From Bradyrhizobium sp. LTSP885 (GTDB taxonomy: Bacteria; Pseudomonadota; Alphaproteobacteria; Rhizobiales; Xanthobacteraceae): a DNA stretch of 64,000 bases. Each line of letters begins with the position of its first letter. The first letter of the stretch is position 1. Below are positions 1 to 64,000 of the stretch, piece by piece. Position numbers and translations under genes: made by a program. Location: the NCBI RefSeq assembly GCF_000938305.1, contig NZ_JYMT01000038.1:256136-320135 (forward strand), read 5' to 3'. The notes beneath the pieces are model-generated. The model saw nothing but the letters and a program-made list of their open reading frames with translations, was not told the origin of the DNA and did no database searches.

Positions 1-62
1 CCATCCACGTCTTGCTTCGCTGTCGAAGAACGTGGATGCCCGGGTCAAGCCCGGGCATGACG
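1..62. repeat. Dispersed palindromic repeat, partial copy
   Basis: The stretch contains the arms CCATCCACGTCTT and AACGTGGATG followed by CCCGGG-TCAAG-CCCGGG and CATGACGG. The same modules recur at 6637-6750, so this is a copy of a dispersed intergenic repeat that the window edge cuts. It lies directly 5' of fmt; an in-frame upstream start at 32 would fall inside it and is probably not used. Confidence 0.7.
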
Positions 63-91
63 GAAACTCTTCTTTCTTCCGAGTAAGCCTC

Positions 92-1027
92 ATGCCTCTC
101 CGCCTGATCTTCATGGGCACGCCCGATTTCGCGGTGCCGACGCTGCTGGAGCTGGTGGCGTACGGCCATGAGGTCGCGGCCGTCTACACCCGCGCGCCGA
201 AGCCGGGCGGACGGCGCGGCCTGCAATTGCAGCCGACGCCCGTCGAGCAGGAGGCGCGGCGGCTCGGCATTCCCGTGCTGACGCCGAAGACGCTGAAGAC
301 GCCGGAAGCGCTTGAGGAGTTTCGCGCCCACGATGCGGATGCGGCGGTCGTCGTCGCCTATGGCATGATCTTGCCACAGGCCATTCTCGATGCGCCAAAG
401 CTCGGCTGCTTCAATCTGCATGCCTCGCTGTTGCCGCGCTGGCGCGGCGCCGCGCCGATCAACCGCGCCATCATGGCCGGCGATGCCGAAAGCGGCGTGA
501 TGGTGATGAAGATGGATGTCGGCCTCGACACCGGCGACGTTGCGATGGCCGAGCGGTTGGCGATATCGGACAGCATGACGGCGTCAGATCTGCACGACGC
601 GCTGGCGCCGCTCGGTGCGGATTTGATGGTCCGCGCCATCGGCGCGCTGGAGCGCGGGCGATTGCAGCTCACCAAGCAGAGCGAGGACGGTGTCACCTAC
701 GCCGCCAAGATTGACAAGGCCGAGGCGCGGATCGACTGGAGCAAGCCGGCACACGCGGTGCTGCGGCATATTCATGGGCTGTCGCCGTTTCCCGGCGCCT
801 GGTGCGAACTGGCCGATGACGGCGGGCCGGTGCGTCTGAAGATCTTGCGCTGCGAATTGACTAAAGGCTCGGGTGCGCCCGGCGACGTGCTCGACGACAA
901 TCTTGCGATCGCCTGCGGCGAGGGCGCGATCCGCCTGCTCGAACTGCAGCGCGAAGGCAAGGCGCGGATGAAGGCATCAGACTTCCTGCGCGGCGCGCCG
1001 CTGAAGCCGCCCGCGCGGCTCGCCTGA
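92..1027 (+). CDS. fmt: Methionyl-tRNA formyltransferase
   Basis: The 311-residue protein transfers a formyl group from 10-formyl-tetrahydrofolate to initiator Met-tRNA in the cytoplasm. It opens with [18 protein letters not shown], the family's N-terminal Rossmann start, and carries the catalytic set Asn108, His110 (in [10 protein letters not shown]) and Asp146 (in DVGLDTGDV). These match the positions known for the E. coli enzyme. The start at 92 is chosen because it aligns with the family; the frame stays open back to 32 but only through repeat sequence. The stop codon overlaps the truA start (TGATG), so the two are co-transcribed. def normally precedes fmt in this group and would lie just outside the window. 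Confidence 0.97.
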
Positions 1028-1764
1028 TGCCCCGCTACAAGCTCATCATTGAATATGACGGCACGCCGTTCTCCGGCTGGCAGATCCAGGACAACGCGCC
1101 GACCGTGCAGGGCGCGCTGGAGAAGGCGGTCAAGGCGATCTGCGGCGAGGACGTGCGCGTCCACGGCGCCGGCCGCACCGATGCCGGCGTGCACGCGCGC
1201 GGCCAGGTCGCGCATTGCGACATCGCAAAACCGTTTCCGCCGGGCCGCTTACGTGACGGGCTGAACGCCCATCTGCGCCCGCACCCGATCGGCGTGCTCG
1301 CGGCCGATATCGTGCCAGACGATTTTCAGGCACGCTTCTCGGCCATCAAGCGGCACTATCTTTATCGCATCGCCAACACCCGCGCCAACCTTGCGCTCGA
1401 CATCGCCCGCACCTGGCGCGTGCCACGCCCGCTCGACGCGGATGCAATGCACGCGGCCGCACAGCGTCTGCTCGGCAAGCATGATTTCACCACCTTCCGC
1501 GACACCGAGTGCCAGGCCAAGTCGCCGGAGAAGACGCTCGATCAGCTCGACGTCATCAGAGACGGCGACGCGGTCAACATCGTCACCTCGGCGCGCTCGT
1601 TCCTGCACAGCCAGGTGCGCTCGATGGTGGGATCGCTGGTCTGGGTCGGCGAAGGCCGCTGGAGCGCGGACGATCTCGCCACAGCACTCGCCGCCCGCAA
1701 CCGCGCCGCCTGCGGCCCCGTCGCGCCGCCGGACGGGCTGTATCTGATGCGGGTGGATTATTAG
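1027..1764 (+). CDS. truA: tRNA pseudouridine(38-40) synthase
   Basis: The 245-residue enzyme isomerises uridines at positions 38-40 of the tRNA anticodon arm to pseudouridine. The TruA active-site motif GRTDAGVHA is present with the catalytic Asp at residue 52. The N-terminal [16 protein letters not shown] and the downstream [13 protein letters not shown] segments are also typical. It starts within the fmt stop codon, so the two are translationally coupled. Length is normal for the family. Confidence 0.97.
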
Positions 1765-1780
1765 TGGCGCGCTCACTTAG

Positions 1781-1930
1781 CCTCGCCCCGCTTGCGGGGA
1801 GAGGCCGGATTGCATGCAGCGAAGCGGAATGCGATCCGGGTGAGGGGGAGTCTCCGTGAGTCCGTCTCACACCATCTTCGTGGATGGAGCCCCTCACCCC
1901 AACCCTCTCCCCGCAAGAGCGGGGCGAGGG
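1781..1930. repeat. Long palindromic repeat, family A copy 1
   Basis: The element begins CCTCGCCCCGC-TTGCGGGGAGAGG and ends CCTCTCCCCGCAAGAGCGGGGCGAGGG, with CCCTCACCCCAACC near the 3' arm. Two further copies lie at 52320-52462 and 54524-54665. It separates the convergent genes truA and dapE and could fold into a strong stem in both transcripts, so it may act as a bidirectional terminator. Confidence 0.85.
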
Positions 1931-1936
1931 AGAAGC

Positions 1937-3091
1937 TTAGCCGAAATACCTATCCAGCACGCCGCGATAGACCTTCGTCAGCTTCTCCAGATCGGACACC
2001 GGGGTGCGCTCGTCGATCTGGTGCATGGTCTGGCCGACCAGGCCGAACTCGATCACCGGGCAATAGCTGGAGATGAAGCGCGCGTCCGAGGTGCCGCCAG
2101 AGGTGGAGAGCTCCGGCTTGCGGCCGGTGACCTCCTCGATCGCCGAGACAGCGAGGTCGGTGAACGGCCCCGGCTTGGTGACGAACACATTGGAGTTCGA
2201 CGGCAACCATTCGATGTGGGCGCGGATGCGATTGCCGCAGGCCGTTTCGAGGCGCGCGTCGACCAGCCGGCGCAGGGTCTCCTGGGTGTGGTTGTCGTTG
2301 AAACGGATGTTGAATTTCGCGCGCGCCTGGCCGGGGATCACGTTGCCCGCGGTGTTGCCGACGTCCACAGTGGTGAATTCGAGATTGCTCGCCTGGAATT
2401 GCGCGCTGCCGTGATCGAGCGGCTGGTCGCTCAGGGCTACGATCAGCCGCGAGATGTCGGGCACCGGGTTCGAGGCGCGGTGCGGATAGGCGACATGGCC
2501 CTGCACGCCATCGACAACAAGCGTGCCGGACTGCGAGCCGCGGCGGCCAACCTTGATCATGTCGCCAAGCACCTCGACATTCGAGGGCTCGCCGAGCACG
2601 CAATGGTCGAACTTCTCGCCGCGTTCGGCGCACCATTTCAGCAGCTTGACGGTGCCATTGACCGAGACGTCTTCCTCATCGCCGGTGATCAGGAACGAGA
2701 TCGAGCCTTTTGGCTTACCGCCATTGTCCTTCAGATATTGCAGCACCGCGGCGACGCTGCAGGCGATGCCGCCCTTCATGTCGACGGCACCGCGACCGTA
2801 GAGAAAACCGTCCTTCACCTCGCCGGAGAAGGCACCGAGCGTCCACGCGGATTCATCGCCCGGTGGCACCACATCGGTGTGGCCGGCGAAGGTGATATGC
2901 GGCGCCTCGCTGCCGATGCGGGCATAGAGATTGTCGATATCGGCGGTGCCTGCTTCCGAGAATGTCATGCGATGGACGTCGAAACCGGCGGCCTTCAGCA
3001 GATTTTCGAGAACGCCGAGAGCTCCGGCATCGGCCGGGGTGACGGACGGGCAGCGAACGAGATCGCGCGTGATCGAGATGGCATCAGTCAT
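1937..3091 (-). CDS. dapE: Succinyl-diaminopimelate desuccinylase
   Basis: The 384-residue M20-family metallohydrolase removes succinate from N-succinyl-LL-diaminopimelate in the lysine and peptidoglycan-precursor pathway. Metal-binding and catalytic motifs are visible: His71 and Asp73 in HTDVVPPGD, Asp104 in GAVDMKGG, Glu139-Glu140 in GDEED, and a C-terminal His in TMHQIDER. The start ATG overlaps the stop of the upstream DUF805 gene by four bases (ATGA), so the two are coupled. dapD, which makes the succinylated pathway intermediate, lies just upstream on the same strand. Confidence 0.97.
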
Positions 3092-3729
3092 GCGTCCCGC
3101 TTAACACGCCATACCGGAGGTGGGCCAGCTTTGTGCGGCACCAATTCGATCTCGCTCTGCTGATCCCAGCCTTGCGTGGGACGCGGCCTGATGTCGCGGT
3201 CGCTGCGCGGGCGGGTTTGAATCTTGCCAAGCGGGTCGGAGCCGAACTGGTTGGCGCGCGGAGTGCCGCGCAGGCAGCCAAGTTCGATGAAACCCCAGAG
3301 ATAGAGTGCGGACGACGCAAGCACCAGCGGCATGATCCATGTGCTGTCGGGAAGGCGATCCTCGAACTGGCTACAGAGCCCGGGCAGGATAAAGAATGGT
3401 ACGATCCACCATCCGCTCTTGTCGCGATCGTGCAGGCGCTTGATCGCGGCCGCGAAGTAGACCCACAGGAACAGCGCCGTGCCTGCGATCTTGATCAGCA
3501 AGACCGGAAGCCTGCTCAACGGGATTGCGTGGTAGGTCGCGGGATCGATGGCCTTGAAGAGGTCGTCGATGCTGAATCCGAACGACATCTTGCCACCGAA
3601 CAAGCCGATGGCGCCAGCCGTCAGCGCGGCCAGGAACAGCATCCAGAACAAGATGATCAGTCCCGCGAGCCAGTATTTGGCACGGTTGATGCGGCCCTTG
3701 AAGCTGAAAAGGTACGACGTCCAATCCAT
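3088..3729 (-). CDS. DUF805 inner-membrane protein
   Basis: The 213-residue protein begins [20 protein letters not shown], the hallmark start of DUF805 proteins, and has about four hydrophobic segments (roughly residues 20-45, 80-100, 110-130 and 135-155). The motif [15 protein letters not shown] is also characteristic. A hydrophilic tail of about 60 residues is rich in Arg, Pro and Gln and is longer than in most members. The start at 3729 is preferred because sequence further upstream lacks similarity. The family has no established function. It is placed between dapD and dapE and overlaps dapE. Confidence 0.85.
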
Positions 3730-3811
3730 AAAAAACTCCGGGCGGCGGCAATGCTCGCGGCCCGGAGTTTTGTCGACTTGAGACGATGGTTGGTTCGATC
3801 CCGTTGGACCC

Positions 3812-3913
3812 GTCATCCTGAGGTGCGAGCTCTTGCGAGCCTCGAAGGATGCGCGGCCCGGTCCGGGGCCGTTGACCCTTCGAGGCTCGCTTTCGCGAGC
3901 ACCTCAGGGTGAC
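3812..3913. repeat. Palindromic repeat, family B
   Basis: The outer arms GTCATCCTGAGGTGCGAGC and GAGCACCTCAGGGTGAC enclose inner arms around GCCTCGAAGG and CCTTCGAGGC. It lies 3' of dapD and upstream of the DUF805 gene, and can form a long cruciform or RNA stem. I see no second full copy in this window. Confidence 0.75.
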
Positions 3914-3944
3914 GGTGAGGGATGAGGAATTGCCGCAGCGCTTC

Positions 3945-4790
3945 TTAGTCCCGCAGCAGCTCGTTGATGCTGGTCTTGGAGCGGGTGCGCTCGTCGACAC
4001 GCTTGACGATCACGGCGCAGGCGACGGCCGGGCCCGGCTGGCCGTTCTTCATGAGCTTTGGCGGCATTGTGCCGGGCACCACGACGGAATATTCCGGGAC
4101 CTCGCCGATGAAGATCTCGCCGGTCTCGCGATCGACGATCTTGGTGGAGGCGCCGAGGAACACGCCCATCGCCAGCACCGCGCCCTTGCGCACGATCACG
4201 CCTTCGGCCACTTCCGAGCGAGCGCCGATGAAGCAATCGTCCTCGACGATGACGGGCTCGGCCTGCAACGGTTCGAGCACGCCGCCGATGCCGACGCCGC
4301 CGGAGATGTGCACGCGCTTGCCGATCTGGGCGCAGGAGCCGACCGTCGACCAGGTGTCGATCATGGTCGCTTCATCGACATAAGCACCGAGATTGACGAA
4401 GGACGGCATCAGCACGACGTTGCGGGCGATGAAGGCGGAACGGCGCACGATCGCGCCCGGCACGGCGCGGAAGCCGGCATCGCGAAAACGGTTCTCGCCC
4501 CAGCCCTCGAACTTCATCGGCACCTTGTCCCACGACGAGGCATTGCCGGGGCTGCCGGGAATGGCGCTCATGTCGTTGAGGCGGAACGAGAGCAGCACGG
4601 CCTTCTTCAGCCACTGATTGACCTTCCACTTGCCGCTGGCTTCGCGCTCGGCGACGCGGGCCTCGCCCTTGTCGAGCAGCTCCAGCGCGTGATCGACCGC
4701 CTCGCGGACCTCGCCTTTGGTCGAGGTCGAAACGCCGTCGCGGGCATCGAATGCGGTGTTGACGGTGGATTCGAGGGCGGACAGCGACAT
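3945..4790 (-). CDS. dapD: Tetrahydrodipicolinate N-succinyltransferase
   Basis: The 281-residue enzyme transfers succinyl from succinyl-CoA to tetrahydrodipicolinate, the first committed step of the succinylase branch of DAP/lysine synthesis. The sequence shows the left-handed beta-helix hexapeptide pattern, with family motifs including [40 protein letters not shown] and [22 protein letters not shown] (shown here as separate pieces). Length is typical. It lies in the same orientation as dapE, separated by DUF805 and a repeat, so the two Dap enzymes probably have related expression. Confidence 0.97.
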
Positions 4791-4884
4791 CGGGACAATC
4801 CTTGGGCGTATCGGGATTATGACGGGAGGTTGGAAGGCTTTTTCAGGATTTGGGGCCGCGGAGTCAAGGCAAACTCCGCCGTCG

Positions 4885-5577
4885 TCAGGGCGTTAACTGC
4901 TGCAAAAACCCGGTTAGATCATCGGTGACGTGGTCGACGTGTTCGGCGTCGCGGCCTTCGAGCTCCCAGGTCTCGCGCACCACCTCCCGGCTGCCGTCGG
5001 GCACCACAAGCACGGTGGCCATGCCGAGCTGGTGCGGAACGACCAGGTTTCGCGCGAGGTCCTCGAACATCGCCGACCGCGTGGGATCGACGTCATGGAG
5101 CTTCAGGAATTTCTGGTAGGTCTGCGGCGCCGGCTTCGGCTCGAGATCGGCGGCGATGATGTCGAACACGCCGTCGAAATGATCGCTGATGCCGAGCCGG
5201 CCGAGCACCGCATCGACATGGTCGGTCGAGCCGTTGGTCAGGATCAGCTTGCGCCCCGGCAGCTTCGCGATCGCAGCCCCCATCGCCGGATTAGGCTCGA
5301 GCGGCGAGTGGTCGATCTTGTGCACATAGGCGAGATAGTCGTCGGCGCGCACGCCGTGCTCGGTCATCATGCCGCGCATCGTGGTGCCGTAGCGCAGGTA
5401 ATAGTCCTTCTGTATCAGCCGTGCTTCCTCCGGCGAAATCTTCAGCCAGTTGCTGACGAACTCGCCGATCCGCGCGTCGACCTGCTGCCACAGATTGACG
5501 TGATGCGGGTACAGGGTGTTGTCGAGGTCGAACACCCAGGTGTCGACATGGCCGAAGCTGCGGGGAGTTTTCATCAT
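4885..5577 (-). CDS. HAD-superfamily pyrimidine 5'-nucleotidase
   Basis: The 230-residue protein has HAD motif [10 protein letters not shown] (Asp17 nucleophile, Asp19), motif II LTNGS, and motif III/IV around Lys in [13 protein letters not shown] and MFEDLARNL. This matches the SDT1/PHM8-like subgroup annotated as pyrimidine 5'-nucleotidases, which dephosphorylate nucleoside monophosphates. The ORF begins with tandem Met codons, so the exact start may be 5574. The exact substrate is inferred from the subgroup and is not evident from the sequence. Confidence 0.88.
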
Positions 5578-5601
5578 GCTCTCACGGCAAAGAGGGGGCC
5601 A

Positions 5602-6627
5602 TCACGGCATCGCAAAGCGCAGCGTCTTGCCGCCGCTGGTCATGTCGACGGGCACAAAGCCTGTTACGGCGAGGCCGCGGTTGGCGCAGTCGCCCTGGTC
5701 ATTGATCTCGAACGTGCTTTCCCGGGTGCATAGCTGGGTGAGGCCGCCCCAGTTCAGCGGCTTGTCCTTGACCCTGATGGTGCGGTTGTCGCCGTCGACG
5801 GCTTCGGCGAAGGAGTAGATCTGTTTCGGCGCGCCCGTCACGTCGGGATGCAGGCACTTGCCGGGATCGACGCGATACCAGCCGCGGCTGGTCACCACCT
5901 TGCCGTCGTCGGTCGCGACTGCGGCCATCACCTTGTGCGGGGTGTCGTTGCACCACGTCAGCCCCGATGATGATGGCTTCTGCACGGCGTCAACCATCGC
6001 GGTGAAGAAGGTCGGCGATTGCACGATGTCGCTGGCGAGCCCGCGGCTCCTCAGGAATGCGGACAGCGCGCCTTGCGTCTTCGGCCCGTCGACGCCGTCG
6101 ATCGGTGCCGCATCATAGCCCGCGATCACCAGCAGGCGCTGGATGGCGGCGAGCCGCGCCTGTTCGTCGTCATATTCGCTGTCCTCGGCGAGATAGGCGG
6201 TGAGGTTGCCGTCATCGCCCTGCGTCGGCGTGATCTGGGTGAACTGTGCGGGCGTCTGGCCCGCGCGGCACTGGCGCGCAGCGGCGATCACGAAATTATC
6301 CTGCGCGACGCAGAGCGTGTCGGTGCCGTTCTGCGGGATCGGCGAGGCGCCGTAGACGCCGAGCGCGCGCGCATTCAAGAGCACGCGGTCGGCGGTGAGC
6401 TGGCCCTGCACCACGACGCGGCAGGTCGCAGGATCGATCCGGAACCAGCCCCGCGTCGCGGTCGCCGCCTTGTCGTCGATGCCGATCGCGGCCTCGACCA
6501 CATAGCTCATGCGGTTGCAGAGCTTCAGGTCGGCCAGCGCCGGCGCCCCGGAGAACAGAACCGACACGATCGCGGCCGGTAGCGACATCAAGAGCCGCGT
6601 GAGTGGAGACCGGAGAGAGCGCCTCAC
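5602..6627 (-). CDS. Secreted protein with two DUF1036 domains
   Basis: About 341 residues from a GTG at 6627. The N-terminus RRSLRSPLTRLLMSLPAAIVS followed by LFSGAPALA is a signal peptide with an Ala-x-Ala site. Two DUF1036-like modules follow: one starting DLKLCNRMSYVVEAAIG, with RGWFRIDPATC, and one starting LTWCNDTPHKVMAAVA, with RGWYRVDPGKC. Between them is a peptidoglycan-binding-like repeat (IQRLLVIAGYDAAPIDGVDG). Paired cysteines suggest periplasmic disulfides. An upstream GTG at 6783 keeps the frame open, but that extra stretch is encoded by the dispersed repeat at 6637-6750 and precedes the signal peptide, so it is rejected. Function is unknown; a cell-envelope role is inferred. 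Confidence 0.82.
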   Translation of the reverse strand: MRRSLRSPLTRLLMSLPAAIVSVLFSGAPALADLKLCNRMSYVVEAAIGIDDKAATATRGWFRIDPATCRVVVQGQLTADRVLLNARALGVYGASPIPQNGTDTLCVAQDNFVIAAARQCRAGQTPAQFTQITPTQGDDGNLTAYLAEDSEYDDEQARLAAIQRLLVIAGYDAAPIDGVDGPKTQGALSAFLRSRGLASDIVQSPTFFTAMVDAVQKPSSSGLTWCNDTPHKVMAAVATDDGKVVTSRGWYRVDPGKCLHPDVTGAPKQIYSFAEAVDGDNRTIRVKDKPLNWGGLTQLCTRESTFEINDQGDCANRGLAVTGFVPVDMTSGGKTLRFAMP

Positions 6628-6636
6628 GCTCTGTTC

Positions 6637-6750
6637 GTCATGCCCGGGCAAAAGCGCGAAGCGCGTATGGACAGAAATGCCCCGGGCATCCACGTCTTTC
6701 GCCCGGCGAGCAAACAAGACGTGGATGGCCGGGATAAACCCGGCCATGAC
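6637..6750. repeat. Dispersed palindromic repeat related to the 1-62 copy
   Basis: Outer arms GTCATGCCCGGGC and GCCGGG-(ATAAAC)-CCGGCCATGAC surround the inner arms CATCCACGTCTTTC and AAGACGTGGATGG. The CACGT/ACGTGGATG and CCCGGG modules match the element at 1-62. It lies between argB and the DUF1036 gene. Confidence 0.75.
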
Positions 6751-6779
6751 GCTTCGTATGCGCGTGCCCGCATCTCGCA

Positions 6780-7673
6780 TCACTTGTGGATCAGCGTGCC
6801 CGTGCCCTGGTTGGTGAAGAGTTCGAGCAGCACCGCGTGCTGCGTCTTGCCGTCGATGATCACGACGCCCTGCACACCCTGTTCGAGCGCGTAGATGCAG
6901 GTCTCGACCTTCGGGATCATGCCGCCCGAAATCGTACCGTCGGCGATCAGCTTGCGGGCATCCTTGATCGACAGGTCCGGAATCAGCTTCTTGGACTTGT
7001 CGAGCACGCCGGGCACGTCGGTCAGCAGCAACAGCCGCTTGGCCTTCAGCGCGCCCGCGATCGCGCCGGCAAAGGTGTCGGCGTTGATGTTCAGCGTCTG
7101 GCCGTCCTTCGACGTTGCCAGCGGCGCCAGCACCGGGATCAGGTCATAGCCGATCAGCTGGTTGAGCAGCGTGAGATCGACCTTTTCGGGATCGCCGACG
7201 AAGCCGAGATCGATCGCCTTCTCGATGTTGGAATCCGGGTCGACCATGGTGCGCGTCGTCTTCGACGCCTTCACCATGTTGCCGTCCTTGCCGGAGAGGC
7301 CCACGGCCTTGCCGCCGGCCGCGTTGATGTAGCCGACGATCTGCTTGTTGACCGAGCCCGCCAGCACCATCTCGACGATCTCGATGGTCGCGGCGTCAGT
7401 GATGCGCAGTCCGGCTGCGAATTCCGACTGGATGCCGAGGCGCTTTAGCATGGTCGCGATCTGCGGGCCGCCGCCGTGCACCACCACCGGATTGATCGCG
7501 GTCTGCTCGAGCAGCACGATGTCGCGCGCGAAGGCCTTTGCGGTGTCCTCGGAGCCCATGGCATGGCCGCCATACTTGATGACGATGGTTTCCTCGTCAT
7601 ATTCCTGCATGTGCGGCAGCGCCTCGGACAGGATACGGGCCTGATCGAGCGGGCTGATCTGCTGGTCGGTCAT
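6780..7673 (-). CDS. argB: Acetylglutamate kinase
   Basis: The 297-residue amino-acid-kinase-family enzyme phosphorylates N-acetylglutamate in arginine biosynthesis. Visible family motifs are [10 protein letters not shown] near residue 30 (ATP-phosphate Lys), [10 protein letters not shown], and the C-terminal LTDVPGVLD and [10 protein letters not shown] segments. The last region corresponds to the arginine-binding part of feedback-inhibited hexameric enzymes. Its place downstream of yihA/yidC is conserved in the group. Confidence 0.97.
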
Positions 7674-7753
7674 GGGGCGGGTCTCGTCGTCAGCGGAGGG
7701 GCGCGCAGGGTTCTATCCGATTGGCGGGCAGGGCGCAAAGTGGGGGCTGGTAT

Positions 7754-7842
7754 TCGTAGCCCGGATGGAGCGAAGCGCAATCCGGGGCCTGGTATCCGCG
7801 AGAGGATTCCCGGATTTCGCTTCGCTCCATCCGGGCTACGAA
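7754..7842. repeat. Palindromic repeat, family C
   Basis: The arms TTCGTAGCCCGGATGGAGCG and CGCTCCATCCGGGCTACGAA are inverted copies of one another. Inner GCAATCCGGG and CCCGGATTTCGCTT segments add further pairing. The element ends at the base before the DUF423 stop codon and may terminate that transcript. Confidence 0.8.
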
Positions 7843-8211
7843 TCAACGCTTCGGCCACATCGCCGCGATCGCCAGCACCACCCAGCTCAGAATCAGCAAT
7901 GTTCCGCCGGTCGGGGCGGCCATCGGAAACAATCCGTGGCTGGCATATTGGCGAACCGTCAGGTCGCCCGCGAACAATGACGCCGCGATGACGAAACCGA
8001 TCGCCGCAACGGTTCCGATCCTCGCATGAACGATGGCGCGGTCCGCGACCGCCACGGTCGCAAGCACGGCGGTGGCGTGAAACAGCAGCATCGAGGAGGC
8101 GGCCCCCAGCCGCGACGCGTCGGCGAGGTGGGCTGCGGCGGCCGCCAGCACCACGCCACAGGCGCCCATCAGCCCGGCAAGGCCGATCAGGATGCGATGC
8201 AGGCCGGCCAT
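7843..8211 (-). CDS. DUF423 small membrane protein
   Basis: The 122-residue protein has four hydrophobic segments and the DUF423 layout: an N-terminal helix (ILIGLAGLMGACGVVLAAAAAH, read in two parts), ML-LFHATAVLA, GFVIAASLFAGDL and a C-terminal helix after HGLFPMAAPTGGTLL. The His in FHA and the GDL motif are family features. The start overlaps the yihA stop by one base, so it is the distal gene of the rnpA-yidC-yihA unit. The family's function is unknown. Confidence 0.87.
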   Translation of the reverse strand: MAGLHRILIGLAGLMGACGVVLAAAAAHLADASRLGAASSMLLFHATAVLATVAVADRAIVHARIGTVAAIGFVIAASLFAGDLTVRQYASHGLFPMAAPTGGTLLILSWVVLAIAAMWPKR

Positions 8212-8861
8212 CAGCGCCGCTCTTCGATCAGGCGCAGCATCGCGGCGCGCAGCTCCGGCATCCCGGCGCCGGTGCGCGACGAGGTCACCAGCACCTCGGG
8301 GAATGCCGCGGGGTGTTTGGCCAGCGCTGCAATTGTGTCGGCGAGCGTCGTGCTCAATTCGCCGGCCTTGACCTGGTCGGCCTTGGTCAGCACTACCTGA
8401 TAGCTGACGGCGGATTTATTCAGTGTCTTGAGCACGTCGAGATCGACGTCCTTGATGCCGTGACGGGCGTCGATCAGCACATAGACCCGCGCCAGCGTGG
8501 CGCGTCCGAGCAGGAATTTGTGGATCAGCGCCGTCCACGACGCCACCTTGACCTTGGGCGCCGAGGCGTAGCCGTAGCCGGGCATGTCGACCAGGCGGAC
8601 GTCCGCACTCTCCGGGCCCTCGAAGAAGATCAGCTCCTGGGTGCGGCCCGGCGTGTGCGAGGTGCGTGCCAGGCTGCCGCGGCCGGTCAGCGCGTTGATC
8701 AGGCTCGACTTGCCGACATTGGAGCGGCCGGCAAAGGCGACCTCTAGCCCTGCCATCGGCGGCAGCGTTTCGATCGAGGGCGAGGCCCAGATGAAGTGCC
8801 AGTCGCCGGCGAACAGCTTTCGCCCTGCCTCGATCAGCTTCGCATCGGGTTCGGTGCTCAT
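8211..8861 (-). CDS. engB: Ribosome-biogenesis GTPase YihA/YsxC (EngB)
   Basis: The 216-residue TrmE-Era-type GTPase is involved in late 50S ribosomal subunit assembly. The motifs are in order: G1 GRSNVGKSS, a G2 threonine in ARTSHTPGRT, G3 DMPGYGYA, and G4 TKAD. The start at 8861 (MSTEPDAK) matches the family; an ATG six codons upstream at 8879 lies next to the repeat at 8881-8928. It lies downstream of yidC with the repeat between them and overlaps DUF423. Confidence 0.95.
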   Translation of the reverse strand: MSTEPDAKLIEAGRKLFAGDWHFIWASPSIETLPPMAGLEVAFAGRSNVGKSSLINALTGRGSLARTSHTPGRTQELIFFEGPESADVRLVDMPGYGYASAPKVKVASWTALIHKFLLGRATLARVYVLIDARHGIKDVDLDVLKTLNKSAVSYQVVLTKADQVKAGELSTTLADTIAALAKHPAAFPEVLVTSSRTGAGMPELRAAMLRLIEERR

Positions 8862-8880
8862 GCGAAGGTTTCCATCCATC

Positions 8881-8928
8881 GTCGTAGCCGGGCTAAAGCG
8901 CGAAGACGCGCTTTAGCCCGGCTACGAC
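8881..8928. repeat. Perfect 22-bp-arm inverted repeat
   Basis: GTCGTAGCCGGGCTAAAGCG plus CG on the left pairs perfectly with the right arm across a 4-nt loop (AAGA). It lies between yidC and engB, close enough to the engB start to affect its transcript. It has no T-run on either strand, so it is not a canonical intrinsic terminator. Confidence 0.9.
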
Positions 8929-8964
8929 GAGTTGCGGCTTTGCGCGTCCAAGCAACGGCGCTTG

Positions 8965-10830
8965 CTAGGTCTTCGATACCGCTTTTTTTGACGCAAACGT
9001 GGACTTCAGATTGTCGAACAGTTCCACCTTCACGCCGTTGCGGCGCATGATGAAGCTCTGCTGCAGAACCGAGAGCGTGTTGTTCCAGGCCCAGTAGATC
9101 ACGAGGCCCGCCGGGAAGCCCGCCAGCATGAAGGTGAAGATCAGCGGCATCCAGGTGAAGATCATCTGCTGCGTCGGATCCGGCGGCGTCGGATTGAGCT
9201 TCATCTGGAACCACATCGTGATGCCCATGATGATCGGCCAGATGCCGAGCGCCAGATAGTGGCCGAAGATCGGAAGCTGCGTCGGATCGTAGTGGAAAAG
9301 GCCGAACAGCGTGAACAGATTGGTCGGATCCGGCGCCGACAGGTCCTTGACCCAGCCGAAGAACGGCGCGTGCCGCATTTCAATGGTGATAAACAGCACC
9401 TTGTAGAGCGAGAAGAATACCGGAATCTGGAGCGCAACGGGAAGACAACCGGCGATCGGGTTGATCTTCTCCTTCTTGTAGATCTCCATCATCTCTTGCT
9501 GCTGCTTCACCCGGTCGTCGGGATAGCGCTCCTTCAGCGCGGCAAGCTGCGGCTGCACCGACTTCATCTTCGCCATCGAGGCGTAGGACTTGTTGGCGAG
9601 CGGGAAGAACAGCAGCTTCACGATCACGGTCACGAGCAGGATCGAGACGCCGAAATTGCCGAACAGGTGGTAAAACCAGTCGAGCGCCAGGAACATCGGC
9701 TTGGTGATGAAGTAGAACCAGCCCCAATCGATCAACAGATCGAAATGGTTCAGCCCGAGCTGCTTGGTGTAGCCGCCGAAGCCGACCAGCGGGAAGTTGA
9801 TGCCGACCACGCTGGCTTCCTTGGCGCCGGCGAACAGCCGCGCATTGGCGCTGATGGTGCCGCCGATCGGCAGCGTCTGCGCGTCCTGCAAATAGTCGGT
9901 CTGGTAATTGTGGTTGGTGCCGACCGCGTTCGACCTGTAGGTCACATGCAGCTTGGCCGTGGTGTCGGGCAAGAGCGCCGACGCCCAGTACTTGTCGGTC
10001 ATGCCGAGCCAGCCATCGGTGACGTCGAAGGTCATCTGCTTGGCGTCGTCGATCTTCTTGTAGGCGTATTCCTGCAGGCCCTGCTCGCCGAGATAGCCGG
10101 TCAGGCCCTCATGCAGGATGTAGTAGCCGGAGACCTGCGGCGTGCCGTGGCGCGAGATCAGCGCGAACGGATAGAGCGTAACCGGCGCGCTCCCGACATT
10201 GCTGACCTCGTCCTTGATGGTGAAAAGGTAGCGGTCGTCGATCGAAATGATGCGGCGGAAGGTGAGGCCCGCGCCATTATCGTATTTCAGAGTCACCGGG
10301 GTGGTCGGGGTCAGGCTGCCGGAGCCGTCCTGCTGCCACTCGGTGTTCTGGTCGGGGATGCGCGCCGTCGTGCCGCTCGCAGGCACCCAGCCGAATTCGG
10401 CGTAATAGGGGGCAGCGGTCTGCGACGGCGAGAACAGCACGATCGGCGGCGAGGCCGGGTCGACCGTCTCGCGGAACTGAACCAGTGCGATGTCGTCGAT
10501 GCGCGCGCCCTTCAGCGAGATCGAGCCTGTGATCCGCGGGGTGTCGATCTTGACGCGCGGGGCGCCTGCGATGGCAGCTTCACGGCTGACGACCGGTTCG
10601 GCGACGGCCGAGGGTTGCGTGGCGGTTGGCGTGCCGCTGGCTGACGGCGATGGCGTCGTCGCGGGGCTCTGGCCAGGCGTCGGCTGCGCCGTCGGCTTCA
10701 GCAGCTCGGTCTGCCTTTGGGTCTCGGCGCGCTGCTTTTCCATCTGCGGCACGTTGTAGAAATATTGCCAGGCGATCAGGACGATCCCGGACAGAATGAC
10801 GGCAAGGATGGTGTTGCGGTTGTCGGACAT
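8965..10830 (-). CDS. yidC: Membrane protein insertase YidC
   Basis: The 621-residue inner-membrane insertase and chaperone works alone or with SecYEG. It has the Gram-negative architecture: an N-terminal anchor (NTILAVILSGIVLIAWQYFY), a Pro/Ala/Thr-rich linker (about residues 35-80), a large periplasmic beta domain, and the conserved five-helix C-terminal core from about residue 370 (FGVSILLVTVIVKLLFFPLA). The core includes the cytosolic loop KMKSVQPQLAALKERYPDDR and the helix-3 region GCLPVALQIPVFFSLYKVLF. The basic groove residue sits in VIVKLLFFP. The start overlaps the rnpA stop. Confidence 0.97.
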   Translation of the reverse strand: MSDNRNTILAVILSGIVLIAWQYFYNVPQMEKQRAETQRQTELLKPTAQPTPGQSPATTPSPSASGTPTATQPSAVAEPVVSREAAIAGAPRVKIDTPRITGSISLKGARIDDIALVQFRETVDPASPPIVLFSPSQTAAPYYAEFGWVPASGTTARIPDQNTEWQQDGSGSLTPTTPVTLKYDNGAGLTFRRIISIDDRYLFTIKDEVSNVGSAPVTLYPFALISRHGTPQVSGYYILHEGLTGYLGEQGLQEYAYKKIDDAKQMTFDVTDGWLGMTDKYWASALLPDTTAKLHVTYRSNAVGTNHNYQTDYLQDAQTLPIGGTISANARLFAGAKEASVVGINFPLVGFGGYTKQLGLNHFDLLIDWGWFYFITKPMFLALDWFYHLFGNFGVSILLVTVIVKLLFFPLANKSYASMAKMKSVQPQLAALKERYPDDRVKQQQEMMEIYKKEKINPIAGCLPVALQIPVFFSLYKVLFITIEMRHAPFFGWVKDLSAPDPTNLFTLFGLFHYDPTQLPIFGHYLALGIWPIIMGITMWFQMKLNPTPPDPTQQMIFTWMPLIFTFMLAGFPAGLVIYWAWNNTLSVLQQSFIMRRNGVKVELFDNLKSTFASKKAVSKT

Positions 10831-11213
10831 CATCTTAGGGGTCTCGTCATTCCGTTCGGATTACGCGCCTTGTCAGGCACCTTGGGCGCAGGCCGGTCGA
10901 GGCGGCGTAGCGCCGACCGCAGATCGTCGAGCATGGTCGCAAAGTCACGGGTCAGCGCGTCACGGCGGCCGACTAGCACATAATCATGGTGCGGCCGCAT
11001 CGATATGACGTCGACCCGCTTCACCACTTCGCGAAGCCGCCGGCGAATGCGGTTTCGCTCGGTCGCGGTCCCGTTCTTCTTGGTGACGGTGAATCCGACT
11101 CGGATCGGGCCATCATCGTCGCGGCGCAGTCCCTGCAGCACAAAGGCCGTACTGTTCGCCCGCGCGCCATTGGCAACGGCGAGGAAGTCCGCCCGCTGCC
11201 TTAGCCGATCCAT
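10830..11213 (-). CDS. rnpA: Ribonuclease P protein component
   Basis: The 127-residue basic protein is the protein subunit of RNase P, which matures tRNA 5' ends. The RNR motif is present as ERNRIRRRLREVV, preceded by RVGFTVTKKNGTA. The N-terminus MDRLRQRADFLAV is typical. Its stop overlaps the yidC start and it follows rpmH, the usual rpmH-rnpA-yidC order. The C-terminal tail (about 15 residues) is unrelated and variable. Confidence 0.96.
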   Translation of the reverse strand: MDRLRQRADFLAVANGARANSTAFVLQGLRRDDDGPIRVGFTVTKKNGTATERNRIRRRLREVVKRVDVISMRPHHDYVLVGRRDALTRDFATMLDDLRSALRRLDRPAPKVPDKARNPNGMTRPLR

Positions 11214-11243
11214 AAGGTATCTCCGGGGAGGAGACGTCCGGGC

Positions 11244-11378
11244 TTAGGCGCTCAGGCGCTTGCGGCCACGCGCGCGGCGCGCGGCGAGGACCTTGCGGCC
11301 GCCAGTCGTGGCGAGGCGAGCGCGGAAGCCGTGACGGCGCTTGCGCACCAGTTTGCTGGGTTGATAAGTCCGCTTCAC
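11244..11378 (-). CDS. rpmH: 50S ribosomal protein L34
   Basis: This is a 44-residue protein reading [20 protein letters not shown] then [20 protein letters not shown] and RLSA. It is the canonical L34 sequence, which binds 23S rRNA. The start codon is GTG, eight to nine bases after a GGAG in the mRNA. A good sigma-70 promoter lies at 11531-11559, giving a leader of about 145 nt. rnpA follows after 30 nt. Confidence 0.97.
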
Positions 11379-11530
11379 GGGTAAGTCTCCGCTGACCGGG
11401 CAGTTCGCCCGGATTAAGATAAGTCCGTTGAGATGAAGTCCGGTGATGCTGGCGGGCCCACGGCGAGCCGTTCACGGCCCCAATGAGCCGCCTCCGGTCA
11501 AGAACCGGACCATCGCGGACAATTGCGCGG

Positions 11531-11559
11531 CTTATAAGGGAGCGTCCCCTTTTCGTCAA
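11531..11559 (-). promoter_or_regulatory. Sigma-70 promoter for rpmH-rnpA-yidC
   Basis: On the minus strand TTGACG (11559-11554) and TATAAG (11536-11531) are separated by exactly 17 bases, close to the housekeeping consensus. The site points toward rpmH. It lies in the divergent region shared with the histidine kinase gene at 11759. Confidence 0.65.
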
Positions 11560-11758
11560 CGTCGCAGGGTGTCGCAAAAGGACTTCTTCGAAAGGTCGCA
11601 ATTGGGACGAATATATCTGTTTTCGCGGGGTTTTTGGCGGTAAGGGGCAGCGCTTTGAGGCGCCTGAGGGAACCCGCCCGACATTAGCGATCCGTAATTT
11701 GACCGGCTTGGGGGCCGAGCCGCATCTTCGACCCCCTAAGCCAAACAAGGCCTTAGTT

Positions 11759-13237
11759 GTGGCTGTAACCGACGATCAGGCGACCGCGCTGAAGCTGCGG
11801 CCCAAGCCATCCCTCCGGCTCGGGCTGTCCGGCAAGCTGTTGCTGCTGACGATTCCCCTGGTGATGATCGCCGGGCTGCTGATCTATGTGCCGGCGATCG
11901 CCAACTTCCGCATGAACCGGCTGAATGACCGCCTGGCCGCCGCCAACACCGCGGCGCTGGTGCTCGATGCCGCGCCCTCCGGCATGGTGCCGGATTCGCT
12001 GTCGCGGCAGATCCTGACCAGCATCGGCGCGCGCGCGGTCGCCATCAAGCTGGGGCAGCAGCGCCGCCTGCTCGCCAGCGCCGACCTGCCGGCCGCGATT
12101 GATCATGACGTCGACATGCGAAACTTGACGGTGTGGTCGGCGATCGTCGACGCCTTCGAGATCATGCTGGAGCGGGGCGACCAGACCATCCGCGTGGTCG
12201 GCGCGGCGCCGGGCCAGGCCCAGTTCATCGAGGTGGTGATCGACGAAAAGCCGCTGCGGCAAGCGATGTACCGCTTCTCGCGCAACGTCCTGGTCGTTGC
12301 GCTGCTGATCGCGGGGCTGACCGCCGGCCTGGTCTATCTCGCGCTCCACTATCTGTTCGTCCGCCCGATGCGGCGGCTGACCGCAAACCTGATCGGCTTC
12401 CACGAAAATCCGGAAAGCCCGGCGCGAATCATCGTGCCGAGCCAGCGCGGCGACGAGATCGGCGTCGCCGAGCGCGAACTGTCGGACATGCAGCGCGACC
12501 TCGTCTCGATGCTGCATCAGAAGAGCCGGCTCGCCGCCCTGGGCCTTGCCGTCTCCAAGATCAATCATGATTTGCGCAATCTGCTGGCCTCCTCGCAACT
12601 GCTGTCGGACCAGCTGGCCAGCGTGCCCGATCCGCGGGTGCAGCGCTTTGCGCCAAAGCTGTTGCGCTCGCTGGAGCGCGCCATCGCCTTCTGCCAGTCG
12701 ACGCTGTCCTACGGCCGTGCGCAGGAGGCGGCGCCCGACCGCCGCGTCATCGCGGTCGAGCCGGCGGTCGCCGAGGTACGGGAATCCGCTGGCCTCGCCA
12801 CCGATGCCACGATCACCTGGATCAGCGCGATCGAGCGCGGGCTGACCATCGACGCCGATCCGGACCAGCTGTTCCGTGTGCTGCTCAACCTCGTGCGCAA
12901 CGCGGCGCAGGCGCTCGAGAACCGGCCGGCCAGCGACGGCGGTGCCCTGCAGATCCGCATCACCGGCCGCCGCGAGGGGACGGTTGCGATCATCGAGGTC
13001 TCCGACACCGGCCCCGGCGTGCCGGCCAAGGCGCGCGAGCATCTGTTCGAGGCCTTCCAGACCTCGGGCCGCCCCGGCGGCAGCGGGCTGGGACTGGCCA
13101 TCTCCGCCGAACTGATCCGCGCCCATGGCGGCAATATCCATCTGGTCGAGGGTACCATCGGCGCCACCTTCCAGATCTCGATCCCGGACCGCCCGGTGGA
13201 ACTGCTCTCGATCCGGAACGAGCGGGCACGGGCGTGA
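11759..13237 (+). CDS. Membrane sensor histidine kinase
   Basis: About 492 residues from a GTG at 11759. The N-terminus has a transmembrane helix (LLLLTIPLVMIAGLLIYVPA), a periplasmic domain of about 130 residues, and a second helix (VLVVALLIAGLTAGLVYLAL). A HAMP-like linker follows (FVRPMRRLTANLIGF), then an H-box LGLAVSKINHDLRNLLASSQ with the phospho-acceptor in NHDLRN. The ATPase domain has N-box LNLVRNAAQAL, G1 DTGPGVP and G2 GGSGLGLAIS. No response regulator gene is adjacent, so it is an orphan kinase here. Frames open further upstream lack similarity and would cross the rpmH promoter. Confidence 0.88.
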   Translation: MAVTDDQATALKLRPKPSLRLGLSGKLLLLTIPLVMIAGLLIYVPAIANFRMNRLNDRLAAANTAALVLDAAPSGMVPDSLSRQILTSIGARAVAIKLGQQRRLLASADLPAAIDHDVDMRNLTVWSAIVDAFEIMLERGDQTIRVVGAAPGQAQFIEVVIDEKPLRQAMYRFSRNVLVVALLIAGLTAGLVYLALHYLFVRPMRRLTANLIGFHENPESPARIIVPSQRGDEIGVAERELSDMQRDLVSMLHQKSRLAALGLAVSKINHDLRNLLASSQLLSDQLASVPDPRVQRFAPKLLRSLERAIAFCQSTLSYGRAQEAAPDRRVIAVEPAVAEVRESAGLATDATITWISAIERGLTIDADPDQLFRVLLNLVRNAAQALENRPASDGGALQIRITGRREGTVAIIEVSDTGPGVPAKAREHLFEAFQTSGRPGGSGLGLAISAELIRAHGGNIHLVEGTIGATFQISIPDRPVELLSIRNERARA

Positions 13238-13245
13238 GCCGAGCC

Positions 13246-13285
13246 GTCATTCCGGGGCGGCGCAACGCGCCGAACCCGGAATCCC
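13246..13285. repeat. Half copy of palindromic repeat family D
   Basis: GTCATTCCGGGGCG followed by GAACCCGGAATCCCG matches the left half of the elements at 56674-56774 and 59036-59157. The closing right arm is missing, so this copy looks degenerate. Confidence 0.55.
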
Positions 13286-13487
13286 GTTGTTGTCGTACGA
13301 CATTTCGGGTTCACGCCCGAAACGGAGGAAAATGGGCTCCATTTTCGCCCTTTCCGGTCAAAATCGCGGGACAGAACCTGCCTCCAAGACCTTGCCAACC
13401 GAACCCGGAGCCTGTAGCTAGAGCGCTCTTTCGCGCTGTTTCCGGGCCTTCCCGGATGCATGCGGGCTTATAGTCTGCCGCGAGAAT

Positions 13488-13564
13488 GCGCCCGTAGCTC
13501 AGCTGGATAGAGCATCAGACTACGAATCTGAGGGTCGGACGTTCGAATCGTTCCGGGCGCGCCA
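13488..13564 (+). tRNA. tRNA-Arg (anticodon ACG)
   Basis: This 77-nt cloverleaf has acceptor arms GCGCCCG and CGGGCGC, discriminator G and a genome-encoded CCA. The D-arm region is GCTCAGCTGGATAGAGC. The anticodon stem TCAGA/TCTGA encloses the loop CTACGAA with anticodon ACG (wobble A probably edited to inosine by TadA). The T-arm is centred on GTTCGAATC. It decodes CGN arginine codons, which are heavily used in this genome. Confidence 0.97.
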
Positions 13565-13617
13565 GTTTCCCACCATTCTGAACAAAGTCGCGAACCCAAC
13601 AGGGTGCACGGAAGTCG

Positions 13618-13646
13618 ACTATCGGTGCCTTATCCAGACCGATAGT
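13618..13646. terminator. Hairpin 3' of tRNA-Arg
   Basis: A perfect 9-bp stem ACTATCGGT / ACCGATAGT with an 11-nt loop lies 54 nt after the tRNA. There is no T-run after it on the plus strand. It may act as a processing or termination signal for the tRNA transcript, or mark the convergent junction with the ABC transporter operon. Confidence 0.3.
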
Positions 13647-13767
13647 TCGATTGCGACCGTGGCTGTCATGTTCTTGCATTTTCGCTTTCAAGACATTTTA
13701 AGCGCGCCTTCAGAGAATGATGCATCGTCCCGATTGTAAGCAGCACCGGTGCGATGTCAGGCCGGGC

Positions 13768-14640
13768 TCACTCGGCGTAGGACTGGGTGGCCCAGGCCGC
13801 CCTTAGTTTCGGCGAGACATGAGCACCGAACTGCCCGAACCACTTGTTGAACAGGGCTTCGGCCTCGCCCGATTTGAACATCTTCCCCATGGAGTGGTTG
13901 ACGATCCAGATGATCGTCGGGTTTAGCTTGGGCACCATGAAGCCTTGGGGCGCATAGCCATATTCATCGCCAACGATTTCCAGCGCGTCGGGCTTCTTCG
14001 ACTGCCGTATCAGCCCGTAGAAGGCGCCGTTGTCGCTGAAATAGGCGTCGGCGCGCCTGGTCTCCACGGTGATCAGCCCGGCCGCGTGGTCGTCGACGTT
14101 CAGGATCCGGATGTTCAGCTTCTTTTCGGCGACGAGGTTTTTGAGGTCAGGCTCGCTACTGCCGCCGGTTGCCACGGCGACGATCTTGCCGTTCAAATCG
14201 TCATAGCTCTTGATGCCGGTGCTCTTGAGAGCGAGCATCTGGCTCGACGAAACATAGGAGACCGACGAGAAGTCAACCTGCTTGTTGCGGCCGAAGGTGT
14301 TGACCGTACCTTCGCATTCGAGGTCTATCGTGCCATTGGCAACGAGCGCCTGACGGTTCTGGATCGTGACCGGGACGTATTTGATCTTGATCTCCGGCAG
14401 GTTCAACTCGCTCTTGATGTCCTCGATGATGCGTGTGCAGAACTCGATCGAATAGCCCGTGGGGTTCTTTTTGTCGTCGAGGTAACTGTAGGGAAACAAA
14501 GCGTCCCTGACGCCCATGGTGATGGTCTGGGTGTCGCGCAACTTCTTGACGATGGAGTCCACCTCCTGCGCCCCGGCGGACGAAGATGCGAGGCCGATGG
14601 CTAGGAACGCGCCTGTGGCGGCAGCAAGATTGGGTGTCAT
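13768..14640 (-). CDS. Polar amino acid ABC transporter substrate-binding protein
   Basis: The 290-residue periplasmic binding protein belongs to the GltI/AapJ-like cluster (SBP_bac_3). A signal peptide (AAATGAFLAIGLASSSAGA) precedes the mature protein. Ligand-pocket motifs include GVRDALFPYSY, PTGYSIEFC, LECEGTVNTFGR (the ECG-T-NT signature of glutamate/aspartate binders) and the hinge DAYFSDNGA. The gene is last in a minus-strand operon with two permeases, an ATPase and an opine-type dehydrogenase. The ligand could be glutamate, aspartate or an opine; the sequence does not decide. Confidence 0.9.
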   Translation of the reverse strand: MTPNLAAATGAFLAIGLASSSAGAQEVDSIVKKLRDTQTITMGVRDALFPYSYLDDKKNPTGYSIEFCTRIIEDIKSELNLPEIKIKYVPVTIQNRQALVANGTIDLECEGTVNTFGRNKQVDFSSVSYVSSSQMLALKSTGIKSYDDLNGKIVAVATGGSSEPDLKNLVAEKKLNIRILNVDDHAAGLITVETRRADAYFSDNGAFYGLIRQSKKPDALEIVGDEYGYAPQGFMVPKLNPTIIWIVNHSMGKMFKSGEAEALFNKWFGQFGAHVSPKLRAAWATQSYAE

Positions 14641-14702
14641 AGGTCTCTCTCGGTTGTCGCGATCGCTCGCATGGTGATCCGCCCCCGGCTGAGGGAGGGT
14701 GT

Positions 14703-15773
14703 CTAGAATCCTCCGCGTGCTCGCGTCTGGAGTTCCTCCCGTGTCATCCGCATGAGGCCGAGCGCGGGCAGAAGGTCATTGTCTTGTGTGAAGTCGCGGC
14801 CGTAGGCCGCCGAGAGCATGGTCACCCCGGCCTCGTGAAGTGTCGCCGGACGCCCGACGAGCCGCCCGAGCAGCACCGTCGGCAGCAATCCGAAGGGGGC
14901 GTCCTCGAGGACGTAGCGGCTGTCCAGCGTGGCTGGGCCGAAGCCGCCGCGCCCGCGGTTGTGTAGTTCGGCATTCATCTCGGCGATGCTGGCGACCGGA
15001 AGTTGATAGGAGTAAGCGTAGTGTTCGCGGATGGTCCGCACCGAAACGCCGAAGGCTTCGGCGATCGCCAGCCGCTCGGCGTCGAGCGCTTCCATCACAC
15101 GCCCGACGGCCGGCGTGACGTTCTCCGCCTGCCCCCAGCGCTCGCCGCGCTCCATGCGCGTCAGGTTGAACAGGGCGATGCCGAGATGGTTCTGCGGGTT
15201 GAGGTTGCTGAGCGCGATGGCGAGAAGCCCGTCGCGTTCGACGAAGCGGTCGCCGAACAGCGCGGTGCAGAGCGCGAGACCTTCGGCGCTGCCGCTTTGC
15301 GGCACCGTCGCGAGATCGACCTTCGAGCGCACCGAGTTGACGGCGACCTCGGTGGGCGAAGTCTTGCGGCCGGTGGTCAGCGTCGTGTTCCAGGTGATGA
15401 TCGGTGCACGGACTCCCCGCGCCGCGAGCTGCTGCGAGAGATAGAGCGCGCCAAAGGAGGCGTGCGAGCTGATGATGATCGGCTGGCCATCCCGCAGGTG
15501 CTGCGCCGCGGCATCGAAGGCCATCTTGTGGGCGTAGCCCGGCATCGCGAGCATCAAGACGTCCGCGTCGGCGATGGCTTCGGCGGCACCGCCGGCAATG
15601 CGCGGATGGAAACTCGTCTCGATCGCCATCGTCGCCCGCAGCGGATCTCCTGCCGCGAAGGCTGCCGTGCTCCGGCCGGAAGGCGACCACAGCATCGGGT
15701 CATGCCCGGCCGTCGAGAGATAAGCGGCGGCGGCGCAGGCGGCGGAGCCGGCTCCAAGAATACTTACGCGCAT
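14703..15773 (-). CDS. Octopine/nopaline-type (opine) dehydrogenase
   Basis: The 356-residue NAD(P)-dependent oxidoreductase opens with MRVSILGAGSAACAAAAYLS, a Rossmann GxGxxA start. Its C-terminal domain carries NPQNHLGIALFNLTRME, matching the NP-x-x-H signature of the octopine dehydrogenase domain. Family members interconvert an amino acid plus 2-oxo acid with an N-carboxyalkyl amino acid (opine). Its location inside an amino-acid ABC transporter operon, between the ATPase and binding-protein genes, suggests oxidation of an imported opine-like compound. A biosynthetic role is possible but no nicotianamine-synthase-like partner gene is present. Confidence 0.85.
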   Translation of the reverse strand: MRVSILGAGSAACAAAAYLSTAGHDPMLWSPSGRSTAAFAAGDPLRATMAIETSFHPRIAGGAAEAIADADVLMLAMPGYAHKMAFDAAAQHLRDGQPIIISSHASFGALYLSQQLAARGVRAPIITWNTTLTTGRKTSPTEVAVNSVRSKVDLATVPQSGSAEGLALCTALFGDRFVERDGLLAIALSNLNPQNHLGIALFNLTRMERGERWGQAENVTPAVGRVMEALDAERLAIAEAFGVSVRTIREHYAYSYQLPVASIAEMNAELHNRGRGGFGPATLDSRYVLEDAPFGLLPTVLLGRLVGRPATLHEAGVTMLSAAYGRDFTQDNDLLPALGLMRMTREELQTRARGGF

Positions 15774-15826
15774 GTTGCGAGCGCCTTTTCTGGGTCTGGT
15801 TGAGGAAGGGCGGTCATCTCAGGCGC

Positions 15827-16555
15827 TCAATGCGTCAGGACCTTGGTGAGGAACTGCTTGGCCCGCTCCGAGGCGGGGGCGGTGAAGAACTGGGCCGTGG
15901 GCGTGTCCTCCACGATCTGGCCACGGTCCATGAACAGCACGCGATCGGCGACGCGCTGGGCGAAACCCATCTCATGGGTCACGACCATCATGGTCATGCC
16001 TTCGAGCGCGAGCTCCTGCATCACTTCCAGCACCTCGTTGATCATTTCGGGGTCGAGCGCCGAGGTCGGCTCGTCGAAGAGCATGGCCTGTGGATCCATG
16101 GCCAGAGCGCGGGCGATTGAGACGCGCTGCTGCTGCCCGCCTGAGAGCTGGCTGGGCCGGCTGTCCCGCTTGTCGCCGAGCCCGACCCGCGCCAGAATTT
16201 TCTCCGAGCGCGCATCGGCCTCCGCCCGTGAGCGCTTCAGCACATGGATCTGGGCCAGGCTGACATTCTGCAACGCGGTCATATGTGGATAGAGTTCGAA
16301 GCTCTGGAAGACCATGCCGATGCGCGAGCGCAGGGCCGGCAGGTCGGTCTTGGGCGAGGAGACGGAGACGCCGTCCACGGTGATTGCGCCGCGCTCGAAC
16401 GGCACGAGCCCGTTGATGCATTTGATCAGCGTGCTCTTGCCGGAGCCGGACGGCCCGCAAACCACCACGACCTCGCCGAGGTTGACCGTAGCGGAGCAGC
16501 CGCACAGGATTTGCTGGTTGCCGTAGGATTTATGCAAGTCCTCGATGACGATCAT
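15827..16555 (-). CDS. Polar amino acid ABC transporter ATP-binding protein
   Basis: The 242-residue GltL/GlnQ-type ATPase has Walker [10 protein letters not shown], the Q-loop region [14 protein letters not shown], signature [16 protein letters not shown], Walker B MLFDEP, and the H-loop VVTHEMGFA. The ATG at 16555 overlaps the permease stop (ATGA), which fixes the start; a longer frame to 16606 is within the permease gene. It energises uptake by the two permeases encoded just upstream. Confidence 0.95.
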
Positions 16556-17208
16556 GACGGCAGGCCCTTCCTGTAGAACTCGGCGGCTTTCGTCGTGCTC
16601 AGGCAAATCACCAGATAAACCACAGCGACCAGCGTATACATTTCAGTGGCGCGCCCATCGCGGGATGCAACGACGCTCGCCGCGGTCAGGAAATCATGCA
16701 GCGAGACGACATAGACCAGCGAGGTGTCCTGGAAGACGATGACGATCTGGTTCAGGACCAGCGGCATCATCGCCCGCAGCGCCTGCGGCAGGATGATGAG
16801 GCGCAGCACCTGAGTGCGCCGCAGCCCGGTCGCCAGCCCCGCATCACTCTGTCCGTTGCGAACGTTCGAGATGCCGGCGCGGACGATCTCGCAATAGAAC
16901 GCCGCCTCAAACAGCACGAAGGCTAATAGTGCCGAGGCCAGCGAGCCGACTGGCCTGCCGATGGCGAGCGGCACGAGGAAGTAGAACCAGAACAGCACCA
17001 GCACCAGCGGTAGCGTGCGCATCACGGTGACGTAGGCCGAGGCGGGGACGGAGAGCAGCCGGTGCGAGGACAGCCGCATCAGCGCAAGTCCGAAGCCGAG
17101 GATCAGCCCGCCGACGGTCGCGACCAGTACGAGCAGCGCGCTGAGCGCCATGCCATCTGCCAGAAACCCCGAGGAGCGGGCAATGACGCCCCAGTCGAAA
17201 TCGCTCAT
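16552..17208 (-). CDS. Polar amino acid ABC transporter permease (second)
   Basis: The 218-residue protein is of the HisM/GltK type with about five transmembrane helices (for example [20 protein letters not shown]). The EAA loop is [20 protein letters not shown] followed by [20 protein letters not shown] and PQALRAMMP. The start at 17208 overlaps the stop of the first permease by four bases, which is preferred over the open frame to 17277. Confidence 0.92.
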
Positions 17209-17924
17209 GCCGGCGCTTTTCGCAGGGCCGCGCCGCCGATCTTGAGATCGATGAAGCGCATCAGCCCCGTCACGCACAGGCCGATGACAAGGTAGCCGAT
17301 CGTCGCGAAGGTGAAAACCTCGAAGCCCTGGAAGGTGTAGTTCTCGACATGGCGGCTCTGCGCGGTAAGTTCGAGCACGCCTATCGTCAGGCTGAGAGAG
17401 GAGAGCTTGACGGTGATCAGGAATTCGGAAGTCAGCGGCCCGACAATGGCGCGCAGGCCCAGCGGCAGCGCGATCAGTCGGAAAGCCTGCACCGGGCGCA
17501 GTCCCGTCGCCAGCGCTGCCGGCATCAGCGGAGCGCCCACCGCCTCGATTCCGGCGCGGACCTGCTCGGCGACGCGCGCGCCGGCGAAGAGGCCGATGGC
17601 CACGACAGCGGTGACGGCCTCTGGATAGGGCAGATCCCTCTTCAGCCAGAGCCCAAAGGCATCGGGGACCACCTCGGGCAGAACGAAGTACCAGAGAAAG
17701 AGCTGCACCAGCGGCGGAATGTTGCGGAAGACATCGATGTAGAGCCCGGCCAGCAGCCGGGCACTACGCGAAGGGGCGCTCCGGGCGATTCCGATCAGGA
17801 CGCCGACCGTGAGCGCGACGGCCCAACTGGCAAGGCTGATGATCACGGTCCAGAGCAGACCGTTCCACAGCCAACCCATATAGGTATCTTTGAAGAGGAC
17901 CGACCAGTCCCAACGGTAATTCAT
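17205..17924 (-). CDS. Polar amino acid ABC transporter permease (first)
   Basis: The 239-residue GltJ-type permease begins MNYRWDWSVLFKDTYMGWLW, a start typical of glutamate/aspartate permeases. It has about five transmembrane helices and the EAA loop GARVAEQVRAGIEAVGAPLM, then ALATGLRPVQAFRLIALPLG. It is the first gene of the five-gene operon. An inverted repeat at 17997-18015 lies about 73 bases upstream of its start. Confidence 0.92.
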   Translation of the reverse strand: MNYRWDWSVLFKDTYMGWLWNGLLWTVIISLASWAVALTVGVLIGIARSAPSRSARLLAGLYIDVFRNIPPLVQLFLWYFVLPEVVPDAFGLWLKRDLPYPEAVTAVVAIGLFAGARVAEQVRAGIEAVGAPLMPAALATGLRPVQAFRLIALPLGLRAIVGPLTSEFLITVKLSSLSLTIGVLELTAQSRHVENYTFQGFEVFTFATIGYLVIGLCVTGLMRFIDLKIGGAALRKAPA

Positions 17925-17996
17925 GTCGCGGAAGCCCTGTCTCGCGATATCTCAGCGTTGCAGCGCGAGTCTCGGCCGTCCATTGGCGCCCCTTGA

Positions 17997-18015
17997 ATTC
18001 CACTATTCGTGGAAT
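17997..18015. promoter_or_regulatory. Candidate operator upstream of the ABC/opine operon
   Basis: ATTCCAC-TATTC-GTGGAAT is a perfect 7-bp inverted repeat with a 5-nt spacer, in an AT-richer stretch directly upstream of the first permease. Its size fits a dimeric repressor or activator. No regulator gene is adjacent, so the binding protein is unknown. Confidence 0.4.
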
Positions 18016-18158
18016 GATTCCGCCATTGATTGAATATTGTCAAACGTACCGGTTGCAGGCGCCGGGCCAATTCGCCAGGGCTGCGCGCCTGAAGCTGGCA
18101 ACGAAGCAGCGGATGTCGTGCCCGTCGATGTGTCAAAGGGAGACCTCGCGTCCGTTAG

Positions 18159-18212
18159 GCCGCCTTTGAAGCCATGAAGGACGGAAATTGCGGAAAGATC
18201 ATTCTCGACCAG
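18159..18212 (+). pseudogene. C-terminal remnant of a zinc alcohol dehydrogenase
   Basis: After an in-frame TAG the frame reads AAFEAMKDGNCGKIILDQ, which looks like the last residues of medium-chain zinc-dependent alcohol dehydrogenases (a helix FExMxxG followed by GKxxL). No start or upstream domain remains in any frame. The call rests on one short motif, so a chance match is possible. Confidence 0.45.
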
Positions 18213-18282
18213 GACCGAATTGAGGTTCGAAACTGGGTAACTCGATTTTCAGTCGACGCGACCGTCAAAGGGAGAGACACGC

Positions 18283-18564
18283 CTAATCAGGCGCCGAAGG
18301 CGCAACCGTCCCGGAAACTTTCGGGCAAATGAACCTTGGCGGACTAACTTCTGGAAAGAGGCGTCCACGATCGGCAAGCCCAAGATCGTTTAGCGTGCGC
18401 GCCATCAGCGTCGCGCGTTCCTGCCCAGGTGGGTCGCGATCGGCGTAGATCGAGCGGACGAAGACGATATCGTCTTGCATTCGTGCGAACGTTACTTCGC
18501 CAATCTCACAGATGTGCCGTCTGGTCAGTTTCCAGTCTTTGCAGGTACCGCAGGACAACTTCAC
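18283..18564 (-). CDS. Doubtful hypothetical ORF, 93 aa
   Basis: The frame starts at a GTG with no clear ribosome-binding site and encodes a 93-residue protein with CGTCKDW near its N-terminus and a mixed polar composition. I recognise no domain. The surrounding kilobase (17925-18812) has few supportable genes and an alcohol dehydrogenase remnant, so this may be a decayed or spurious frame. Confidence 0.22.
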   Translation of the reverse strand: MKLSCGTCKDWKLTRRHICEIGEVTFARMQDDIVFVRSIYADRDPPGQERATLMARTLNDLGLADRGRLFPEVSPPRFICPKVSGTVAPSAPD

Positions 18565-18812
18565 CCGAAGTCATGATGTGTTGCTCGATAAACGCCATCC
18601 CGCCTAGCTCGTGTCGTCGTCCCCGACTGGCCGAACCCCGTGGCCAAGCGCGGCAACGCCGCGCACGGACATTCCGGGAATGGAAATTATTGCGCGGCGG
18701 ACCGGCGTTTTCAGGATTTCGGAATAGTGGAAAAATTACACTGAGTTGCCCGCCGCGTCAAGTGGCTTTTCCGAGTGCCGGCGGCCGCCCGCTACTTTGC
18801 ATGGGGTTGTTT

Positions 18813-18841
18813 TTGACATTTTGGGGGCGCACACCTTCGAT
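18813..18841 (+). promoter_or_regulatory. Candidate promoter for the leader-fabA unit
   Basis: TTGACA is followed after exactly 17 bases by TTCGAT. The -35 box is perfect; the -10 matches the consensus TATAAT at three of six positions. The site lies 13 bases before the leader ORF and points toward fabA. A start point just after it would leave a very short leader, so another promoter further upstream remains possible. Confidence 0.35.
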
Positions 18842-18853
18842 AGGAGTTCTCCA

Positions 18854-18973
18854 ATGGCGGCAAAGGCACGGGGCGACACGCATGGTGCGCCTGCCGCCCC
18901 GTGCCAGCGTCGAAAAGTGGTCGTGACGAAGTCGCCTGACCTTCGGCGGCCGCCGGCCAAACATCGGAGGTAA
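18854..18973 (+). CDS. Possible 39-aa basic leader peptide coupled to fabA
   Basis: An ATG preceded by AGGAG at seven-base spacing opens a 39-codon frame reading MAAKARGDTHGAPAAPCQRR then KVVVTKSPDLRRPPAKHRR. Its TAA stop lies between the fabA Shine-Dalgarno (GGAGG) and the fabA ATG, one base before that ATG. The arrangement would allow translational coupling. The peptide is very basic and I recognise no family. It could be a fortuitous open frame. Confidence 0.4.
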   Translation: MAAKARGDTHGAPAAPCQRRKVVVTKSPDLRRPPAKHRR

Positions 18974-18974
18974 C

Positions 18975-19511
18975 ATGGCCTTGTCCGACCCTCGCGAGTT
19001 TCACACGCCGCAATCGTCCTACACCAAGGACGATCTGCTCAAATCGGGCCAGGGCGGCTACTTCGGCCCGGGCAATGCGCAGCTGCCGGCACCGCCGATG
19101 CTGATGATGGACCGCATCATCGCGATCAGCGTGGACGGCGGCGAATTCGGCAAGGGCCATGTCATTGCCGAGCTCGATATCACCCCGGATCTCTGGTTTT
19201 TCGACTGCCACTTTCCGGGCGACCCGGTGATGCCGGGTTGTCTCGGGCTGGATGCGATGTGGCAGATCATCGGCTATTGGCTTGGCTGGTCGGGCTCACC
19301 GGGCAAAGGCCGCGCCGTCGGTGTCGGCGAGGTCAAGTTCCGCGGAGACATCAAGCCGGACATCAAGCGCGTGCGTTACGAAGTCAGCATGCGCCAGGTC
19401 AGGCGCGGCAAACTGGCGGTTGGAATTGCCAACGGCCGTGTCTTTGCCGATGACACATGCGTCTATCTCGCCAAGGATATGAGGGTCGGCCTGATCGTGT
19501 CCGCGGGCTGA
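18975..19511 (+). CDS. fabA: 3-hydroxydecanoyl-ACP dehydratase (FabA-type), orphan
   Basis: The 178-residue hot-dog-fold enzyme dehydrates 3-hydroxyacyl-ACP and isomerises trans-2- to cis-3-decenoyl-ACP, the branch point to unsaturated fatty acids. The catalytic His sits in DCHFPGDPVMPG and the Asp in LGLDAMWQIIGYWLGW. Length is slightly above the usual 171-174. A good GGAGG precedes the ATG. In rhizobia fabA usually sits beside fabB and irr or fabI; none is adjacent here, so this may be a second copy. Confidence 0.93.
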   Translation: MALSDPREFHTPQSSYTKDDLLKSGQGGYFGPGNAQLPAPPMLMMDRIIAISVDGGEFGKGHVIAELDITPDLWFFDCHFPGDPVMPGCLGLDAMWQIIGYWLGWSGSPGKGRAVGVGEVKFRGDIKPDIKRVRYEVSMRQVRRGKLAVGIANGRVFADDTCVYLAKDMRVGLIVSAG

Positions 19512-19655
19512 TATGCGGCCCTGTCGCGCCGCCGATCAGGTACGTAGGAAAGTCTTGATCGTGCTGGCATCGCCATTTCGTCCAGAACCTGTCGGCGCGG
19601 TTCAGCGACAAACGATGCGTTGATCGCCGCCGTGGCGATTCAGGGAGATCGAACA

Positions 19656-20033
19656 ATGCCGGACAAAACCGTACTCGCCTCCATCGTTTGCAGCGCCTTG
19701 ATCCTGGGCTTGCTGGGGGCGTCGGTGCGCGCGCAGACGCCGTCAAGCTGCAAGGAGCCGCAGGAGGGGACGACGCGTGCGCCGATGTTTTCACCGCCAC
19801 TCGCCCATGTGGTGACGGGCACTGGACGGCTGCAGTTCTATTCGGCACCAAATCTGCACTGCCCGATCAGCGGGGTCTTCGTTATTCCGAAGGATCAACT
19901 CGTCGCCTACGCGCTGACCGATGATGGCTGGTCGTCCGTCATGTATTTAAATCCCAAAACGGGCAATGACGTCTCGGGCTGGGTGAGGTCGGCAAGGCTC
20001 AAGGTAACCGGAACCGTCGGCCCCCGGCAGTAA
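19656..20033 (+). CDS. Secreted SH3-like hypothetical protein
   Basis: About 125 residues from ATG 19656, chosen because it places the signal peptide (VLASIVCSALILGLLGASVRA) at the N-terminus. The mature part contains GTGRLQFYSAPNLHCPI, LVAYALTDDGWSSVMY and GWVRSARLKVTG, a pattern resembling bacterial SH3 domains that sense small ligands or bind peptidoglycan. Function is unknown. The next gene on the same strand starts 136 bases downstream, so it is probably a separate unit. Confidence 0.65.
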   Translation: MPDKTVLASIVCSALILGLLGASVRAQTPSSCKEPQEGTTRAPMFSPPLAHVVTGTGRLQFYSAPNLHCPISGVFVIPKDQLVAYALTDDGWSSVMYLNPKTGNDVSGWVRSARLKVTGTVGPRQ

Positions 20034-20169
20034 GCTTGCGGCGGTCGCCGGACCAGCGGCCCGGTCTGAGGATCGATGCATGTCGTAGCCGGTTTGACCT
20101 CGTCATTCCCTGATGTATCCTGCATAGGCCAAGCCATGAAATTTGCAGCCGTGAATTCTGGGTGGTCCT

Positions 20170-21123
20170 ATGGAGTGGTCGACAAAAGCGATTGAGACGG
20201 ACCGGCCCTTCGGAAGTTGGGCCGAGGACCTGGCCGACGCTTTCGTTCAGCTCGAACCGCGGAAAATCGCCGAACAACCTTTCCAAGGGACGATTTCGCG
20301 AACCGACGTCGCCTCGATCCAGATTTCCCGCGTCGAAGCGACAAAGCACGTGGTTCTCCGTCTGCGCTCGCACATCGCGCGAAGCATCGGCGATGTGTAT
20401 TTTGTCAATCTCCAGCTCGATGGCGTTGGGCGTTACACCCAGCGCGGCCACGAGCAGATCTGCGGCCCCGGAGATCTCGCCATTGTCGACACGACGGAGC
20501 CGTTCGAAATCGCGAATGGTCGGAATTTCAGCCTGTTTTGTTTTGCGGTACCACGACAGCTGTTGCCAGGTACCCTCGCAGAGCGGCCACGGTTGAGGCT
20601 CTCCGGGACCGAGGCCGGCCGCGCGCTATCCCGGACACTCGCGGGACACGCAGAACTGTGTCTTCGTTCGGAGCCGGGCTCGGGAATCTCTGCCTTCGGT
20701 GCGCAACATGTCGTTGACCTGATATCTCATGCGCCCGGCATTTTGGACGACAGGCCGCCGGAACAGGCCGGTCAGTCTGTTTTGCTGTCGATGATGCTGG
20801 ACTACGTCGATCGTCACGTGGCGGACGCCGAGCTGGGTGCGGCCACACTCGCGCTGAAATTCAGTTGCTCGCAGCGCTATGTGCACAAGCTGTTTTCTGC
20901 CACGGGTCGCTCGGTCGGAGAGCACATCAACGGGCAGCGGATCCTGGTTTGTACCCGCAATTTGCTGGATCAAGCACATCGACGCGCGACCATTGCGGAA
21001 ATCGCATTCAATGCCGGTTTTCGCGATATTTCGCATTTCAACAAGCTGTTCAAGCGCAGCAACGGCTTGGCGCCCCGAGAATTTCGACGCGTCATGGGAA
21101 AGCCGGCCGACGGTACGCAGTAG
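20170..21123 (+). CDS. AraC-family transcriptional regulator
   Basis: The 317-residue protein has an AraC-binding-like N-terminal domain (about residues 40-180) and a C-terminal AraC helix-turn-helix pair (about 215-310) containing LALKFSCSQRYVHKLFSATG and TIAEIAFNAGFRDISHFNKL, then FKRSNGLAPREFRR. The N-terminal segment GRYTQRGHEQICGPGDLAIV resembles FeaR-like regulators. It is immediately upstream of and co-oriented with two nitroalkane-oxidase-like genes and an SDR gene, so it is their likely regulator. Confidence 0.9.
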   Translation: MEWSTKAIETDRPFGSWAEDLADAFVQLEPRKIAEQPFQGTISRTDVASIQISRVEATKHVVLRLRSHIARSIGDVYFVNLQLDGVGRYTQRGHEQICGPGDLAIVDTTEPFEIANGRNFSLFCFAVPRQLLPGTLAERPRLRLSGTEAGRALSRTLAGHAELCLRSEPGSGISAFGAQHVVDLISHAPGILDDRPPEQAGQSVLLSMMLDYVDRHVADAELGAATLALKFSCSQRYVHKLFSATGRSVGEHINGQRILVCTRNLLDQAHRRATIAEIAFNAGFRDISHFNKLFKRSNGLAPREFRRVMGKPADGTQ

Positions 21124-21225
21124 ACCAAGAAATCGGTTCACTCCCGCCCAAGACTTTGCCGGATCGGCAAGCTAGTCCTCTCTTGAATGCGGCGACACGC
21201 CGCTGAAGACGAGGACGCTTCACCA

Positions 21226-22467
21226 GTGATTGATTTCACGCTCACGGCGCAGCAGCGCGATCACCAGCTCGCATCCCGCAAATTTGCGAGAGAGGTGCTG
21301 AGCGAGGCCAAGGCGGCCGAGTTGTTGCCGACGCCGGAGGCACGCTTTCTCGCGACCAAGCCGACCTACGAGGCGATGGTGGCGGCCGGCTATTTGCGCA
21401 AATGTATCCCGGCGCCGGCCGGTGGCGACAATGCCGGCCTGATCGATATGGCGCTGCTCGCTGAAGAATTCTACAGCGTGAACCCCAGCGTGACGCTCAC
21501 GATGCTCGGGACGGTGCTCGGCCTGTTGCCGATTTTGCTCGGCGGCACGCCGGACCAGTGCCAGCGGCTGCTGGCGCCGTTTCTGAAGACAAGCGGTGCG
21601 CCGCTGGCCGGCTTCTGCTCCAGCGAACCAGGCGGGAGCGCCAATGCCGCCTCGCCCCCGCCCGGCGAGGGCGTCCGCACCACGGCGAGGCGAGAGGGCG
21701 ACAATTGGGTGATCAACGGCCGCAAGAAATGGGTGTCGTCGGCCACCGGCTGGAACCGCGAAGGCGCCGATGTTCTCTGCGTTGTGTGCCGAACCGATCC
21801 GGCGGCGGCGCCTGATGCTGCGATTTCCATCATTGCGGTAGAACGACCGGCAACGGGCCTGGTCTTCGAACGCGCGATCGACACGATCGGTCATCGGGCG
21901 CATCTCGTGCCGCAATTCGGCTTGCAGAACGTCGCGACGCCCCACCACAATCTGCTGGGACAGGAAGGTGCAGGACTAGCGTTGGCGGCTGCGGCATTCA
22001 CCGGCACCGCCGCACTCGTCGGTATCTTCGGCGTCGCATTGATGCGTGCCGCGTTCGACTTTGCGCTTCATTTCGCGCGTACGGAAAAGCGGGGCGGCGT
22101 TCACGCGATCATCGAGCACCAGGCGGTCGGCTACGCCTTGGCCGATGCCAAGACCACGATCGAAGCGGCGCGCAATCTCAGCTGGCGCGCCTGCCATGCG
22201 CTCGACACCCAGTCGCCGGCGGCCGAGGAGCTTGCGGTCCAGGCGAAGATTTTCGGTTCAGAGGCCGCGGTCCGCGTGATCACCGATCTGATGCGCGTCG
22301 TCGGCATCGACAGCTACGATCATGAAATTCCGTTCGGCGGTCTGCTGCAGGATGCGCTCGCGCTGCCGGTCTTCGACGGCGGCAATATGGGCGTCAGGCG
22401 TCGTCAACTGCACATGATGTTCAAGCGAAGCGGTTATGATCCGCTCACTGCGAGCGGGGCGGCGTAG
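21226..22467 (+). CDS. Acyl-CoA dehydrogenase family, nitroalkane-oxidase-like flavoprotein 1
   Basis: The 413-residue FAD enzyme starts at a GTG (MIDFTLTAQQRDHQ), matching its tandem paralogue; an upstream ATG at 21187 adds unrelated residues. The C-terminal part RGGVHAIIEHQAVGYALADA and LPVFDGGNMGVRRRQ closely resembles fungal nitroalkane oxidase, whose catalytic base Asp402 and Arg409 lie in FDGGNIGLR. Here the Asp is residue 384 and the Arg is seven residues later. Classical acyl-CoA dehydrogenases have Glu at this position. It may oxidise nitroalkanes or a CoA-free or CoA-bound acyl substrate; the substrate cannot be read from the sequence. The neighbours suggest fatty acyl metabolism. 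Confidence 0.85.
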   Translation: MIDFTLTAQQRDHQLASRKFAREVLSEAKAAELLPTPEARFLATKPTYEAMVAAGYLRKCIPAPAGGDNAGLIDMALLAEEFYSVNPSVTLTMLGTVLGLLPILLGGTPDQCQRLLAPFLKTSGAPLAGFCSSEPGGSANAASPPPGEGVRTTARREGDNWVINGRKKWVSSATGWNREGADVLCVVCRTDPAAAPDAAISIIAVERPATGLVFERAIDTIGHRAHLVPQFGLQNVATPHHNLLGQEGAGLALAAAAFTGTAALVGIFGVALMRAAFDFALHFARTEKRGGVHAIIEHQAVGYALADAKTTIEAARNLSWRACHALDTQSPAAEELAVQAKIFGSEAAVRVITDLMRVVGIDSYDHEIPFGGLLQDALALPVFDGGNMGVRRRQLHMMFKRSGYDPLTASGAA

Positions 22468-22506
22468 TGCACCTGGCTGATTGTGACCCGGTGAGAGGGA
22501 AGATCG

Positions 22507-23757
22507 GTGGCCATTGATTTTCGATTGACCGCGCGCCAGCGCGAACTCCAGCTGCAATCCCGGAAGTTCGCAAAGGAAGTGCTTTCGCCGGCTTTGGAGG
22601 CAGAGACGCTGCCCACCGCGGAGGAACGGTTCGCCGCAACGAAGCCCGCTTACGAGGCAATGATTGCGGCCGGGTTTCTGCGGAAATGCATTCCGCTTTC
22701 CGCCGGCGGCGAGAGTGCCGGCCTGATCGACACTGCGATTGTGGTCGAGGAACTCTACGCAGTGAACGCCAGCGTGACATTGACGCTGATTGGAACTGTG
22801 CTTGGACTGTTGCCGCTGTTGATCGGCGGCACGGAGCAGCAGCGGAACAGGCTGCTGCCTCGATTCCTCGAACAATCAGCAGCACCGTTGGCCGGGTTTT
22901 GCGCCACCGAACCGGGCGGCAGCGCCAATGCTGGATCACCCCCGCCGGGCGAGGGCGTTCGCACCACGGCCACGCTTCGGGGTGAGCGATGGATCATCGA
23001 GGGACGAAAGAGCTGGGTGTCCTCAGCCACCGGTTGGGATCGCAAGGGCGCGGACCTTCTATCGATCCTTTGCCGAACCGATCCTGATGCGCCTCCCGAA
23101 CGGGGGATTTCAATCCTGGTCGTGGAGCGCCCGGCATCGGGCCTGATCTTCGAGCGCGCGATCGACTCGGTGGGGCACCGGGCACACCTCTTGCCCGAGT
23201 TCGATCTCAGGGCTGTCAGCGTCTCCAGAGATAATGTGCTGGGTCACCCCGGCGGTGGTTTGGCCCTGACGGGGGCCTGCTTCACCGGCGCGGCCGCGCT
23301 GGTCGGAATTTTCGCCGTGGCGCTGATGCGTGCCGCGTTTGAGTTCACACTGGGCTTCGCGCGTACCGAACGGCGGGGCGGCGTTCATCCCATCATCGAG
23401 CATCAGGCCGTCGGATACGCGTTGGCGGACGCAAAGATCGCCATCGAAACCACCCGTTGCTTCTGCTGGCGGGCGTGCCAGGCGGTCGATGTGCAATCAC
23501 CCGCTGCGCAGGAGCTGGCGATCGAAGCAAAGATCCATGGTTCGGAAACGGCCGTGCGGGTGCTGACGGACCTCATGCGCGTCGTCGGGATCGAGAGCTA
23601 CGATCATGCCCTCCCGTTGGGACGCTTGCTGCAGGACGCGCTCGCGCTGCCTCTGTTTGGCGGAGGCAATATCGGCGTCCGGCGCCGACAACTCCACGCG
23701 ATGCTGAAACATCCGGACTACGATCCGCTGACGGCCAGTTGCGAGGCGGAGGTGTGA
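22507..23757 (+). CDS. Acyl-CoA dehydrogenase family, nitroalkane-oxidase-like flavoprotein 2 (base missing)
   Basis: This 416-residue paralogue of the preceding gene starts at GTG 22507 (MAIDFRLTARQRELQ), 39 bases after it. Similarity is high throughout, including RGGVHPIIEHQAVGYALADA and GVRRRQLHAML. The catalytic-base position, however, reads LPLFGGGNIGVRRRQ: a GGC glycine codon at 23659-23661 (residue 385) replaces the Asp. The Arg seven residues later is kept. It is therefore either inactive, uses another base, or partners with its sibling as a heteromer. The reading frame is intact, so it is not an obvious pseudogene. Confidence 0.85.
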   Translation: MAIDFRLTARQRELQLQSRKFAKEVLSPALEAETLPTAEERFAATKPAYEAMIAAGFLRKCIPLSAGGESAGLIDTAIVVEELYAVNASVTLTLIGTVLGLLPLLIGGTEQQRNRLLPRFLEQSAAPLAGFCATEPGGSANAGSPPPGEGVRTTATLRGERWIIEGRKSWVSSATGWDRKGADLLSILCRTDPDAPPERGISILVVERPASGLIFERAIDSVGHRAHLLPEFDLRAVSVSRDNVLGHPGGGLALTGACFTGAAALVGIFAVALMRAAFEFTLGFARTERRGGVHPIIEHQAVGYALADAKIAIETTRCFCWRACQAVDVQSPAAQELAIEAKIHGSETAVRVLTDLMRVVGIESYDHALPLGRLLQDALALPLFGGGNIGVRRRQLHAMLKHPDYDPLTASCEAEV

Positions 23758-23792
23758 CGAAAGCGAAGCTTCCTCGAACAATGGGGTGAATC

Positions 23793-24512
23793 ATGAGCGC
23801 AGAGCAGAAAGTAGCCATCGTAACCGGTGCATCTCAGGGGATCGGTGCGGGTATTCTTGGAGCCTTCAGGGATCGCAATTACCGGGTTGTCGCCACCTCG
23901 CGGTCGATCAAGCCGTCTGCCGATACCGGCGTCTTGACCGTACAAGGCGACATCCGTGCCGCTGATACGGCCGAGCGCGTGTTCAAGACGGCCCTCGATC
24001 ATTTCGGTCGCGTCGATACGCTGGTTAACAACGCCGGCATGTTCATGGCAAAGCCATTCACGCTCTATTCGCCTGATGACTATGCGCTCTACATGTCGAC
24101 GAATGTGACGAGCTTCTTTCATATGACCCAGCGCGCACTGGACGTCATGAGCAAGCAAGGGAGCGGTCACGTCGTCACGATCACGACGAGTCTCGTCGAC
24201 CAGCCGATGAGCAGTGTCCCGGCCGCACTTGCCTCTCTCACAAAAGGAGCGCTGAGCGCAGCAACGAAAGCGCTTGCGATCGAGTGTGCGAGGACCGGGA
24301 TTCGCGTCAACGCCGTGTCGCCGGGAATCATCAAGACGCCGATGCATCCGCAAGAGGCCCATCAAGCGTTGGCGGCGCTCCATCCCATGGGGCGGATGGG
24401 AGAGGTGTCCGACATTGTGGACGCGGTACTCTATCTCGATGGCGCGGAGTTTGTGACAGGTGAGATTCTCCACGTCGATGGCGGGCAGGCTGCCGGCCAC
24501 CACCAGATGTAG
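23793..24512 (+). CDS. SDR-family protein with altered active site
   Basis: The 239-residue short-chain dehydrogenase/reductase-like protein has the cofactor motif TGASQGIG (residues 11-18), NNAG (79-82), the Ser at 133 and Lys151. The usual catalytic Tyr four residues before Lys151 is Ala147 (in AALASLTKGAL). The C-terminal INAVSPGIIKTPMH-like segment (RVNAVSPGIIKTPMH) and DGGQ are standard. The frame is intact, so it may be a non-classical SDR. It lies 35 bases after the second flavoprotein gene and probably belongs to the same operon. Confidence 0.85.
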   Translation: MSAEQKVAIVTGASQGIGAGILGAFRDRNYRVVATSRSIKPSADTGVLTVQGDIRAADTAERVFKTALDHFGRVDTLVNNAGMFMAKPFTLYSPDDYALYMSTNVTSFFHMTQRALDVMSKQGSGHVVTITTSLVDQPMSSVPAALASLTKGALSAATKALAIECARTGIRVNAVSPGIIKTPMHPQEAHQALAALHPMGRMGEVSDIVDAVLYLDGAEFVTGEILHVDGGQAAGHHQM

Positions 24513-24547
24513 GAGATGGAGCGCTTTCGAGCGAAGAGTGACCTGCC

Positions 24548-25618
24548 CTATTCGCCTCGGATATCGCTCGGTGCCTTGTTGGTCCAGCGGTGGAACGCAC
24601 GCCTGAAGTTTGCGGCATCGCTGAAGCCGAGGGCCAGTGCGATGTCTTCGTTGGCGAGCGTCGTGTGGCGGAGATATTTCAGGGCAATCTGGGTCCGCAG
24701 CTCGTCGCGCAGGCCGCGGAAGGAAAAGCCCTGCTGACGAAGCTGGCGCCGCAGCGACCGGTCATTCACGTCGAGCAGCTTGGCGATGGCCTCAAAGCTC
24801 GGCGGGTTTGCGATGTCGCGAAGCAGGACCGCGCGAATCTTGCCGGCAATCCCGATTCGCAGTTTCAGGTCTCCAAGCAAATCATCGCACAAGGCAACGA
24901 TGGTCGGATATGTCGTCTTGTTGCCGAGATCTGCACTCCGATCCAGCCATTGCGACCTGAAGACGATCTGATTGGCCGGTTGTTCGAACCGGACGGGACA
25001 TCCGATCTGGTCCTGGGGAAGACCGAAGTCGGACGCTTGCGGATAGGCAAGCCCGATTTCGGAGGGCGTAAAGGTCGGCCCCATGATGTCGCGCATCAGC
25101 GATATGTGGATGCCGATCTGCATCTCGGTGACGAACCGGTAGAGTGCGGATTCGGCTACCGCGTGCAGATTTGGTTCGATGGTCCATCTCGCGTCAGCCT
25201 TGTCTTCGCTGAATTCGATCGTCGCCAGCGGTGCGGCGAGCGCGTGGTAGCGCATCGCAAAATCCATCGCCTTGCGGAAATCCGGACAGCACAGGATCGC
25301 ATAGCCGAACATCCCGTAGGTCGAGACGTGGACCGATGCGCCGATCCGATAGGCCAGGTGACGGTCGGTCGACAGCCGGAGCGCGTTCTGACAGATGGTC
25401 ATCAGTTGCGTCAGTGAAATCCGCGTCTGCGGCGAATGCACCTCCTGGTGCGGGATGTTCACGTCGCGTAGAACGACATCGGCCGGGACGCCGTGATTGA
25501 TCAGCATGTCGAAGACGGCACCAAGCTTGGTCGACTCATAGACCCTGTCGCCGGCGCCGACGGTCAGGATCTCATTGCGGGAGCCTGCAGGCTTCTTGAG
25601 ACGCGTGGTTGGTTGCAA
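24548..25618 (-). CDS. AraC-family transcriptional regulator (OruR-like)
   Basis: The 356-residue regulator has a large N-terminal arabinose-binding-type domain (about residues 30-210) and a C-terminal AraC helix-turn-helix with IAKLLDVNDRSLRRQLRQQG and NEDIALALGFSDAANFRRAF, then HRWTNKAPSDIRGE. It is convergent with the SDR gene and divergent from the acyl-CoA ligase gene at 26025. The divergent arrangement makes the ligase-PHA operon its likely target. Confidence 0.9.
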   Translation of the reverse strand: MQPTTRLKKPAGSRNEILTVGAGDRVYESTKLGAVFDMLINHGVPADVVLRDVNIPHQEVHSPQTRISLTQLMTICQNALRLSTDRHLAYRIGASVHVSTYGMFGYAILCCPDFRKAMDFAMRYHALAAPLATIEFSEDKADARWTIEPNLHAVAESALYRFVTEMQIGIHISLMRDIMGPTFTPSEIGLAYPQASDFGLPQDQIGCPVRFEQPANQIVFRSQWLDRSADLGNKTTYPTIVALCDDLLGDLKLRIGIAGKIRAVLLRDIANPPSFEAIAKLLDVNDRSLRRQLRQQGFSFRGLRDELRTQIALKYLRHTTLANEDIALALGFSDAANFRRAFHRWTNKAPSDIRGE

Positions 25619-26024
25619 CGTGAATCAGCCTTTCCTTCGGCGCCTGACAATAGAGGCGGCAATGTTGGAGGCGAACCAGCTTCTCTACAGCGCCAGATTT
25701 CAGTTCGCCAGCGCCGCGCAACATAGCCGGTTCGCGGCACAACCCAAGGCAGATCGGCTGGGTTCGCCCTTGCTGCAGAGCAGCAGAGGGCGCCGCGGCA
25801 AAGAGCGCAGTTTTATTCAAGACATCGCCGTCAGCGAGACCAGTCTGGCCGGTTCAGACCCGGCCGATGTCCGTTTCGGACCTTCACAAATCTCGGGCAT
25901 CACGCGACGCTTCGGCCTAATGTCACGAGGTCGGGACCGTCGTGACAGGACGGCAGGCCAGACGATCCGCTCCTTAGAATTGCGGACGCTGCCACGCCGA
26001 GGAAACAAGTCGAGGGAGGCCGCG
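25619..26024. other. Divergent intergenic region, araC / acyl-CoA ligase
   Basis: These 406 bases separate the AraC regulator from the ligase-PHA operon. A plus-strand frame stays open through it, but it carries no recognisable domain and the ligase family starts at 26025. The region presumably holds both promoters. I find no convincing -35/-10 pair or strong inverted repeat, only the GAGGGAGG ribosome-binding site before 26025. Confidence 0.5.
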
Positions 26025-27677
26025 ATGGTCGGAAGGCTGATTCAAACCACCAAATCCGCCTATCAATATCCGCTGATCTTCAAGCAACTCTGGCACACGC
26101 CGCGCGTGCAGGCGCCAGACCAGGAGGTGGTTTACCGCGACCTGAAACGTTTCACCTATCGTCAGATCAGGGAGCGGATCGGACGCCTCGCCTCGGCGCT
26201 GAGCAAGGCGGGGGTCGAGCCCGGTGACACGGTCGGCGTGCTTGAGTGGGACAGCAACCGGTTTCTCGAGGCCTTCTTCGCGATCCCGATGATGGGCGCC
26301 GTGCTGCAGACGGTGAATGTCCGCCTGTCGCCCGAACAGGTCGCTTACACGATCAACCACGCCGGCGCCTCGACGCTGCTTGTCAACGAGGAGTTCGTCG
26401 GATTGCTGGAGGGGCTGAAGGCGCAACTGCCGAACGTCAAGCGGATGATTGTGATGGCGGACCGACCGGCGCCGCAGATCGGCAGCCTGTCCTTCATCGG
26501 TGAATATGAGAGCCTGCTGGCCGCAGCCTCGCCCGATTACGATTTTCCCGATTTCGACGAGAACACCCAGGCCACCACCTTCTACACGACCGGCACCACC
26601 GGACTGCCCAAGGGCGTCTATTACAGCCACCGGCAACTCGTGCTGCACACAATCGCGGGGCTCGCCCTGTTCGGCATGGCGGGCTCGCAGGGCCGGTTCT
26701 CGCGCGATGACGTCTATATGCCGATCACGCCGATGTTCCACGTCCACGCCTGGGGCTTCCCCTGGTCGGCGACGCTCGCCGGCGCCAAGCAGGTCTATCC
26801 CGGCCGCTACGAGCCGGCGTTGCTGGTCAAGCTGATCAAGAGCGAAGGCGTCACCTTCACCCATGGTGTGCCGACCATCCTGCAGATGCTGCTCAACGCC
26901 GCTGCCGCGGCGGATGTCGATCTGAAGGGTCTCAAGATGGTGATCGGTGGCTCGGCGTTGCCGAAGGCGCTGGCCAAGCAGGCGCTCGCGGCCGGCATCG
27001 ACATCTTCGCGGGCTACGGCATGTCGGAGACCGGCCCGCTTGCTGCGGTGTCCCATGTCCTGTCAAAGGATCTCAGCGGCGACCCCGACGGCGAGGTCGA
27101 ATTCCGTACCAGGGCCGGCATGGCGGGGCCGCTGGTCGACCTGCGCATCGTCGACCCCGACATGAACGACGTGCCGCATGACGGCAAGTCGGCCGGCGAG
27201 ATCGTGTTGCGCGCGCCCTGGCTCACCCAGGGCTACTTCGACAATCCGGAAGGCTCGGAGCAACTCTGGGCCGGCGGCTATCTGCACACCAGCGATATCG
27301 CGGTGGTGAGCCCGGGCGGCTTTGTCCACATCACCGACCGGATCAAGGACGTGATCAAAACCGGCGGCGAATGGGTCTCGTCGCTGCAGATCGAGGACCT
27401 GATTACGCAATGCGCCGGCGTCGCCGAGGCCGCGGTGATCGGCGTCAAGGACGACAAATGGGGCGAGCGGCCGCTGGCGCTCGTGGTCAAGAAGCCGGCC
27501 GGCGCCGACGGCCTCAGCGACGATGCCATCAAGGACCATCTCAAACTGTTCGCGGACAAGGGCATCATCTCGAAATACGGAATCCCCGGGAAGATCCTGT
27601 TCATCGACAGCATCCCCAAGACCAGCGTCGGCAAGATCAACAAGAAGGAGCTGCGCGAGCGGTACGGCGACATGTGA
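26025..27677 (+). CDS. Medium/long-chain acyl-CoA ligase (AlkK-like)
   Basis: The 550-residue ANL-superfamily enzyme activates a fatty acid to acyl-CoA through an acyl-adenylate. Motifs are in order: P-loop FYTTGTTGLPKGVYYSHR, A4/A5 region GYGMSETGPLA, TSDIAVVSPGGFVHITDRIK with DVIKTGGEWVSS (hinge), and the catalytic Lys in PKTSVGKINKKELR. A strong GAGGGAGG precedes ATG 26025. It is the first gene of a cluster with MaoC hydratase, PHA synthase, depolymerase and phasin, so it probably supplies CoA thioesters for that pathway. Confidence 0.9.
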   Translation: MVGRLIQTTKSAYQYPLIFKQLWHTPRVQAPDQEVVYRDLKRFTYRQIRERIGRLASALSKAGVEPGDTVGVLEWDSNRFLEAFFAIPMMGAVLQTVNVRLSPEQVAYTINHAGASTLLVNEEFVGLLEGLKAQLPNVKRMIVMADRPAPQIGSLSFIGEYESLLAAASPDYDFPDFDENTQATTFYTTGTTGLPKGVYYSHRQLVLHTIAGLALFGMAGSQGRFSRDDVYMPITPMFHVHAWGFPWSATLAGAKQVYPGRYEPALLVKLIKSEGVTFTHGVPTILQMLLNAAAAADVDLKGLKMVIGGSALPKALAKQALAAGIDIFAGYGMSETGPLAAVSHVLSKDLSGDPDGEVEFRTRAGMAGPLVDLRIVDPDMNDVPHDGKSAGEIVLRAPWLTQGYFDNPEGSEQLWAGGYLHTSDIAVVSPGGFVHITDRIKDVIKTGGEWVSSLQIEDLITQCAGVAEAAVIGVKDDKWGERPLALVVKKPAGADGLSDDAIKDHLKLFADKGIISKYGIPGKILFIDSIPKTSVGKINKKELRERYGDM

Positions 27678-27717
27678 CGGTCCCAGCGCGGCCGAGAAAA
27701 AGATCGAGGAGGAAAAC

Positions 27718-28200
27718 ATGAGCAGCCTCACAATAGCCGGCCTGGGCGAACGCGTTGGACAGGAACTCGGATTGTCGGATTGGGTCACGATCGACCAAGA
27801 GCGCATCGACACGTTTGCGGCTTGCACCGGCGATCACCAATGGATTCATGTCGACGTTGAACGGGCCAAGCGGGAGAGCCCGTTCCGCGGTCCGGTCGCG
27901 CACGGCTACCTGACGCTTGCGATGGTGGCGCCGCTCGCGATGCAGGTCGGGATCATCCCGAGCGATGCCGCCGCCGGGCTGAATTACGGGATCGACAAGG
28001 TCCGCTTCCTGGCGCCGGTGCCATCAGGCGCGCGGGTGAGACTGCGCGTCGTGCTCGCCGGGATCGAACCGAGGGATACCGGGCAGGTGGTCATGAAGAC
28101 CCAGAACACGCTGGAAGTGGAGGGATCCGAAAAGCCCGCGCTGATCGCCGAAACGCTGGCGCTTCTGATTCCCGCCAAGGGGCCAACCAAGGGAGCATGA
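27718..28200 (+). CDS. MaoC-family (R)-specific enoyl-CoA hydratase
   Basis: The 160-residue hot-dog-fold protein carries the hydratase-2 motif ACTGDHQWIHVDVERA with catalytic Asp39 and His44, and GPVAHGYLTLAMV. It would hydrate trans-2-enoyl-CoA to (R)-3-hydroxyacyl-CoA, the direct substrate of PHA synthase, a role comparable to PhaJ. The ribosome-binding site GAGGAGG lies ahead of ATG 27718; the frame opens earlier but inside the ligase gene. It is also similar to NodN-type proteins, so the substrate is inferred from context. Confidence 0.85.
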   Translation: MSSLTIAGLGERVGQELGLSDWVTIDQERIDTFAACTGDHQWIHVDVERAKRESPFRGPVAHGYLTLAMVAPLAMQVGIIPSDAAAGLNYGIDKVRFLAPVPSGARVRLRVVLAGIEPRDTGQVVMKTQNTLEVEGSEKPALIAETLALLIPAKGPTKGA

Positions 28201-28205
28201 CGGTC

Positions 28206-29909
28206 ATGAGCACAGACAATCGCACTCCCGAACCCGCGACCGCTGATATCTCCGAGGCCGCATCCCGAAATACGCTGGCGCTCAATCCGCTGGTCGGCAT
28301 CCGCGGCCAGGATCTGGTCGACAGCGCCGGCATCCTGTTCAAGGCGGTCATGAACGAGCCGAAGGTCGCGACCGAACAATGGTTGTCCTTCGTCGGCGAA
28401 CTGGGCTCCATCGTCGCTGGCAAATCCGAGCGCACGCCGAAGGCGGGCGACAAGCGGTTCGCGGACCCGACCTGGAAGGATAGCTCGCTGCACTCTGGCC
28501 TGCTCAAGTCCTATCTCGCGTGGGGCGAGGCGGTCAGCGGCCTGGTCGACAAGACCAGCCTCAGCGACATCGACAAGGCGCGTGCGCACCTGGTCACGGA
28601 CATCCTGATCGACGCCGTGGCGCCGACCAACACGATGCTTACCAACCCGGCGGCGGTCCGCAAGTTCATCGACAGCGGTGGACAGAGCATGTGGAATGGA
28701 TTGAAGAACTATCTCGACGATCTCACGCACAATCGCGGCATGCCGTCGATGGTGGATAGCTCCGCCTTCAAGGTCGGCGAGAATATCGCGATCACCCCGG
28801 GCGCGGTCGTGTTCCGCAACGAGCTGCTTGAGCTGATCCAGTACACGCCGACGACGGCGACCGTGCGAAAGCGCCCGCTGCTCATCACGCCGCCGCAGAT
28901 CAACAAGTACTACTCGCTCGATTTGTCGCCGGACAAGAGCATGATCCGCTTCCTGCTCGGGAGCGGAATCCAGACCTTCGCCATCAGCTGGCGCAACCCG
29001 ACGGCGGCCCATCGCGACTGGGGACTGGACACCTACGTCGCCGCGGTCGACGAGGCCGTCGACGCGGCGCGCGAGATCTCCGGCAGCGAGGACATCTCGA
29101 TGATGGGGGCCTGCTCCGGCGGCATCACCTCGACCGCCTATTTTGCGACACTCGGCAGCGCCGCCGAGAAGAAGATCAAGAATCTCGTGCTGGCGGTCTG
29201 CCTGCTCGATCCCAACTCGGCGGAGGAAAGCACGCTCGGCTGCCTGATGACGCCCGAGACGATGCGCCTCGCCAAGGAGTCCTCGCGGCTGCGCGGCATC
29301 GTCGACGGCCACGATCTGGCGCGGATGTTCGCCTGGATGCGGCCCAATGACCTGATCTGGAACTACTGGGTCAACAATTACCTGCTCGGCAACCAGCCGC
29401 CGGCCTTCGACATCCTGTTCTGGAACGCAGATACGACCCGCCTCCCGGCGGCGCTGCATCGCGACTATCTCGATCTCTACTTCAGCAATCCGTTCGTGAA
29501 CGCCGGCAAGCTGACGCTCAACGACAAGACCATCGACATGGGCAAGGTTAAGGCCGACAGCTACATCGTCGCAGGGGTCACCGACCACATCACGCCGTGG
29601 AAGGGTGTCTACAAGACGGCTCAGATCATGGGTGAGGGCACCACCTTCGTGCTGACGAACAGCGGACATTTGCAGAGCCTGGTCAATCCGCCGACCAACA
29701 CCAAGGCGTCGTTCATGATCGGGCCGATCACCACGGACACGCCGGACGCATTCATGGCTTCGGCCGAGAAGCGCAAGGGAAGCTGGTGGCTCGATTGGCG
29801 CGACTGGATGCATACCCGCTCCGGCGATGAGGTGACTGCGCCGGCCTCGCTGGGCAGCGAACGCCATCCAACCCTTGGTGCGGCTCCCGGGACCTACGTC
29901 TTTGAGTGA
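28206..29909 (+). CDS. Polyhydroxyalkanoate synthase-like protein
   Basis: The protein is about 567 residues with alpha/beta-hydrolase fold. The lipase-like box is MMGACSGGIT, where Cys (about residue 303 from this start) replaces the usual Ser, as in PHA synthases. The catalytic Asp is in VAGVTDHITPW and the His in TNSGHLQSL. An N-terminal segment of about 200 residues fits the PhaC N-terminal domain. It polymerises (R)-3-hydroxyacyl-CoA into polyester granules. The ATG at 28197 overlaps the maoC stop but leaves no room for a ribosome-binding site, so 28206 is preferred. Confidence 0.87.
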   Translation: MSTDNRTPEPATADISEAASRNTLALNPLVGIRGQDLVDSAGILFKAVMNEPKVATEQWLSFVGELGSIVAGKSERTPKAGDKRFADPTWKDSSLHSGLLKSYLAWGEAVSGLVDKTSLSDIDKARAHLVTDILIDAVAPTNTMLTNPAAVRKFIDSGGQSMWNGLKNYLDDLTHNRGMPSMVDSSAFKVGENIAITPGAVVFRNELLELIQYTPTTATVRKRPLLITPPQINKYYSLDLSPDKSMIRFLLGSGIQTFAISWRNPTAAHRDWGLDTYVAAVDEAVDAAREISGSEDISMMGACSGGITSTAYFATLGSAAEKKIKNLVLAVCLLDPNSAEESTLGCLMTPETMRLAKESSRLRGIVDGHDLARMFAWMRPNDLIWNYWVNNYLLGNQPPAFDILFWNADTTRLPAALHRDYLDLYFSNPFVNAGKLTLNDKTIDMGKVKADSYIVAGVTDHITPWKGVYKTAQIMGEGTTFVLTNSGHLQSLVNPPTNTKASFMIGPITTDTPDAFMASAEKRKGSWWLDWRDWMHTRSGDEVTAPASLGSERHPTLGAAPGTYVFE

Positions 29910-30846
29910 AGATCTCGCCAGCGGCGATAAGGCCGAGACGGTCGCGAAGCCAGGTGCGCTCGAAACCCGGCAGGTTACGATCGGCGGCCAGCTGCTTGAG
30001 GTCGCGATCAGGCATGGCGGCGGCAGCGGGCCGCCGTTGCTGCTGTTCAACGGGATTGGCGCCAATTGGGAGCTGGCGAAGCCGTTCCTCGACGCACTCA
30101 CCAGCACGACCGCCATCATCTTCGACGTGCCCGGCGTCGGCGGGTCGCCAAGGCCGCTATTGCCATATCGTCCGTCGACGCTGGCGCGGCTTGCCGCTGA
30201 ACTCGTTGCGAAGCTCGGCTACGCGCAAGTCGACGTCGCCGGTGTGTCCTGGGGCGGCGGAATCGCGCAGCAATTTGCCCATCAATTCCCAAAGCGGTGC
30301 CGGCGGCTGGTGCTCGCCGCGACCGCGGCCGGCTTCACGATGGTGCCGGCAAGCCCGTCGGTTCTGTGGAAGATGGCGACGCCACGCCGCTACACCGACA
30401 AGGACTATATGAACAGGGTCGCGGCTGACATCTATGGCGGGGCGTTTCGCGACGATCCGTCATTGATCGGTCGGCATGCGGCCGGGATGCACGGCACGCG
30501 CAGCCTCGGTTATTTGTACCAGCTGCTCGCGATGGCCGGCTGGACCAGCCTGCCATGGCTGTGGTCGCTGCCGCAGCCGACGCTGGTGCTGATGGGCAGC
30601 GACGATCCGCTAGTGCCGCCGATCAACGGCCATATCCTGGCGGGTCTGATCCCGAACGCCGAGCTTCGCATGATCGACGACGGACACCTGTTTCTGGTGA
30701 CGCGGCCGAAGGAAACCGCAGCCCTGATCGAGGCGTTTCTGGCCGACGAGAGCCGGGAGGTCGCGCCATCATCGCTGCTGTCGCGAACGACCAATAGCCT
30801 CAGAGATCTCGTTCCAATGTCCGGCGGCGGACGCAACAAATCCTAA
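29902..30846 (+). CDS. phaZ: Intracellular PHA depolymerase, medium-chain type (PhaZ-like)
   Basis: About 314 residues from a TTG that overlaps the synthase stop; a TTG at 29875 is an alternative, and no ATG is near. The alpha/beta hydrolase closely resembles Pseudomonas mcl-PHA depolymerase: LLLFNGIGANWELAKPFLDA, FDVPGVGGSPRP, the nucleophile elbow AGVSWGGGIAQQFAH, LVLAATAAGFTMVP, LVLMGSDDPLVPPIN and IDDGHLFLVTRP. These supply the Ser, Asp and His triad. It mobilises stored polyester and lies directly after the synthase. Confidence 0.87.
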   Translation: MSEDLASGDKAETVAKPGALETRQVTIGGQLLEVAIRHGGGSGPPLLLFNGIGANWELAKPFLDALTSTTAIIFDVPGVGGSPRPLLPYRPSTLARLAAELVAKLGYAQVDVAGVSWGGGIAQQFAHQFPKRCRRLVLAATAAGFTMVPASPSVLWKMATPRRYTDKDYMNRVAADIYGGAFRDDPSLIGRHAAGMHGTRSLGYLYQLLAMAGWTSLPWLWSLPQPTLVLMGSDDPLVPPINGHILAGLIPNAELRMIDDGHLFLVTRPKETAALIEAFLADESREVAPSSLLSRTTNSLRDLVPMSGGGRNKS

Positions 30847-30869
30847 GCACAGCAACCAGGGAGGAACTC

Positions 30870-31295
30870 ATGACTGATAACGCCTCATACGTCGATATGC
30901 TGCGGAAGTTCGGCACTGATCTCGGCCTGCCGAAGCTGAACGTGGACGAATTGCTGCAGACCCAGAGGAAGAATCTCGACGCGCTCGGCCAGAGTGCGAA
31001 GGTCGCCGCGCAAGGCGCGCAGTCGGTGGCGCAGAAGCAGCGCGAAGTGCTGGAAGCCGGATTGCGCGAGGCCGCGACGCTGGCGCGCGAATACATGCCG
31101 CTCAAGATTCAGGAGAACCTCGCGCTGCAGACCGAGTTCACGCGGAAGGTATTCGATATCGCGGTGAAGGGCGCCCAGGACAGCGCGTCGACCGCAAGGC
31201 AGTCGACCACCGACGCGGTGAAGATCATCCAGGACCGCGTCAAGGAGAGCTTTGAGGAGTTCCGCGCCAGCGTTCGTCCGAACAAATCGGTCTGA
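30870..31295 (+). CDS. Phasin-family granule protein
   Basis: The 141-residue amphipathic helical protein contains LNVDELLQTQRKNLDALGQS and repeated Ala/Gln/Lys-rich helices, matching the TIGR01841-type phasin family. Phasins coat PHA granules and control their size. AGGGAGG lies before the ATG. It lies 23 bases after phaZ and is followed by a terminator-like hairpin, which suggests the end of the ligase-maoC-phaC-phaZ-phaP operon. Confidence 0.88.
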   Translation: MTDNASYVDMLRKFGTDLGLPKLNVDELLQTQRKNLDALGQSAKVAAQGAQSVAQKQREVLEAGLREAATLAREYMPLKIQENLALQTEFTRKVFDIAVKGAQDSASTARQSTTDAVKIIQDRVKESFEEFRASVRPNKSV

Positions 31296-31328
31296 CGTCG
31301 CTCCCGAGGGACATCGCGACGAAATTAA

Positions 31329-31359
31329 GTCTCGGCAGGATAGTCCGCCCTGCCGAGAC
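31329..31359 (+). terminator. Hairpin after the phasin gene
   Basis: A perfect 11-bp stem GTCTCGGCAGG / CCTGCCGAGAC encloses a 9-nt loop, 33 bases after the phasin stop. No T-run follows, so it may be a factor-assisted terminator or an mRNA-stabilising element before the dehydrogenase gene. Confidence 0.5.
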
Positions 31360-31405
31360 CGCGACACATAACAGCAAAACCTCGCCACGCTGAGGGAGGA
31401 AATCC

Positions 31406-32623
31406 ATGACGAATCCGCAGGCGACACGGGCTGCAAAGCCGGACTATGCGCCGCCGCCGATCGACGGTGATTTCTACAGCATTGCAAATGTGCTGAACGA
31501 GCAGGAGCGCGCGCTGGTGCGGCGCGTGCGGGAGTTCACGGAAGGCGTGGTCGCGCCCGTGATCGAGGACTATTGGGCGCGCGATGAATTTCCGTTCGCG
31601 ATCATTCCTGACATGGCCGAGACCGGCATCGGCGGCGTTGGCTACCAGGGCTATGGCGCGGCGGGTGGCAGCTGGCTGCTGAACGGTTTCGTCGCGATGG
31701 AGCTGGCGCGGGTCGATTCCTCGATCGCGACCTTCTGGGGCGTGCACACCGGGCTGTCGGCGGGCTCGATCTATCTGTGCGGCGACGAGGCGCAGAAGCA
31801 GCGCTGGCTGCCGGCCATGATGCGGTTCGAGAAGATCGGCTCGTTCGGCCTGACCGAGCCGCTGGTCGGCTCCGCCACATCGGGCGGGATGCTGACGAGT
31901 TGCCGGCGCGAGGGCGATGTCTGGATCCTCAACGGCCAGAAGAAATGGATCGGCAACGCGACCTTCGCCGACATCAACGTGATCTGGGCACGCGATGAAG
32001 GCTCGAACCAGGTCAAGGGCTTCGTCGTGGCTAAGGACAATCCGGGCTTCTCGGTCGAGAAGATCAAGACCAAGATGGCATTGCGCGTGGTGCAGAACGG
32101 GCTGATCACCCTGAAGGACTGCCGCGTGCCGGAAGCGGACCGCCTGCAGAACGCCAACACCTTCAAGGACACCGCCAAGGTGCTGCGGATGACCCGCACC
32201 GGCGTGGCGTGGTTCGCCGTCGGCTGCCAGATGGGCGCCTATGAGCACGCGCTGCGTTACGCGACCGAGCGCAAGCAGTTCGGCAAGCCGATCGGCGGCT
32301 TCCAGCTCGTTCAGGATCTCTTGGTGCGGATGCTCGGCAACGTTACCTCGACACAGGCGATGATGCTGCGGCTCGCGCAGCTGCAGGACGAGGGCGTGAT
32401 GCTGGACGAGCACGCCTCACTCGCGAAAGCGTTCTGCACCGTCAAGTGCCGCGAGACGGTCGGCTATGCGCGCGAGCTGCTCGGCGGCAACGGCATCCTG
32501 CTCGAGAACCATATCGGCCGGTTCGTCGCCGACGCCGAGGCGATCTATTCCTACGAGGGCACCCGGGAGATGAACACCCTGATCGTCGGCAAGTCGATCA
32601 CGGGACTGAGTGCCTTCGTCTGA
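31406..32623 (+). CDS. Acyl-CoA dehydrogenase (glutaryl-CoA dehydrogenase-like)
   Basis: The 405-residue FAD enzyme has FGLTEPLVGSATS, the substrate-loop RREGDVWILNGQKKWIGNAT and the C-terminal catalytic Glu in AIYSYEGTREMN. The domain order and the YEGT motif match the glutaryl-CoA dehydrogenase/ACX4-like branch. It differs from the two flavoproteins at 21-24 kb, which have DGGN or GGGN instead. A strong ribosome-binding site GAGGGAGGAAA precedes the ATG. It probably feeds 2-enoyl-CoA to the MaoC hydratase of the same locus; the substrate chain length is not evident. Confidence 0.92.
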   Translation: MTNPQATRAAKPDYAPPPIDGDFYSIANVLNEQERALVRRVREFTEGVVAPVIEDYWARDEFPFAIIPDMAETGIGGVGYQGYGAAGGSWLLNGFVAMELARVDSSIATFWGVHTGLSAGSIYLCGDEAQKQRWLPAMMRFEKIGSFGLTEPLVGSATSGGMLTSCRREGDVWILNGQKKWIGNATFADINVIWARDEGSNQVKGFVVAKDNPGFSVEKIKTKMALRVVQNGLITLKDCRVPEADRLQNANTFKDTAKVLRMTRTGVAWFAVGCQMGAYEHALRYATERKQFGKPIGGFQLVQDLLVRMLGNVTSTQAMMLRLAQLQDEGVMLDEHASLAKAFCTVKCRETVGYARELLGGNGILLENHIGRFVADAEAIYSYEGTREMNTLIVGKSITGLSAFV

Positions 32624-32633
32624 GACAACTGCT

Positions 32634-33869
32634 CTATCGCTTCACCGCGGGGGGCAGGCCGCTTGCTTCGACATCCCGTTGCGACAGGAAAGCAATTGCC
32701 ACCAGCGCTGCTGCAAAGCCCGAGGACGCGCCGACGCCCAGCGCCCAGCGCGGGCCGAGATGGTCGGCGACCCAGCCGACGATCGGTGCGCCGATCGGCG
32801 TGCCGCCCAGCGCAACCCCGAGCCGCAGCGCCATCACGCGTCCGCGCATTGCAGGCTCGGTCGAGAGCTGCATCAGCGCGTTCGAGGTGTTGGTGACGGT
32901 GAGCGCAGCGACGCCGATCACGACGAGCGCGGCGGCGAACAGCCAGTAGTTCGGCGCCAGCGCGGCCAGCGTGCAGCCCAGTCCGAAGATCGCAGCGCCC
33001 AGCATCAGCGAGCTGAACCGGGGCCGCTCGCGGCTTGCGGCCAGCAGCGCGCCCGACACCGTCCCGATCGCCATCATCGAGGACAGCAGGCCGAAGCCGC
33101 GCGCATCGGTGTGGAAGACGCCGACCGCCATGGTCGAAATGAAGATCGGAAAGTTCAAGCCGAAGGTCCCGATCAGGAACAGCATCACCAGGGTGGCCCT
33201 GAGGTCGGGGCGCGACCAGACATAGTGGAAACCCTGCGTCACGCTTCCCTTGGTGCGATGGGCGCGGGCATTCGGGCGAAGCTCCGAGGTGCGCAGCAGC
33301 GACATCGAGGTCAGGACGGCCATGAACGACGCGCCGTTGAGCAGAAACGCCCAGCCGGTGCCGACGGAGGCGATGATGAGGCCGGCGACCGCGGGCCCGA
33401 TCATGCGGGCGGCGTTGAACGTGGTCGAGTTCAGCGCGATCGCGTTCGACAGATCCGCCTCATCAACCAGTTCGGCGACGAATGTCTGGCGCACGGGAGC
33501 ATCGAGCGCCGCGCTGCAGCCGAACAGGAAGGCGAATACATAGACGTGCCAGAGCTGCACCAGCCCGGTGACGGTGAGGATGCCGAGGATGAGGGCGAGC
33601 GCGCCCATGGTCGCTTGCGTCGCCATCAGCAGTTTGCGCTGGTTGAAATGATCGGCGGCATAGCCGGACCATGGCATCAGCAGCAGCTGAGGCCCGAACT
33701 GCAGCGCCATCACGATGCCGACGGCGGACGCACTGTGATTGGTGAGCTGGGTCAGAACGAGCCAGTCCTGGGCGGCGCGCTGCATCCAGGTCCCGATGTT
33801 GGATACCAGCGCGCCTGCCGCCCAGACCCGGTAGTTGAAGCTTCGCAGCGATCGAAACACCCGCCTCAT
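32634..33869 (-). CDS. MFS efflux transporter (EntS-like)
   Basis: The 411-residue membrane protein has about 12 transmembrane helices. It opens MRRVFRSLRSFNYRVWAAGA with VSNIGTWMQRAAQDWLVLTQ, typical of the MFS_3/EntS branch of drug or siderophore exporters. It is the last gene of a MarR-isochorismatase-membrane protein-MFS unit on the minus strand, with its start overlapping the preceding stop by four bases. The exported compound is unknown. Confidence 0.9.
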   Translation of the reverse strand: MRRVFRSLRSFNYRVWAAGALVSNIGTWMQRAAQDWLVLTQLTNHSASAVGIVMALQFGPQLLLMPWSGYAADHFNQRKLLMATQATMGALALILGILTVTGLVQLWHVYVFAFLFGCSAALDAPVRQTFVAELVDEADLSNAIALNSTTFNAARMIGPAVAGLIIASVGTGWAFLLNGASFMAVLTSMSLLRTSELRPNARAHRTKGSVTQGFHYVWSRPDLRATLVMLFLIGTFGLNFPIFISTMAVGVFHTDARGFGLLSSMMAIGTVSGALLAASRERPRFSSLMLGAAIFGLGCTLAALAPNYWLFAAALVVIGVAALTVTNTSNALMQLSTEPAMRGRVMALRLGVALGGTPIGAPIVGWVADHLGPRWALGVGASSGFAAALVAIAFLSQRDVEASGLPPAVKR

Positions 33870-34189
33870 GATCGCGTTGGCTCATTGCCGCCGTGAAACC
33901 GCCCGAAGTGCCGCGCCAGCAGGACGCCGAGCACGAGGCCGCCAAGGCCGAGTGCGGCGACGTGGCTTGTCGTCCGCAGGCCGAAATCACCGACGCGGCA
34001 GACCAAGAGATATCCGACGAACAGATTGAAGAAGCCCCACAGGATGTTGACGGTCGACGAGGACAGTCCTTCGCCTCGCGGCTTTGCGAACGGGCTCTGG
34101 AATGGTTCGCCCATCATGCCGGCGACGACATGGGGAATGGCGTTGGTGAGAAAGGCGCCTCCGAAGAAATAGGCGACGAGATCAAGCAT
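33866..34189 (-). CDS. Small four-helix-like membrane protein
   Basis: The 107-residue protein starts MLDLVAYFFGGAFLTNAIPH with VVAGMMGEPFQSPFAKP, then two to three hydrophobic helices (VNILWGFFNLFVGYLLVC, HVAALGLGGLVLGVLLA). The start at 34189 overlaps the isochorismatase gene; a longer frame to 34261 lacks support. I do not recognise a named family. It lies within the MarR-headed efflux operon, overlapping the genes on both sides. Confidence 0.7.
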   Translation of the reverse strand: MLDLVAYFFGGAFLTNAIPHVVAGMMGEPFQSPFAKPRGEGLSSSTVNILWGFFNLFVGYLLVCRVGDFGLRTTSHVAALGLGGLVLGVLLARHFGRFHGGNEPTRS

Positions 34190-34751
34190 GGGCGTGCGTC
34201 CTTTCAAGGAGATCGATGATTGATTGCGTCGCGCCGGTTTCGCCGAGCCGCGGAAACACATTGGCGATGCTGTAGTCGTGCGCCTCCGGCCGCGCGTCGG
34301 TCATGGCATCGATGGCGAGCGTGACGTTGAATCCCGCTTCATAGGCCTGGCGAGCCGTCGATTCGACGCCGGTGCCTGTGGCCACGCCAGTGACCACCAC
34401 TTGCGTGACCCCGCGCGCTTTCAGCTGTTTCTCAAGATCGGTGTTCGCAAAGGCGCCCCACGTCCGCTTGGTCACGACGATGTCGCCGGGTTGCCGATCG
34501 AGCTCCGGGATCAGGTCGGTCCAGCCGTCGGGAAACGGTCCGCCAGGGCGCGGCCGCTCGGTTCGTCCCGGCGCGGTGCCATCGACATTGACCAGCACGA
34601 CCGGCAGGCGGTGTCGTCGAAACGCCGCCGCGAGGGCGCAGGAGCGCGTCACGACATCGGTGACCGGATGAATGAGGGGCATGCCGACGATGCCGCTTTG
34701 TAGATCCACAATAATGAGGGCGGTGATCGGATCTAGCGTCGTGAGGGGCAT
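34182..34751 (-). CDS. Isochorismatase-family hydrolase lacking the catalytic Cys
   Basis: The 189-residue protein has the alpha/beta fold of the isochorismatase/cysteine hydrolase family. The catalytic Asp is in ALIIVDLQSGI and the Lys in IVVTKRTWGAF. The nucleophile motif, normally G-x-A-T-x-x-C-V-E-x-T, reads GVATGTGVESTA with Gly where Cys is expected. A subgroup with Gly here exists in many bacteria, so this may be a true variant with unknown chemistry. It is the second gene of a MarR-controlled unit. Confidence 0.85.
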   Translation of the reverse strand: MPLTTLDPITALIIVDLQSGIVGMPLIHPVTDVVTRSCALAAAFRRHRLPVVLVNVDGTAPGRTERPRPGGPFPDGWTDLIPELDRQPGDIVVTKRTWGAFANTDLEKQLKARGVTQVVVTGVATGTGVESTARQAYEAGFNVTLAIDAMTDARPEAHDYSIANVFPRLGETGATQSIIDLLERTHAHA

Positions 34752-34794
34752 GATTGTTTCCTTCTGCCTGCGAGATGGTTCGCGCGAGGCCGCA

Positions 34795-35247
34795 TTAATC
34801 GTCGATCAGCCGCTTCAAGAGCCCGACGGCGGCGGCGAGCTCATCCTGCTCTCGGGGCGACAGCCGCGCGGTGATGGTGCGCGTCAGCCAATCCTGCCGC
34901 GCGGCGCGGCCGACCCGGATCCAGTCGCGGCAAGTGTCCGTCAGCGACATGATGGTTTGCCGGCCGTCTTCGGGATCGGGTTTACCGCTGACGAGCCCTG
35001 CGGCTTCGAGCGCTGATATTGCCGAACTCATCGACTGCGGGCGCATCCCTTCGGATCGGGCCAGGCTGGACACTGTCGCGGGGCCGGCCTTCTCGAGACG
35101 CAGCAGGACCGAGACCTGGGATGGTGTCAGGTCGCCATGATCGCCCTGCTCGCGAAGCCTGCGCTTCAGCTTTCCGATCAGCAAACGCAAATCTTCGGCC
35201 AACGCGGATGCGCGCGCCGGCCGGGGACGATCAGGTGAATTGCTCAT
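34795..35247 (-). CDS. MarR-family transcriptional regulator
   Basis: The 150-residue winged-helix regulator contains LTPSQVSVLLRLEKAGPATV and SSLARSEGMRPQSMSSAISA, LEAAGLVSGKPDPEDGRQT (recognition helix and wing). Its last hydrophilic residues precede isochorismatase, a small membrane protein and an MFS pump on the same strand. It is the first gene of that unit and probably an autorepressor that responds to a small aromatic ligand. A palindrome lies 35 bases upstream at 35282-35294. Confidence 0.92.
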   Translation of the reverse strand: MSNSPDRPRPARASALAEDLRLLIGKLKRRLREQGDHGDLTPSQVSVLLRLEKAGPATVSSLARSEGMRPQSMSSAISALEAAGLVSGKPDPEDGRQTIMSLTDTCRDWIRVGRAARQDWLTRTITARLSPREQDELAAAVGLLKRLIDD

Positions 35248-35281
35248 GCCGGAGTGGATAGCATATCTGAAGGTAAACTGT

Positions 35282-35294
35282 AAAGATTATCTTT
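35282..35294. promoter_or_regulatory. Candidate MarR operator
   Basis: AAAGAT-T-ATCTTT is a perfect 6-bp inverted repeat around one base, in an AT-rich patch 35 bases upstream of the marR start. Location and symmetry fit autoregulation. No second copy was found. Confidence 0.35.
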
Positions 35295-35433
35295 GCAGAT
35301 TAGCTGCCGAACGAGTCGGCCAGCCGCGCGTTGCTGCCGCCCCGGCGACGGATCGCTTTCAGGCCGGACCAAAGTTGCGTGACTGAACGTGATGGAGGCG
35401 ACCGCCGGCCGCCAGGAGCGCGAAGCCTGCGCG

Positions 35434-35721
35434 CTACCAGATGACCACAGCGCAGATCACCGCGAGCGGTACCACGGCAAGGCCGATCGGAACCCAGTTG
35501 CGCATGTCGGCGGGATTCCGCGAATATCGGAAGATCTGGAAGGCCACGAAGATGCAGACGGTGGCGCCGAGGATGATACGGAACAGATCGGCAGGCGTGT
35601 CGTATGCCGTCCACAGGCTTTCATTCTGCGGCGTGGCCACCCGGGCCGTTACCGCCACGACGACGATCAGAAACAGCGTCCGTAGAACGAGACCGAGGAA
35701 ACGCATGGGCGTGTCATCCAT
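35434..35721 (-). CDS. Small membrane protein, unknown function
   Basis: The 95-residue product begins MDDTPMRFLGLVLRTLFLIV and has three hydrophobic helices (FLGLVLRTLFLIVVVAVTA, IILGATVCIFVAFQIF, GLAVVPLAVICAVVIW) with a linker NPADMRNWVPI. The start at 35721 leaves the initial helix near the N-terminus; the frame opens to 35814 but the added part is not hydrophobic. I recognise no named family. Confidence 0.6.
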   Translation of the reverse strand: MDDTPMRFLGLVLRTLFLIVVVAVTARVATPQNESLWTAYDTPADLFRIILGATVCIFVAFQIFRYSRNPADMRNWVPIGLAVVPLAVICAVVIW

Positions 35722-35916
35722 CACTCTCTTCGAGTCAAGATATAGCACGGCTCTGACGATAAAGTAAGCATCTGCACAGCTTTGTGCAGTGCGATGCACG
35801 ATGACGCGCGGCATCGCCAGTCTCGCTGGACGCGACGACCCGACCGCCCGGCGACGATCACGACCAATCTGATCGCCGGGCTCGCCTATGTCCCGTGCGG
35901 AAGTGGCGTCTCTATT

Positions 35917-36261
35917 TTAGGGCATGAGTTGGGAAAGCGTGCGGCCGTCCTGCCCGCTCGCCCCAGCGTCCGTTGGATCGGCATGGACTTCGCGCGCCCG
36001 CTGCGTTGCCGTCGCATAGCGCGCCGTCGCGCTGATGTTGATCAGGCCTGCGCGCGCGAGCCCGAGGACGGCCCGCCGTGAATGAAACGGTCCCGACTTG
36101 CTCGCGGCATATCCACGCGGATAGAGCTGCAGACGGCCGGTGAGCGCGGCGTAGAGTGCCGCTTTCTGCGTCCCGCTCAGGCGAAAGCGCTTCACAGGCT
36201 TTGCCGCGTCGGCCAAAATGGGCGGCGCCGTGCGCGACAATTTTCGTGGCGCGACCCTCAT
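35917..36261 (-). CDS. Hypothetical basic protein, 114 aa
   Basis: The frame encodes a basic, Ala/Arg-rich protein with KRFRLSGTQKAALYAALTGR and SRRAVLGLARAGLINISATA. A winged-helix-like fold is possible but I cannot support it by eye. The flanking regions 35722-35916 and 36262-36448 hold no recognisable gene. Codon composition is similar to the neighbours. It could be real or spurious. Confidence 0.4.
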   Translation of the reverse strand: MRVAPRKLSRTAPPILADAAKPVKRFRLSGTQKAALYAALTGRLQLYPRGYAASKSGPFHSRRAVLGLARAGLINISATARYATATQRAREVHADPTDAGASGQDGRTLSQLMP

Positions 36262-36448
36262 CCGTCAGCTCACTCCGGTCGATTGGCGCGGCCTCATCGG
36301 CGCGGCCCGGCTGGCATCGGCACGTGGCACTTTCACAGCCCGCACGATTTTGCTCGCCAATGAAATCAGAACCGCATTTCCAGCGGCGGCGGCACCTGAC
36401 GAAAGTCAGGATCGATCATGACGAAAGTCATATTCGTTTGCGGCCGCC

Positions 36449-37570
36449 ATGGGCTTACGCCAGAGTGGGGCGCTCGCTTCGAGCTTATTTGGGCAACGAA
36501 TGATCGACCTGAGCGCGGATTTGATTCCGGCCGCAGAGGCAGATGTCATCGGTCTCGCCGTCATCGGCGCCGACAGAGCGATGGTGCGGAAAATCGGGCG
36601 CCTGGTCGAATGGCTGCCCGCGATCGGCGCCGATTGCTGCGAGTGTGTATTGCTGGTCGGAATGGAGGCCGAATTTAAAGCCCTCACTGATGGACAGCGG
36701 GACATGATCGCGCTCGCGGGCGTGCGCGGCGCATCGCCGGGGCTGACGCAACCGGTGACCGCCGTCGTGCTCTGGAATAGCGAGCGGTCGCACTACTTCG
36801 TCATCGCAATGCCCGATTTCGCGGCGCGTCAGGTCGAAACGCTGCTCGGAAGCGAACGCCGAGCCCGGCGCCTGATGGAGCAGCAGCTCGAGGCGGCGAG
36901 CGCCGAGGTGCGCTTTGCCTCGCTGGCGCGCACCCGGCTTCGCCTGGCGCGCGACCTGCACGATACGCTGGTTCATTCGATCGTGGCGCTGCTGACCCAG
37001 ATCCGGCTGATCCGGCACTATCTGTCGACCGATCCGACGCGTCTCGCGGACAGCCTTGCGACTGCGGAAGACGCGGCTGCGAGCGGCCTCGTGCGGGCGC
37101 GCGATGCCATTGCCCGCCTGCGTATGCCCGACGACCTCAAGATCGACCCGGACGTCGAAGGATTGCTGACCGACTTTACCGAACGCAGCGGCATTGACGT
37201 CTCGACCGAGATCGACGAGCGGGCGCGCGACGGGTTGCGCGATTGCGCACTGACGGTTCAACGCGTGCTCAGCGAGGCGCTGCGCAACGTTCAGACCCAC
37301 GCCAGGGCGCGGCGTGTCTGGTTTCGTGCCTTCGAGGCGCCGGCGGCGGTCGGCCGCAAACTCGTCGTCGAAATCCGCGATGATGGCTGCGGCTTCGATC
37401 CGGCCGTGCCTGCGCCCGGACATTTCGGATTGCTTGGAATGGCTGAATTTGCTGAACTTGTCGGCGGAGACTGTTCGGTCGAGAGCGCGCCGGGGCAGGG
37501 GACGCTGGTCCGGATCTCGCTACCGGTGGCGGTGCCGCCAGCGGCACCGTCGGGCGTGTTGGCCGATTGA
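36449..37570 (+). CDS. NarL-type sensor histidine kinase (HisKA_3)
   Basis: The protein is up to 373 residues, with a possible start at Met18 (36500). A cytoplasmic input region of about 140 residues without clear membrane segments is followed by a coiled coil, then the HisKA_3 motif RLRLARDLHDTLVHSIVALL with the phospho-His in RDLHDT. The ATPase portion has SEALRNVQTHARARRV and IRDDGCGFDP, then GLLGMAEFAELVGG. The stop overlaps the start region of the response regulator gene, so kinase and regulator form a pair. Confidence 0.9.
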   Translation: MGLRQSGALASSLFGQRMIDLSADLIPAAEADVIGLAVIGADRAMVRKIGRLVEWLPAIGADCCECVLLVGMEAEFKALTDGQRDMIALAGVRGASPGLTQPVTAVVLWNSERSHYFVIAMPDFAARQVETLLGSERRARRLMEQQLEAASAEVRFASLARTRLRLARDLHDTLVHSIVALLTQIRLIRHYLSTDPTRLADSLATAEDAAASGLVRARDAIARLRMPDDLKIDPDVEGLLTDFTERSGIDVSTEIDERARDGLRDCALTVQRVLSEALRNVQTHARARRVWFRAFEAPAAVGRKLVVEIRDDGCGFDPAVPAPGHFGLLGMAEFAELVGGDCSVESAPGQGTLVRISLPVAVPPAAPSGVLAD

Positions 37571-37608
37571 GCCCGCCGGCCGCCCGGGGACGACTGGTGT
37601 TCGAGAGG

Positions 37609-38277
37609 ATGATGGAGCCCGTGAGCAATATCGAGAAGGTGCGGGTGCTGATCGCCGAGGATCAGGCGCTGATCAGGGAAGGTATCGCCACACTCCTCGC
37701 TCAACAGAACGACGACTTCGAGATGCTCCCCGGTGCCGCCGATGGCGAGCAGGCGATCGAATTCGCACGGCGATACCGGCCGGACGTCATCCTGATGGAC
37801 CTGCAGATGCCGCGCGTCGACGGCATTGCCGCAACCCAGCGGATCCTGCGCGAGCTGCCGCGGACCCATGTCGTCGTGCTGACGACGTTCGAGACCAACG
37901 ATCTGATCTTCGAAGCCGTCAGCGCGGGCGCCAAGGCGTATCTCCTGAAGGACGCCAGGATCGACGAAATCGCGACGACAATCCGTGCGGTGATGAAGGG
38001 ACAGTCGGGACTTTCGCCCGGGGTGGCGGCGCGTATCCTCGACGAGTTCAAGCGGCTGCGCGGCCCGCGCGCATCGGCCAAGCTGCCGGTGCGCGACGGC
38101 TTGACGGCGCGGGAGAATGAAATTCTCACGCTGATCGTCGAGGGCAAGAGCAACACCGAGATCGGCGAGCGGCTGCATTTGGCTGAGGGGACCGTGAAGA
38201 ACTATGTCAGCGCGATCCTGGAGAAGTGTCAGGTCAAGAACCGCACGGAACTCGCAATAAAGGCAATCACTTACTGA
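37609..38277 (+). CDS. LuxR/NarL-family response regulator
   Basis: About 222 residues (the start may instead be the GTG at 37621). The receiver domain has acidic residues in LIAEDQALIRE, the phospho-acceptor Asp in VILMDLQMPRVDG, and Lys in AYLLKDARIDE. The C-terminal LuxR helix-turn-helix contains LTARENEILTLIVEGKSNTE and IGERLHLAEGTVKNYVSAIL. It pairs with the histidine kinase encoded directly upstream. Targets are unknown. Confidence 0.93.
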   Translation: MMEPVSNIEKVRVLIAEDQALIREGIATLLAQQNDDFEMLPGAADGEQAIEFARRYRPDVILMDLQMPRVDGIAATQRILRELPRTHVVVLTTFETNDLIFEAVSAGAKAYLLKDARIDEIATTIRAVMKGQSGLSPGVAARILDEFKRLRGPRASAKLPVRDGLTARENEILTLIVEGKSNTEIGERLHLAEGTVKNYVSAILEKCQVKNRTELAIKAITY

Positions 38278-38435
38278 AATAATCTGGTGAGCCCTGCACC
38301 GCGCCGGCACAACCTGCCGCTGATTGCTCGCCTTTTGTTGTGCCGCGCTGCCGAAATTCGCTATAAGATTGTTCCAGATTTGTTTTTTGGCACGCAACGG
38401 GTTTGCGTAGCTTCGGATATTAGCAGGGAACGACC

Positions 38436-38816
38436 ATGAAGGGCACCGAGCGCCAGGCCAAGGGCACGGATGGACTGGCAAATACCGTAGCTGCAAATAC
38501 CGTAGCTGCAGGTAACGGAGCGGATGGAGCGGTGCATGGCGCTGCGACAATCGATCAGGTCCGCGACCTCTTGTTCGGCGGCGCGCAACGGTCGATCGAA
38601 GGCAATCTGGCGGGCCTGCGTGAGGAGATGCTTGCGTCCCTCAAGCAGATGCAGGCGGACTTTGCCAACGAGCTCGCAGCCGTTCAGGCGAGGGTCTCGG
38701 ACCTCGAGCGCGACACCGAGCAGAAGCGGCTCGAGTCGCTGAAGGATATCGGTGCGGCCATCTCGCAGCTCGGCGCGGCCGTCAGCGGATTGGGATCCAG
38801 CCGCTCGGGCAAATAG
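38436..38816 (+). CDS. Coiled-coil protein of the GTPase cluster
   Basis: The 126-residue protein has a low-complexity N-terminus in which NTVAA occurs twice in tandem (a 15-bp direct repeat of AATACCGTAGCTGCA at about 38480-38510). The motif ATIDQVRDLLFGGAQRSIEG follows, then a long coiled coil (about residues 50-120; REEMLASLKQMQADFANELA, and VSDLERDTEQKRLESLK). The I-x-Q-x-R-x-L-L-F motif is repeated in the next protein's N-terminus. Its stop lies one base before the start of the OmpA-tailed gene, so the two are one transcript. No named family is recognised. Confidence 0.75.
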   Translation: MKGTERQAKGTDGLANTVAANTVAAGNGADGAVHGAATIDQVRDLLFGGAQRSIEGNLAGLREEMLASLKQMQADFANELAAVQARVSDLERDTEQKRLESLKDIGAAISQLGAAVSGLGSSRSGK

Positions 38817-38817
38817 C

Positions 38818-40569
38818 ATGGCAGCCGCTGCCGGCCAGAATCGCGAGATCGAGCAGCTCAGGACATTGCTGTTTCAGCCGGAGGCGGTGCGGCTGGAGTC
38901 GCTGGAAACCGACCTCGCGTCGCTTCAACAGTATGTCGGCAACGCCGATCGCCTGGAGACGGCAACCGCTGATATCCTGGTCGCGGCGTTGGAGCGGGCC
39001 GAGGTCAATCGTCCGCGCGAACTCGCCAACGCCATCGCGCCCACCGTGGTCTCCGCGATCAGGAGCGAGATCAGGAATTCGCGCGAGCTGATGGTCGAGG
39101 CGCTCTACCCGATCGTCGGCCGGCTGGTCAGCGCCGCGGTGGCGAATTCTTTCAGGGAAACGCTGGCGTCGCTCGAGCAGCGCATCAACGCGCTGACATC
39201 AGCCCAATTGTGGGTGGGGCGCATCAAGTCGCTGGTCACGGGCCGCCCGATCAGCGAGTTCGTGCTGACGGACAATCCGCCGCGGGTGAACCGGCTCCTG
39301 ATCATCGAGCGCGGCAACGGCCGGCTGGTGGCGGACTGGAAGCGCGACGAAACCCCCGATGAGCGCGCCGACCTGCTCAGCGCGATGGTCGCGGCGATCC
39401 TGGAATTTTCCGTTCAGGCGCTCGCCGGCGAAGGCAATCTGCAAACGCTCGATTTCGGCGGACGCGAGATCGCGCTCCGCGCCTCGCCCCGCTTCATCCT
39501 CGCGGCGCAATGCCTCGGCCCGCTGCGTCCCGCCGACAATGCCAGGATCAATTCGCTGTTCTTCGATGCGATCGAGAGCATCGACCGCGGCGCGACCTGC
39601 GATCGCGCGATGCTTGCAAATTTGGCGACGTCGATCGAAGCCGATGATGCTCCTCGCAAGGCAACGAGCCGGCGCGGCAAGGTCATCCTGTTCGGCCTGC
39701 TGACGCTCGCCGTGGCGGCGCTGGTCTGGTTCGCCTGGATCTCGGTGACGAGGGGCCTGCTGGAGCGGCGGACGCAAGCTGCGCTGGAGCAGTTCGCGGC
39801 GAAGCAGCCGCTGCTGGCTTCGTTTCCACTTCGGCTCGATTTCGATCACGGCAACCGAAGCGTGGCGGTCTCCGGCATCGAGCCGAGCCAGCTGGAGACC
39901 GCACCGCTGATCGATGCGCTTGGCTCAGCGGCGTCGCCGTACCGGATCGTCGACCGGATCGGCGTCGTGTCCGGACCCGAGCAGTTGGCTGCATCGCAAG
40001 CTTCGGTCGCAGCCGTGCAGCAGTCGCTCGCGCGCCTGCAGGCGAGCCTCGACCAGATGCGCGACGCGATGTCAGAGCAATCGAAGTCGGGCGACCGGCA
40101 ATATGCCGGGCTGAACGGGCAATATGACAAGCTCGGCGAACAGTACGCCAAACTGGGCGAGCAATATGCCGCGCTGCAGTCCGTCGTCGACGGTCCGGCC
40201 GCGCAGCTCGATCGTTTCATCGCCTCGACGGCGGTCTTCTTCACCAACAACTCCGACGAATTCCTCGACAACGATCAGGCCGAGCAGCAGATTCGTGAGC
40301 TTGCCGGATTGCTGGCGAAGAACGATCTCAGGGTTCGAATCGTCGGATATGCCGACCAGAGCGGCACCGAGGGCACCAACAGGACGCTCGGGCGCAAGCG
40401 GGCGGAGCAAGTGACGCGGAGATTGACGGCGCTCGGGGTCGAGCCGGCACGGCTGATCCTGGTGTCGCGCGCGGCGACACTGCCGATCACCGACAAGCTC
40501 GACACCACGATCGGCGGCAACCGCCGGGTGTCGTTCGAAAACGTCTATCGATCCGAAATGTCCCGCTGA
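38818..40569 (+). CDS. Inner-membrane protein with cytosolic GTPase-linked domain and OmpA tail
   Basis: 583 residues from ATG 38818. The layout by rough residue is: 11-60 coiled coil starting IEQLRTLLFQPEAVRLESLE; 61-135 amphipathic helices (ANAIAPTVVSAIRSEIRNSR, LMVEALYPIVGRLVSAAVAN); 140-255 an alpha/beta domain that could be longin/roadblock-like (VLTDNPPRVNRLLIIERGNG, LQTLDFGGREIALR); one transmembrane helix at about 288-310; a BON-like periplasmic part (about 320-385); a heptad stretch with YxxLxxQ repeats (428-454); and an OmpA C-terminal domain at about 465-575 (FTNNSDEFLDND, VRIVGYADQSGTEGTNRTLG, RRVSFE). The tail should bind peptidoglycan. The stop overlaps the GTPase start by one base. 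Similar proteins occur with Ras-like GTPases in other bacteria; the exact function is unknown. Confidence 0.82.
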   Translation: MAAAAGQNREIEQLRTLLFQPEAVRLESLETDLASLQQYVGNADRLETATADILVAALERAEVNRPRELANAIAPTVVSAIRSEIRNSRELMVEALYPIVGRLVSAAVANSFRETLASLEQRINALTSAQLWVGRIKSLVTGRPISEFVLTDNPPRVNRLLIIERGNGRLVADWKRDETPDERADLLSAMVAAILEFSVQALAGEGNLQTLDFGGREIALRASPRFILAAQCLGPLRPADNARINSLFFDAIESIDRGATCDRAMLANLATSIEADDAPRKATSRRGKVILFGLLTLAVAALVWFAWISVTRGLLERRTQAALEQFAAKQPLLASFPLRLDFDHGNRSVAVSGIEPSQLETAPLIDALGSAASPYRIVDRIGVVSGPEQLAASQASVAAVQQSLARLQASLDQMRDAMSEQSKSGDRQYAGLNGQYDKLGEQYAKLGEQYAALQSVVDGPAAQLDRFIASTAVFFTNNSDEFLDNDQAEQQIRELAGLLAKNDLRVRIVGYADQSGTEGTNRTLGRKRAEQVTRRLTALGVEPARLILVSRAATLPITDKLDTTIGGNRRVSFENVYRSEMSR

Positions 40570-41069
40570 TGCTTACCGCAAAGGTCATGCTGCTCGGCGA
40601 TATGGGGGTCGGCAAGACGTCGATCCTGTATCGCCTCGTCTACGACCGCTTCGAGGGACAGTACAAATCGACGCTCGGCGTCGAAATCCTGAGCCATGAC
40701 GTTGCACCCGCCGACGGCAGCGATCCGATGCGGCTTGTGCTGTGGGACACCGACGGCGATTTCGGCACCCAGATCTTCGACACCGTCTATGTCACCGGTG
40801 CGTCGGCCGCCATCATCGTATCAGACGTCACGCGGCCGCAGACGGTGACGCGCATGGTCGAGCTGGTCCACGGCTTCGAGGCCCGGTTCCCGGGCAGGCC
40901 GTACCGGGCGCTTCTCAACAAGATCGATCTTCCGCAAGCCGCGGGAAGTGCCGGCCAGATCGGCGAGCTCGCCAAGTCGAACGTCAGATCGGTGAGCGCA
41001 AAGACCGGCGTCGGCATCGCGGAAAGCTTTGCCGAACTCGCCCAAATCATCCGCCGTCGGCAGCTTTGA
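40569..41069 (+). CDS. Rab/Ras-like small GTPase
   Basis: The 166-residue single-domain GTPase has all five G motifs: G1 GDMGVGKTS (residues 10-18), G2 Thr35 (STLGVEI), G3 WDTDGD (59-64), G4 NKID (117-120) and G5 SAKT (143-146). The pattern follows eukaryotic Rab/Ras rather than Era/FtsY. The G3 motif is unusual: Rab has WDTAGQ, and the Gln that positions water is Asp here. No C-terminal prenylation Cys is present. It overlaps the OmpA-tailed gene by one base, so they are certainly co-translated and probably partners. Confidence 0.9.
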   Translation: MLTAKVMLLGDMGVGKTSILYRLVYDRFEGQYKSTLGVEILSHDVAPADGSDPMRLVLWDTDGDFGTQIFDTVYVTGASAAIIVSDVTRPQTVTRMVELVHGFEARFPGRPYRALLNKIDLPQAAGSAGQIGELAKSNVRSVSAKTGVGIAESFAELAQIIRRRQL

Positions 41070-41084
41070 ATCAGGATATCTCCC

Positions 41085-41140
41085 CGTCATTGCGAGCCAA
41101 CGGGTCGCGCGAATGCGCGCCCCGTTGGCTCGCAATGACG
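41085..41140. repeat. Palindromic repeat after the GTPase gene
   Basis: CGTCATTGCGAGCCAACGGG pairs with CCCGTTGGCTCGCAATGACG around a GC-rich centre with alternating GCGC. It lies 16 bases after the GTPase stop and would form a long hairpin there, a plausible end of the three-gene unit. Confidence 0.8.
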
Positions 41141-41182
41141 GATGGTGAGGGGCTCGCTCGATATGCACTGATATCGATTGGT

Positions 41183-41233
41183 GTCAGCCGCCCCGACCTC
41201 TCGGGGCTGGCGAATCGCGTCGGAGCGGCTGAC
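41183..41233. repeat. Nested inverted repeat in the 41.1-41.5 kb intergenic region
   Basis: The arms GTCAGCCGC and GCGGCTGAC lie at the ends, with inner pairing of CCCCGA and TCGGGG. It is in the 447-base gap between the GTPase gene and the DUF3597 gene. The rest of that gap (41234-41516) holds no gene I can support. Confidence 0.5.
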
Positions 41234-41516
41234 TTCACCACGCGTGGGGCGCGCGATGAACAGTTCTCGCCAGTCGGATAGCGTGACCTGTCCGGCCTCG
41301 GTGCCGGAGTTCGAGGCCGCGCTGGCGAGTTCATGCAAGCATGCATTCCGAGACGCATCGTCGACTCGCGACCACGCGCTTGCGACCAAATTGCACCACG
41401 CCGCCGAACCTTCCGGAAGTGACGAAGGTCATCTTCCGCCCGCATTGCGCCCTGCCTATCGTCCGTTCCATCGCCGGACCAGGAGCAGGTACCGGGCGAG
41501 AACAGGAGCGAAGATC

Positions 41517-41927
41517 ATGAGCGTGTTTGGAAGCATCATGGGTGCAATCTTTGGCCACGGCTCGGCCCAGGCCAAGACGCCGCCGACGGCAACGACCACT
41601 GCGGGGACCGCTGGCGTGTCGCCGACTGCCTCCACACCTGCCGCAGCGCCCGGCGCGGCTCCGGCGCAAGCCGTCGATGTCGCAGCGATCGTCGACAAGG
41701 CCGCTGCTGCCACGGGCGAACGGCTCGACTGGCGGACCTCGATCGTCGACCTGATGAAGGCGCTCGGGCTCGACAGCAGCCTTGCGGCGCGTAAGCAGCT
41801 TGCGCAGGAGCTGAACTACACCGGCGATACCAGCAACTCGGCCGCCATGAATGTCTGGCTGCATCAGCAGGTCATGGCCAAGCTCGCCGCCAACGGCGGA
41901 AAGCTGCCGAGCGATATCAAGGTCTAG
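41517..41927 (+). CDS. DUF3597-family protein
   Basis: The 136-residue protein begins MSVFGSIMGAIFGHGSAQAK, then a Pro/Thr/Ala-rich linker (about residues 20-52), then a DUF3597 domain: VDVAAIVDKAAAATGERLDW, SIVDLMKALGLDSSLAARKQ, LAQELNYTGDTSNSAAMNVW. The start at 41517 gives the conserved family N-terminus. The domain is often annotated as LysM-associated or of unknown function; no enzymatic motif is seen. Confidence 0.85.
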   Translation: MSVFGSIMGAIFGHGSAQAKTPPTATTTAGTAGVSPTASTPAAAPGAAPAQAVDVAAIVDKAAAATGERLDWRTSIVDLMKALGLDSSLAARKQLAQELNYTGDTSNSAAMNVWLHQQVMAKLAANGGKLPSDIKV

Positions 41928-41961
41928 GCGTCTCGACGAAATCGAAACGGGAGAGCAGGGC

Positions 41962-42174
41962 ATGGCAAAGGCACGCAAGGGTCTCGACGGCCGTCATCGC
42001 GACAAGACCGGCAGGATCGAACGCAAGCACGGCAACACCGAGGTCGCCGCGCTGCGCAAGAAGTATGGTGAGAGTTTTGCCGAAGGACGCCGCAAGGACA
42101 TGATGCTCAAGACCTTGCTCAAGGAGACAGGGTCGAGCTCGCTGCACGATTACCTGCGGCATCACCACAAATAA
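41962..42174 (+). CDS. Small basic hypothetical protein
   Basis: A 70-residue protein starting MAKARKGLDGRHRDKTGRIE, with KKYGESFAEGRRKDMMLKTL and a His-rich C-terminal end (YLRHHHK). It is highly basic and probably cytoplasmic. A good ribosome-binding site (GGGAGAGCAGGG) lies upstream. I do not recognise it; the frame opens at 41851 but that part overlaps the DUF3597 gene. Confidence 0.65.
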   Translation: MAKARKGLDGRHRDKTGRIERKHGNTEVAALRKKYGESFAEGRRKDMMLKTLLKETGSSSLHDYLRHHHK

Positions 42175-42243
42175 GCCCGGCGAAGGCGCCGCGCAGACAC
42201 GACCGCCGACGCGGGTCATGCTGCCTGCACTGGAGCGATAGCC

Positions 42244-42471
42244 ATGACAGACAAGGTCAAGCTGCCCCGAAAACTCTCCCAGGAGCCCGGCGGGCCGGCA
42301 CCGCTTCGGCCGAGCCACAAGCGGATCATCGAGGAGTTGGACCGTTGGGCCAACAGTCCAGGTCTTCAGCCTCCAAGCCTTCAACCTCCGAGCCTTCAAC
42401 CTCCAAGCCTTCAACCGCCGACGACGGGCGGCGTGAAAAAAGGTGAGGGCAGAGCACGCTCGCACATGTGA
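42244..42471 (+). CDS. Short protein with SLQPP pentapeptide repeats
   Basis: The 75-residue product reads MTDKVKLPRKLSQEPGGPAP, then a helix-like KRIIEELDRWAN, then a tract of about four consecutive [SG]LQPP units encoded by a 15-bp tandem repeat at about 42360-42420. The end is Gly/Lys/Arg-rich. No family is recognised. The repeat number probably varies between strains. Confidence 0.55.
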   Translation: MTDKVKLPRKLSQEPGGPAPLRPSHKRIIEELDRWANSPGLQPPSLQPPSLQPPSLQPPTTGGVKKGEGRARSHM

Positions 42472-42498
42472 CGAAGAGCAGGCGGCGACGGTCGTTCC

Positions 42499-43164
42499 TT
42501 AGGCGACTTGCAGCGCCTGCGCGTAGGTCCGCCCTGAATTGGCGATGTGTGTCGTCATCAGGCTCCCGAAACCTGCGAAATCACCGCGTTCGAACAGATC
42601 CAGTAGCCGGCGATGCTCCTCGAACGAGGCAGGCGTCTGCACATCGATCGGCGACGTCAGATTGGTGCGCAGCGCGGCCACGCGGCCCGAGACGAGCTGG
42701 TAGGATTCGACGAGATAGTGATTGCTGCAGTATGCGAACAGGGCGTCGTGCATCGCGGTGTCCGCGCGCCCATAGGCGACGTTGTCCTTGGCGGCAAGCG
42801 TGCGCTTCATTCCGGCAATCGCCTGCTCCATCGCAGCGACGGCGCCGGCACGGTCATGACGATAGGCAAACTCGGCGGCTTTGGGCTCGATGATGATCCT
42901 GAAGGCGCAGAGCTCCGCGATATCGGCTGCGCTCGGCGTAAAGACGAAGCTGCCGACCTGCGGCCGGATCACCACGAGGCCCTGCGCCTGCAACTGTCCC
43001 ATCGCTTCGCGGACCGGCGTGCGGCTTACGCCGAAGGATTGCGCGACCATCTCCTCGGAAATCGCAGCGCCCAGCGCAAACTCGCCGTCGATGATGCCCT
43101 GGCGCAGCCGCAGCATCACCCGCTGCGCCAGCGATTTCGGCGTATCGAACTTCAGCGATTTCAT
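42499..43164 (-). CDS. GntR-family regulator (FCD subfamily)
   Basis: The 221-residue protein has a winged helix-turn-helix near residues 12-75 (LAQRVMLRLRQGIIDGEFAL, MVAQSFGVSRTPVREAMGQL) and an all-helical FCD ligand-binding domain with FRIIIEPKAAEFAYRHD and ADTAMHDALFAYCSNHYLVE, containing the metal-binding Asp/His residues of that family. It lies 19 bases after the FAD oxidase gene on the same strand and probably controls the divergent oxidase/aldolase locus. Confidence 0.93.
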   Translation of the reverse strand: MKSLKFDTPKSLAQRVMLRLRQGIIDGEFALGAAISEEMVAQSFGVSRTPVREAMGQLQAQGLVVIRPQVGSFVFTPSAADIAELCAFRIIIEPKAAEFAYRHDRAGAVAAMEQAIAGMKRTLAAKDNVAYGRADTAMHDALFAYCSNHYLVESYQLVSGRVAALRTNLTSPIDVQTPASFEEHRRLLDLFERGDFAGFGSLMTTHIANSGRTYAQALQVA

Positions 43165-43183
43165 CCGCCCCTCCGGCAGCTCG

Positions 43184-44596
43184 TCAGATCACCTTGCCGG
43201 GGTTGAGCAGGCCCGCCGGATCGAGCGCAGCCTTCAGCGTGCGCATCAGCGCAATCTCGGCCTCGCTGCGCGCGTGGCCCAGCCATTTCTTCTTGAGCGT
43301 GCCGATACCATGCTCGGCGGACACGCTGCCGCCCATCTCGCGCACCAAGCCGTAGATGATCTCATCCATCGCCTCCTTCGGCTGGCGTTCGACGGCCAGG
43401 CCCGTCACCCAGGCGACGAGATGCAGATTGCCGTCGCCGATATGGCCGTAATAGACGCTTTCGCATCCCGCAATGCCTGTGGCGAGCGCAGCCTTGCAGC
43501 GCGTGGCGAACTCGTCCATCCGCGCGACCGCCAGGCCAATGTCATAGGAGATATGGGGCCCGAGCACTTGGCCGAACTCCGAACAGATGTCGCGTACCGC
43601 CCAGAATTTCTGGGCCTGCGCGAGCGACTGCGCAACGGCCGCGTCCGCAAGCAGGCCGCGCTCCATCAATCCTTCGAGCCAGGCCTCGAAGCGCGGTGCG
43701 TCGAGGCTTTCGTCGGTGCCCTGCGCTTCCACCAGCACGTAGAGACCGTGACCGGGGGCGACCGGCGGCCGTACGCCGGCACGCGCGGTGATCACCTCCC
43801 AGTAGTCCGGCCACATCACCTCGAACGCCGACAACAGCGGGCCAAGGCCGCTGCGCGCGGCGTCGAGCAGGGTGACCACCGCGGCATAGTCGTTCAGCGC
43901 GCATAGTGCGGCCATGGTCGAACGCGGTTTCGGAAACAGCCGCAGCACCACGCGCGTAATGATGCCGAGCGTGCCTTCCGAGCCGATGAAAAGATGCTTC
44001 AGATCGTAGCCGGCATTGTTCTTCATCAGCTTGTTGAGGCTGGTCATCACGGTGCCGTCAGGCAGCACGACTTCGAGGCCGAGCACCAACTCGCGCGTCA
44101 TGCCGTAGCGGATCACGCGATTGCCGCCGGCGTTGGTCGACAGATTGCCGCCGATCGCGCAGGAGCCGCGCGATCCCAGGTCGAGCGGGAAGAAAAAGCC
44201 GGCTTCGTCGGCCGCCTTTTGAATCGTCTCCAATGGCGTACCGGCCTTCACCGTCATGGTGGCGGAGGCACGATCGATTTCCTCGATGCCGACCATGCGT
44301 TCCAATGAAATCGCGACCCAGCCCGCCTCGGGCGCAGCGCCGCGGCAGAGCCCGGTCAAACCGCCCTGTGGCACGAAGGGCAGCCGAGCCTTGCGGCAGG
44401 CCGCGATCGCTTCCGATACGCCGGCGGCATCGGTCGGACGGATCACCGCGAGCGGCGTTTGCGGCAGGCTCGCGCTCCAGTCGTTGCAATTGCGCGCGGG
44501 CACCTCAGCGCCAACGAGCACGGCTTGCGGGCCAAGGCTGTGGCGCAAGCCGGCGAGCAGGTCTTCGGGGCGTTCGGACGGAGTGATGGCGTTCAT
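43184..44596 (-). CDS. FAD-linked oxidase (GlcD/D-lactate dehydrogenase type)
   Basis: About 470 residues from ATG 44596. The FAD_binding_4 motif is PQGGLTGLCRGAAPEAGWVA, followed by GGNLSTNAGGNRVIRYG and LKHLFIGSEGTLGIITRVVL. The C-terminal FAD-oxidase domain ends with GDGNLHLVAW and SAEHGIGTLKKKWLGHA (catalytic His region). This matches D-2-hydroxyacid dehydrogenases such as glycolate oxidase GlcD and D-lactate dehydrogenase. Substrate is not readable. It shares a divergent promoter region with the aldolase gene at 44776. Confidence 0.9.
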   Translation of the reverse strand: MNAITPSERPEDLLAGLRHSLGPQAVLVGAEVPARNCNDWSASLPQTPLAVIRPTDAAGVSEAIAACRKARLPFVPQGGLTGLCRGAAPEAGWVAISLERMVGIEEIDRASATMTVKAGTPLETIQKAADEAGFFFPLDLGSRGSCAIGGNLSTNAGGNRVIRYGMTRELVLGLEVVLPDGTVMTSLNKLMKNNAGYDLKHLFIGSEGTLGIITRVVLRLFPKPRSTMAALCALNDYAAVVTLLDAARSGLGPLLSAFEVMWPDYWEVITARAGVRPPVAPGHGLYVLVEAQGTDESLDAPRFEAWLEGLMERGLLADAAVAQSLAQAQKFWAVRDICSEFGQVLGPHISYDIGLAVARMDEFATRCKAALATGIAGCESVYYGHIGDGNLHLVAWVTGLAVERQPKEAMDEIIYGLVREMGGSVSAEHGIGTLKKKWLGHARSEAEIALMRTLKAALDPAGLLNPGKVI

Positions 44597-44669
44597 GGCA
44601 AACCTGTTGTGCGAGATGCGGTCATGCATTCCGGGATTGCACCGCCGCTCTCGTGTGAATTGCAGCATT

Positions 44670-44688
44670 CTTGTATGTAAGGTACAAG
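44670..44688. promoter_or_regulatory. Candidate GntR operator in the divergent promoter region
   Basis: CTTGTA-TGTAAGG-TACAAG is a perfect 6-bp inverted repeat with a 7-nt spacer, placed between the divergent oxidase (44596) and aldolase (44776) starts. FCD-type GntR operators often contain TTGTA/TACAA arms, though usually with closer spacing. The nearby gntR gene makes it a reasonable target. Confidence 0.45.
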
Positions 44689-44775
44689 ATCAGCCGACAG
44701 ATGAAAAGCGGCGAAGGTCTTTCTGAGAAAACGTTATTCTGGACAATGCCTTAGTCAACCAACCGAGGAGCTGTC

Positions 44776-45660
44776 ATGACGGAAGCAATTCGCGGGTTCT
44801 GGGCGGCGGTTCCCACCCCGCTGACATCGGACGGGACCGTCAATTGTGCCAGCCTCGCAGGCCACGCGTCCCATCTTTTCACGCAAGGCATCGACGGGGT
44901 CGTGTTGTTCGGCACGACAGGCGAGGGCACCTCATTCAATGTCGCCGAGCGGATCGCCACCATCGAGGCGCTGCTCAAGGCTGGCGTGCCGGCGTCGCGC
45001 CTCGGGCTTGGAGCCGGCTTTCCTGCGATCACGGACGCCGTCGCGCTGACGCGATCGGCGCTGGCGCTTGGCTTGAATCACGTGCTGGTGCTGCCGCCCT
45101 ATTTCGACCGCAGCGTCACGCCTGACGGAATCGAGGATGCCTTCTCCGGCGTCATCGATGGCGTGGCGGATGATCGCCTGCGGCTCACGCTCTATCATAT
45201 CCCGCAGATGTCCGGCGTCGGCATCCCGGCTGCGGTCGCCGCCAGCTTGCGCAAGCGTTACGGCAAGCTCGTCGCCGGCCTGAAGGATTCGAGCGGCGAC
45301 TTCCGGCAGTTCCAGGCATTCCGCGCCGCCGCGCCCGAGCTTGCGATCACGGTCGGCAACGAAGCCGACATCGCCCGCGCGCTTGCCGCCGGTGGTGCCG
45401 GCACGATCTGCGGCATGGCCAATATCGCGCCCGGCCTGGTCAAGGCCATGCTCAACGGTTCAGGCGCGGAAGCGCGCATGCAGGCCGCGATCGATATCAT
45501 GCTCAACACGCCGTCGCTGGTTGCGGCGCTGAAGGCCATCCTCGCTGCACAGACCGGCGACGCCGGTTGGCTGCGGGTGCGTCCGCCGTTGCGCCCGTCT
45601 TCCGACGGGGCGGCACTCAAGGCGAAGCTGGAGCAATTGACCAGCCCGGCGCTCGCGTGA
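44776..45660 (+). CDS. Dihydrodipicolinate synthase/N-acetylneuraminate lyase-family aldolase
   Basis: The 294-residue Schiff-base aldolase has the family pattern GFWAAVPTPLTSDG near the start, LFGTTGEGTSFN, catalytic Tyr in LTLYHIP and the Schiff-base Lys in VAGLKDSSGDF, then TVGNEADIARALAAG. It may condense or cleave a 2-oxo acid with an aldehyde. It is divergent from a D-2-hydroxyacid oxidase gene and near a GntR regulator, which suggests a catabolic aldol pathway. It is not near the dap genes, so it is unlikely to be the housekeeping dapA. Confidence 0.9.
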   Translation: MTEAIRGFWAAVPTPLTSDGTVNCASLAGHASHLFTQGIDGVVLFGTTGEGTSFNVAERIATIEALLKAGVPASRLGLGAGFPAITDAVALTRSALALGLNHVLVLPPYFDRSVTPDGIEDAFSGVIDGVADDRLRLTLYHIPQMSGVGIPAAVAASLRKRYGKLVAGLKDSSGDFRQFQAFRAAAPELAITVGNEADIARALAAGGAGTICGMANIAPGLVKAMLNGSGAEARMQAAIDIMLNTPSLVAALKAILAAQTGDAGWLRVRPPLRPSSDGAALKAKLEQLTSPALA

Positions 45661-45735
45661 GCATCTAATTCCCGTGCCGGAATCTGCATCGCCGCCCGTT
45701 TAACTCCCAATGGGGTCTTTGGCGGAGGCGGTATC

Positions 45736-47853
45736 GTGGCAGGTGTGGCGGTTGATCGGATGTTGATGGACGCGGTCGCGCATTATGGCGCGGGCCGCTC
45801 AGAAGAGGCCGACGCGCTGTGCGGCGACATCCTGACCGCCGATCCCGACCATCTTTCCGCGCTGCACCTGTCCGCCGTCATCGCCTTCGTCACCGATCGC
45901 GCCGCTGAAGGTGCGGTGCTGCTGAACCGGGTGTTCAGCCTCGATCCGCTTCATGGACCGGCCTTTGCGACGCTCGGCGATGCGCTCGCGGTGAAAGGTG
46001 AGCGCGACGGCGCGGTGGCGGCGTTCGAGCGCGGCGTGACGCTGCGGCCGCAGGATGCCGGGCTTCACGTCAAGCTCGGCGTCGCGCTGTGCGACCTGTC
46101 GCGCTTCGAGGAAGCCGAGGCGGCGTTTCGCCGTGCGATCGCCCTCGATCCCGGCCTGACCCGGGCGCGGTTCAACCTCGCCGTTGCACTGGCCGGGCAG
46201 AAACGGCTGGTGGAGGCGGAGGCGGCCTATCGCGAGGTGATCGCGCGCGATCCGGCCTATCGCGGCGTCTGGCTCAATCTCGGCAATGTGCTGGTCGATC
46301 AAAAAAAGCTCGATGCCGCCGTCACGGCGTATCTTCGCGGACTGAGCACGGACGCCGACAATGCGGCGCTGCATTGCAGCCTCGGCGCGGCGCTCTATCG
46401 CCAGCGCCACCTGAAGGACGCGATACTCAACTACCGCCGTGCGACGGTGCTCGATCCGGACGACGTCACGCCGTTGCGTATGCTTGCGCTCGTGCTGCAC
46501 GAAGCCGGCGAGCGTGAGGAGGCGGTTCGCATCTACCGGCAGGTCAGCGCGCGCGATCCCGGCGATTATCTGATCCTCAGCAATCTCGGCGCCTGCCTGT
46601 TCGAGCTCGGACAGGTCGATGACGCGATCGGCTGCTGTGAGCTGGCGCTGGCGATCAAGCCGGACTATGCCTCCGCGCATACCAATCTCGGCATCATCTT
46701 CGAGGCGCAGAATCTCGTCGAGGCGGCGGTCGCGGCGCATCGGCGCGCCATCGCCGCCGACCCCGATTACGCCAAGGGGCATGCCAATCTCGCGGTCGCG
46801 CTGCGCAATGCCGGCGAGATCGACGAGGCGCTGGTCGCCTCGCACCGGGCCATCGAGCTCGATCCGGATATTCCGCTGGCGCATTATAATCACGCGCACT
46901 TCCTGCTGATGAATGGCGAGTTCGAGCAGGGTTTTGAGGAATATCAATGGCGCCGTAAGTCCAAGGCGCTGATCGACGGCGATCCCATCTTCGGCGAGAA
47001 GGAATGGCAGGGGGAGCCGCTCGCCGGCCGTACACTGTTGCTGTTTGCCGAATTCGGGCTCGGTGACGCCCTGAATTTCGTCCGTTATGTGCCGATGGTC
47101 GCCGCAAGGGGCGGCGGCCGTATCATCGTCCAGGTGCAGCCTGCGATCGCGTCGCTGCTGCGGGCGATGCTGCCTGATGTCGCGGTGTTCGCTCGCGGCG
47201 AGCCGTTGCCGCTGTTCGATCTGCAATTGCCGCTGATGAGCCTGCCGCGGATCTTCCGCACCACGGTCGACACCATTCCAGCTGACATTCCCTATCTTCA
47301 TGCGGATGAGGGCAAGCTTGCGCGCTGGCGCCAGGCGCTCGCCGGCGACACGGCGCTGAAGGTCGGCGTGGTCTGGGCCGGCAATCCCAGGCACAAGGGC
47401 GACCGTCAGCGCTCGCTGGCGGCGGAGGCGGTGCTGCCGCGCTTGATCGTACCGGGCGCGCAGCTCTACAGTCTGCAGAAGGAACCGCGGCCAGACGATG
47501 CTCCGGTGCTGGCGCGCCTCGGCAGCGGCGTCGTCGATCTGGCGCCGACGCTCGGCGATTTCGCCGATACGGCGGCAGCCGTCTGCGCGCTCGATCTCGT
47601 CATCGCCGTCGATACGTCGGTCGCGCATCTGGCCGGTGCGCTCGGCCGTCCAGTCTGGCTCTTGTGCCCCTACGCGCTGGATTGGCGCTGGCTGCGCGAC
47701 CGCGAGGATACGCCCTGGTATCCGACCATGCGGCTGTTCCGCCAGGACAAGCCGCAGGCCTGGGAGCGCGTGCTGGCGCGAGCGTCCGCCGATCTCGCGC
47801 GCGTCGCGGCAGGCGAGCGGGCGTTGCTGCTGCCTCCGGTGTTGCAGGATTGA
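45736..47853 (+). CDS. TPR protein with C-terminal glycosyltransferase-like domain
   Basis: The 705-residue protein starts at a GTG. Residues from about 10 to 400 hold some eleven TPR units of 34 residues with the W/G/A-P consensus (for example AVAAFERGVTLRPQDAGLHV, ARFNLAVALAGQKRLVEAEA). The C-terminal part contains LLLFAEFGLGDALNFVRYVP, VGVVWAGNPRHKGDRQRSLA and VDTSVAHLAGALGRPVWLL, matching glycosyltransferase family 9 heptosyltransferase-like proteins with O-GlcNAc-transferase-like TPR. Substrate is unknown. Confidence 0.88.
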   Translation: MAGVAVDRMLMDAVAHYGAGRSEEADALCGDILTADPDHLSALHLSAVIAFVTDRAAEGAVLLNRVFSLDPLHGPAFATLGDALAVKGERDGAVAAFERGVTLRPQDAGLHVKLGVALCDLSRFEEAEAAFRRAIALDPGLTRARFNLAVALAGQKRLVEAEAAYREVIARDPAYRGVWLNLGNVLVDQKKLDAAVTAYLRGLSTDADNAALHCSLGAALYRQRHLKDAILNYRRATVLDPDDVTPLRMLALVLHEAGEREEAVRIYRQVSARDPGDYLILSNLGACLFELGQVDDAIGCCELALAIKPDYASAHTNLGIIFEAQNLVEAAVAAHRRAIAADPDYAKGHANLAVALRNAGEIDEALVASHRAIELDPDIPLAHYNHAHFLLMNGEFEQGFEEYQWRRKSKALIDGDPIFGEKEWQGEPLAGRTLLLFAEFGLGDALNFVRYVPMVAARGGGRIIVQVQPAIASLLRAMLPDVAVFARGEPLPLFDLQLPLMSLPRIFRTTVDTIPADIPYLHADEGKLARWRQALAGDTALKVGVVWAGNPRHKGDRQRSLAAEAVLPRLIVPGAQLYSLQKEPRPDDAPVLARLGSGVVDLAPTLGDFADTAAAVCALDLVIAVDTSVAHLAGALGRPVWLLCPYALDWRWLRDREDTPWYPTMRLFRQDKPQAWERVLARASADLARVAAGERALLLPPVLQD

Positions 47854-47875
47854 GCTGCCGAACACCGGCGCGCCG

Positions 47876-49624
47876 TCACGCAGCACTCATCCCCTGCGCG
47901 CCGCCGAGCAATTTCACGTTGAGCCGTCCGCCATCGAACAGCATGTCGTTCAATGCCTCGTCGATGTCGGCTGGAATGACGGTCTGACCGCCGTCGCGAA
48001 CGATGCTGGCTTGGGCGACACGCCGCATCAACTCCTTGATGAAAGCGGCGCTGACGCCGGTCGTGCGCCGCACCGCTTCGTCGATGACCTCCTGCTCCAA
48101 AGGCAGGCCCTTGCCATAGAGCCGGATCAGCTTGTCGCGCCCGATGTCGTCGGGCAACGGCACCTCGATCGCCTGGTCGATGCGACCGGGCCGGCCGGCG
48201 AGCGCGCTTTCCAGCTCTTCCGGCCGGTTGGTGGTGAGCAGGAACAGGATGTCGGCGTCTTCCTTCAAACCGTCCATCTCGTTGAGCAGCTTGTTGAGCA
48301 GCGATTCCTCGCACGGACCGCCCATGTCCTCGCGGCTGCGCGCGATCAGGTCGACGTCCTCGATCACGACCATGGCTGGCTGCAGCAGGCGCGCAAGGTT
48401 CATATAGGCGCCGAGCAGGCCGACTTGCTCGGCGGTGATGATCAGCGTGGTGTGGCCGGGCAGATTGGTGGCGAGATAGCGGATGGTGTGGGTCTTGCCG
48501 GTGCCGGGCGGGCCGTAGAGCAGGATGCCCTTGCGGGTCGATTGGCCGAGCCGACGCAGCAGGTCACGGCTCTCGACGAAGTCGAGCACGTTGCGGTCGA
48601 GCAGCCGCAGGGTCTTTTCCGGCAGGATCACATCGTCGCGAGCGACCGTCGGCAGCCGATGCACGGTCACGCCGCGCGTGCGGCCGCGGTAGTCGGCGTC
48701 ACCATCGAGCGAGAGGATCTTGCCGCGATAGGACCGTGCCGTGTCCACGGTGGATTCCAATTCAGCCAAGATGCGCTGCACGAAGGTGTTGCCGGTAGCG
48801 CCGGCAGGCACCGCCAGCTCGATCCGCAACGACGGCTCGCGGCCATAGTCGCGATGGAAGGCGAGCAGGACGGCGTAGCGCAGCTCGTCGCTGCGGCACA
48901 GCCATAATCCGTTGACGAGGCATTTCACCGGCTCAGCCTCGCCGATATCGACATCCTGGTATTGCGGCGGCGCGATTGCCGGCGCGTTGCGTCCGAATTT
49001 CATCAGCGCCGCGATATCAAGCGTCTCGTAGCGATGTTCTTCATGGATGCCGAAGAAATGGATCGGGTCGGCGAGCAGCCTGTCGATCGCAATCTGGACA
49101 TCGGCGCGCATGTGGCCGGGAAACTGCCGCGACCGCGTCACGATCTGGTTGCGCGGCATTCCGGCAAAATGCCAATCGAGCGCGGTGACGGCAAATTTGA
49201 ATTCGTCGCCCGGTAGCTCTTCCGAACTCCTCCTGACGGCAAGCAGGCAGTTTGTGCATAGGCATGCCTTTCCGTCGCTGAGAAAGATATTGGCGACCGA
49301 TCTTTGTGTTTCACAGAGATCGCACAGGCGGACGGCATCGGCGGCCTCGGTCGTGATCCGCAGCGGCTGCTCGTCGTCGCGGATCAATTGCTCCGCGGCC
49401 TCCAGCAGTGCCTTGGCCACTTGAGTGGGAAATGGGCCGCAAACGATTCCATACTTGTCCTCGAGTTGCGCGGCGACCGTGATCGCTTCCCGCTCGGTCT
49501 TGCCGAACACCACGCGCAGAAGATGCCGGACGAAGTCCAGTGGCGTATCGCCGTCATCATGGATCAAGAGCTTGAGCGGGCCGTTCTCGGCGAACACGTC
49601 GTGCATGAGAACCTCGATACGCAT
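47876..49624 (-). CDS. ClpS-like/zinc-finger/AAA ATPase fusion protein
   Basis: This is a 582-residue protein. Residues about 10-92 resemble ClpS (LIHDDGDTPLDFVRHLLRVV, EREAITVAAQLEDKYGIVCG). A zinc-finger-like cluster follows: CDLC at 101-104 and C121, C123, C126. The middle (about 130-330) is unassigned. The AAA domain has Walker A GPPGTGKT (371-378), Walker B MVVIEDVD (418-425), sensor-1 TTN and Arg finger in GRPGRID. In ClpS, Asn34, Asp35 and His66 form the N-degron pocket; here Asn34 is His22, Asp35 is kept as Asp23, and no His occupies the His66 position. It may be an unfoldase with a built-in adaptor. A LexA-type box lies 14 bases before the start. Confidence 0.85.
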   Translation of the reverse strand: MRIEVLMHDVFAENGPLKLLIHDDGDTPLDFVRHLLRVVFGKTEREAITVAAQLEDKYGIVCGPFPTQVAKALLEAAEQLIRDDEQPLRITTEAADAVRLCDLCETQRSVANIFLSDGKACLCTNCLLAVRRSSEELPGDEFKFAVTALDWHFAGMPRNQIVTRSRQFPGHMRADVQIAIDRLLADPIHFFGIHEEHRYETLDIAALMKFGRNAPAIAPPQYQDVDIGEAEPVKCLVNGLWLCRSDELRYAVLLAFHRDYGREPSLRIELAVPAGATGNTFVQRILAELESTVDTARSYRGKILSLDGDADYRGRTRGVTVHRLPTVARDDVILPEKTLRLLDRNVLDFVESRDLLRRLGQSTRKGILLYGPPGTGKTHTIRYLATNLPGHTTLIITAEQVGLLGAYMNLARLLQPAMVVIEDVDLIARSREDMGGPCEESLLNKLLNEMDGLKEDADILFLLTTNRPEELESALAGRPGRIDQAIEVPLPDDIGRDKLIRLYGKGLPLEQEVIDEAVRRTTGVSAAFIKELMRRVAQASIVRDGGQTVIPADIDEALNDMLFDGGRLNVKLLGGAQGMSAA

Positions 49625-49637
49625 CTGGAAACAAAAA

Positions 49638-49652
49638 GAACAAAACTAGAAC
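49638..49652 (-). promoter_or_regulatory. LexA-type (SOS) box upstream of the ClpS-AAA gene
   Basis: On the minus strand the site reads GTTC-TAGTTTT-GTTC, a perfect GTTCN7GTTC, the known alphaproteobacterial LexA recognition sequence. It ends 14 bases before the ATG of the ClpS-AAA gene, where LexA binding would block its transcription. A match this size is expected by chance about once or twice per 64 kb, so position is the main support. Confidence 0.5.
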
Positions 49653-49954
49653 ATAACAGGGATTGAAACCCGTCAAGCGAAGATTTTTCGGTCGCACCCT
49701 GGACGTGTGACGGCATTGGTGAAGGCCCGTCGATTGGTGCGACTTCACGCCTTTGCACCGGTAAACGCGGCTCAACTCCTGTGACGATTTTGTGCCGGAG
49801 GAAATGCCAGGAAAATTGCCAAGAGATCGCCGCCCGGGCAGCAAACTTCCGACACACCGGCGGGGCGAAAAGGGCGCTTCCGACATGACGCGAGCGCGAG
49901 GGCAGATTCTCCCGAGGATGTGCCGTCGCGCAATCATTTAAAGAAGAGGCTCTC

Positions 49955-52300
49955 GTGTCGCACAAACTTCCTTTTGCGTTTCTGTTCGCGCTCACGCTGC
50001 TCGTCACTCCCGCCGCGGCTCAGGTGGCGATACCTGCAGCCCCGCAAACCAAATCCGCCCAAGCCCAATCTGTTGATGCGTTGACGCCGGAGCAGGCCAA
50101 GCGCGCGCTCGAGACGTTGCAGGACGACAAGAAGCGCGGCGAGATGATTGATACGCTGCGCGCGATCGCCAATGCATCGCCGCAAGCCGCGCAGCCAGCG
50201 GCGGAGCAGTCTCCTATCCCACTCACCGCCGACAGCCTCGGCGCGCAGCTCTTGCTGATGGTGTCGGAACAGGTCGGCGAGACGTCGCGCGACGTCGCTG
50301 ACCTTGCGCGCACGCTGACGCATGTCCCGGCGTTCTATTACTGGATCGTGCGCACCGCCAACGATCCCGAGGCCTATGGCCTCCTGATCGATATCGCCTG
50401 GAAGCTCGCGCTGGTGTTCGGCTGCGCGCTCGCTGCCGAATGGGTGGTGTTCCGCCTGGTCAAGCGGCCGGTGGCGTTCCTGGAGCAGCGGCTGCCGCAG
50501 ACCGCGCGGGTCCCGGTGCAGGCGCTCGCGAGCGCCGATCCGCCGTCGTCGGTCGCCGACGTCACGCCGGAACCGGAACTGCATCGCCGCCGGCTCAGCC
50601 TGGCGCGGCTCTGGCAGTCGCTGATCCGGCTGCCCTTCGTCGTTGGACGTCTTGTGCTCGAATTGCTCCCGGTGGTCGTCTTCATCGGCGTCGCCACGGC
50701 GCTGCTCGGTACTGAGTTGGGCGATCAGTCGACCACGCGGCTGGTGATCCTTGCGGTGGTCAACGCCTATGCATTCTCGCGCGCGCTGATCTGTGCCGTG
50801 CGGGCGCTGGCCGGGCCGTTCGGCCTGTTTCGTGTGCGCGCCGAGACCGCCGCCTATATCGAGATCTGGGCGCGGCGCATCGTCGCGGTCGGCGTCTCCG
50901 GCATCTGCTTTGCCAACGTCGCGCTGCTGCTGGGGCTGCATCGCGCCGGTTACGCCGCGGTGCTGCGGCTGGTGATGCTTATCGTGCATCTCTTCATCGT
51001 CGTCATCATCCTGCAGTGCCGCCGCCAGGTCGCGGCCGCGATTCGCGCCCCGGCCGATCGGGTCAGCATCGCGGCGCGGATCCGCAACCGCGTCGCTGCG
51101 GTCTGGCATGTGCCGGCGATCGTGCTCGATCTCTCGCTGTGGGCGGTGTGGGCGCTCAACATCCGCAACGGCTATTCGCTGCTGCTGCAATATTTCGTCG
51201 GCACCGTCGCGGTGCTGCTGGTGACGCGCCTCGCCATCATGGTGGTGCTGAGCCTGATCGATCGCGGCTTCCGCATCTCGCCGGATATCCTGCAGCGCTT
51301 CCCCGGGCTGGAGGCGCGCGCCAACCGCTATCTGCCGCTGCTCCGCAAGGTGGTCGCTTCGGTCATCGCCGTGATCGGCTTCGTCGCGCTGCTGGAGGTC
51401 TGGGGCGTCGATGCCATCGTCTGGTTCTATGGCGGCCAGATCGGCAGCCGTCTGATCTCGGCGGTGGTGACGATCGGCATCGCCGCGCTCGCTGCAGCCG
51501 TGATCTGGGAGGGCGCCAACGCGCTGATGGACCGCCAGCTCAATGTGCTGTCGCGCGACGGGCACTTCGCCCGCGCGGCGCGGCTGCGCACCTTCCAGCC
51601 GATGCTGCGCACCGCGCTGCTTTGCCTGATCGTCGCGGTGGTCGGCCTCACTGCGCTGAGCGAAATCGGCGTCAATGTCGCGCCATTGCTTGCCGGCGCC
51701 GGCATCGTCGGCATCGCGATCGGCTTCGGTTCGCAGAAGCTGGTGCAGGACCTCATCACCGGGCTGTTCCTGCTGCTGGAGAACACCGTGCAGGTCGGCG
51801 ACACCGTCACGGTCTCGGGCCTCACGGGCTCGGTCGAGAACGTCTCGATCCGTACCATGCGGCTGCGCGCCGGCGACGGCTCGGTGCATATCGTGCCGTT
51901 CAGCGCGGTGACGACGATCACCAATGCCAGCCGTGGCGCCGGCAATGCCGCTGTCAGCGTCAACGTCGCGTTCAAAGAGGATACCGATCGCGCCGGCCAG
52001 ATCCTGAAGGACATCGTCGCCGAGATGCGCCGCGAGGCGGAGTACCGCGCGGTGATCCGCGGCGATCTCGAATTGTGGGGCGTCGACAAGGTCGATGGCT
52101 CGGTCGTGACCATCGTCGGCCAGATCCGCTGCACCGACGGCGGCCGCTGGCCGGTGCAGCGCGAGTTCAACCGCCGCATGAAGCGGCGCTTCCAGGACAA
52201 CGGCATCGAGATCGCTTCCGCCGGCCAGACCATTTTGATGCAGCTTCCGGCGCCGTCCGAGCCCGACACCAACGCGCTGCCGCGCCGCGCCGCGGGCTAG
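49955..52300 (+). CDS. Large MscS-family mechanosensitive channel
   Basis: The 781-residue protein starts at a GTG with a signal peptide (LPFAFLFALTLLVTPAAA), a periplasmic Gln/Pro/Ala region of about 90 residues, about ten transmembrane helices and the MscS core near residues 560-700. The pore helix and beta domain region contain PLLAGAGIVGIAIGFGSQKL, VQVGDTVTVSGLTGSVENVS and IRTMRLRAGDGSVHIVPFSA. It opens under membrane tension to release osmolytes. It resembles the MscK/YnaI-like large subgroup. The preceding gap (49653-49954) has no gene I can support. Confidence 0.93.
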   Translation: MSHKLPFAFLFALTLLVTPAAAQVAIPAAPQTKSAQAQSVDALTPEQAKRALETLQDDKKRGEMIDTLRAIANASPQAAQPAAEQSPIPLTADSLGAQLLLMVSEQVGETSRDVADLARTLTHVPAFYYWIVRTANDPEAYGLLIDIAWKLALVFGCALAAEWVVFRLVKRPVAFLEQRLPQTARVPVQALASADPPSSVADVTPEPELHRRRLSLARLWQSLIRLPFVVGRLVLELLPVVVFIGVATALLGTELGDQSTTRLVILAVVNAYAFSRALICAVRALAGPFGLFRVRAETAAYIEIWARRIVAVGVSGICFANVALLLGLHRAGYAAVLRLVMLIVHLFIVVIILQCRRQVAAAIRAPADRVSIAARIRNRVAAVWHVPAIVLDLSLWAVWALNIRNGYSLLLQYFVGTVAVLLVTRLAIMVVLSLIDRGFRISPDILQRFPGLEARANRYLPLLRKVVASVIAVIGFVALLEVWGVDAIVWFYGGQIGSRLISAVVTIGIAALAAAVIWEGANALMDRQLNVLSRDGHFARAARLRTFQPMLRTALLCLIVAVVGLTALSEIGVNVAPLLAGAGIVGIAIGFGSQKLVQDLITGLFLLLENTVQVGDTVTVSGLTGSVENVSIRTMRLRAGDGSVHIVPFSAVTTITNASRGAGNAAVSVNVAFKEDTDRAGQILKDIVAEMRREAEYRAVIRGDLELWGVDKVDGSVVTIVGQIRCTDGGRWPVQREFNRRMKRRFQDNGIEIASAGQTILMQLPAPSEPDTNALPRRAAG

Positions 52301-52319
52301 AGCGACGGGCTCAGCTTCA

Positions 52320-52462
52320 CCTCGCCCCGCCTGCGGGGAGAGGTCGTATCGCATCGAAAATGCGATACGGGTGAGGGGGAGTCTCCGCGAGCACTTCTCC
52401 CAGAGAGTATGCTGAGGCAGCCCCTCACCCCAACCCTCTCCCCGTAAGAACGGGGCGAGGGG
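52320..52462. repeat. Long palindromic repeat, family A copy 2
   Basis: It has the same modules as 1781-1930 (CCTCGCCCCGCCTGCGGGGA, and the CCTCTCCCCGTAAGAACGGG arm), with an inner hairpin CGTATCGCATCG/AATGCGATACGG. It lies directly after the MscS gene and may terminate its transcript. Confidence 0.85.
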
Positions 52463-52493
52463 GCGCAGCATCTTCGCGATGCCGCGCGAAGTC

Positions 52494-52532
52494 CGTCTCA
52501 CCGCCGCGATACCGTCTCGCGACGGTGAGACG
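52494..52532. promoter_or_regulatory. Candidate upstream activator site
   Basis: Two perfect 10-bp arms, CGTCTCACCG (52494-52503) and CGGTGAGACG (52523-52532), are separated by 19 bases. Its centre lies about 110 bases upstream of the -24/-12 promoter, where enhancer sites of sigma-54 activators usually sit. The adjacent AcoR-like gene is the obvious candidate protein. Confidence 0.5.
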
Positions 52533-52615
52533 TTGCAGCGTTTCTTTCGCGGATCGATCGGTTGCTACCGGCTGAAAACCCGGCGCTTTCTTCACGTTTC
52601 CCGCGATTTCCTCGC

Positions 52616-52631
52616 TGGCATGGGGCTTGCT
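52616..52631 (+). promoter_or_regulatory. Sigma-54 (-24/-12) promoter
   Basis: TGGCAT-GGGGC-TTGCT matches the sigma-54 consensus TGGCAC-N5-TTGCW except for one base, with the invariant GG and GC separated by ten bases. It points at the LLM oxidoreductase gene at 52758, leaving a leader of about 115 bases. A sigma-54-dependent activator gene lies 3' of the target operon. Confidence 0.65.
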
Positions 52632-52680
52632 CACCGCTGCTGTTAATGCGCGGCAAGACGCATTGCACGACTGAACCCGC

Positions 52681-52729
52681 GAGCATGATCCGGAAAAGTG
52701 GAGACCGGTTTTCCGAGAAGATCATGCTC
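52681..52729. repeat. Palindromic repeat, family E
   Basis: GAGCATGATCCGGAAAAGTG through GATCATGCTC pairs as GAGCATGATC / GATCATGCTC with inner CCGGAAAA / TTTTCCG. It lies within the predicted leader of the LLM gene and may affect that mRNA. This motif is very frequent in Bradyrhizobium and Rhodopseudomonas as I know them; here there is one copy. Confidence 0.75.
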
Positions 52730-52757
52730 AAAACAAACAGATCGAAGGAAACACACC

Positions 52758-53858
52758 ATGGAGCTTGGATATTTCACCATGCCCTCGCATCCGCCGGAGT
52801 GCGGATTGAAGGAGGGCCACGACTGGGACCTGCAGACCCTGCGCTGGCTCGATGAGCTCGGCTACAAGGAAGCCTGGATCGGCGAGCATCACACCGCGCC
52901 CTGGGAGCCGCATCCCGCGCCCGATCTGTTGGTCGCGCAGGCCCTGCTGCAAACAAAAAATATCCGCATCGGACCCGGCGGCTTCCTGCTGCCCTATCAC
53001 CATCCTGCTGAGCTCGCCAACCGCGTCGCGATGCTCGATCATCTCTCTGACGGCCGCCTGAACTTCGGCGTCGCCGCCTCGGGCCTTCCGAGCGACTGGG
53101 CGATGTTCAATGTCGACGGTATGTCGGGCCAGAACCGCGACATGACCCGCGAGGCGCTCGAGATCATCCTGAAGATGTGGAGCGACCCGGCTCCCTGGAC
53201 CTACAAGGGCAAGTTCTGGACGGTGACCAAGCCGGACACGATGTTCGATTTCCTCAAACCGCACATCAAGCCGAAGCAGACGCCGCATCCGCCGATCGGC
53301 GTTGCGGGGCTCTCCAAGAATTCCGACACGCTGAAGCTCGCCGGCGAGCGCGGGTTCATTCCGATGAGCCTCAACCTCAATCCGGCCTATGTCGGCAGCC
53401 ATTGGGACTCGGTCGAGGCCGGTGCGGCTAAGACCGGCCGCAAACCGAACCGCAAGGATTGGCGGCTGGTCCGCGAGGTCTTCGTCGCCGATACCGACGA
53501 GGAGGCCTGGAGGCTCTCGACCGGCGACATGATGGGCCGGATGATGGGCGAATACTTCCTGCCGCTGCTCGGCCATTTCGGCTTCAAGGACTATCTGAAG
53601 CACAATCCCGATGTGCCCGACAGCGACGTTACCGTCGAATATTGCGCGCGCCGGAATTGGGTGGTCGGCTCGCCCAAAACCGTCACCGAGAAGATCGAGA
53701 AGATCTACCAGGAAGTCGGCGGCTTCGGCGTGCTGCTGGTGTTCGGCTTCGACTACAAGCACAAGCCGGAAGCCTGGCGGCACTCGCTAGAACTGCTCAA
53801 GAACGAGGTGATGCCGCGGCTGAAGCATCTCGGGGCCGAATTCGAGAAGGCGGCATGA
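52758..53858 (+). CDS. LLM-class flavin-dependent monooxygenase
   Basis: The 366-residue bacterial luciferase-like TIM barrel protein starts MELGYFTMPSHPPECGLKEG, with WLDELGYKEAWIGEHHTAPW and GPGGFLLPYHHPAELANRVA, the usual FMN-site segments. It would hydroxylate or cleave a substrate using reduced flavin. A flavin reductase gene follows, so the two probably form a two-component monooxygenase. A -24/-12 promoter lies upstream. Substrate is unknown. The start is set at 52758 because the frame opens earlier only through the repeat. Confidence 0.9.
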   Translation: MELGYFTMPSHPPECGLKEGHDWDLQTLRWLDELGYKEAWIGEHHTAPWEPHPAPDLLVAQALLQTKNIRIGPGGFLLPYHHPAELANRVAMLDHLSDGRLNFGVAASGLPSDWAMFNVDGMSGQNRDMTREALEIILKMWSDPAPWTYKGKFWTVTKPDTMFDFLKPHIKPKQTPHPPIGVAGLSKNSDTLKLAGERGFIPMSLNLNPAYVGSHWDSVEAGAAKTGRKPNRKDWRLVREVFVADTDEEAWRLSTGDMMGRMMGEYFLPLLGHFGFKDYLKHNPDVPDSDVTVEYCARRNWVVGSPKTVTEKIEKIYQEVGGFGVLLVFGFDYKHKPEAWRHSLELLKNEVMPRLKHLGAEFEKAA

Positions 53859-53939
53859 CAGGTAGGCGGGGTGCGGGGGCTTGCCTCGCACCCTGCATCG
53901 CATATTTTAGGGGGAGTTTTCGCTATCGGGGCTAGAGGC

Positions 53940-54494
53940 ATGACGGTCGACGCACAGAGTTTCAAGCAGGCGATGCGCCATTGCGCCGGCGCCGTGGCGC
54001 TGGTGACGGTGGGCTCCGAACCCGGGAAGCGCACCGGCCTGACCGTGACCTCGGCCTGCTCGCTGTCGGACAATCCGCCGTCGGTTTTGGTCTGCGTCAA
54101 CCGCAACGCCAGCGCGCATACGCGGATCCTCGAGGAGCGCCATTTCGTCATCAACTTCCTGAACGAGGAGCACGCGATGCTGGCCCTCACCTTCTCGGGC
54201 CAGAAGGGCGTCAATGGCGACGACCGTTTTGCCTTTGGCCGCTGGACCACGGGCGTCACCGGCTCCCCGGTGCTGGAAGATGCGGTGGCCGCATTCGACT
54301 GCGTGCTGGCGCAGGCGCTCGAGACCAAGACTCATTCCGTGTTCATCGGCGAAGTCCAGCACGTCCGGGCCGCGACCGCGGTCGACCCGCTGATCTATTT
54401 GCGCAGCGGTTTCCAGAGCGTGCGCAATATCCATGATCCGGTCGTACTCGGCGATCTCGACGCGCGGCGCGTGAGCTGGAACGAGTTTTCGTAA
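53940..54494 (+). CDS. Flavin reductase (FMN-dependent, HpaC-like)
   Basis: The 184-residue flavin_reduct-domain protein contains FKQAMRHCAGAVALVTVGSE, RTGLTVTSACSLSDNPPSVL and VNRNASAHTRILEERHFVIN, typical of the DIM6/HpaC group that supplies reduced FMN or FAD to a monooxygenase. It lies 81 bases after the LLM gene on the same strand, so the pair is probably one operon. The start at 53940 gives the family N-terminus. Confidence 0.92.
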   Translation: MTVDAQSFKQAMRHCAGAVALVTVGSEPGKRTGLTVTSACSLSDNPPSVLVCVNRNASAHTRILEERHFVINFLNEEHAMLALTFSGQKGVNGDDRFAFGRWTTGVTGSPVLEDAVAAFDCVLAQALETKTHSVFIGEVQHVRAATAVDPLIYLRSGFQSVRNIHDPVVLGDLDARRVSWNEFS

Positions 54495-54523
54495 TCTGGA
54501 CGGATCGTGGACCTTCTTCCTTA

Positions 54524-54665
54524 CCTCGCCCCGCGTGCGGGGAGAGGTCGTATCGCATCGAAGATGCGATGCGGGTGAGGGGGACTCACCGCGAATCCAG
54601 CTCTTACCGTCTTTGTGGAGGCAGCCCCTCACCCCAACCCTCTCCCCGCAAGAGCGGGGCGAGGG
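54524..54665. repeat. Long palindromic repeat, family A copy 3
   Basis: Same modules as 1781-1930 and 52320-52462: CCTCGCCCCGCGTGCGGGGA, CCCTCACCCCAACCCTCTCC and GCAAGAGCGGGGCGAGGG. It lies between the convergent flavin reductase and sigma-54 activator genes and may terminate both. Confidence 0.85.
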
Positions 54666-54692
54666 AGCGGAGCCAGTGTGCCTCGACGATCT

Positions 54693-56561
<1,869 letters not shown>

Positions 56562-56673
56562 CCAGAGGTCTCCACCCTGTATTTTTGCCGAAGTCTGGCA
56601 CCGTGCGCCCGAATGTCAATTGGCCGGCGGGGTCGCAGGAGGGGGACCTTTGGGTTGGGGAGTGGCTCTCCCC

Positions 56674-56774
56674 GTCATTCCGGGGCTCGCGAAGCGAGAA
56701 CCCGGAATCCATTGATCCGCAGAGCCTGCGGTCCGATGGATTCCGGGCTCGTGCTTTGCACGCCCCGGAATGAC
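56674..56774. repeat. Palindromic repeat, family D copy 1
   Basis: The outer arms are GTCATTCCGGGGCTCGC and GCCCCGGAATGAC; inner arms are AACCCGGAATCCAT and ATGGATTCCGGGCT. The same element occurs at 59036-59157, with a half copy at 13246-13285. It lies between the activator gene and glgX. Confidence 0.8.
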
Positions 56775-56791
56775 GAGGGTAAGTGGCGGCG

Positions 56792-58906
56792 CTACTTCGC
56801 CTCGCCGGCCGTGAACAGCAGTAACGAGCGGCCAGTCACCTTGTAGGCACTACCGAAGTCGAACTGCCCGCCGGCCGGTTCCTCCGGCGCATTGGTATCC
56901 AGCAGCAGCGACCAGCGCGGGCCGGCCGTCGTCTGCGGCAGCTTAAAATCGACCTCGCCCTCATAGGAGTTGAGGACGACCAGGACGGTGTCGTCCTCGC
57001 CTTGGCGTGCAATGGCGGTCTTGCGGGCGCGGCCGTCCAGCAGCACGCCAAAACATTTGATCCAGCCGGTGGTCCAGTCGGACTGCGTCATCTCCACGCC
57101 TGAGGCGTTGATCCAGACCACATCGCGGATATCGAGCTGCGGGTCGCTGTTACCGCTGAGGAAGCGGCTGCGGCGCAGGATCGGATAGTCGCGCCGCAGC
57201 TTGATCATGCGCTTGGTGAAGGCGAGCTGCCTCTCGGCGTCTGCACGAAAATTCCAGTCGAACCAGGAGATGGCGTTGTCCTGGCAATAGGCGTTGTTGT
57301 TGCCAAGCTGGGTGCGGCCGAACTCGTCGCCGCCGAGCAGCATCGGCGTGCCTTGCGAGGCCAGCAATGTCGCCAGCATGTTGCGCTTCTGGCGTTCGCG
57401 CAACGCGACGATGTCGGGATTGTCGGTCGGGCCCTCGGCGCCGCAATTCCAGGAATGGTTGTCCGACGAGCCGTCGTTGTTGTTCTCGCCGTTGGCCTCG
57501 TTGTGCTTGGCGTTGTAGCTCGCCCAGTCGTTCAGCGTGAACCCGTCATGCGCGGTGATGAAGTTGACGCTGGCCCAGGTGCGGCGGCCTTCGCGGTTGA
57601 ACACGTCGTGCGACCCGAGCAGCCGCGGCGCAATCGCCGCCGGCGCGGCCTCGCCGCGCCAGAAATTGCGCATCGTGTCGCGAAACTTGTCGTTCCACTC
57701 CGCCCAGCCCGGTGGAAAGCCGCCGACCTGGTAGCCGCCGGGCCCGCAATCCCAGGGCTCGGCGATCAGCTTGACGGTCGCGAGCAGCGGGTCCTGGTCC
57801 ATCGCCTTCAGGAAGCCCGACTGCTCGTCGAAGCCATAGACCTCGCGCGCCAGGATGGTGCCGAGGTCGAACCGGAAGCCGTCGACATGCATGTGGCCAG
57901 TCCAGTAGCGCAGGCTGTCCATCACCATCTGGATGACGCGAGGATGCGACAGATTGACGGTGTTGCCGGTGCCGGTGTCGTTGATGTAGTAGCGCCGTTT
58001 GTCGGGCAGCAGCCGGTAGTAGCTCGCATTGTCGATGCCCTTGAACGATAGCGTCGGGCCGCGTTCATTGCCTTCGGCGGTGTGATTGTAGACCACGTCG
58101 AGGATCACTTCGAGGCCGGCGCCATGCAGCCGCGACACCATCTCCTTGAATTCGCGCAGGCTGTTGGCGACATCGGCGGCGTAGCGCGGATCCGGTGCGA
58201 AGAAGCCGATCGTGTTGTAGCCCCAGTAATTGACGAGGTGCTTGTCCAGCAAATTGCTGTCGTTGATGAAGGAATGCACCGGCAGCAGCTCGACCGAGGT
58301 GATGCCGAGCGCCTTCAGATAGTCGGTCGCCGCGTTCGACCCGAAGCCGGCATAGGTGCCGCGCAAATTCTCTGCGATGCCGGGGTGTTGTTTGGTAAAG
58401 CCCTTGACGTGGGTTTCGTAGACCACGGTCTCGTCCCAATGGACGTTCTGCCGCTGCGCCTCCTCCGCCCAGTCGAAGCCGGGATCGACCACCACGCATT
58501 TCGGCATGAATGGCGCGCTGTCGCGCTCGTCGAAGGTCAGATCGTCGCCGGTCTCCATCTTGTAGCCGAACACCGCCGGATTCCAGGTCAGGCTACCTGC
58601 ATGGGCGCGGGCATAGGGATCGAGCAGTAGCTTGTTCGGGTTGAAGCGGTGGCCGCCGTCCGGCTGGTACGGCCCGTAGACGCGGTAGCCATAAAATGCG
58701 CCGGGCTGCACGCCTTTGATGAAGCCGTGAAACACCTGGTCGGTGTATTCCGGCAGCTCGATGCGATTGACCTCGCGATCGCCGTCGAACAGGCAGACCT
58801 CGACCTTGGTGGCGTTGGCGGAAAACACCGCGAAATTGGTGCCGTTGCCGCTCCAATGGGCACCCAGCGGGTAGGGCAGGCCCTCTTCAATGACGAAATC
58901 GGACAT
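56792..58906 (-). CDS. glgX: Glycogen debranching enzyme
   Basis: The 704-residue GH13 isoamylase starts MSDFVIEEGLPYPLGAHWSG, with NFAVFSANATKVEVCLFDGD, a CBM48-type N-terminal domain. Catalytic motifs are visible: nucleophile Asp in DGFRFDLGTILARE, acid/base Glu in LIAEPWDCGPGGYQVGGFPP and the third Asp in FITAHDGFTLNDW. It hydrolyses alpha-1,6 branches of phosphorylase-limit glycogen. No other glycogen gene is adjacent. The start at 58906 is chosen from the family; the frame opens to 58966 without support. Confidence 0.96.
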   Translation of the reverse strand: MSDFVIEEGLPYPLGAHWSGNGTNFAVFSANATKVEVCLFDGDREVNRIELPEYTDQVFHGFIKGVQPGAFYGYRVYGPYQPDGGHRFNPNKLLLDPYARAHAGSLTWNPAVFGYKMETGDDLTFDERDSAPFMPKCVVVDPGFDWAEEAQRQNVHWDETVVYETHVKGFTKQHPGIAENLRGTYAGFGSNAATDYLKALGITSVELLPVHSFINDSNLLDKHLVNYWGYNTIGFFAPDPRYAADVANSLREFKEMVSRLHGAGLEVILDVVYNHTAEGNERGPTLSFKGIDNASYYRLLPDKRRYYINDTGTGNTVNLSHPRVIQMVMDSLRYWTGHMHVDGFRFDLGTILAREVYGFDEQSGFLKAMDQDPLLATVKLIAEPWDCGPGGYQVGGFPPGWAEWNDKFRDTMRNFWRGEAAPAAIAPRLLGSHDVFNREGRRTWASVNFITAHDGFTLNDWASYNAKHNEANGENNNDGSSDNHSWNCGAEGPTDNPDIVALRERQKRNMLATLLASQGTPMLLGGDEFGRTQLGNNNAYCQDNAISWFDWNFRADAERQLAFTKRMIKLRRDYPILRRSRFLSGNSDPQLDIRDVVWINASGVEMTQSDWTTGWIKCFGVLLDGRARKTAIARQGEDDTVLVVLNSYEGEVDFKLPQTTAGPRWSLLLDTNAPEEPAGGQFDFGSAYKVTGRSLLLFTAGEAK

Positions 58907-59035
58907 CACAACCCCCAAGCCATAAAGCAACCTGCAACAAACGCCGCAGCGCGGCAAACGTTGCATTGGTCAATTTAAGGGCATTGACGCGTGGCTCGTA
59001 TGACGCGGAAGGCAGCGTGCTGCGCCACCTCCGTC

Positions 59036-59157
59036 GTCATTCCGGGGCGTGCGAAGCACGAGCCCGGAATCCATTAGGCCGCATAACTCGTGGTGAAATG
59101 GATTCTCAGATGCGCAATTGTGCATCATAGCCCTTGCTCCGCGAGCCCCGGAATGAC
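59036..59157. repeat. Palindromic repeat, family D copy 2
   Basis: GTCATTCCGGGGCGTGCGAA opens and GCCCCGGAATGAC closes the element. Its middle differs from the 56674 copy (GCCGCATAACTCGTGGTGAA), so only the ends are conserved. It lies in the 511-base gap between glgX and radC. The rest of the gap holds another inverted repeat and no gene. Confidence 0.75.
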
Positions 59158-59304
59158 GAGGGAGAGGGGGGGCGCCCACCCTGCGCCCTCTATTCAGAAA
59201 GAGGGCAAACGAAATGCAAAGCTCGGACAAATCATGTTGGGAGGATGCGGAAGTATGACTCACAAGCCGCGCCACAAACTCAGCGTCGTCCCCGGGCTTG
59301 ACCC

Positions 59305-59390
59305 GGGACCCATAACCACAAATGGCAATTGTTGCGCGACGCTGGGACCACAGCTTACTTCAACGACACAATCCTGTGGTTATGGGTCCC
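59305..59390. repeat. Perfect 16-bp inverted repeat upstream of radC stop
   Basis: GGGACCCATAACCACA (59305-59320) and TGTGGTTATGGGTCCC (59375-59390) are exact inverses across a 54-bp loop. CCCGGG-CTTGA-CCCGGG precedes the left arm. It lies 3' of radC and may be one more dispersed repeat family. Confidence 0.8.
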
Positions 59391-59417
59391 TGCTTTCGCA
59401 GGGACGACAGCGGAGTC

Positions 59418-60131
59418 TCACATCAGCCGCATCCCCTTCAGACTGGCGTGTCCGTTCTTGCCGACGATGATGTGGTCATGCACGGCGATCCCGAGCGGCT
59501 TGGCGATCTCGACGATGGCCTTCGTCATCTGGATGTCGGCTTGCGACGGCGTCGGGTCGCCGGAGGGGTGATTGTGCACCAGGATCAGCGCGGTCGCCGA
59601 CAGTTCCAGCGCACGCTTGATCACCTCGCGCGGGTAAACCGGGGTGTGATCGATGGTGCCGGTCTGCTGCACCTCGTCGGCGATCAGCTGGTTGCGCTTG
59701 TCGAGGAAGAGCAGGCGAAACTGCTCCTTGTCGGCGAAGGCCATGCTGGAGCGGCAATAGTCGATCACCTCGTTCCAGGACGACAGCGCGACGCTGCGTT
59801 TGATCTCGCCCTTGGCGATCCGGCCTGCGGCTGCGGCCAGCAGCTTGAGCTGGTTGATCGAGGCGTCCTTGATGCCGTCGACCTCGCGCAGCCGCGCCAC
59901 CGGCGCATGCACGACCTCGGCGAACGAACCGAACTTCTTCAGCAGCGCCTTTGCCAACGGCTTGGTGTCGCGGCGCGGGATCGCGGCGAACAGCGCCATC
60001 TCCAGCAGCTCATAGTCGCTCAGCGCCTCGGGGCCGGCGGCGTAAAAGCGCTCGCGCAGCCGCTCGCGATGGCCGTGGTAATGCGGCGTCTCGTCGGGCT
60101 CGTCCTCGCTGTGACCGGGCTTGGCAGGCAT
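59418..60131 (-). CDS. radC: RadC-family JAMM-domain protein
   Basis: The 237-residue protein has helix-hairpin-helix-like segments near the start ([40 protein letters not shown]) and the JAMM metal motif [20 protein letters not shown] with His-x-His-x10-Asp near residue 200. It was named for DNA repair but its role is unsettled. The start at 60131 ([20 protein letters not shown]) is preferred over an open frame to 60266 that lacks similarity. Confidence 0.93.
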
Positions 60132-60278
60132 CGGCCACAACCATGCCGTGCCCGCCGGGTTTTGCAAGGGCCGATGCTGCAGCGACGAGCCGGATCGGTT
60201 TACCGGGCAGCGCTTCGGCCATTCCACCGCACGCCGGAACGGTCCCCGTCCACCTCCATAACGCACCCCGTTCCTGTC

Positions 60279-61157
60279 TCAGCTCTCCTTGGCGCGATGA
60301 AGCGCAACACCGACAATCACGAGACCGATGCCGAAGAGTTCGGCGATCGTCGGGATCTGCCGCAGAACGAGGAAGCCGATGGCGGTGGCGGTCGCGGGCA
60401 AGATGCAAAGCAGGATGGCGAAGGTGGCGCGCGGAAGTCGCGCCATTGCAAGTTGGTCAGCGACATAGGGAATGACCGACGAGGAAACCCCGACGCCGAT
60501 GCCGGCCGCGAGCAGGCGAATGTCGAAGAAGGCCGGCGCGGCTTCTCTGATCCCGATCGGGAACGCGGCAACCATGGCGATCAGCATGGAAAGGCCGAGC
60601 CGGTCGATGCCACCGCGGCCGGAGATGCGATGGCCAAGGACGATGTAAAGGGCGAACAGCGCGCAATTGGCGAAGGCGTAGACGTAGCCAAGGGGCGCGC
60701 CTTCAATGCGCACGTCGGTCAATACGGCGACGCCGCCGATGGCGACGGCGAGGGCGGCGAAATTTCGGATCGACCTGACGCCGGCGGCGGCAAGACCAAT
60801 AGGCCCTAGGAATTCGATGGCGCCCACCGTGCCGAGGGGGAGTTGATGGATGGCGAGATAGAACAGCGAGTTCATGGCGGCCAGCACCACGCCAAGACCG
60901 ACCACCGTCCATCGCTCCGCCAGGCTCAGCGTTCGAAAATAGCGCCATGGCCGTCGCCAGATCGCGAACACGATTGCGGCGCTCGCGATACGGAGCCACG
61001 CGACGCCGAGCGGCTCGATTTTTACGAACAGCATGACCGCAAAGGCCGGGCCCAAATAGTGGAAGACGGCGCTGACGAGGAAATAGGCGTGCGGCGGCAC
61101 TCGATCCGCCAAGCCAGGCTTCGGGGTGGGAGGTGTCGTGCGGGCGCCGTGATCCAT
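60279..61157 (-). CDS. EamA/RhaT-family drug/metabolite transporter
   Basis: The 292-residue protein has about ten transmembrane helices in two EamA repeats (LGPAFAVMLFVKIEPLGVAW, GIGVGVSSSVIPYVADQLAM, TATAIGFLVLRQIPTIAELF). Such proteins export amino acids or other small metabolites. It is divergent from an Lrp/AsnC regulator gene 87 bases away, a layout common for amino-acid exporters and their regulator. Confidence 0.92.
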   Translation of the reverse strand: MDHGARTTPPTPKPGLADRVPPHAYFLVSAVFHYLGPAFAVMLFVKIEPLGVAWLRIASAAIVFAIWRRPWRYFRTLSLAERWTVVGLGVVLAAMNSLFYLAIHQLPLGTVGAIEFLGPIGLAAAGVRSIRNFAALAVAIGGVAVLTDVRIEGAPLGYVYAFANCALFALYIVLGHRISGRGGIDRLGLSMLIAMVAAFPIGIREAAPAFFDIRLLAAGIGVGVSSSVIPYVADQLAMARLPRATFAILLCILPATATAIGFLVLRQIPTIAELFGIGLVIVGVALHRAKES

Positions 61158-61244
61158 AAATTACTATCGGCGGGAATTGTTAGGTGGTCTATGTTGCTTT
61201 GAAGGGTAGGGGGCGTCCGTTCCTTCAAATGTAAGGAGATCTGT

Positions 61245-61721
61245 GTGACCAACCTTCAGCGGTCGCCTCTGCTTTCAGACCCGACCAATGTGCAGATTCT
61301 GAAAGCGCTGGCCGCTAACCCGCGTATGCCGAACGCGGAACTCGCGCGCGCGGTGGGTATGTCAGGCCCTGCCGTCCGCGAGCGTGTGCAACGCCTTGAG
61401 GATGTCGGGCTGATTCGCGGAATCAGGCTCGATCTCGATCCGGCGCTTCTCGGCTATCCAGTCGCGGTGCAGGTCCGGATCAGGCCCATGCCGGGTCAGA
61501 TTCAAAAGATCATCGAACTGGCGCGGAACACGCCTCGTGTGGTCGAGTGCCATCGGGTTACGGGCGAGGATTGCTTTGTCATGCGCCTTCATCTGGAAAG
61601 CATTGATGTGCTCGATAGCGTGTTGGACACCTTCCTGTTCTACGGGCAGACCACCACCTCGATCATTCAGTCTTCGCCGGTTCCGCCAAGAGCGCTACCG
61701 CTTTCGGATGACGGATCGTGA
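61245..61721 (+). CDS. Lrp/AsnC-family transcriptional regulator
   Basis: The 158-residue protein starts at GTG 61245. An N-terminal helix-turn-helix (DPTNVQILKALAANPRMPNA, GMSGPAVRERVQRLEDVGLI) is followed by an AsnC ligand-binding RAM domain (VAVQVRIRPMPGQIQKIIEL, CHRVTGEDCFVMRLHLESI). It lies divergent to the EamA transporter gene, which is its likely target. Confidence 0.94.
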   Translation: MTNLQRSPLLSDPTNVQILKALAANPRMPNAELARAVGMSGPAVRERVQRLEDVGLIRGIRLDLDPALLGYPVAVQVRIRPMPGQIQKIIELARNTPRVVECHRVTGEDCFVMRLHLESIDVLDSVLDTFLFYGQTTTSIIQSSPVPPRALPLSDDGS

Positions 61722-61750
61722 TCACTTCACCGGCGGCGAAAGGTGTCCGC

Positions 61751-62470
61751 GTGACCTCGTTCAAAGTAATCCGGGCCCGCGCCGAGAAGCGCAAGGGCGG
61801 GGCGAAGGCGCTGGAAAAAGTGTTGCGGCCGGTCGCGAGCGCAAAGGTTCTCGCAAAACTCGGCGACGACCGCGTGCTGGCCGAGATGACCAGGCGCGTG
61901 TTCTCCGCGGGCTTCGCATGGAGCGTGATCGAGGCGAAATGGGAGGGCTTCGAGGCGGCGTTCCTGGGATTTGCGCCGGCCAAGCTCGCATTCAAGCCCG
62001 ACGAATATTGGGAGACGTTGACCAGCGACACCAGGATCGTGCGCAACGGCGCCAAGATCATGTCGGTGCGCGATAACGGCCGTTTCGTGCAGGAGATCGC
62101 GCGCGAGCACGGCGGCTTCGGCAAATTCCTCGCGACGTGGCCGTCGTCGGATCAGATCGGGTTGCTGGACTTGCTGGCCAGACGCGGCAGCCGGCTCGGC
62201 GGCCAGACCGGGCAGATGCTGCTGCGCTTTCTCGGCTGGGATGGCTTCGTCACCTCGCGCGACGTCGTCGCCTGCCTGCGCGACGCCGGCCTCGATATCG
62301 CCGAGGAGGTCAAATCCAAGCGCGATCTCGCCAGGGTTCAGGCGCAGTTCAATGCCTGGGCCGAGGAGACCGGTTTACCCTACGGGCACATCTCGCACAT
62401 CTGCGCGATGTCGATCGGAGAGAACCGCACCGCGGAGGAGATCGTCGCACGCACCCGGAGCGACCACTGA
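61751..62470 (+). CDS. DNA-3-methyladenine glycosylase I-like protein
   Basis: About 239 residues from GTG 61751 (MTSFKVIRARAEKRKGG), with AAGGTG upstream; the GTG at 61718 overlapping the AsnC stop is an alternative. It resembles the Tag family: RRVFSAGFAWSVIEAKWEGF, DTRIVRNGAKIMSVRDNGRF and LGWDGFVTSRDVVACL. The base-excision enzyme removes 3-methyladenine from DNA. The usual Tag zinc-binding Cys/His set is not obvious, so it may be a divergent subgroup. Confidence 0.82.
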   Translation: MTSFKVIRARAEKRKGGAKALEKVLRPVASAKVLAKLGDDRVLAEMTRRVFSAGFAWSVIEAKWEGFEAAFLGFAPAKLAFKPDEYWETLTSDTRIVRNGAKIMSVRDNGRFVQEIAREHGGFGKFLATWPSSDQIGLLDLLARRGSRLGGQTGQMLLRFLGWDGFVTSRDVVACLRDAGLDIAEEVKSKRDLARVQAQFNAWAEETGLPYGHISHICAMSIGENRTAEEIVARTRSDH

Positions 62471-62497
62471 TTGCGCCGCACAAATTCGTGACTTGAT

Positions 62498-62521
62498 TTC
62501 GGGATCGATTGTTTCCTAAAT
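62498..62521 (+). promoter_or_regulatory. TetR operator copy 1
   Basis: TTCGGGATCGATTGTTTCCT followed by AAAT is 22/24 identical to the inverse of the site at 63159-63182. It lies 15 bases before the tetR start, a position fit for autorepression. Confidence 0.7.
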
Positions 62522-62536
62522 GAGCAAATGAAAGCG

Positions 62537-63148
62537 ATGGCAAAGTCGACACAAGAGGCCGGACGCCCGCGCGGGCGGCCGCGCGAGTTCGACGTCGACG
62601 AGGCGCTCGACAAGGCCATCAGGGTATTTTGCGAACAGGGTTACAACGCCACCTCGATCGGTGACCTAGCCGAGGCCATGGGGCTGGCGTCGGGCAGCAT
62701 CTACAAGGCCTTCAGGGACAAGCGGGCGGTATTCCTGGCGGCGCTCGATCGTTACAAGCTCCTGCGCAACGAGCAGCTTGCATCGGTTGCCCGCACAGGG
62801 TCGGCGCGCGATCGGCTGCGTGCGGTGCTCGGCTTCTATATCGATTCATCGAAGGGCGTCGAAGGTCGGCGCGGCTGTATGTTCGTCGGTAGCGCGGTGG
62901 AGCTTGCGATCGTCGATCGGGAGGTCGCGGCGCGCGTCGGCGCCAGCCTCTCGCGGAATGAGGCGTTTCTCGCGGATTTGATTCGGCAGGGACAGGTCGA
63001 CGGATCGGTTTCCGGGAAAATCAACCCCGAGGACACGGCGCGCATCATGGTCTGCCTCACGCAAGGCCTGCGGGTGGTCGGAAAATCCGGGCGCGCCCCG
63101 TCTGACACGTCAGCCGCAGTCGATATCGCAATGAAACTGCTGGCCTGA
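62537..63148 (+). CDS. TetR-family regulator
   Basis: The 203-residue protein has an N-terminal helix-turn-helix region (FDVDEALDKAIRVFCEQGYN, ATSIGDLAEAMGLASGSIYK, AFRDKRAVFLAAL) after a basic tail (GRPRGRPRE), and a helical ligand domain of about 130 residues. The start at 62537 is chosen over 62528. Two near-identical 24-bp sites flank the gene, one in its own promoter and one before the MFS gene, which supports repression of both. Confidence 0.93.
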   Translation: MAKSTQEAGRPRGRPREFDVDEALDKAIRVFCEQGYNATSIGDLAEAMGLASGSIYKAFRDKRAVFLAALDRYKLLRNEQLASVARTGSARDRLRAVLGFYIDSSKGVEGRRGCMFVGSAVELAIVDREVAARVGASLSRNEAFLADLIRQGQVDGSVSGKINPEDTARIMVCLTQGLRVVGKSGRAPSDTSAAVDIAMKLLA

Positions 63149-63158
63149 TCTTTTGGTT

Positions 63159-63182
63159 ATTTAGGAAACAATCGTTCCCAAA
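63159..63182 (-). promoter_or_regulatory. TetR operator copy 2
   Basis: The plus strand reads ATTTAGGAAACAATCGTTCC followed by CAAA, the inverse of 62498-62521 with two mismatches. Internally it is also a partial palindrome (TTTxGGAA-N7-TTCCxAAA). It lies 13 bases before the MFS start. Confidence 0.7.
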
Positions 63183-63195
63183 ATATGGAGACTCC

Positions 63196-64000
63196 ATGAC
63201 GACGATCGCATCCGACACCCGGCCGGAGCCGGACTCGGTGTCCACCTGGCTCACCTTCCTGCTGGCGCTGTCCTGCGGCCTGATTGCCGCCAACATCTAC
63301 TATGCCCAGCCGCTCGCGGGGCCGATCGCGGCCGAGCTCGGCCTGCGGCCGCAATCCGCCGGCCTGATCGTGACCATGACCCAGATCGGTTACGGCGTAG
63401 GCCTGCTGCTGATCGTTCCGCTCGGCGATCTCATCGAGAACCGCCGGTTGATCACGTCCGTGATCGCGCTCGCCGCAGTCGCGCTGGTCGCTGCGGCGCT
63501 ATCGACACATCCGCTGCCGTTCCTCGCCGCCGCGCTATCGGTTGGCTTCGGATCCGTCGCAGTGCAGATCCTGCTGCCCTATGCGGGTCATTTGGCACCC
63601 GAGCGTATCAGGGGCCAGGTCGTCGGCAACGTCGCGAGCGGCTTGCTACTCGGGATCATGCTGGCCCGCCCGGTGTCGAGCTTCGTCGCGTCGGTGTCGT
63701 CCTGGCATGCGGTCTACTGGATGTCGTCCGCGATCATGGCGGCACTGGCCATCCTGCTGCGCTGGACGTTGCCGCCACGGATTCCGCAGGGTCGTCTTGG
63801 CTATGGCGAGCTGATGCGCTCCATGGTGCATCTTGCCCGCACCACGCCAATCCTGTGGCGGCGCGCGCTCTATCAGGCCAGTCTGTTCGCGGGCTTCAGC
63901 CTGTTCTGGACCACCGTGCCGCTGGTGCTGGCCGGGCCCGCCTTCCGGCTGTCGCAGTCCGGAATCGCGGTGTTCGCGCTGCTCGGTGTTGCAGGTGCCA
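63196..64000 (+). CDS. MFS transporter, 3' end outside the window
   Basis: From ATG 63196 an uninterrupted frame runs to the window edge (268 codons). It reads MTTIASDTRPEPDSVSTWLT, then FLLALSCGLIAANIYYAQPL, the start of the MFS sugar-efflux/YnfM-like group, with at least seven to eight helices. A TetR gene with a shared operator precedes it, so it is probably an induced efflux pump. The substrate is unknown. Confidence 0.9.
   Translation, partial: MTTIASDTRPEPDSVSTWLTFLLALSCGLIAANIYYAQPLAGPIAAELGLRPQSAGLIVTMTQIGYGVGLLLIVPLGDLIENRRLITSVIALAAVALVAAALSTHPLPFLAAALSVGFGSVAVQILLPYAGHLAPERIRGQVVGNVASGLLLGIMLARPVSSFVASVSSWHAVYWMSSAIMAALAILLRWTLPPRIPQGRLGYGELMRSMVHLARTTPILWRRALYQASLFAGFSLFWTTVPLVLAGPAFRLSQSGIAVFALLGVAGA

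Follow-up and report, generated by a model that had tools for sequence, protein, structure and literature searches.

We analysed a window of 64,000 nt from the soil bacterium Bradyrhizobium sp. LTSP885 (GCF_000938305.1; NZ_JYMT01000038.1, 256,136-320,135, forward strand). Feature coordinates are positions within this window, position 1 being its first letter (Table 1). A preliminary description had recognized three tightly packed genes, encoding a coiled-coil protein (CC), an OmpA-tailed membrane protein (the middle protein, MID) and a Ras/Rab-like GTPase. The ORF coordinates and Pfam matches confirmed them: one base separates the stop codon of the coiled-coil gene (TAG, 38814-38816) from the ATG of the middle gene at 38818, and the stop codon of the middle gene (TGA, 40567-40569) overlaps the GTPase ATG at 40569 by one base (TGATG), with the GTPase gene ending at 41069. 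The description was nevertheless incomplete, having missed the genes for a histidine kinase (HK) and a LuxR-type response regulator (RR) directly upstream. The unit is five genes, HK-RR-CC-MID-GTPase.

Table 1. Features of the locus and its downstream flank, as positions in the 64,000-nt window
Feature	Position	Strand	Remarks
Tandem palindrome TGACGAAAGTCA-N10-TGACGAAAGTCA	36397..36430	+	Likely operator of the response regulator (putative binding)
Soluble histidine kinase, HisKA_3 + HATPase_c	36449..37570	+	PF07730, PF02518; conserved N-terminal domain; true start may be 36500
NarL/FixJ (LuxR)-type response regulator	37567..38277	+	PF00072, PF00196
Coiled-coil protein	38436..38816	+	N-terminal motif TIDQVRDLLFG; coiled coil judged from sequence
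Middle protein	38818..40569	+	N-terminal helices, longin-like domain, one membrane helix, periplasmic linker, OmpA domain
Longin/roadblock-like domain	39274..39651	+	Middle-protein residues 153-278; structure prediction only
Single membrane helix	39682..39744	+	Middle-protein residues 289-309; hydrophobicity only
OmpA-type domain	40240..40497	+	Middle-protein residues 475-560; PF00691 E 8e-14
Ras/Rab-like GTPase	40569..41069	+	PF00071; G3 motif WDTDGDFG, no catalytic Gln
Hairpin	41084..41141		-58 kcal/mol
Single operator-like site TGACGAAGGTCA	41420..41431	+	Upstream of DUF3597 gene
DUF3597 protein	41517..41927	+	PF12200 E 3e-52; possible further regulator target

The GTPase is a single-domain member of the Ras superfamily (PF00071, E 2.6e-20, 73 bits, residues 5-162 of 166), and its nearest solved sequences are Ypt7/Rab7, in agreement with the earlier Rab/Ras-like identification. 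Its catalytic G3 position is occupied by Asp; the motif could be read in 33 of 34 rows, and none of these 33 had Gln at this place. On a midpoint-rooted tree of only the loci gathered here, a split with 100/100 support divides the branch of the window GTPase from the rest. By sequence the window GTPase belongs to a separate branch, marked by WDTDGDFG, whose members come mostly from its own order.

The remaining two proteins also fit their first descriptions. The coiled coil was judged from the sequence itself, and the middle protein carries the reported cytosolic alpha/beta domain, one membrane helix and OmpA domain. The alpha/beta domain had been put at residues ~140-255 and suspected to be of longin/roadblock type. 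Our model of the middle protein has a mean pLDDT of 60, with block means of 59-86 within the longin-like domain. Among the structural matches listed for a model of residues 153-278, the best was the Lokiarchaeal longin 8yqg_B (Z 12.6, 2.7 A rmsd over 120 residues); the best 50 Foldseek and best 50 VIA rows were, by title, nearly all longin-, roadblock- or adaptin-type proteins or complexes. Sequence profiles did not detect this fold: the domain matched no PDB sequence up to an E value of 10 and no Pfam family up to an E value of 5. From model matches only, then, we predict that residues 153-278 adopt a longin/roadblock-type fold.

How constant is this arrangement? We gathered 37 locus rows with a gene for the middle protein, which represent 36 loci because L043 and L100 share a contig and L008 lies inside L052 over the compared stretch. 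The proposed three-gene neighbourhood was conserved: in 35 of the 37 rows the middle gene is followed directly by the GTPase gene in the same orientation (the GTPase is absent at L091), and a coiled-coil gene upstream of the middle gene was recognized by a motif profile in 36 rows and by pattern in the remaining one. Of the outcomes that would count against the earlier idea, neither a model without a longin fold nor a lack of conserved neighbourhood was obtained. HK and RR were present in 18/19 related loci and stay together with the GTPase unit across genera. They were not seen at L053; at L051 and L052 the resemblance to the window kinase is confined to the kinase core, which at L052 lies on the opposite strand. 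In DNA comparisons, similarity to four more distant loci (L038, L044, L049 and L100) ends outside 36375-41067, and that to three Bradyrhizobium loci (L035-L037) runs further outward, in patches.

Could the middle protein serve as a structural anchor in the wall, with a longin-like domain that only dimerizes or scaffolds and a GTPase that acts on some other, unlinked partner? Some longin-fold proteins do not bind GTPases, the catalytic Gln is missing from this GTPase, and its contact with the middle protein is something that we infer. However, the adjacency of the two genes throughout nearly all rows argues against such independence, and we regard this explanation as quite improbable.

The preliminary description knew of no named system for the arrangement. 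This was not borne out: the available excerpts of PMC4316618 (Wuichet and Sogaard-Andersen 2014) describe a Group 1 "Rup" GTPase arrangement with a fourth, output gene, in which the GTPases have neither a predicted MglB nor the catalytic glutamine and a domain of the middle protein is called unknown. As in those excerpts, our locus combines a Ras-like GTPase without G3 glutamine, a coiled-coil protein, a domain-TM-OmpA protein and a signalling output gene; the Group 1 output is a c-di-GMP enzyme or histidine kinase, and here the gene for a HisKA_3 kinase lies immediately upstream, with a response-regulator gene coming next. The same excerpts give Bacteroidetes, Chloroflexi, Cyanobacteria and gammaproteobacteria as Group 1 taxa, name a Sorangium member in a figure or table legend, and include alphaproteobacteria in Rup as a whole; the published Rup tree holds 71 proteins. 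In contrast to Group 1 as presented there, our locus has an alphaproteobacterial host, the G3 sequence WDTDGDFG, an output made of a soluble HisKA_3 kinase plus a LuxR regulator, and a conserved tandem palindrome, and the domain unknown in 2014 is predicted to be a longin. The general gene arrangement was already known (2014); what we propose in addition is the longin fold and a likely control site. Within the open full-text literature, a scope that leaves subscription papers and preprints largely outside, Rup names were found in the 2014 paper alone. No paper in that literature, with the same scope, brought together "longin," "OmpA" and "small GTPase."

Other systems share parts of this design. 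Eukaryotic Rab-longin pairs (Mon1-Ccz1/Ypt7, TRAPP, GATOR, Ragulator) likewise place a longin fold, predicted in our case, beside a Rab/Ras-type GTPase, but the system here is bacterial, joins the longin-like domain to OmpA and includes a two-component system. In Myxococcus, the Ras-like GTPase MglA works with the roadblock protein MglB. The MglA/MglB pair of Myxococcus and Thermus resembles our locus in combining a small GTPase with a partner of roadblock/longin fold (predicted here), whereas our domain shares one polypeptide with a membrane helix and an OmpA domain, and the nearest solved GTPase sequences are Rab7/Ypt7. In a comparison of sequence only, the five genes at 36449-41069 gave no Pfam match to a roadblock family, as a separate roadblock gene would. 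The actinobacterial conservon (CvnA-D), an analogy taken from the excerpts of PMC4316618, has a histidine kinase, a roadblock-fold protein and a small GTPase in one operon; as described in those excerpts it has no OmpA protein, and conservons lack a response regulator; the unit here has both.

The N-terminal domain of the kinase gave a weakly PAS-like model (mean pLDDT 63, best VIA Z 5.3), for which Foldseek returned no row at E 0.001 or below. No match of this domain to the classic Group 1 output domains was obtained (hhalign probability 1.6%, no confident alignment), and the published invariant Gln was not located in it. A Gln near the start of its last helix is shared by 17/17 close kinases; none was seen at this place in L084. 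Full-length outputs of the other branch carry a QQxA- or QVAR-like Gln at residues 111-124 in 8/8 cases, by a self-written pattern that is a guess at the published invariant Gln. The kinase is tied to the GTPase by gene proximity only.

Upstream of the kinase lies the tandem palindrome. We compared it across the close-relative set of 17 rows (the window and L035-L050). The copy nearer the kinase is exact in 17/17 rows; the farther copy is exact in 4/17, the window and L035 included, with one change in 11 and two in 2. The spacing of the copies is 22 in 11 rows and 21 in 6, and at fixed spacing the pair before HK was found in just 10/16 loci. Exact TGACGAARGTCA was not found in the more distant L051-L053, L084 and L086. 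Whole-genome searches found the tandem form once in this genome (G000), once in G095 and twice in G202, and the reversed control gave 0 in all 6 genomes. Two same-genus genomes without the GTPase system had no tandem palindrome; the match in G043 has 3 mismatches and lies ~5 kb from that genome's own middle gene, on the other strand. From its sequence conservation, the tandem palindrome is probably the operator of the LuxR-type regulator.

An exact second pair stands before the coiled-coil gene in 11/11 loci in which that gene is 1.4-2.6 kb from RR, and in 0/5 contiguous loci; the window has none. This second pair sits closer to a divergent YidB gene than to the coiled-coil gene. Exact single sites number 10 in the 7.85-Mb genome, 3 of them in the window, against 1 for the reversed control. 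Among the 7 outside the window, L106 and L107 fall inside long open frames and L111 lies within 20 bases of an open-frame start; the other four, L102-L105, are reverse-strand rows. We claim no further target from these sites.

Could the GTPase-longin-OmpA unit be an output, a wall-tethered GTPase that the two-component system turns on to position an envelope or polarity machine, as in MglA/MglB, with no feedback on the kinase? The unit is downstream of the putative two-component operator, in Mesorhizobium-type loci it forms a separate block with an operator-like pair ~300 bases before it, and MglB was among the best fold matches of the 153-278 model. However, in the other branch the gene beside the GTPase encodes a signalling enzyme (a cyclase, GGDEF-EAL protein or hybrid kinase) in 8/8 full-length genes scanned, pointing to a single path for GTPase and output protein, and the shared presence of HK, RR and unit across genera likewise speaks against a pure output. 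We consider this reading unlikely, though a more serious contender than the wall anchor.

Our preferred explanation, with a probability of about 0.66, is a divergent Group 1 Rup branch in which the longin-OmpA protein and the Rab-like GTPase gate a kinase and regulator acting at the tandem palindrome. We lowered our confidence to this value because both palindrome copies before the kinase are exact in just 4 rows. The middle protein would span the inner membrane, its OmpA domain outside probably holding peptidoglycan; on the cytosolic side, the Rab-like GTPase would probably dock on the longin domain or be regulated by it, and the coiled-coil protein may be a scaffold. The state of the envelope would alter GTP loading or hydrolysis, and the GTPase module would in turn gate the soluble histidine kinase, a step in which both kinase binding and the direction of signalling are conjectural. 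The kinase would phosphorylate the LuxR-type regulator, which would bind the tandem palindrome that precedes its own operon and, probably, sites at small YidB/DUF3597 genes too.

A broader proposal is that a longin-Rab type switch in a wall-anchored protein reads the envelope and gates the two-component system, and that the same longin supplies every Group 1 Rup GTPase with its missing regulator. We advance this tentatively, at somewhat less than even odds. The predicted longin domain is a concrete candidate for the GTPase regulator and would link bacterial Rab-like GTPases to a fold that regulates Rabs in eukaryotes. By the gating explanation, a signal could pass from peptidoglycan across the inner membrane to gene control. 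With the conserved palindrome as the basis of a simple reporter, the system can be tested in Bradyrhizobium and Mesorhizobium.

The hairpin that had been noted after the GTPase gene is indeed strong, as 0/200 shuffles were equally stable. Its 32-base core has 11 exact copies in the genome (reversed control, 0) and a terminator scan listed no terminator there; hence it is a dispersed palindromic repeat, which we reject as the system terminator and judge to lie outside the GTPase system. A promoter scan found none.

The N termini of the coiled-coil and middle proteins may share a motif. In whole alignments of 4 rows each, the TIDQVRDLLF/EIEQLRTLLF register ranked first, with 5/500 shuffles equally high; a first permutation test was biased, both motifs having been picked by pattern, and a motif profile did not score above shuffles. 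We treat the common motif as a lead only. Finally, a plasmid search with the GTPase gave one match, on a Nostoc plasmid (33% identity, E 3e-14).

The three adjacent genes of the preliminary description, which encode a coiled-coil protein, a membrane protein with an OmpA tail (the middle protein) and a Ras/Rab-like GTPase, were confirmed as described, with a 1-base gap between the first two and a 1-base overlap between the last two (see the table). In the middle protein, Pfam placed an OmpA domain at residues 475-560 (E 8e-14); in the GTPase, the Ras family match covers almost the entire protein (E 2.6e-20), and the closest solved sequences are Ypt7 and Rab7. Residues 289-309 of the middle protein form a single hydrophobic helix. 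Two further genes lie directly 5' of the three: one for a soluble histidine kinase with HisKA_3 and HATPase_c domains, the other for a response regulator of LuxR type. Four more distant loci in the DNA comparison (L038, L044, L049, L100) are similar to the window within parts of 36375-38267 and 38514-41067 and nowhere beyond. Because this similarity ends at the bounds of the unit, we take it to comprise five genes, kinase to GTPase. With three Bradyrhizobium loci (L035-L037), similarity extends further, patchily, and includes the gene 3' of the GTPase. The hairpin that follows the GTPase gene is a member of a dispersed palindromic repeat family: its 32-base core has 11 exact copies in the window's genome, this one included.

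Features of the five-gene unit and its flanks (window positions)
Feature	Position	Strand	Remark
Tandem palindrome TGACGAAAGTCA	36397 and 36419		upstream of the histidine kinase
Coiled-coil protein gene	38436-38816	+	
Middle protein gene	38818-40569	+	
GTPase gene	40569-41069	+	
Palindromic hairpin	41084-41141		21-pair stem and inner 5-pair stem
DUF3597 gene	41517-41927		operator-like site about 85 bases away

The preliminary description knew of no named system for this arrangement. It matches, however, the Group 1 Rup neighborhood described by Wuichet and Sogaard-Andersen in the available excerpts of PMC4316618. There, a GTPase without the G3 glutamine is accompanied by a coiled-coil protein, by a protein with an unknown domain, often also a transmembrane helix and an OmpA domain, and by an output protein, which is typically a histidine kinase or c-di-GMP enzyme. 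By architecture and motif, rather than by the published tree, we conclude that the window unit is such a neighborhood. According to the same excerpts, no Rup member had been characterized by 2014 and transcription was known for one; full-text literature searching for Rup names returned this paper alone. In our own GTPase tree (34 rows from the loci of the present analysis, midpoint root), the window and 23 other rows are separated from the remaining ten by a branch with 100/100 support. Their G3 motif is DTDGD in 22 rows and DTDGN in L095, L035 giving no readout. The ten rows of the other branch carry DLAGE, DIHGE, DVHGE, DLEGI, DIAGK or DMAGR, and a G3 glutamine was found in none of the 33 readable rows. 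Eight outputs of the other branch, scanned at full length, were class III nucleotidyl cyclases (five), GGDEF-EAL proteins (two) and a hybrid histidine kinase (one); a ninth, truncated by a contig end, had no family match. Cyclases are absent from the outputs named in those excerpts. Group 1 Rup-like loci with a class III adenylate/guanylate cyclase as output gene are L085, L087, L097, L098 and L101. A trans-glutamine idea has been published for Group 1 Rup outputs (PMC4316618, in the part available). The N-terminal domain of the window kinase gave no match to classic outputs and its own structure model is weak; hence, the window data neither support nor refute this idea.

How widespread is the unit? 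Some match to the middle protein occurs in 110 of 149 same-family genomes. Among the matches listed, only four, the window's own included, are whole length (identities of 100, 74, 53 and 35%, with an in-frame stop in the 35% match); a fifth genome, G049, matches the N-terminal part, and the remainder are confined to the C-terminal, OmpA-bearing part. A profile of the cytosolic domain matched 50 of 398 phylum genomes (E up to 1e-5). Scanning named genomes yielded 19 loci, from Bradyrhizobium, Mesorhizobium, Chelativorans, Hyphomicrobium and MAGs. All 19 hold the coiled-coil, middle and GTPase genes together (one GTPase is truncated by a contig end and one partly unread), and 18 have the kinase with the regulator. 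In L051 and L052, resemblance to the window kinase is limited to the kinase core, and in L052 both genes lie on the opposite strand. We then added 18 rows chosen from the family and phylum searches, giving 37 rows (36 loci, since L043 and L100 are one contig). A conserved neighborhood, which the preliminary description had proposed to look for, was evident: in 35 rows the GTPase gene adjoins the middle gene in the same orientation, and a coiled-coil gene lies 5' of the middle gene in all 37, 36 by motif profile and L090 by pattern. That profile was built on 25 pattern-picked sequences, many from these same rows, and scores weakly in L092 and L094. Two rows have no adjoining GTPase: in L088 the contig breaks off, and in L091 the gene is absent, with a short lysine-rich ORF in its place.

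An AlphaFold2 model of middle protein residues 1-278 (19 sequences) had a mean pLDDT of 60, with block means from residue 151 of 71, 82, 74, 59, 70, 68, 74, 86, 73, 85, 85, 86 and 72. Its alpha/beta part runs beta-beta-alpha-beta-beta-beta-alpha-alpha. The 12 Foldseek rows at E 0.001 or below comprised VAMP7 longin, zeta-COP, MglB, MglC, an adaptor subunit, COPI and an unnamed doublet-microtubule chain. The top VIA-align match was a Lokiarchaeal longin domain (8yqg_B, Z 12.6, 2.7 A, 120 residues), followed by Ykt6 (11.7), then GATOR1-complex chains, Lst4, TRAPP subunits and adaptors; the aligned ranges of the best 50 rows all fall inside residues 131-278. The longin/roadblock fold guessed earlier thus appears in structure prediction, but PDB sequence and Pfam searches gave no profile match to it, so the assignment rests on one prediction. 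Since longin and MglB roadblock domains have been argued to be specifically related and to bind GTPases similarly (Zhang et al. 2012, PMC3521125, in the part available), a GTPase-partner role for the predicted domain is plausible.

Upstream of the kinase, the palindrome copy nearer to it is exact in all 17 rows compared (window, L035-L050), many of them closely related, so that these counts are not independent. The far copy is exact, A or G being accepted at one place, in four (window, L035-L037); 11 rows show a single change in it and the remaining two show two changes each. The copies are spaced by 22 in 11 rows and by 21 in six. Because the reading frame over the site varies between rows, we conclude that it is not conserved as protein-coding sequence. 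Scans of six genomes, allowing up to 3 mismatches, found one tandem site in the window's genome, one in G095, two in G202 and one in G043 (3 mismatches, opposite strand, about 5 kb off the middle gene). None occurred in G024 or G138, same-genus genomes without the system, and the reversed control pattern was absent from all six. Exact TGACGAARGTCA was not found in the more distant loci L051-L053, L084 and L086.

In 11 split loci, where the coiled-coil gene lies 1.4-2.6 kb from the regulator, an exact second pair stands 273-333 bases before the coiled-coil gene; five contiguous loci and the window lack it. This pair may serve the GTPase unit, YidB or both, since every one of the 11 split loci (12 rows if the duplicate L100 is counted) has a divergent YidB-like frame that starts 73-89 bases beyond the pair. 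Family PF20159 was confirmed for the L100 frame only. The window and L035-L037 each have one operator-like site 85-94 bases ahead of a DUF3597 gene, the family having been checked for the window protein alone. This site is exact in L035 and the window; in L036 and L037 its central bases are changed. The DUF3597 proteins and the small YidB-like proteins (divergent genes in L038-L043, L045-L048 and L050) have N-termini that look similar by eye, and each gene lies about 85 bases from operator-like sites; they may be counterparts. We infer that these are binding sites of the LuxR-type regulator, which would act through them to control its own operon and a small YidB/DUF3597 gene.

Gene order, domains, conservation and operator-like sites are the observations on which we place a mechanism. 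The OmpA domain would grip peptidoglycan, the predicted longin domain would touch the GTPase, the GTPase module would gate the histidine kinase, and the kinase would drive the regulator. Direction of signaling, from GTPase module to kinase, is the weakest step: the GTPase unit might instead be the output of the two-component system, not its input.

Elsewhere in the window's genome, a second Ras-family match (G000:C27:107274-107759) lies within a long (1155-aa) open frame. The coiled-coil gene contains 2.2 exact in-frame copies of a 15-base unit (38478-38510, ANTVA repeat). The periplasmic linker of the middle protein carries a run of four QYxxLxx-type heptads (40096-40179, residues 427-454); this part differs in length among relatives, and the run is absent in the compared locus L007, as though the length of the spacer to the wall were variable.
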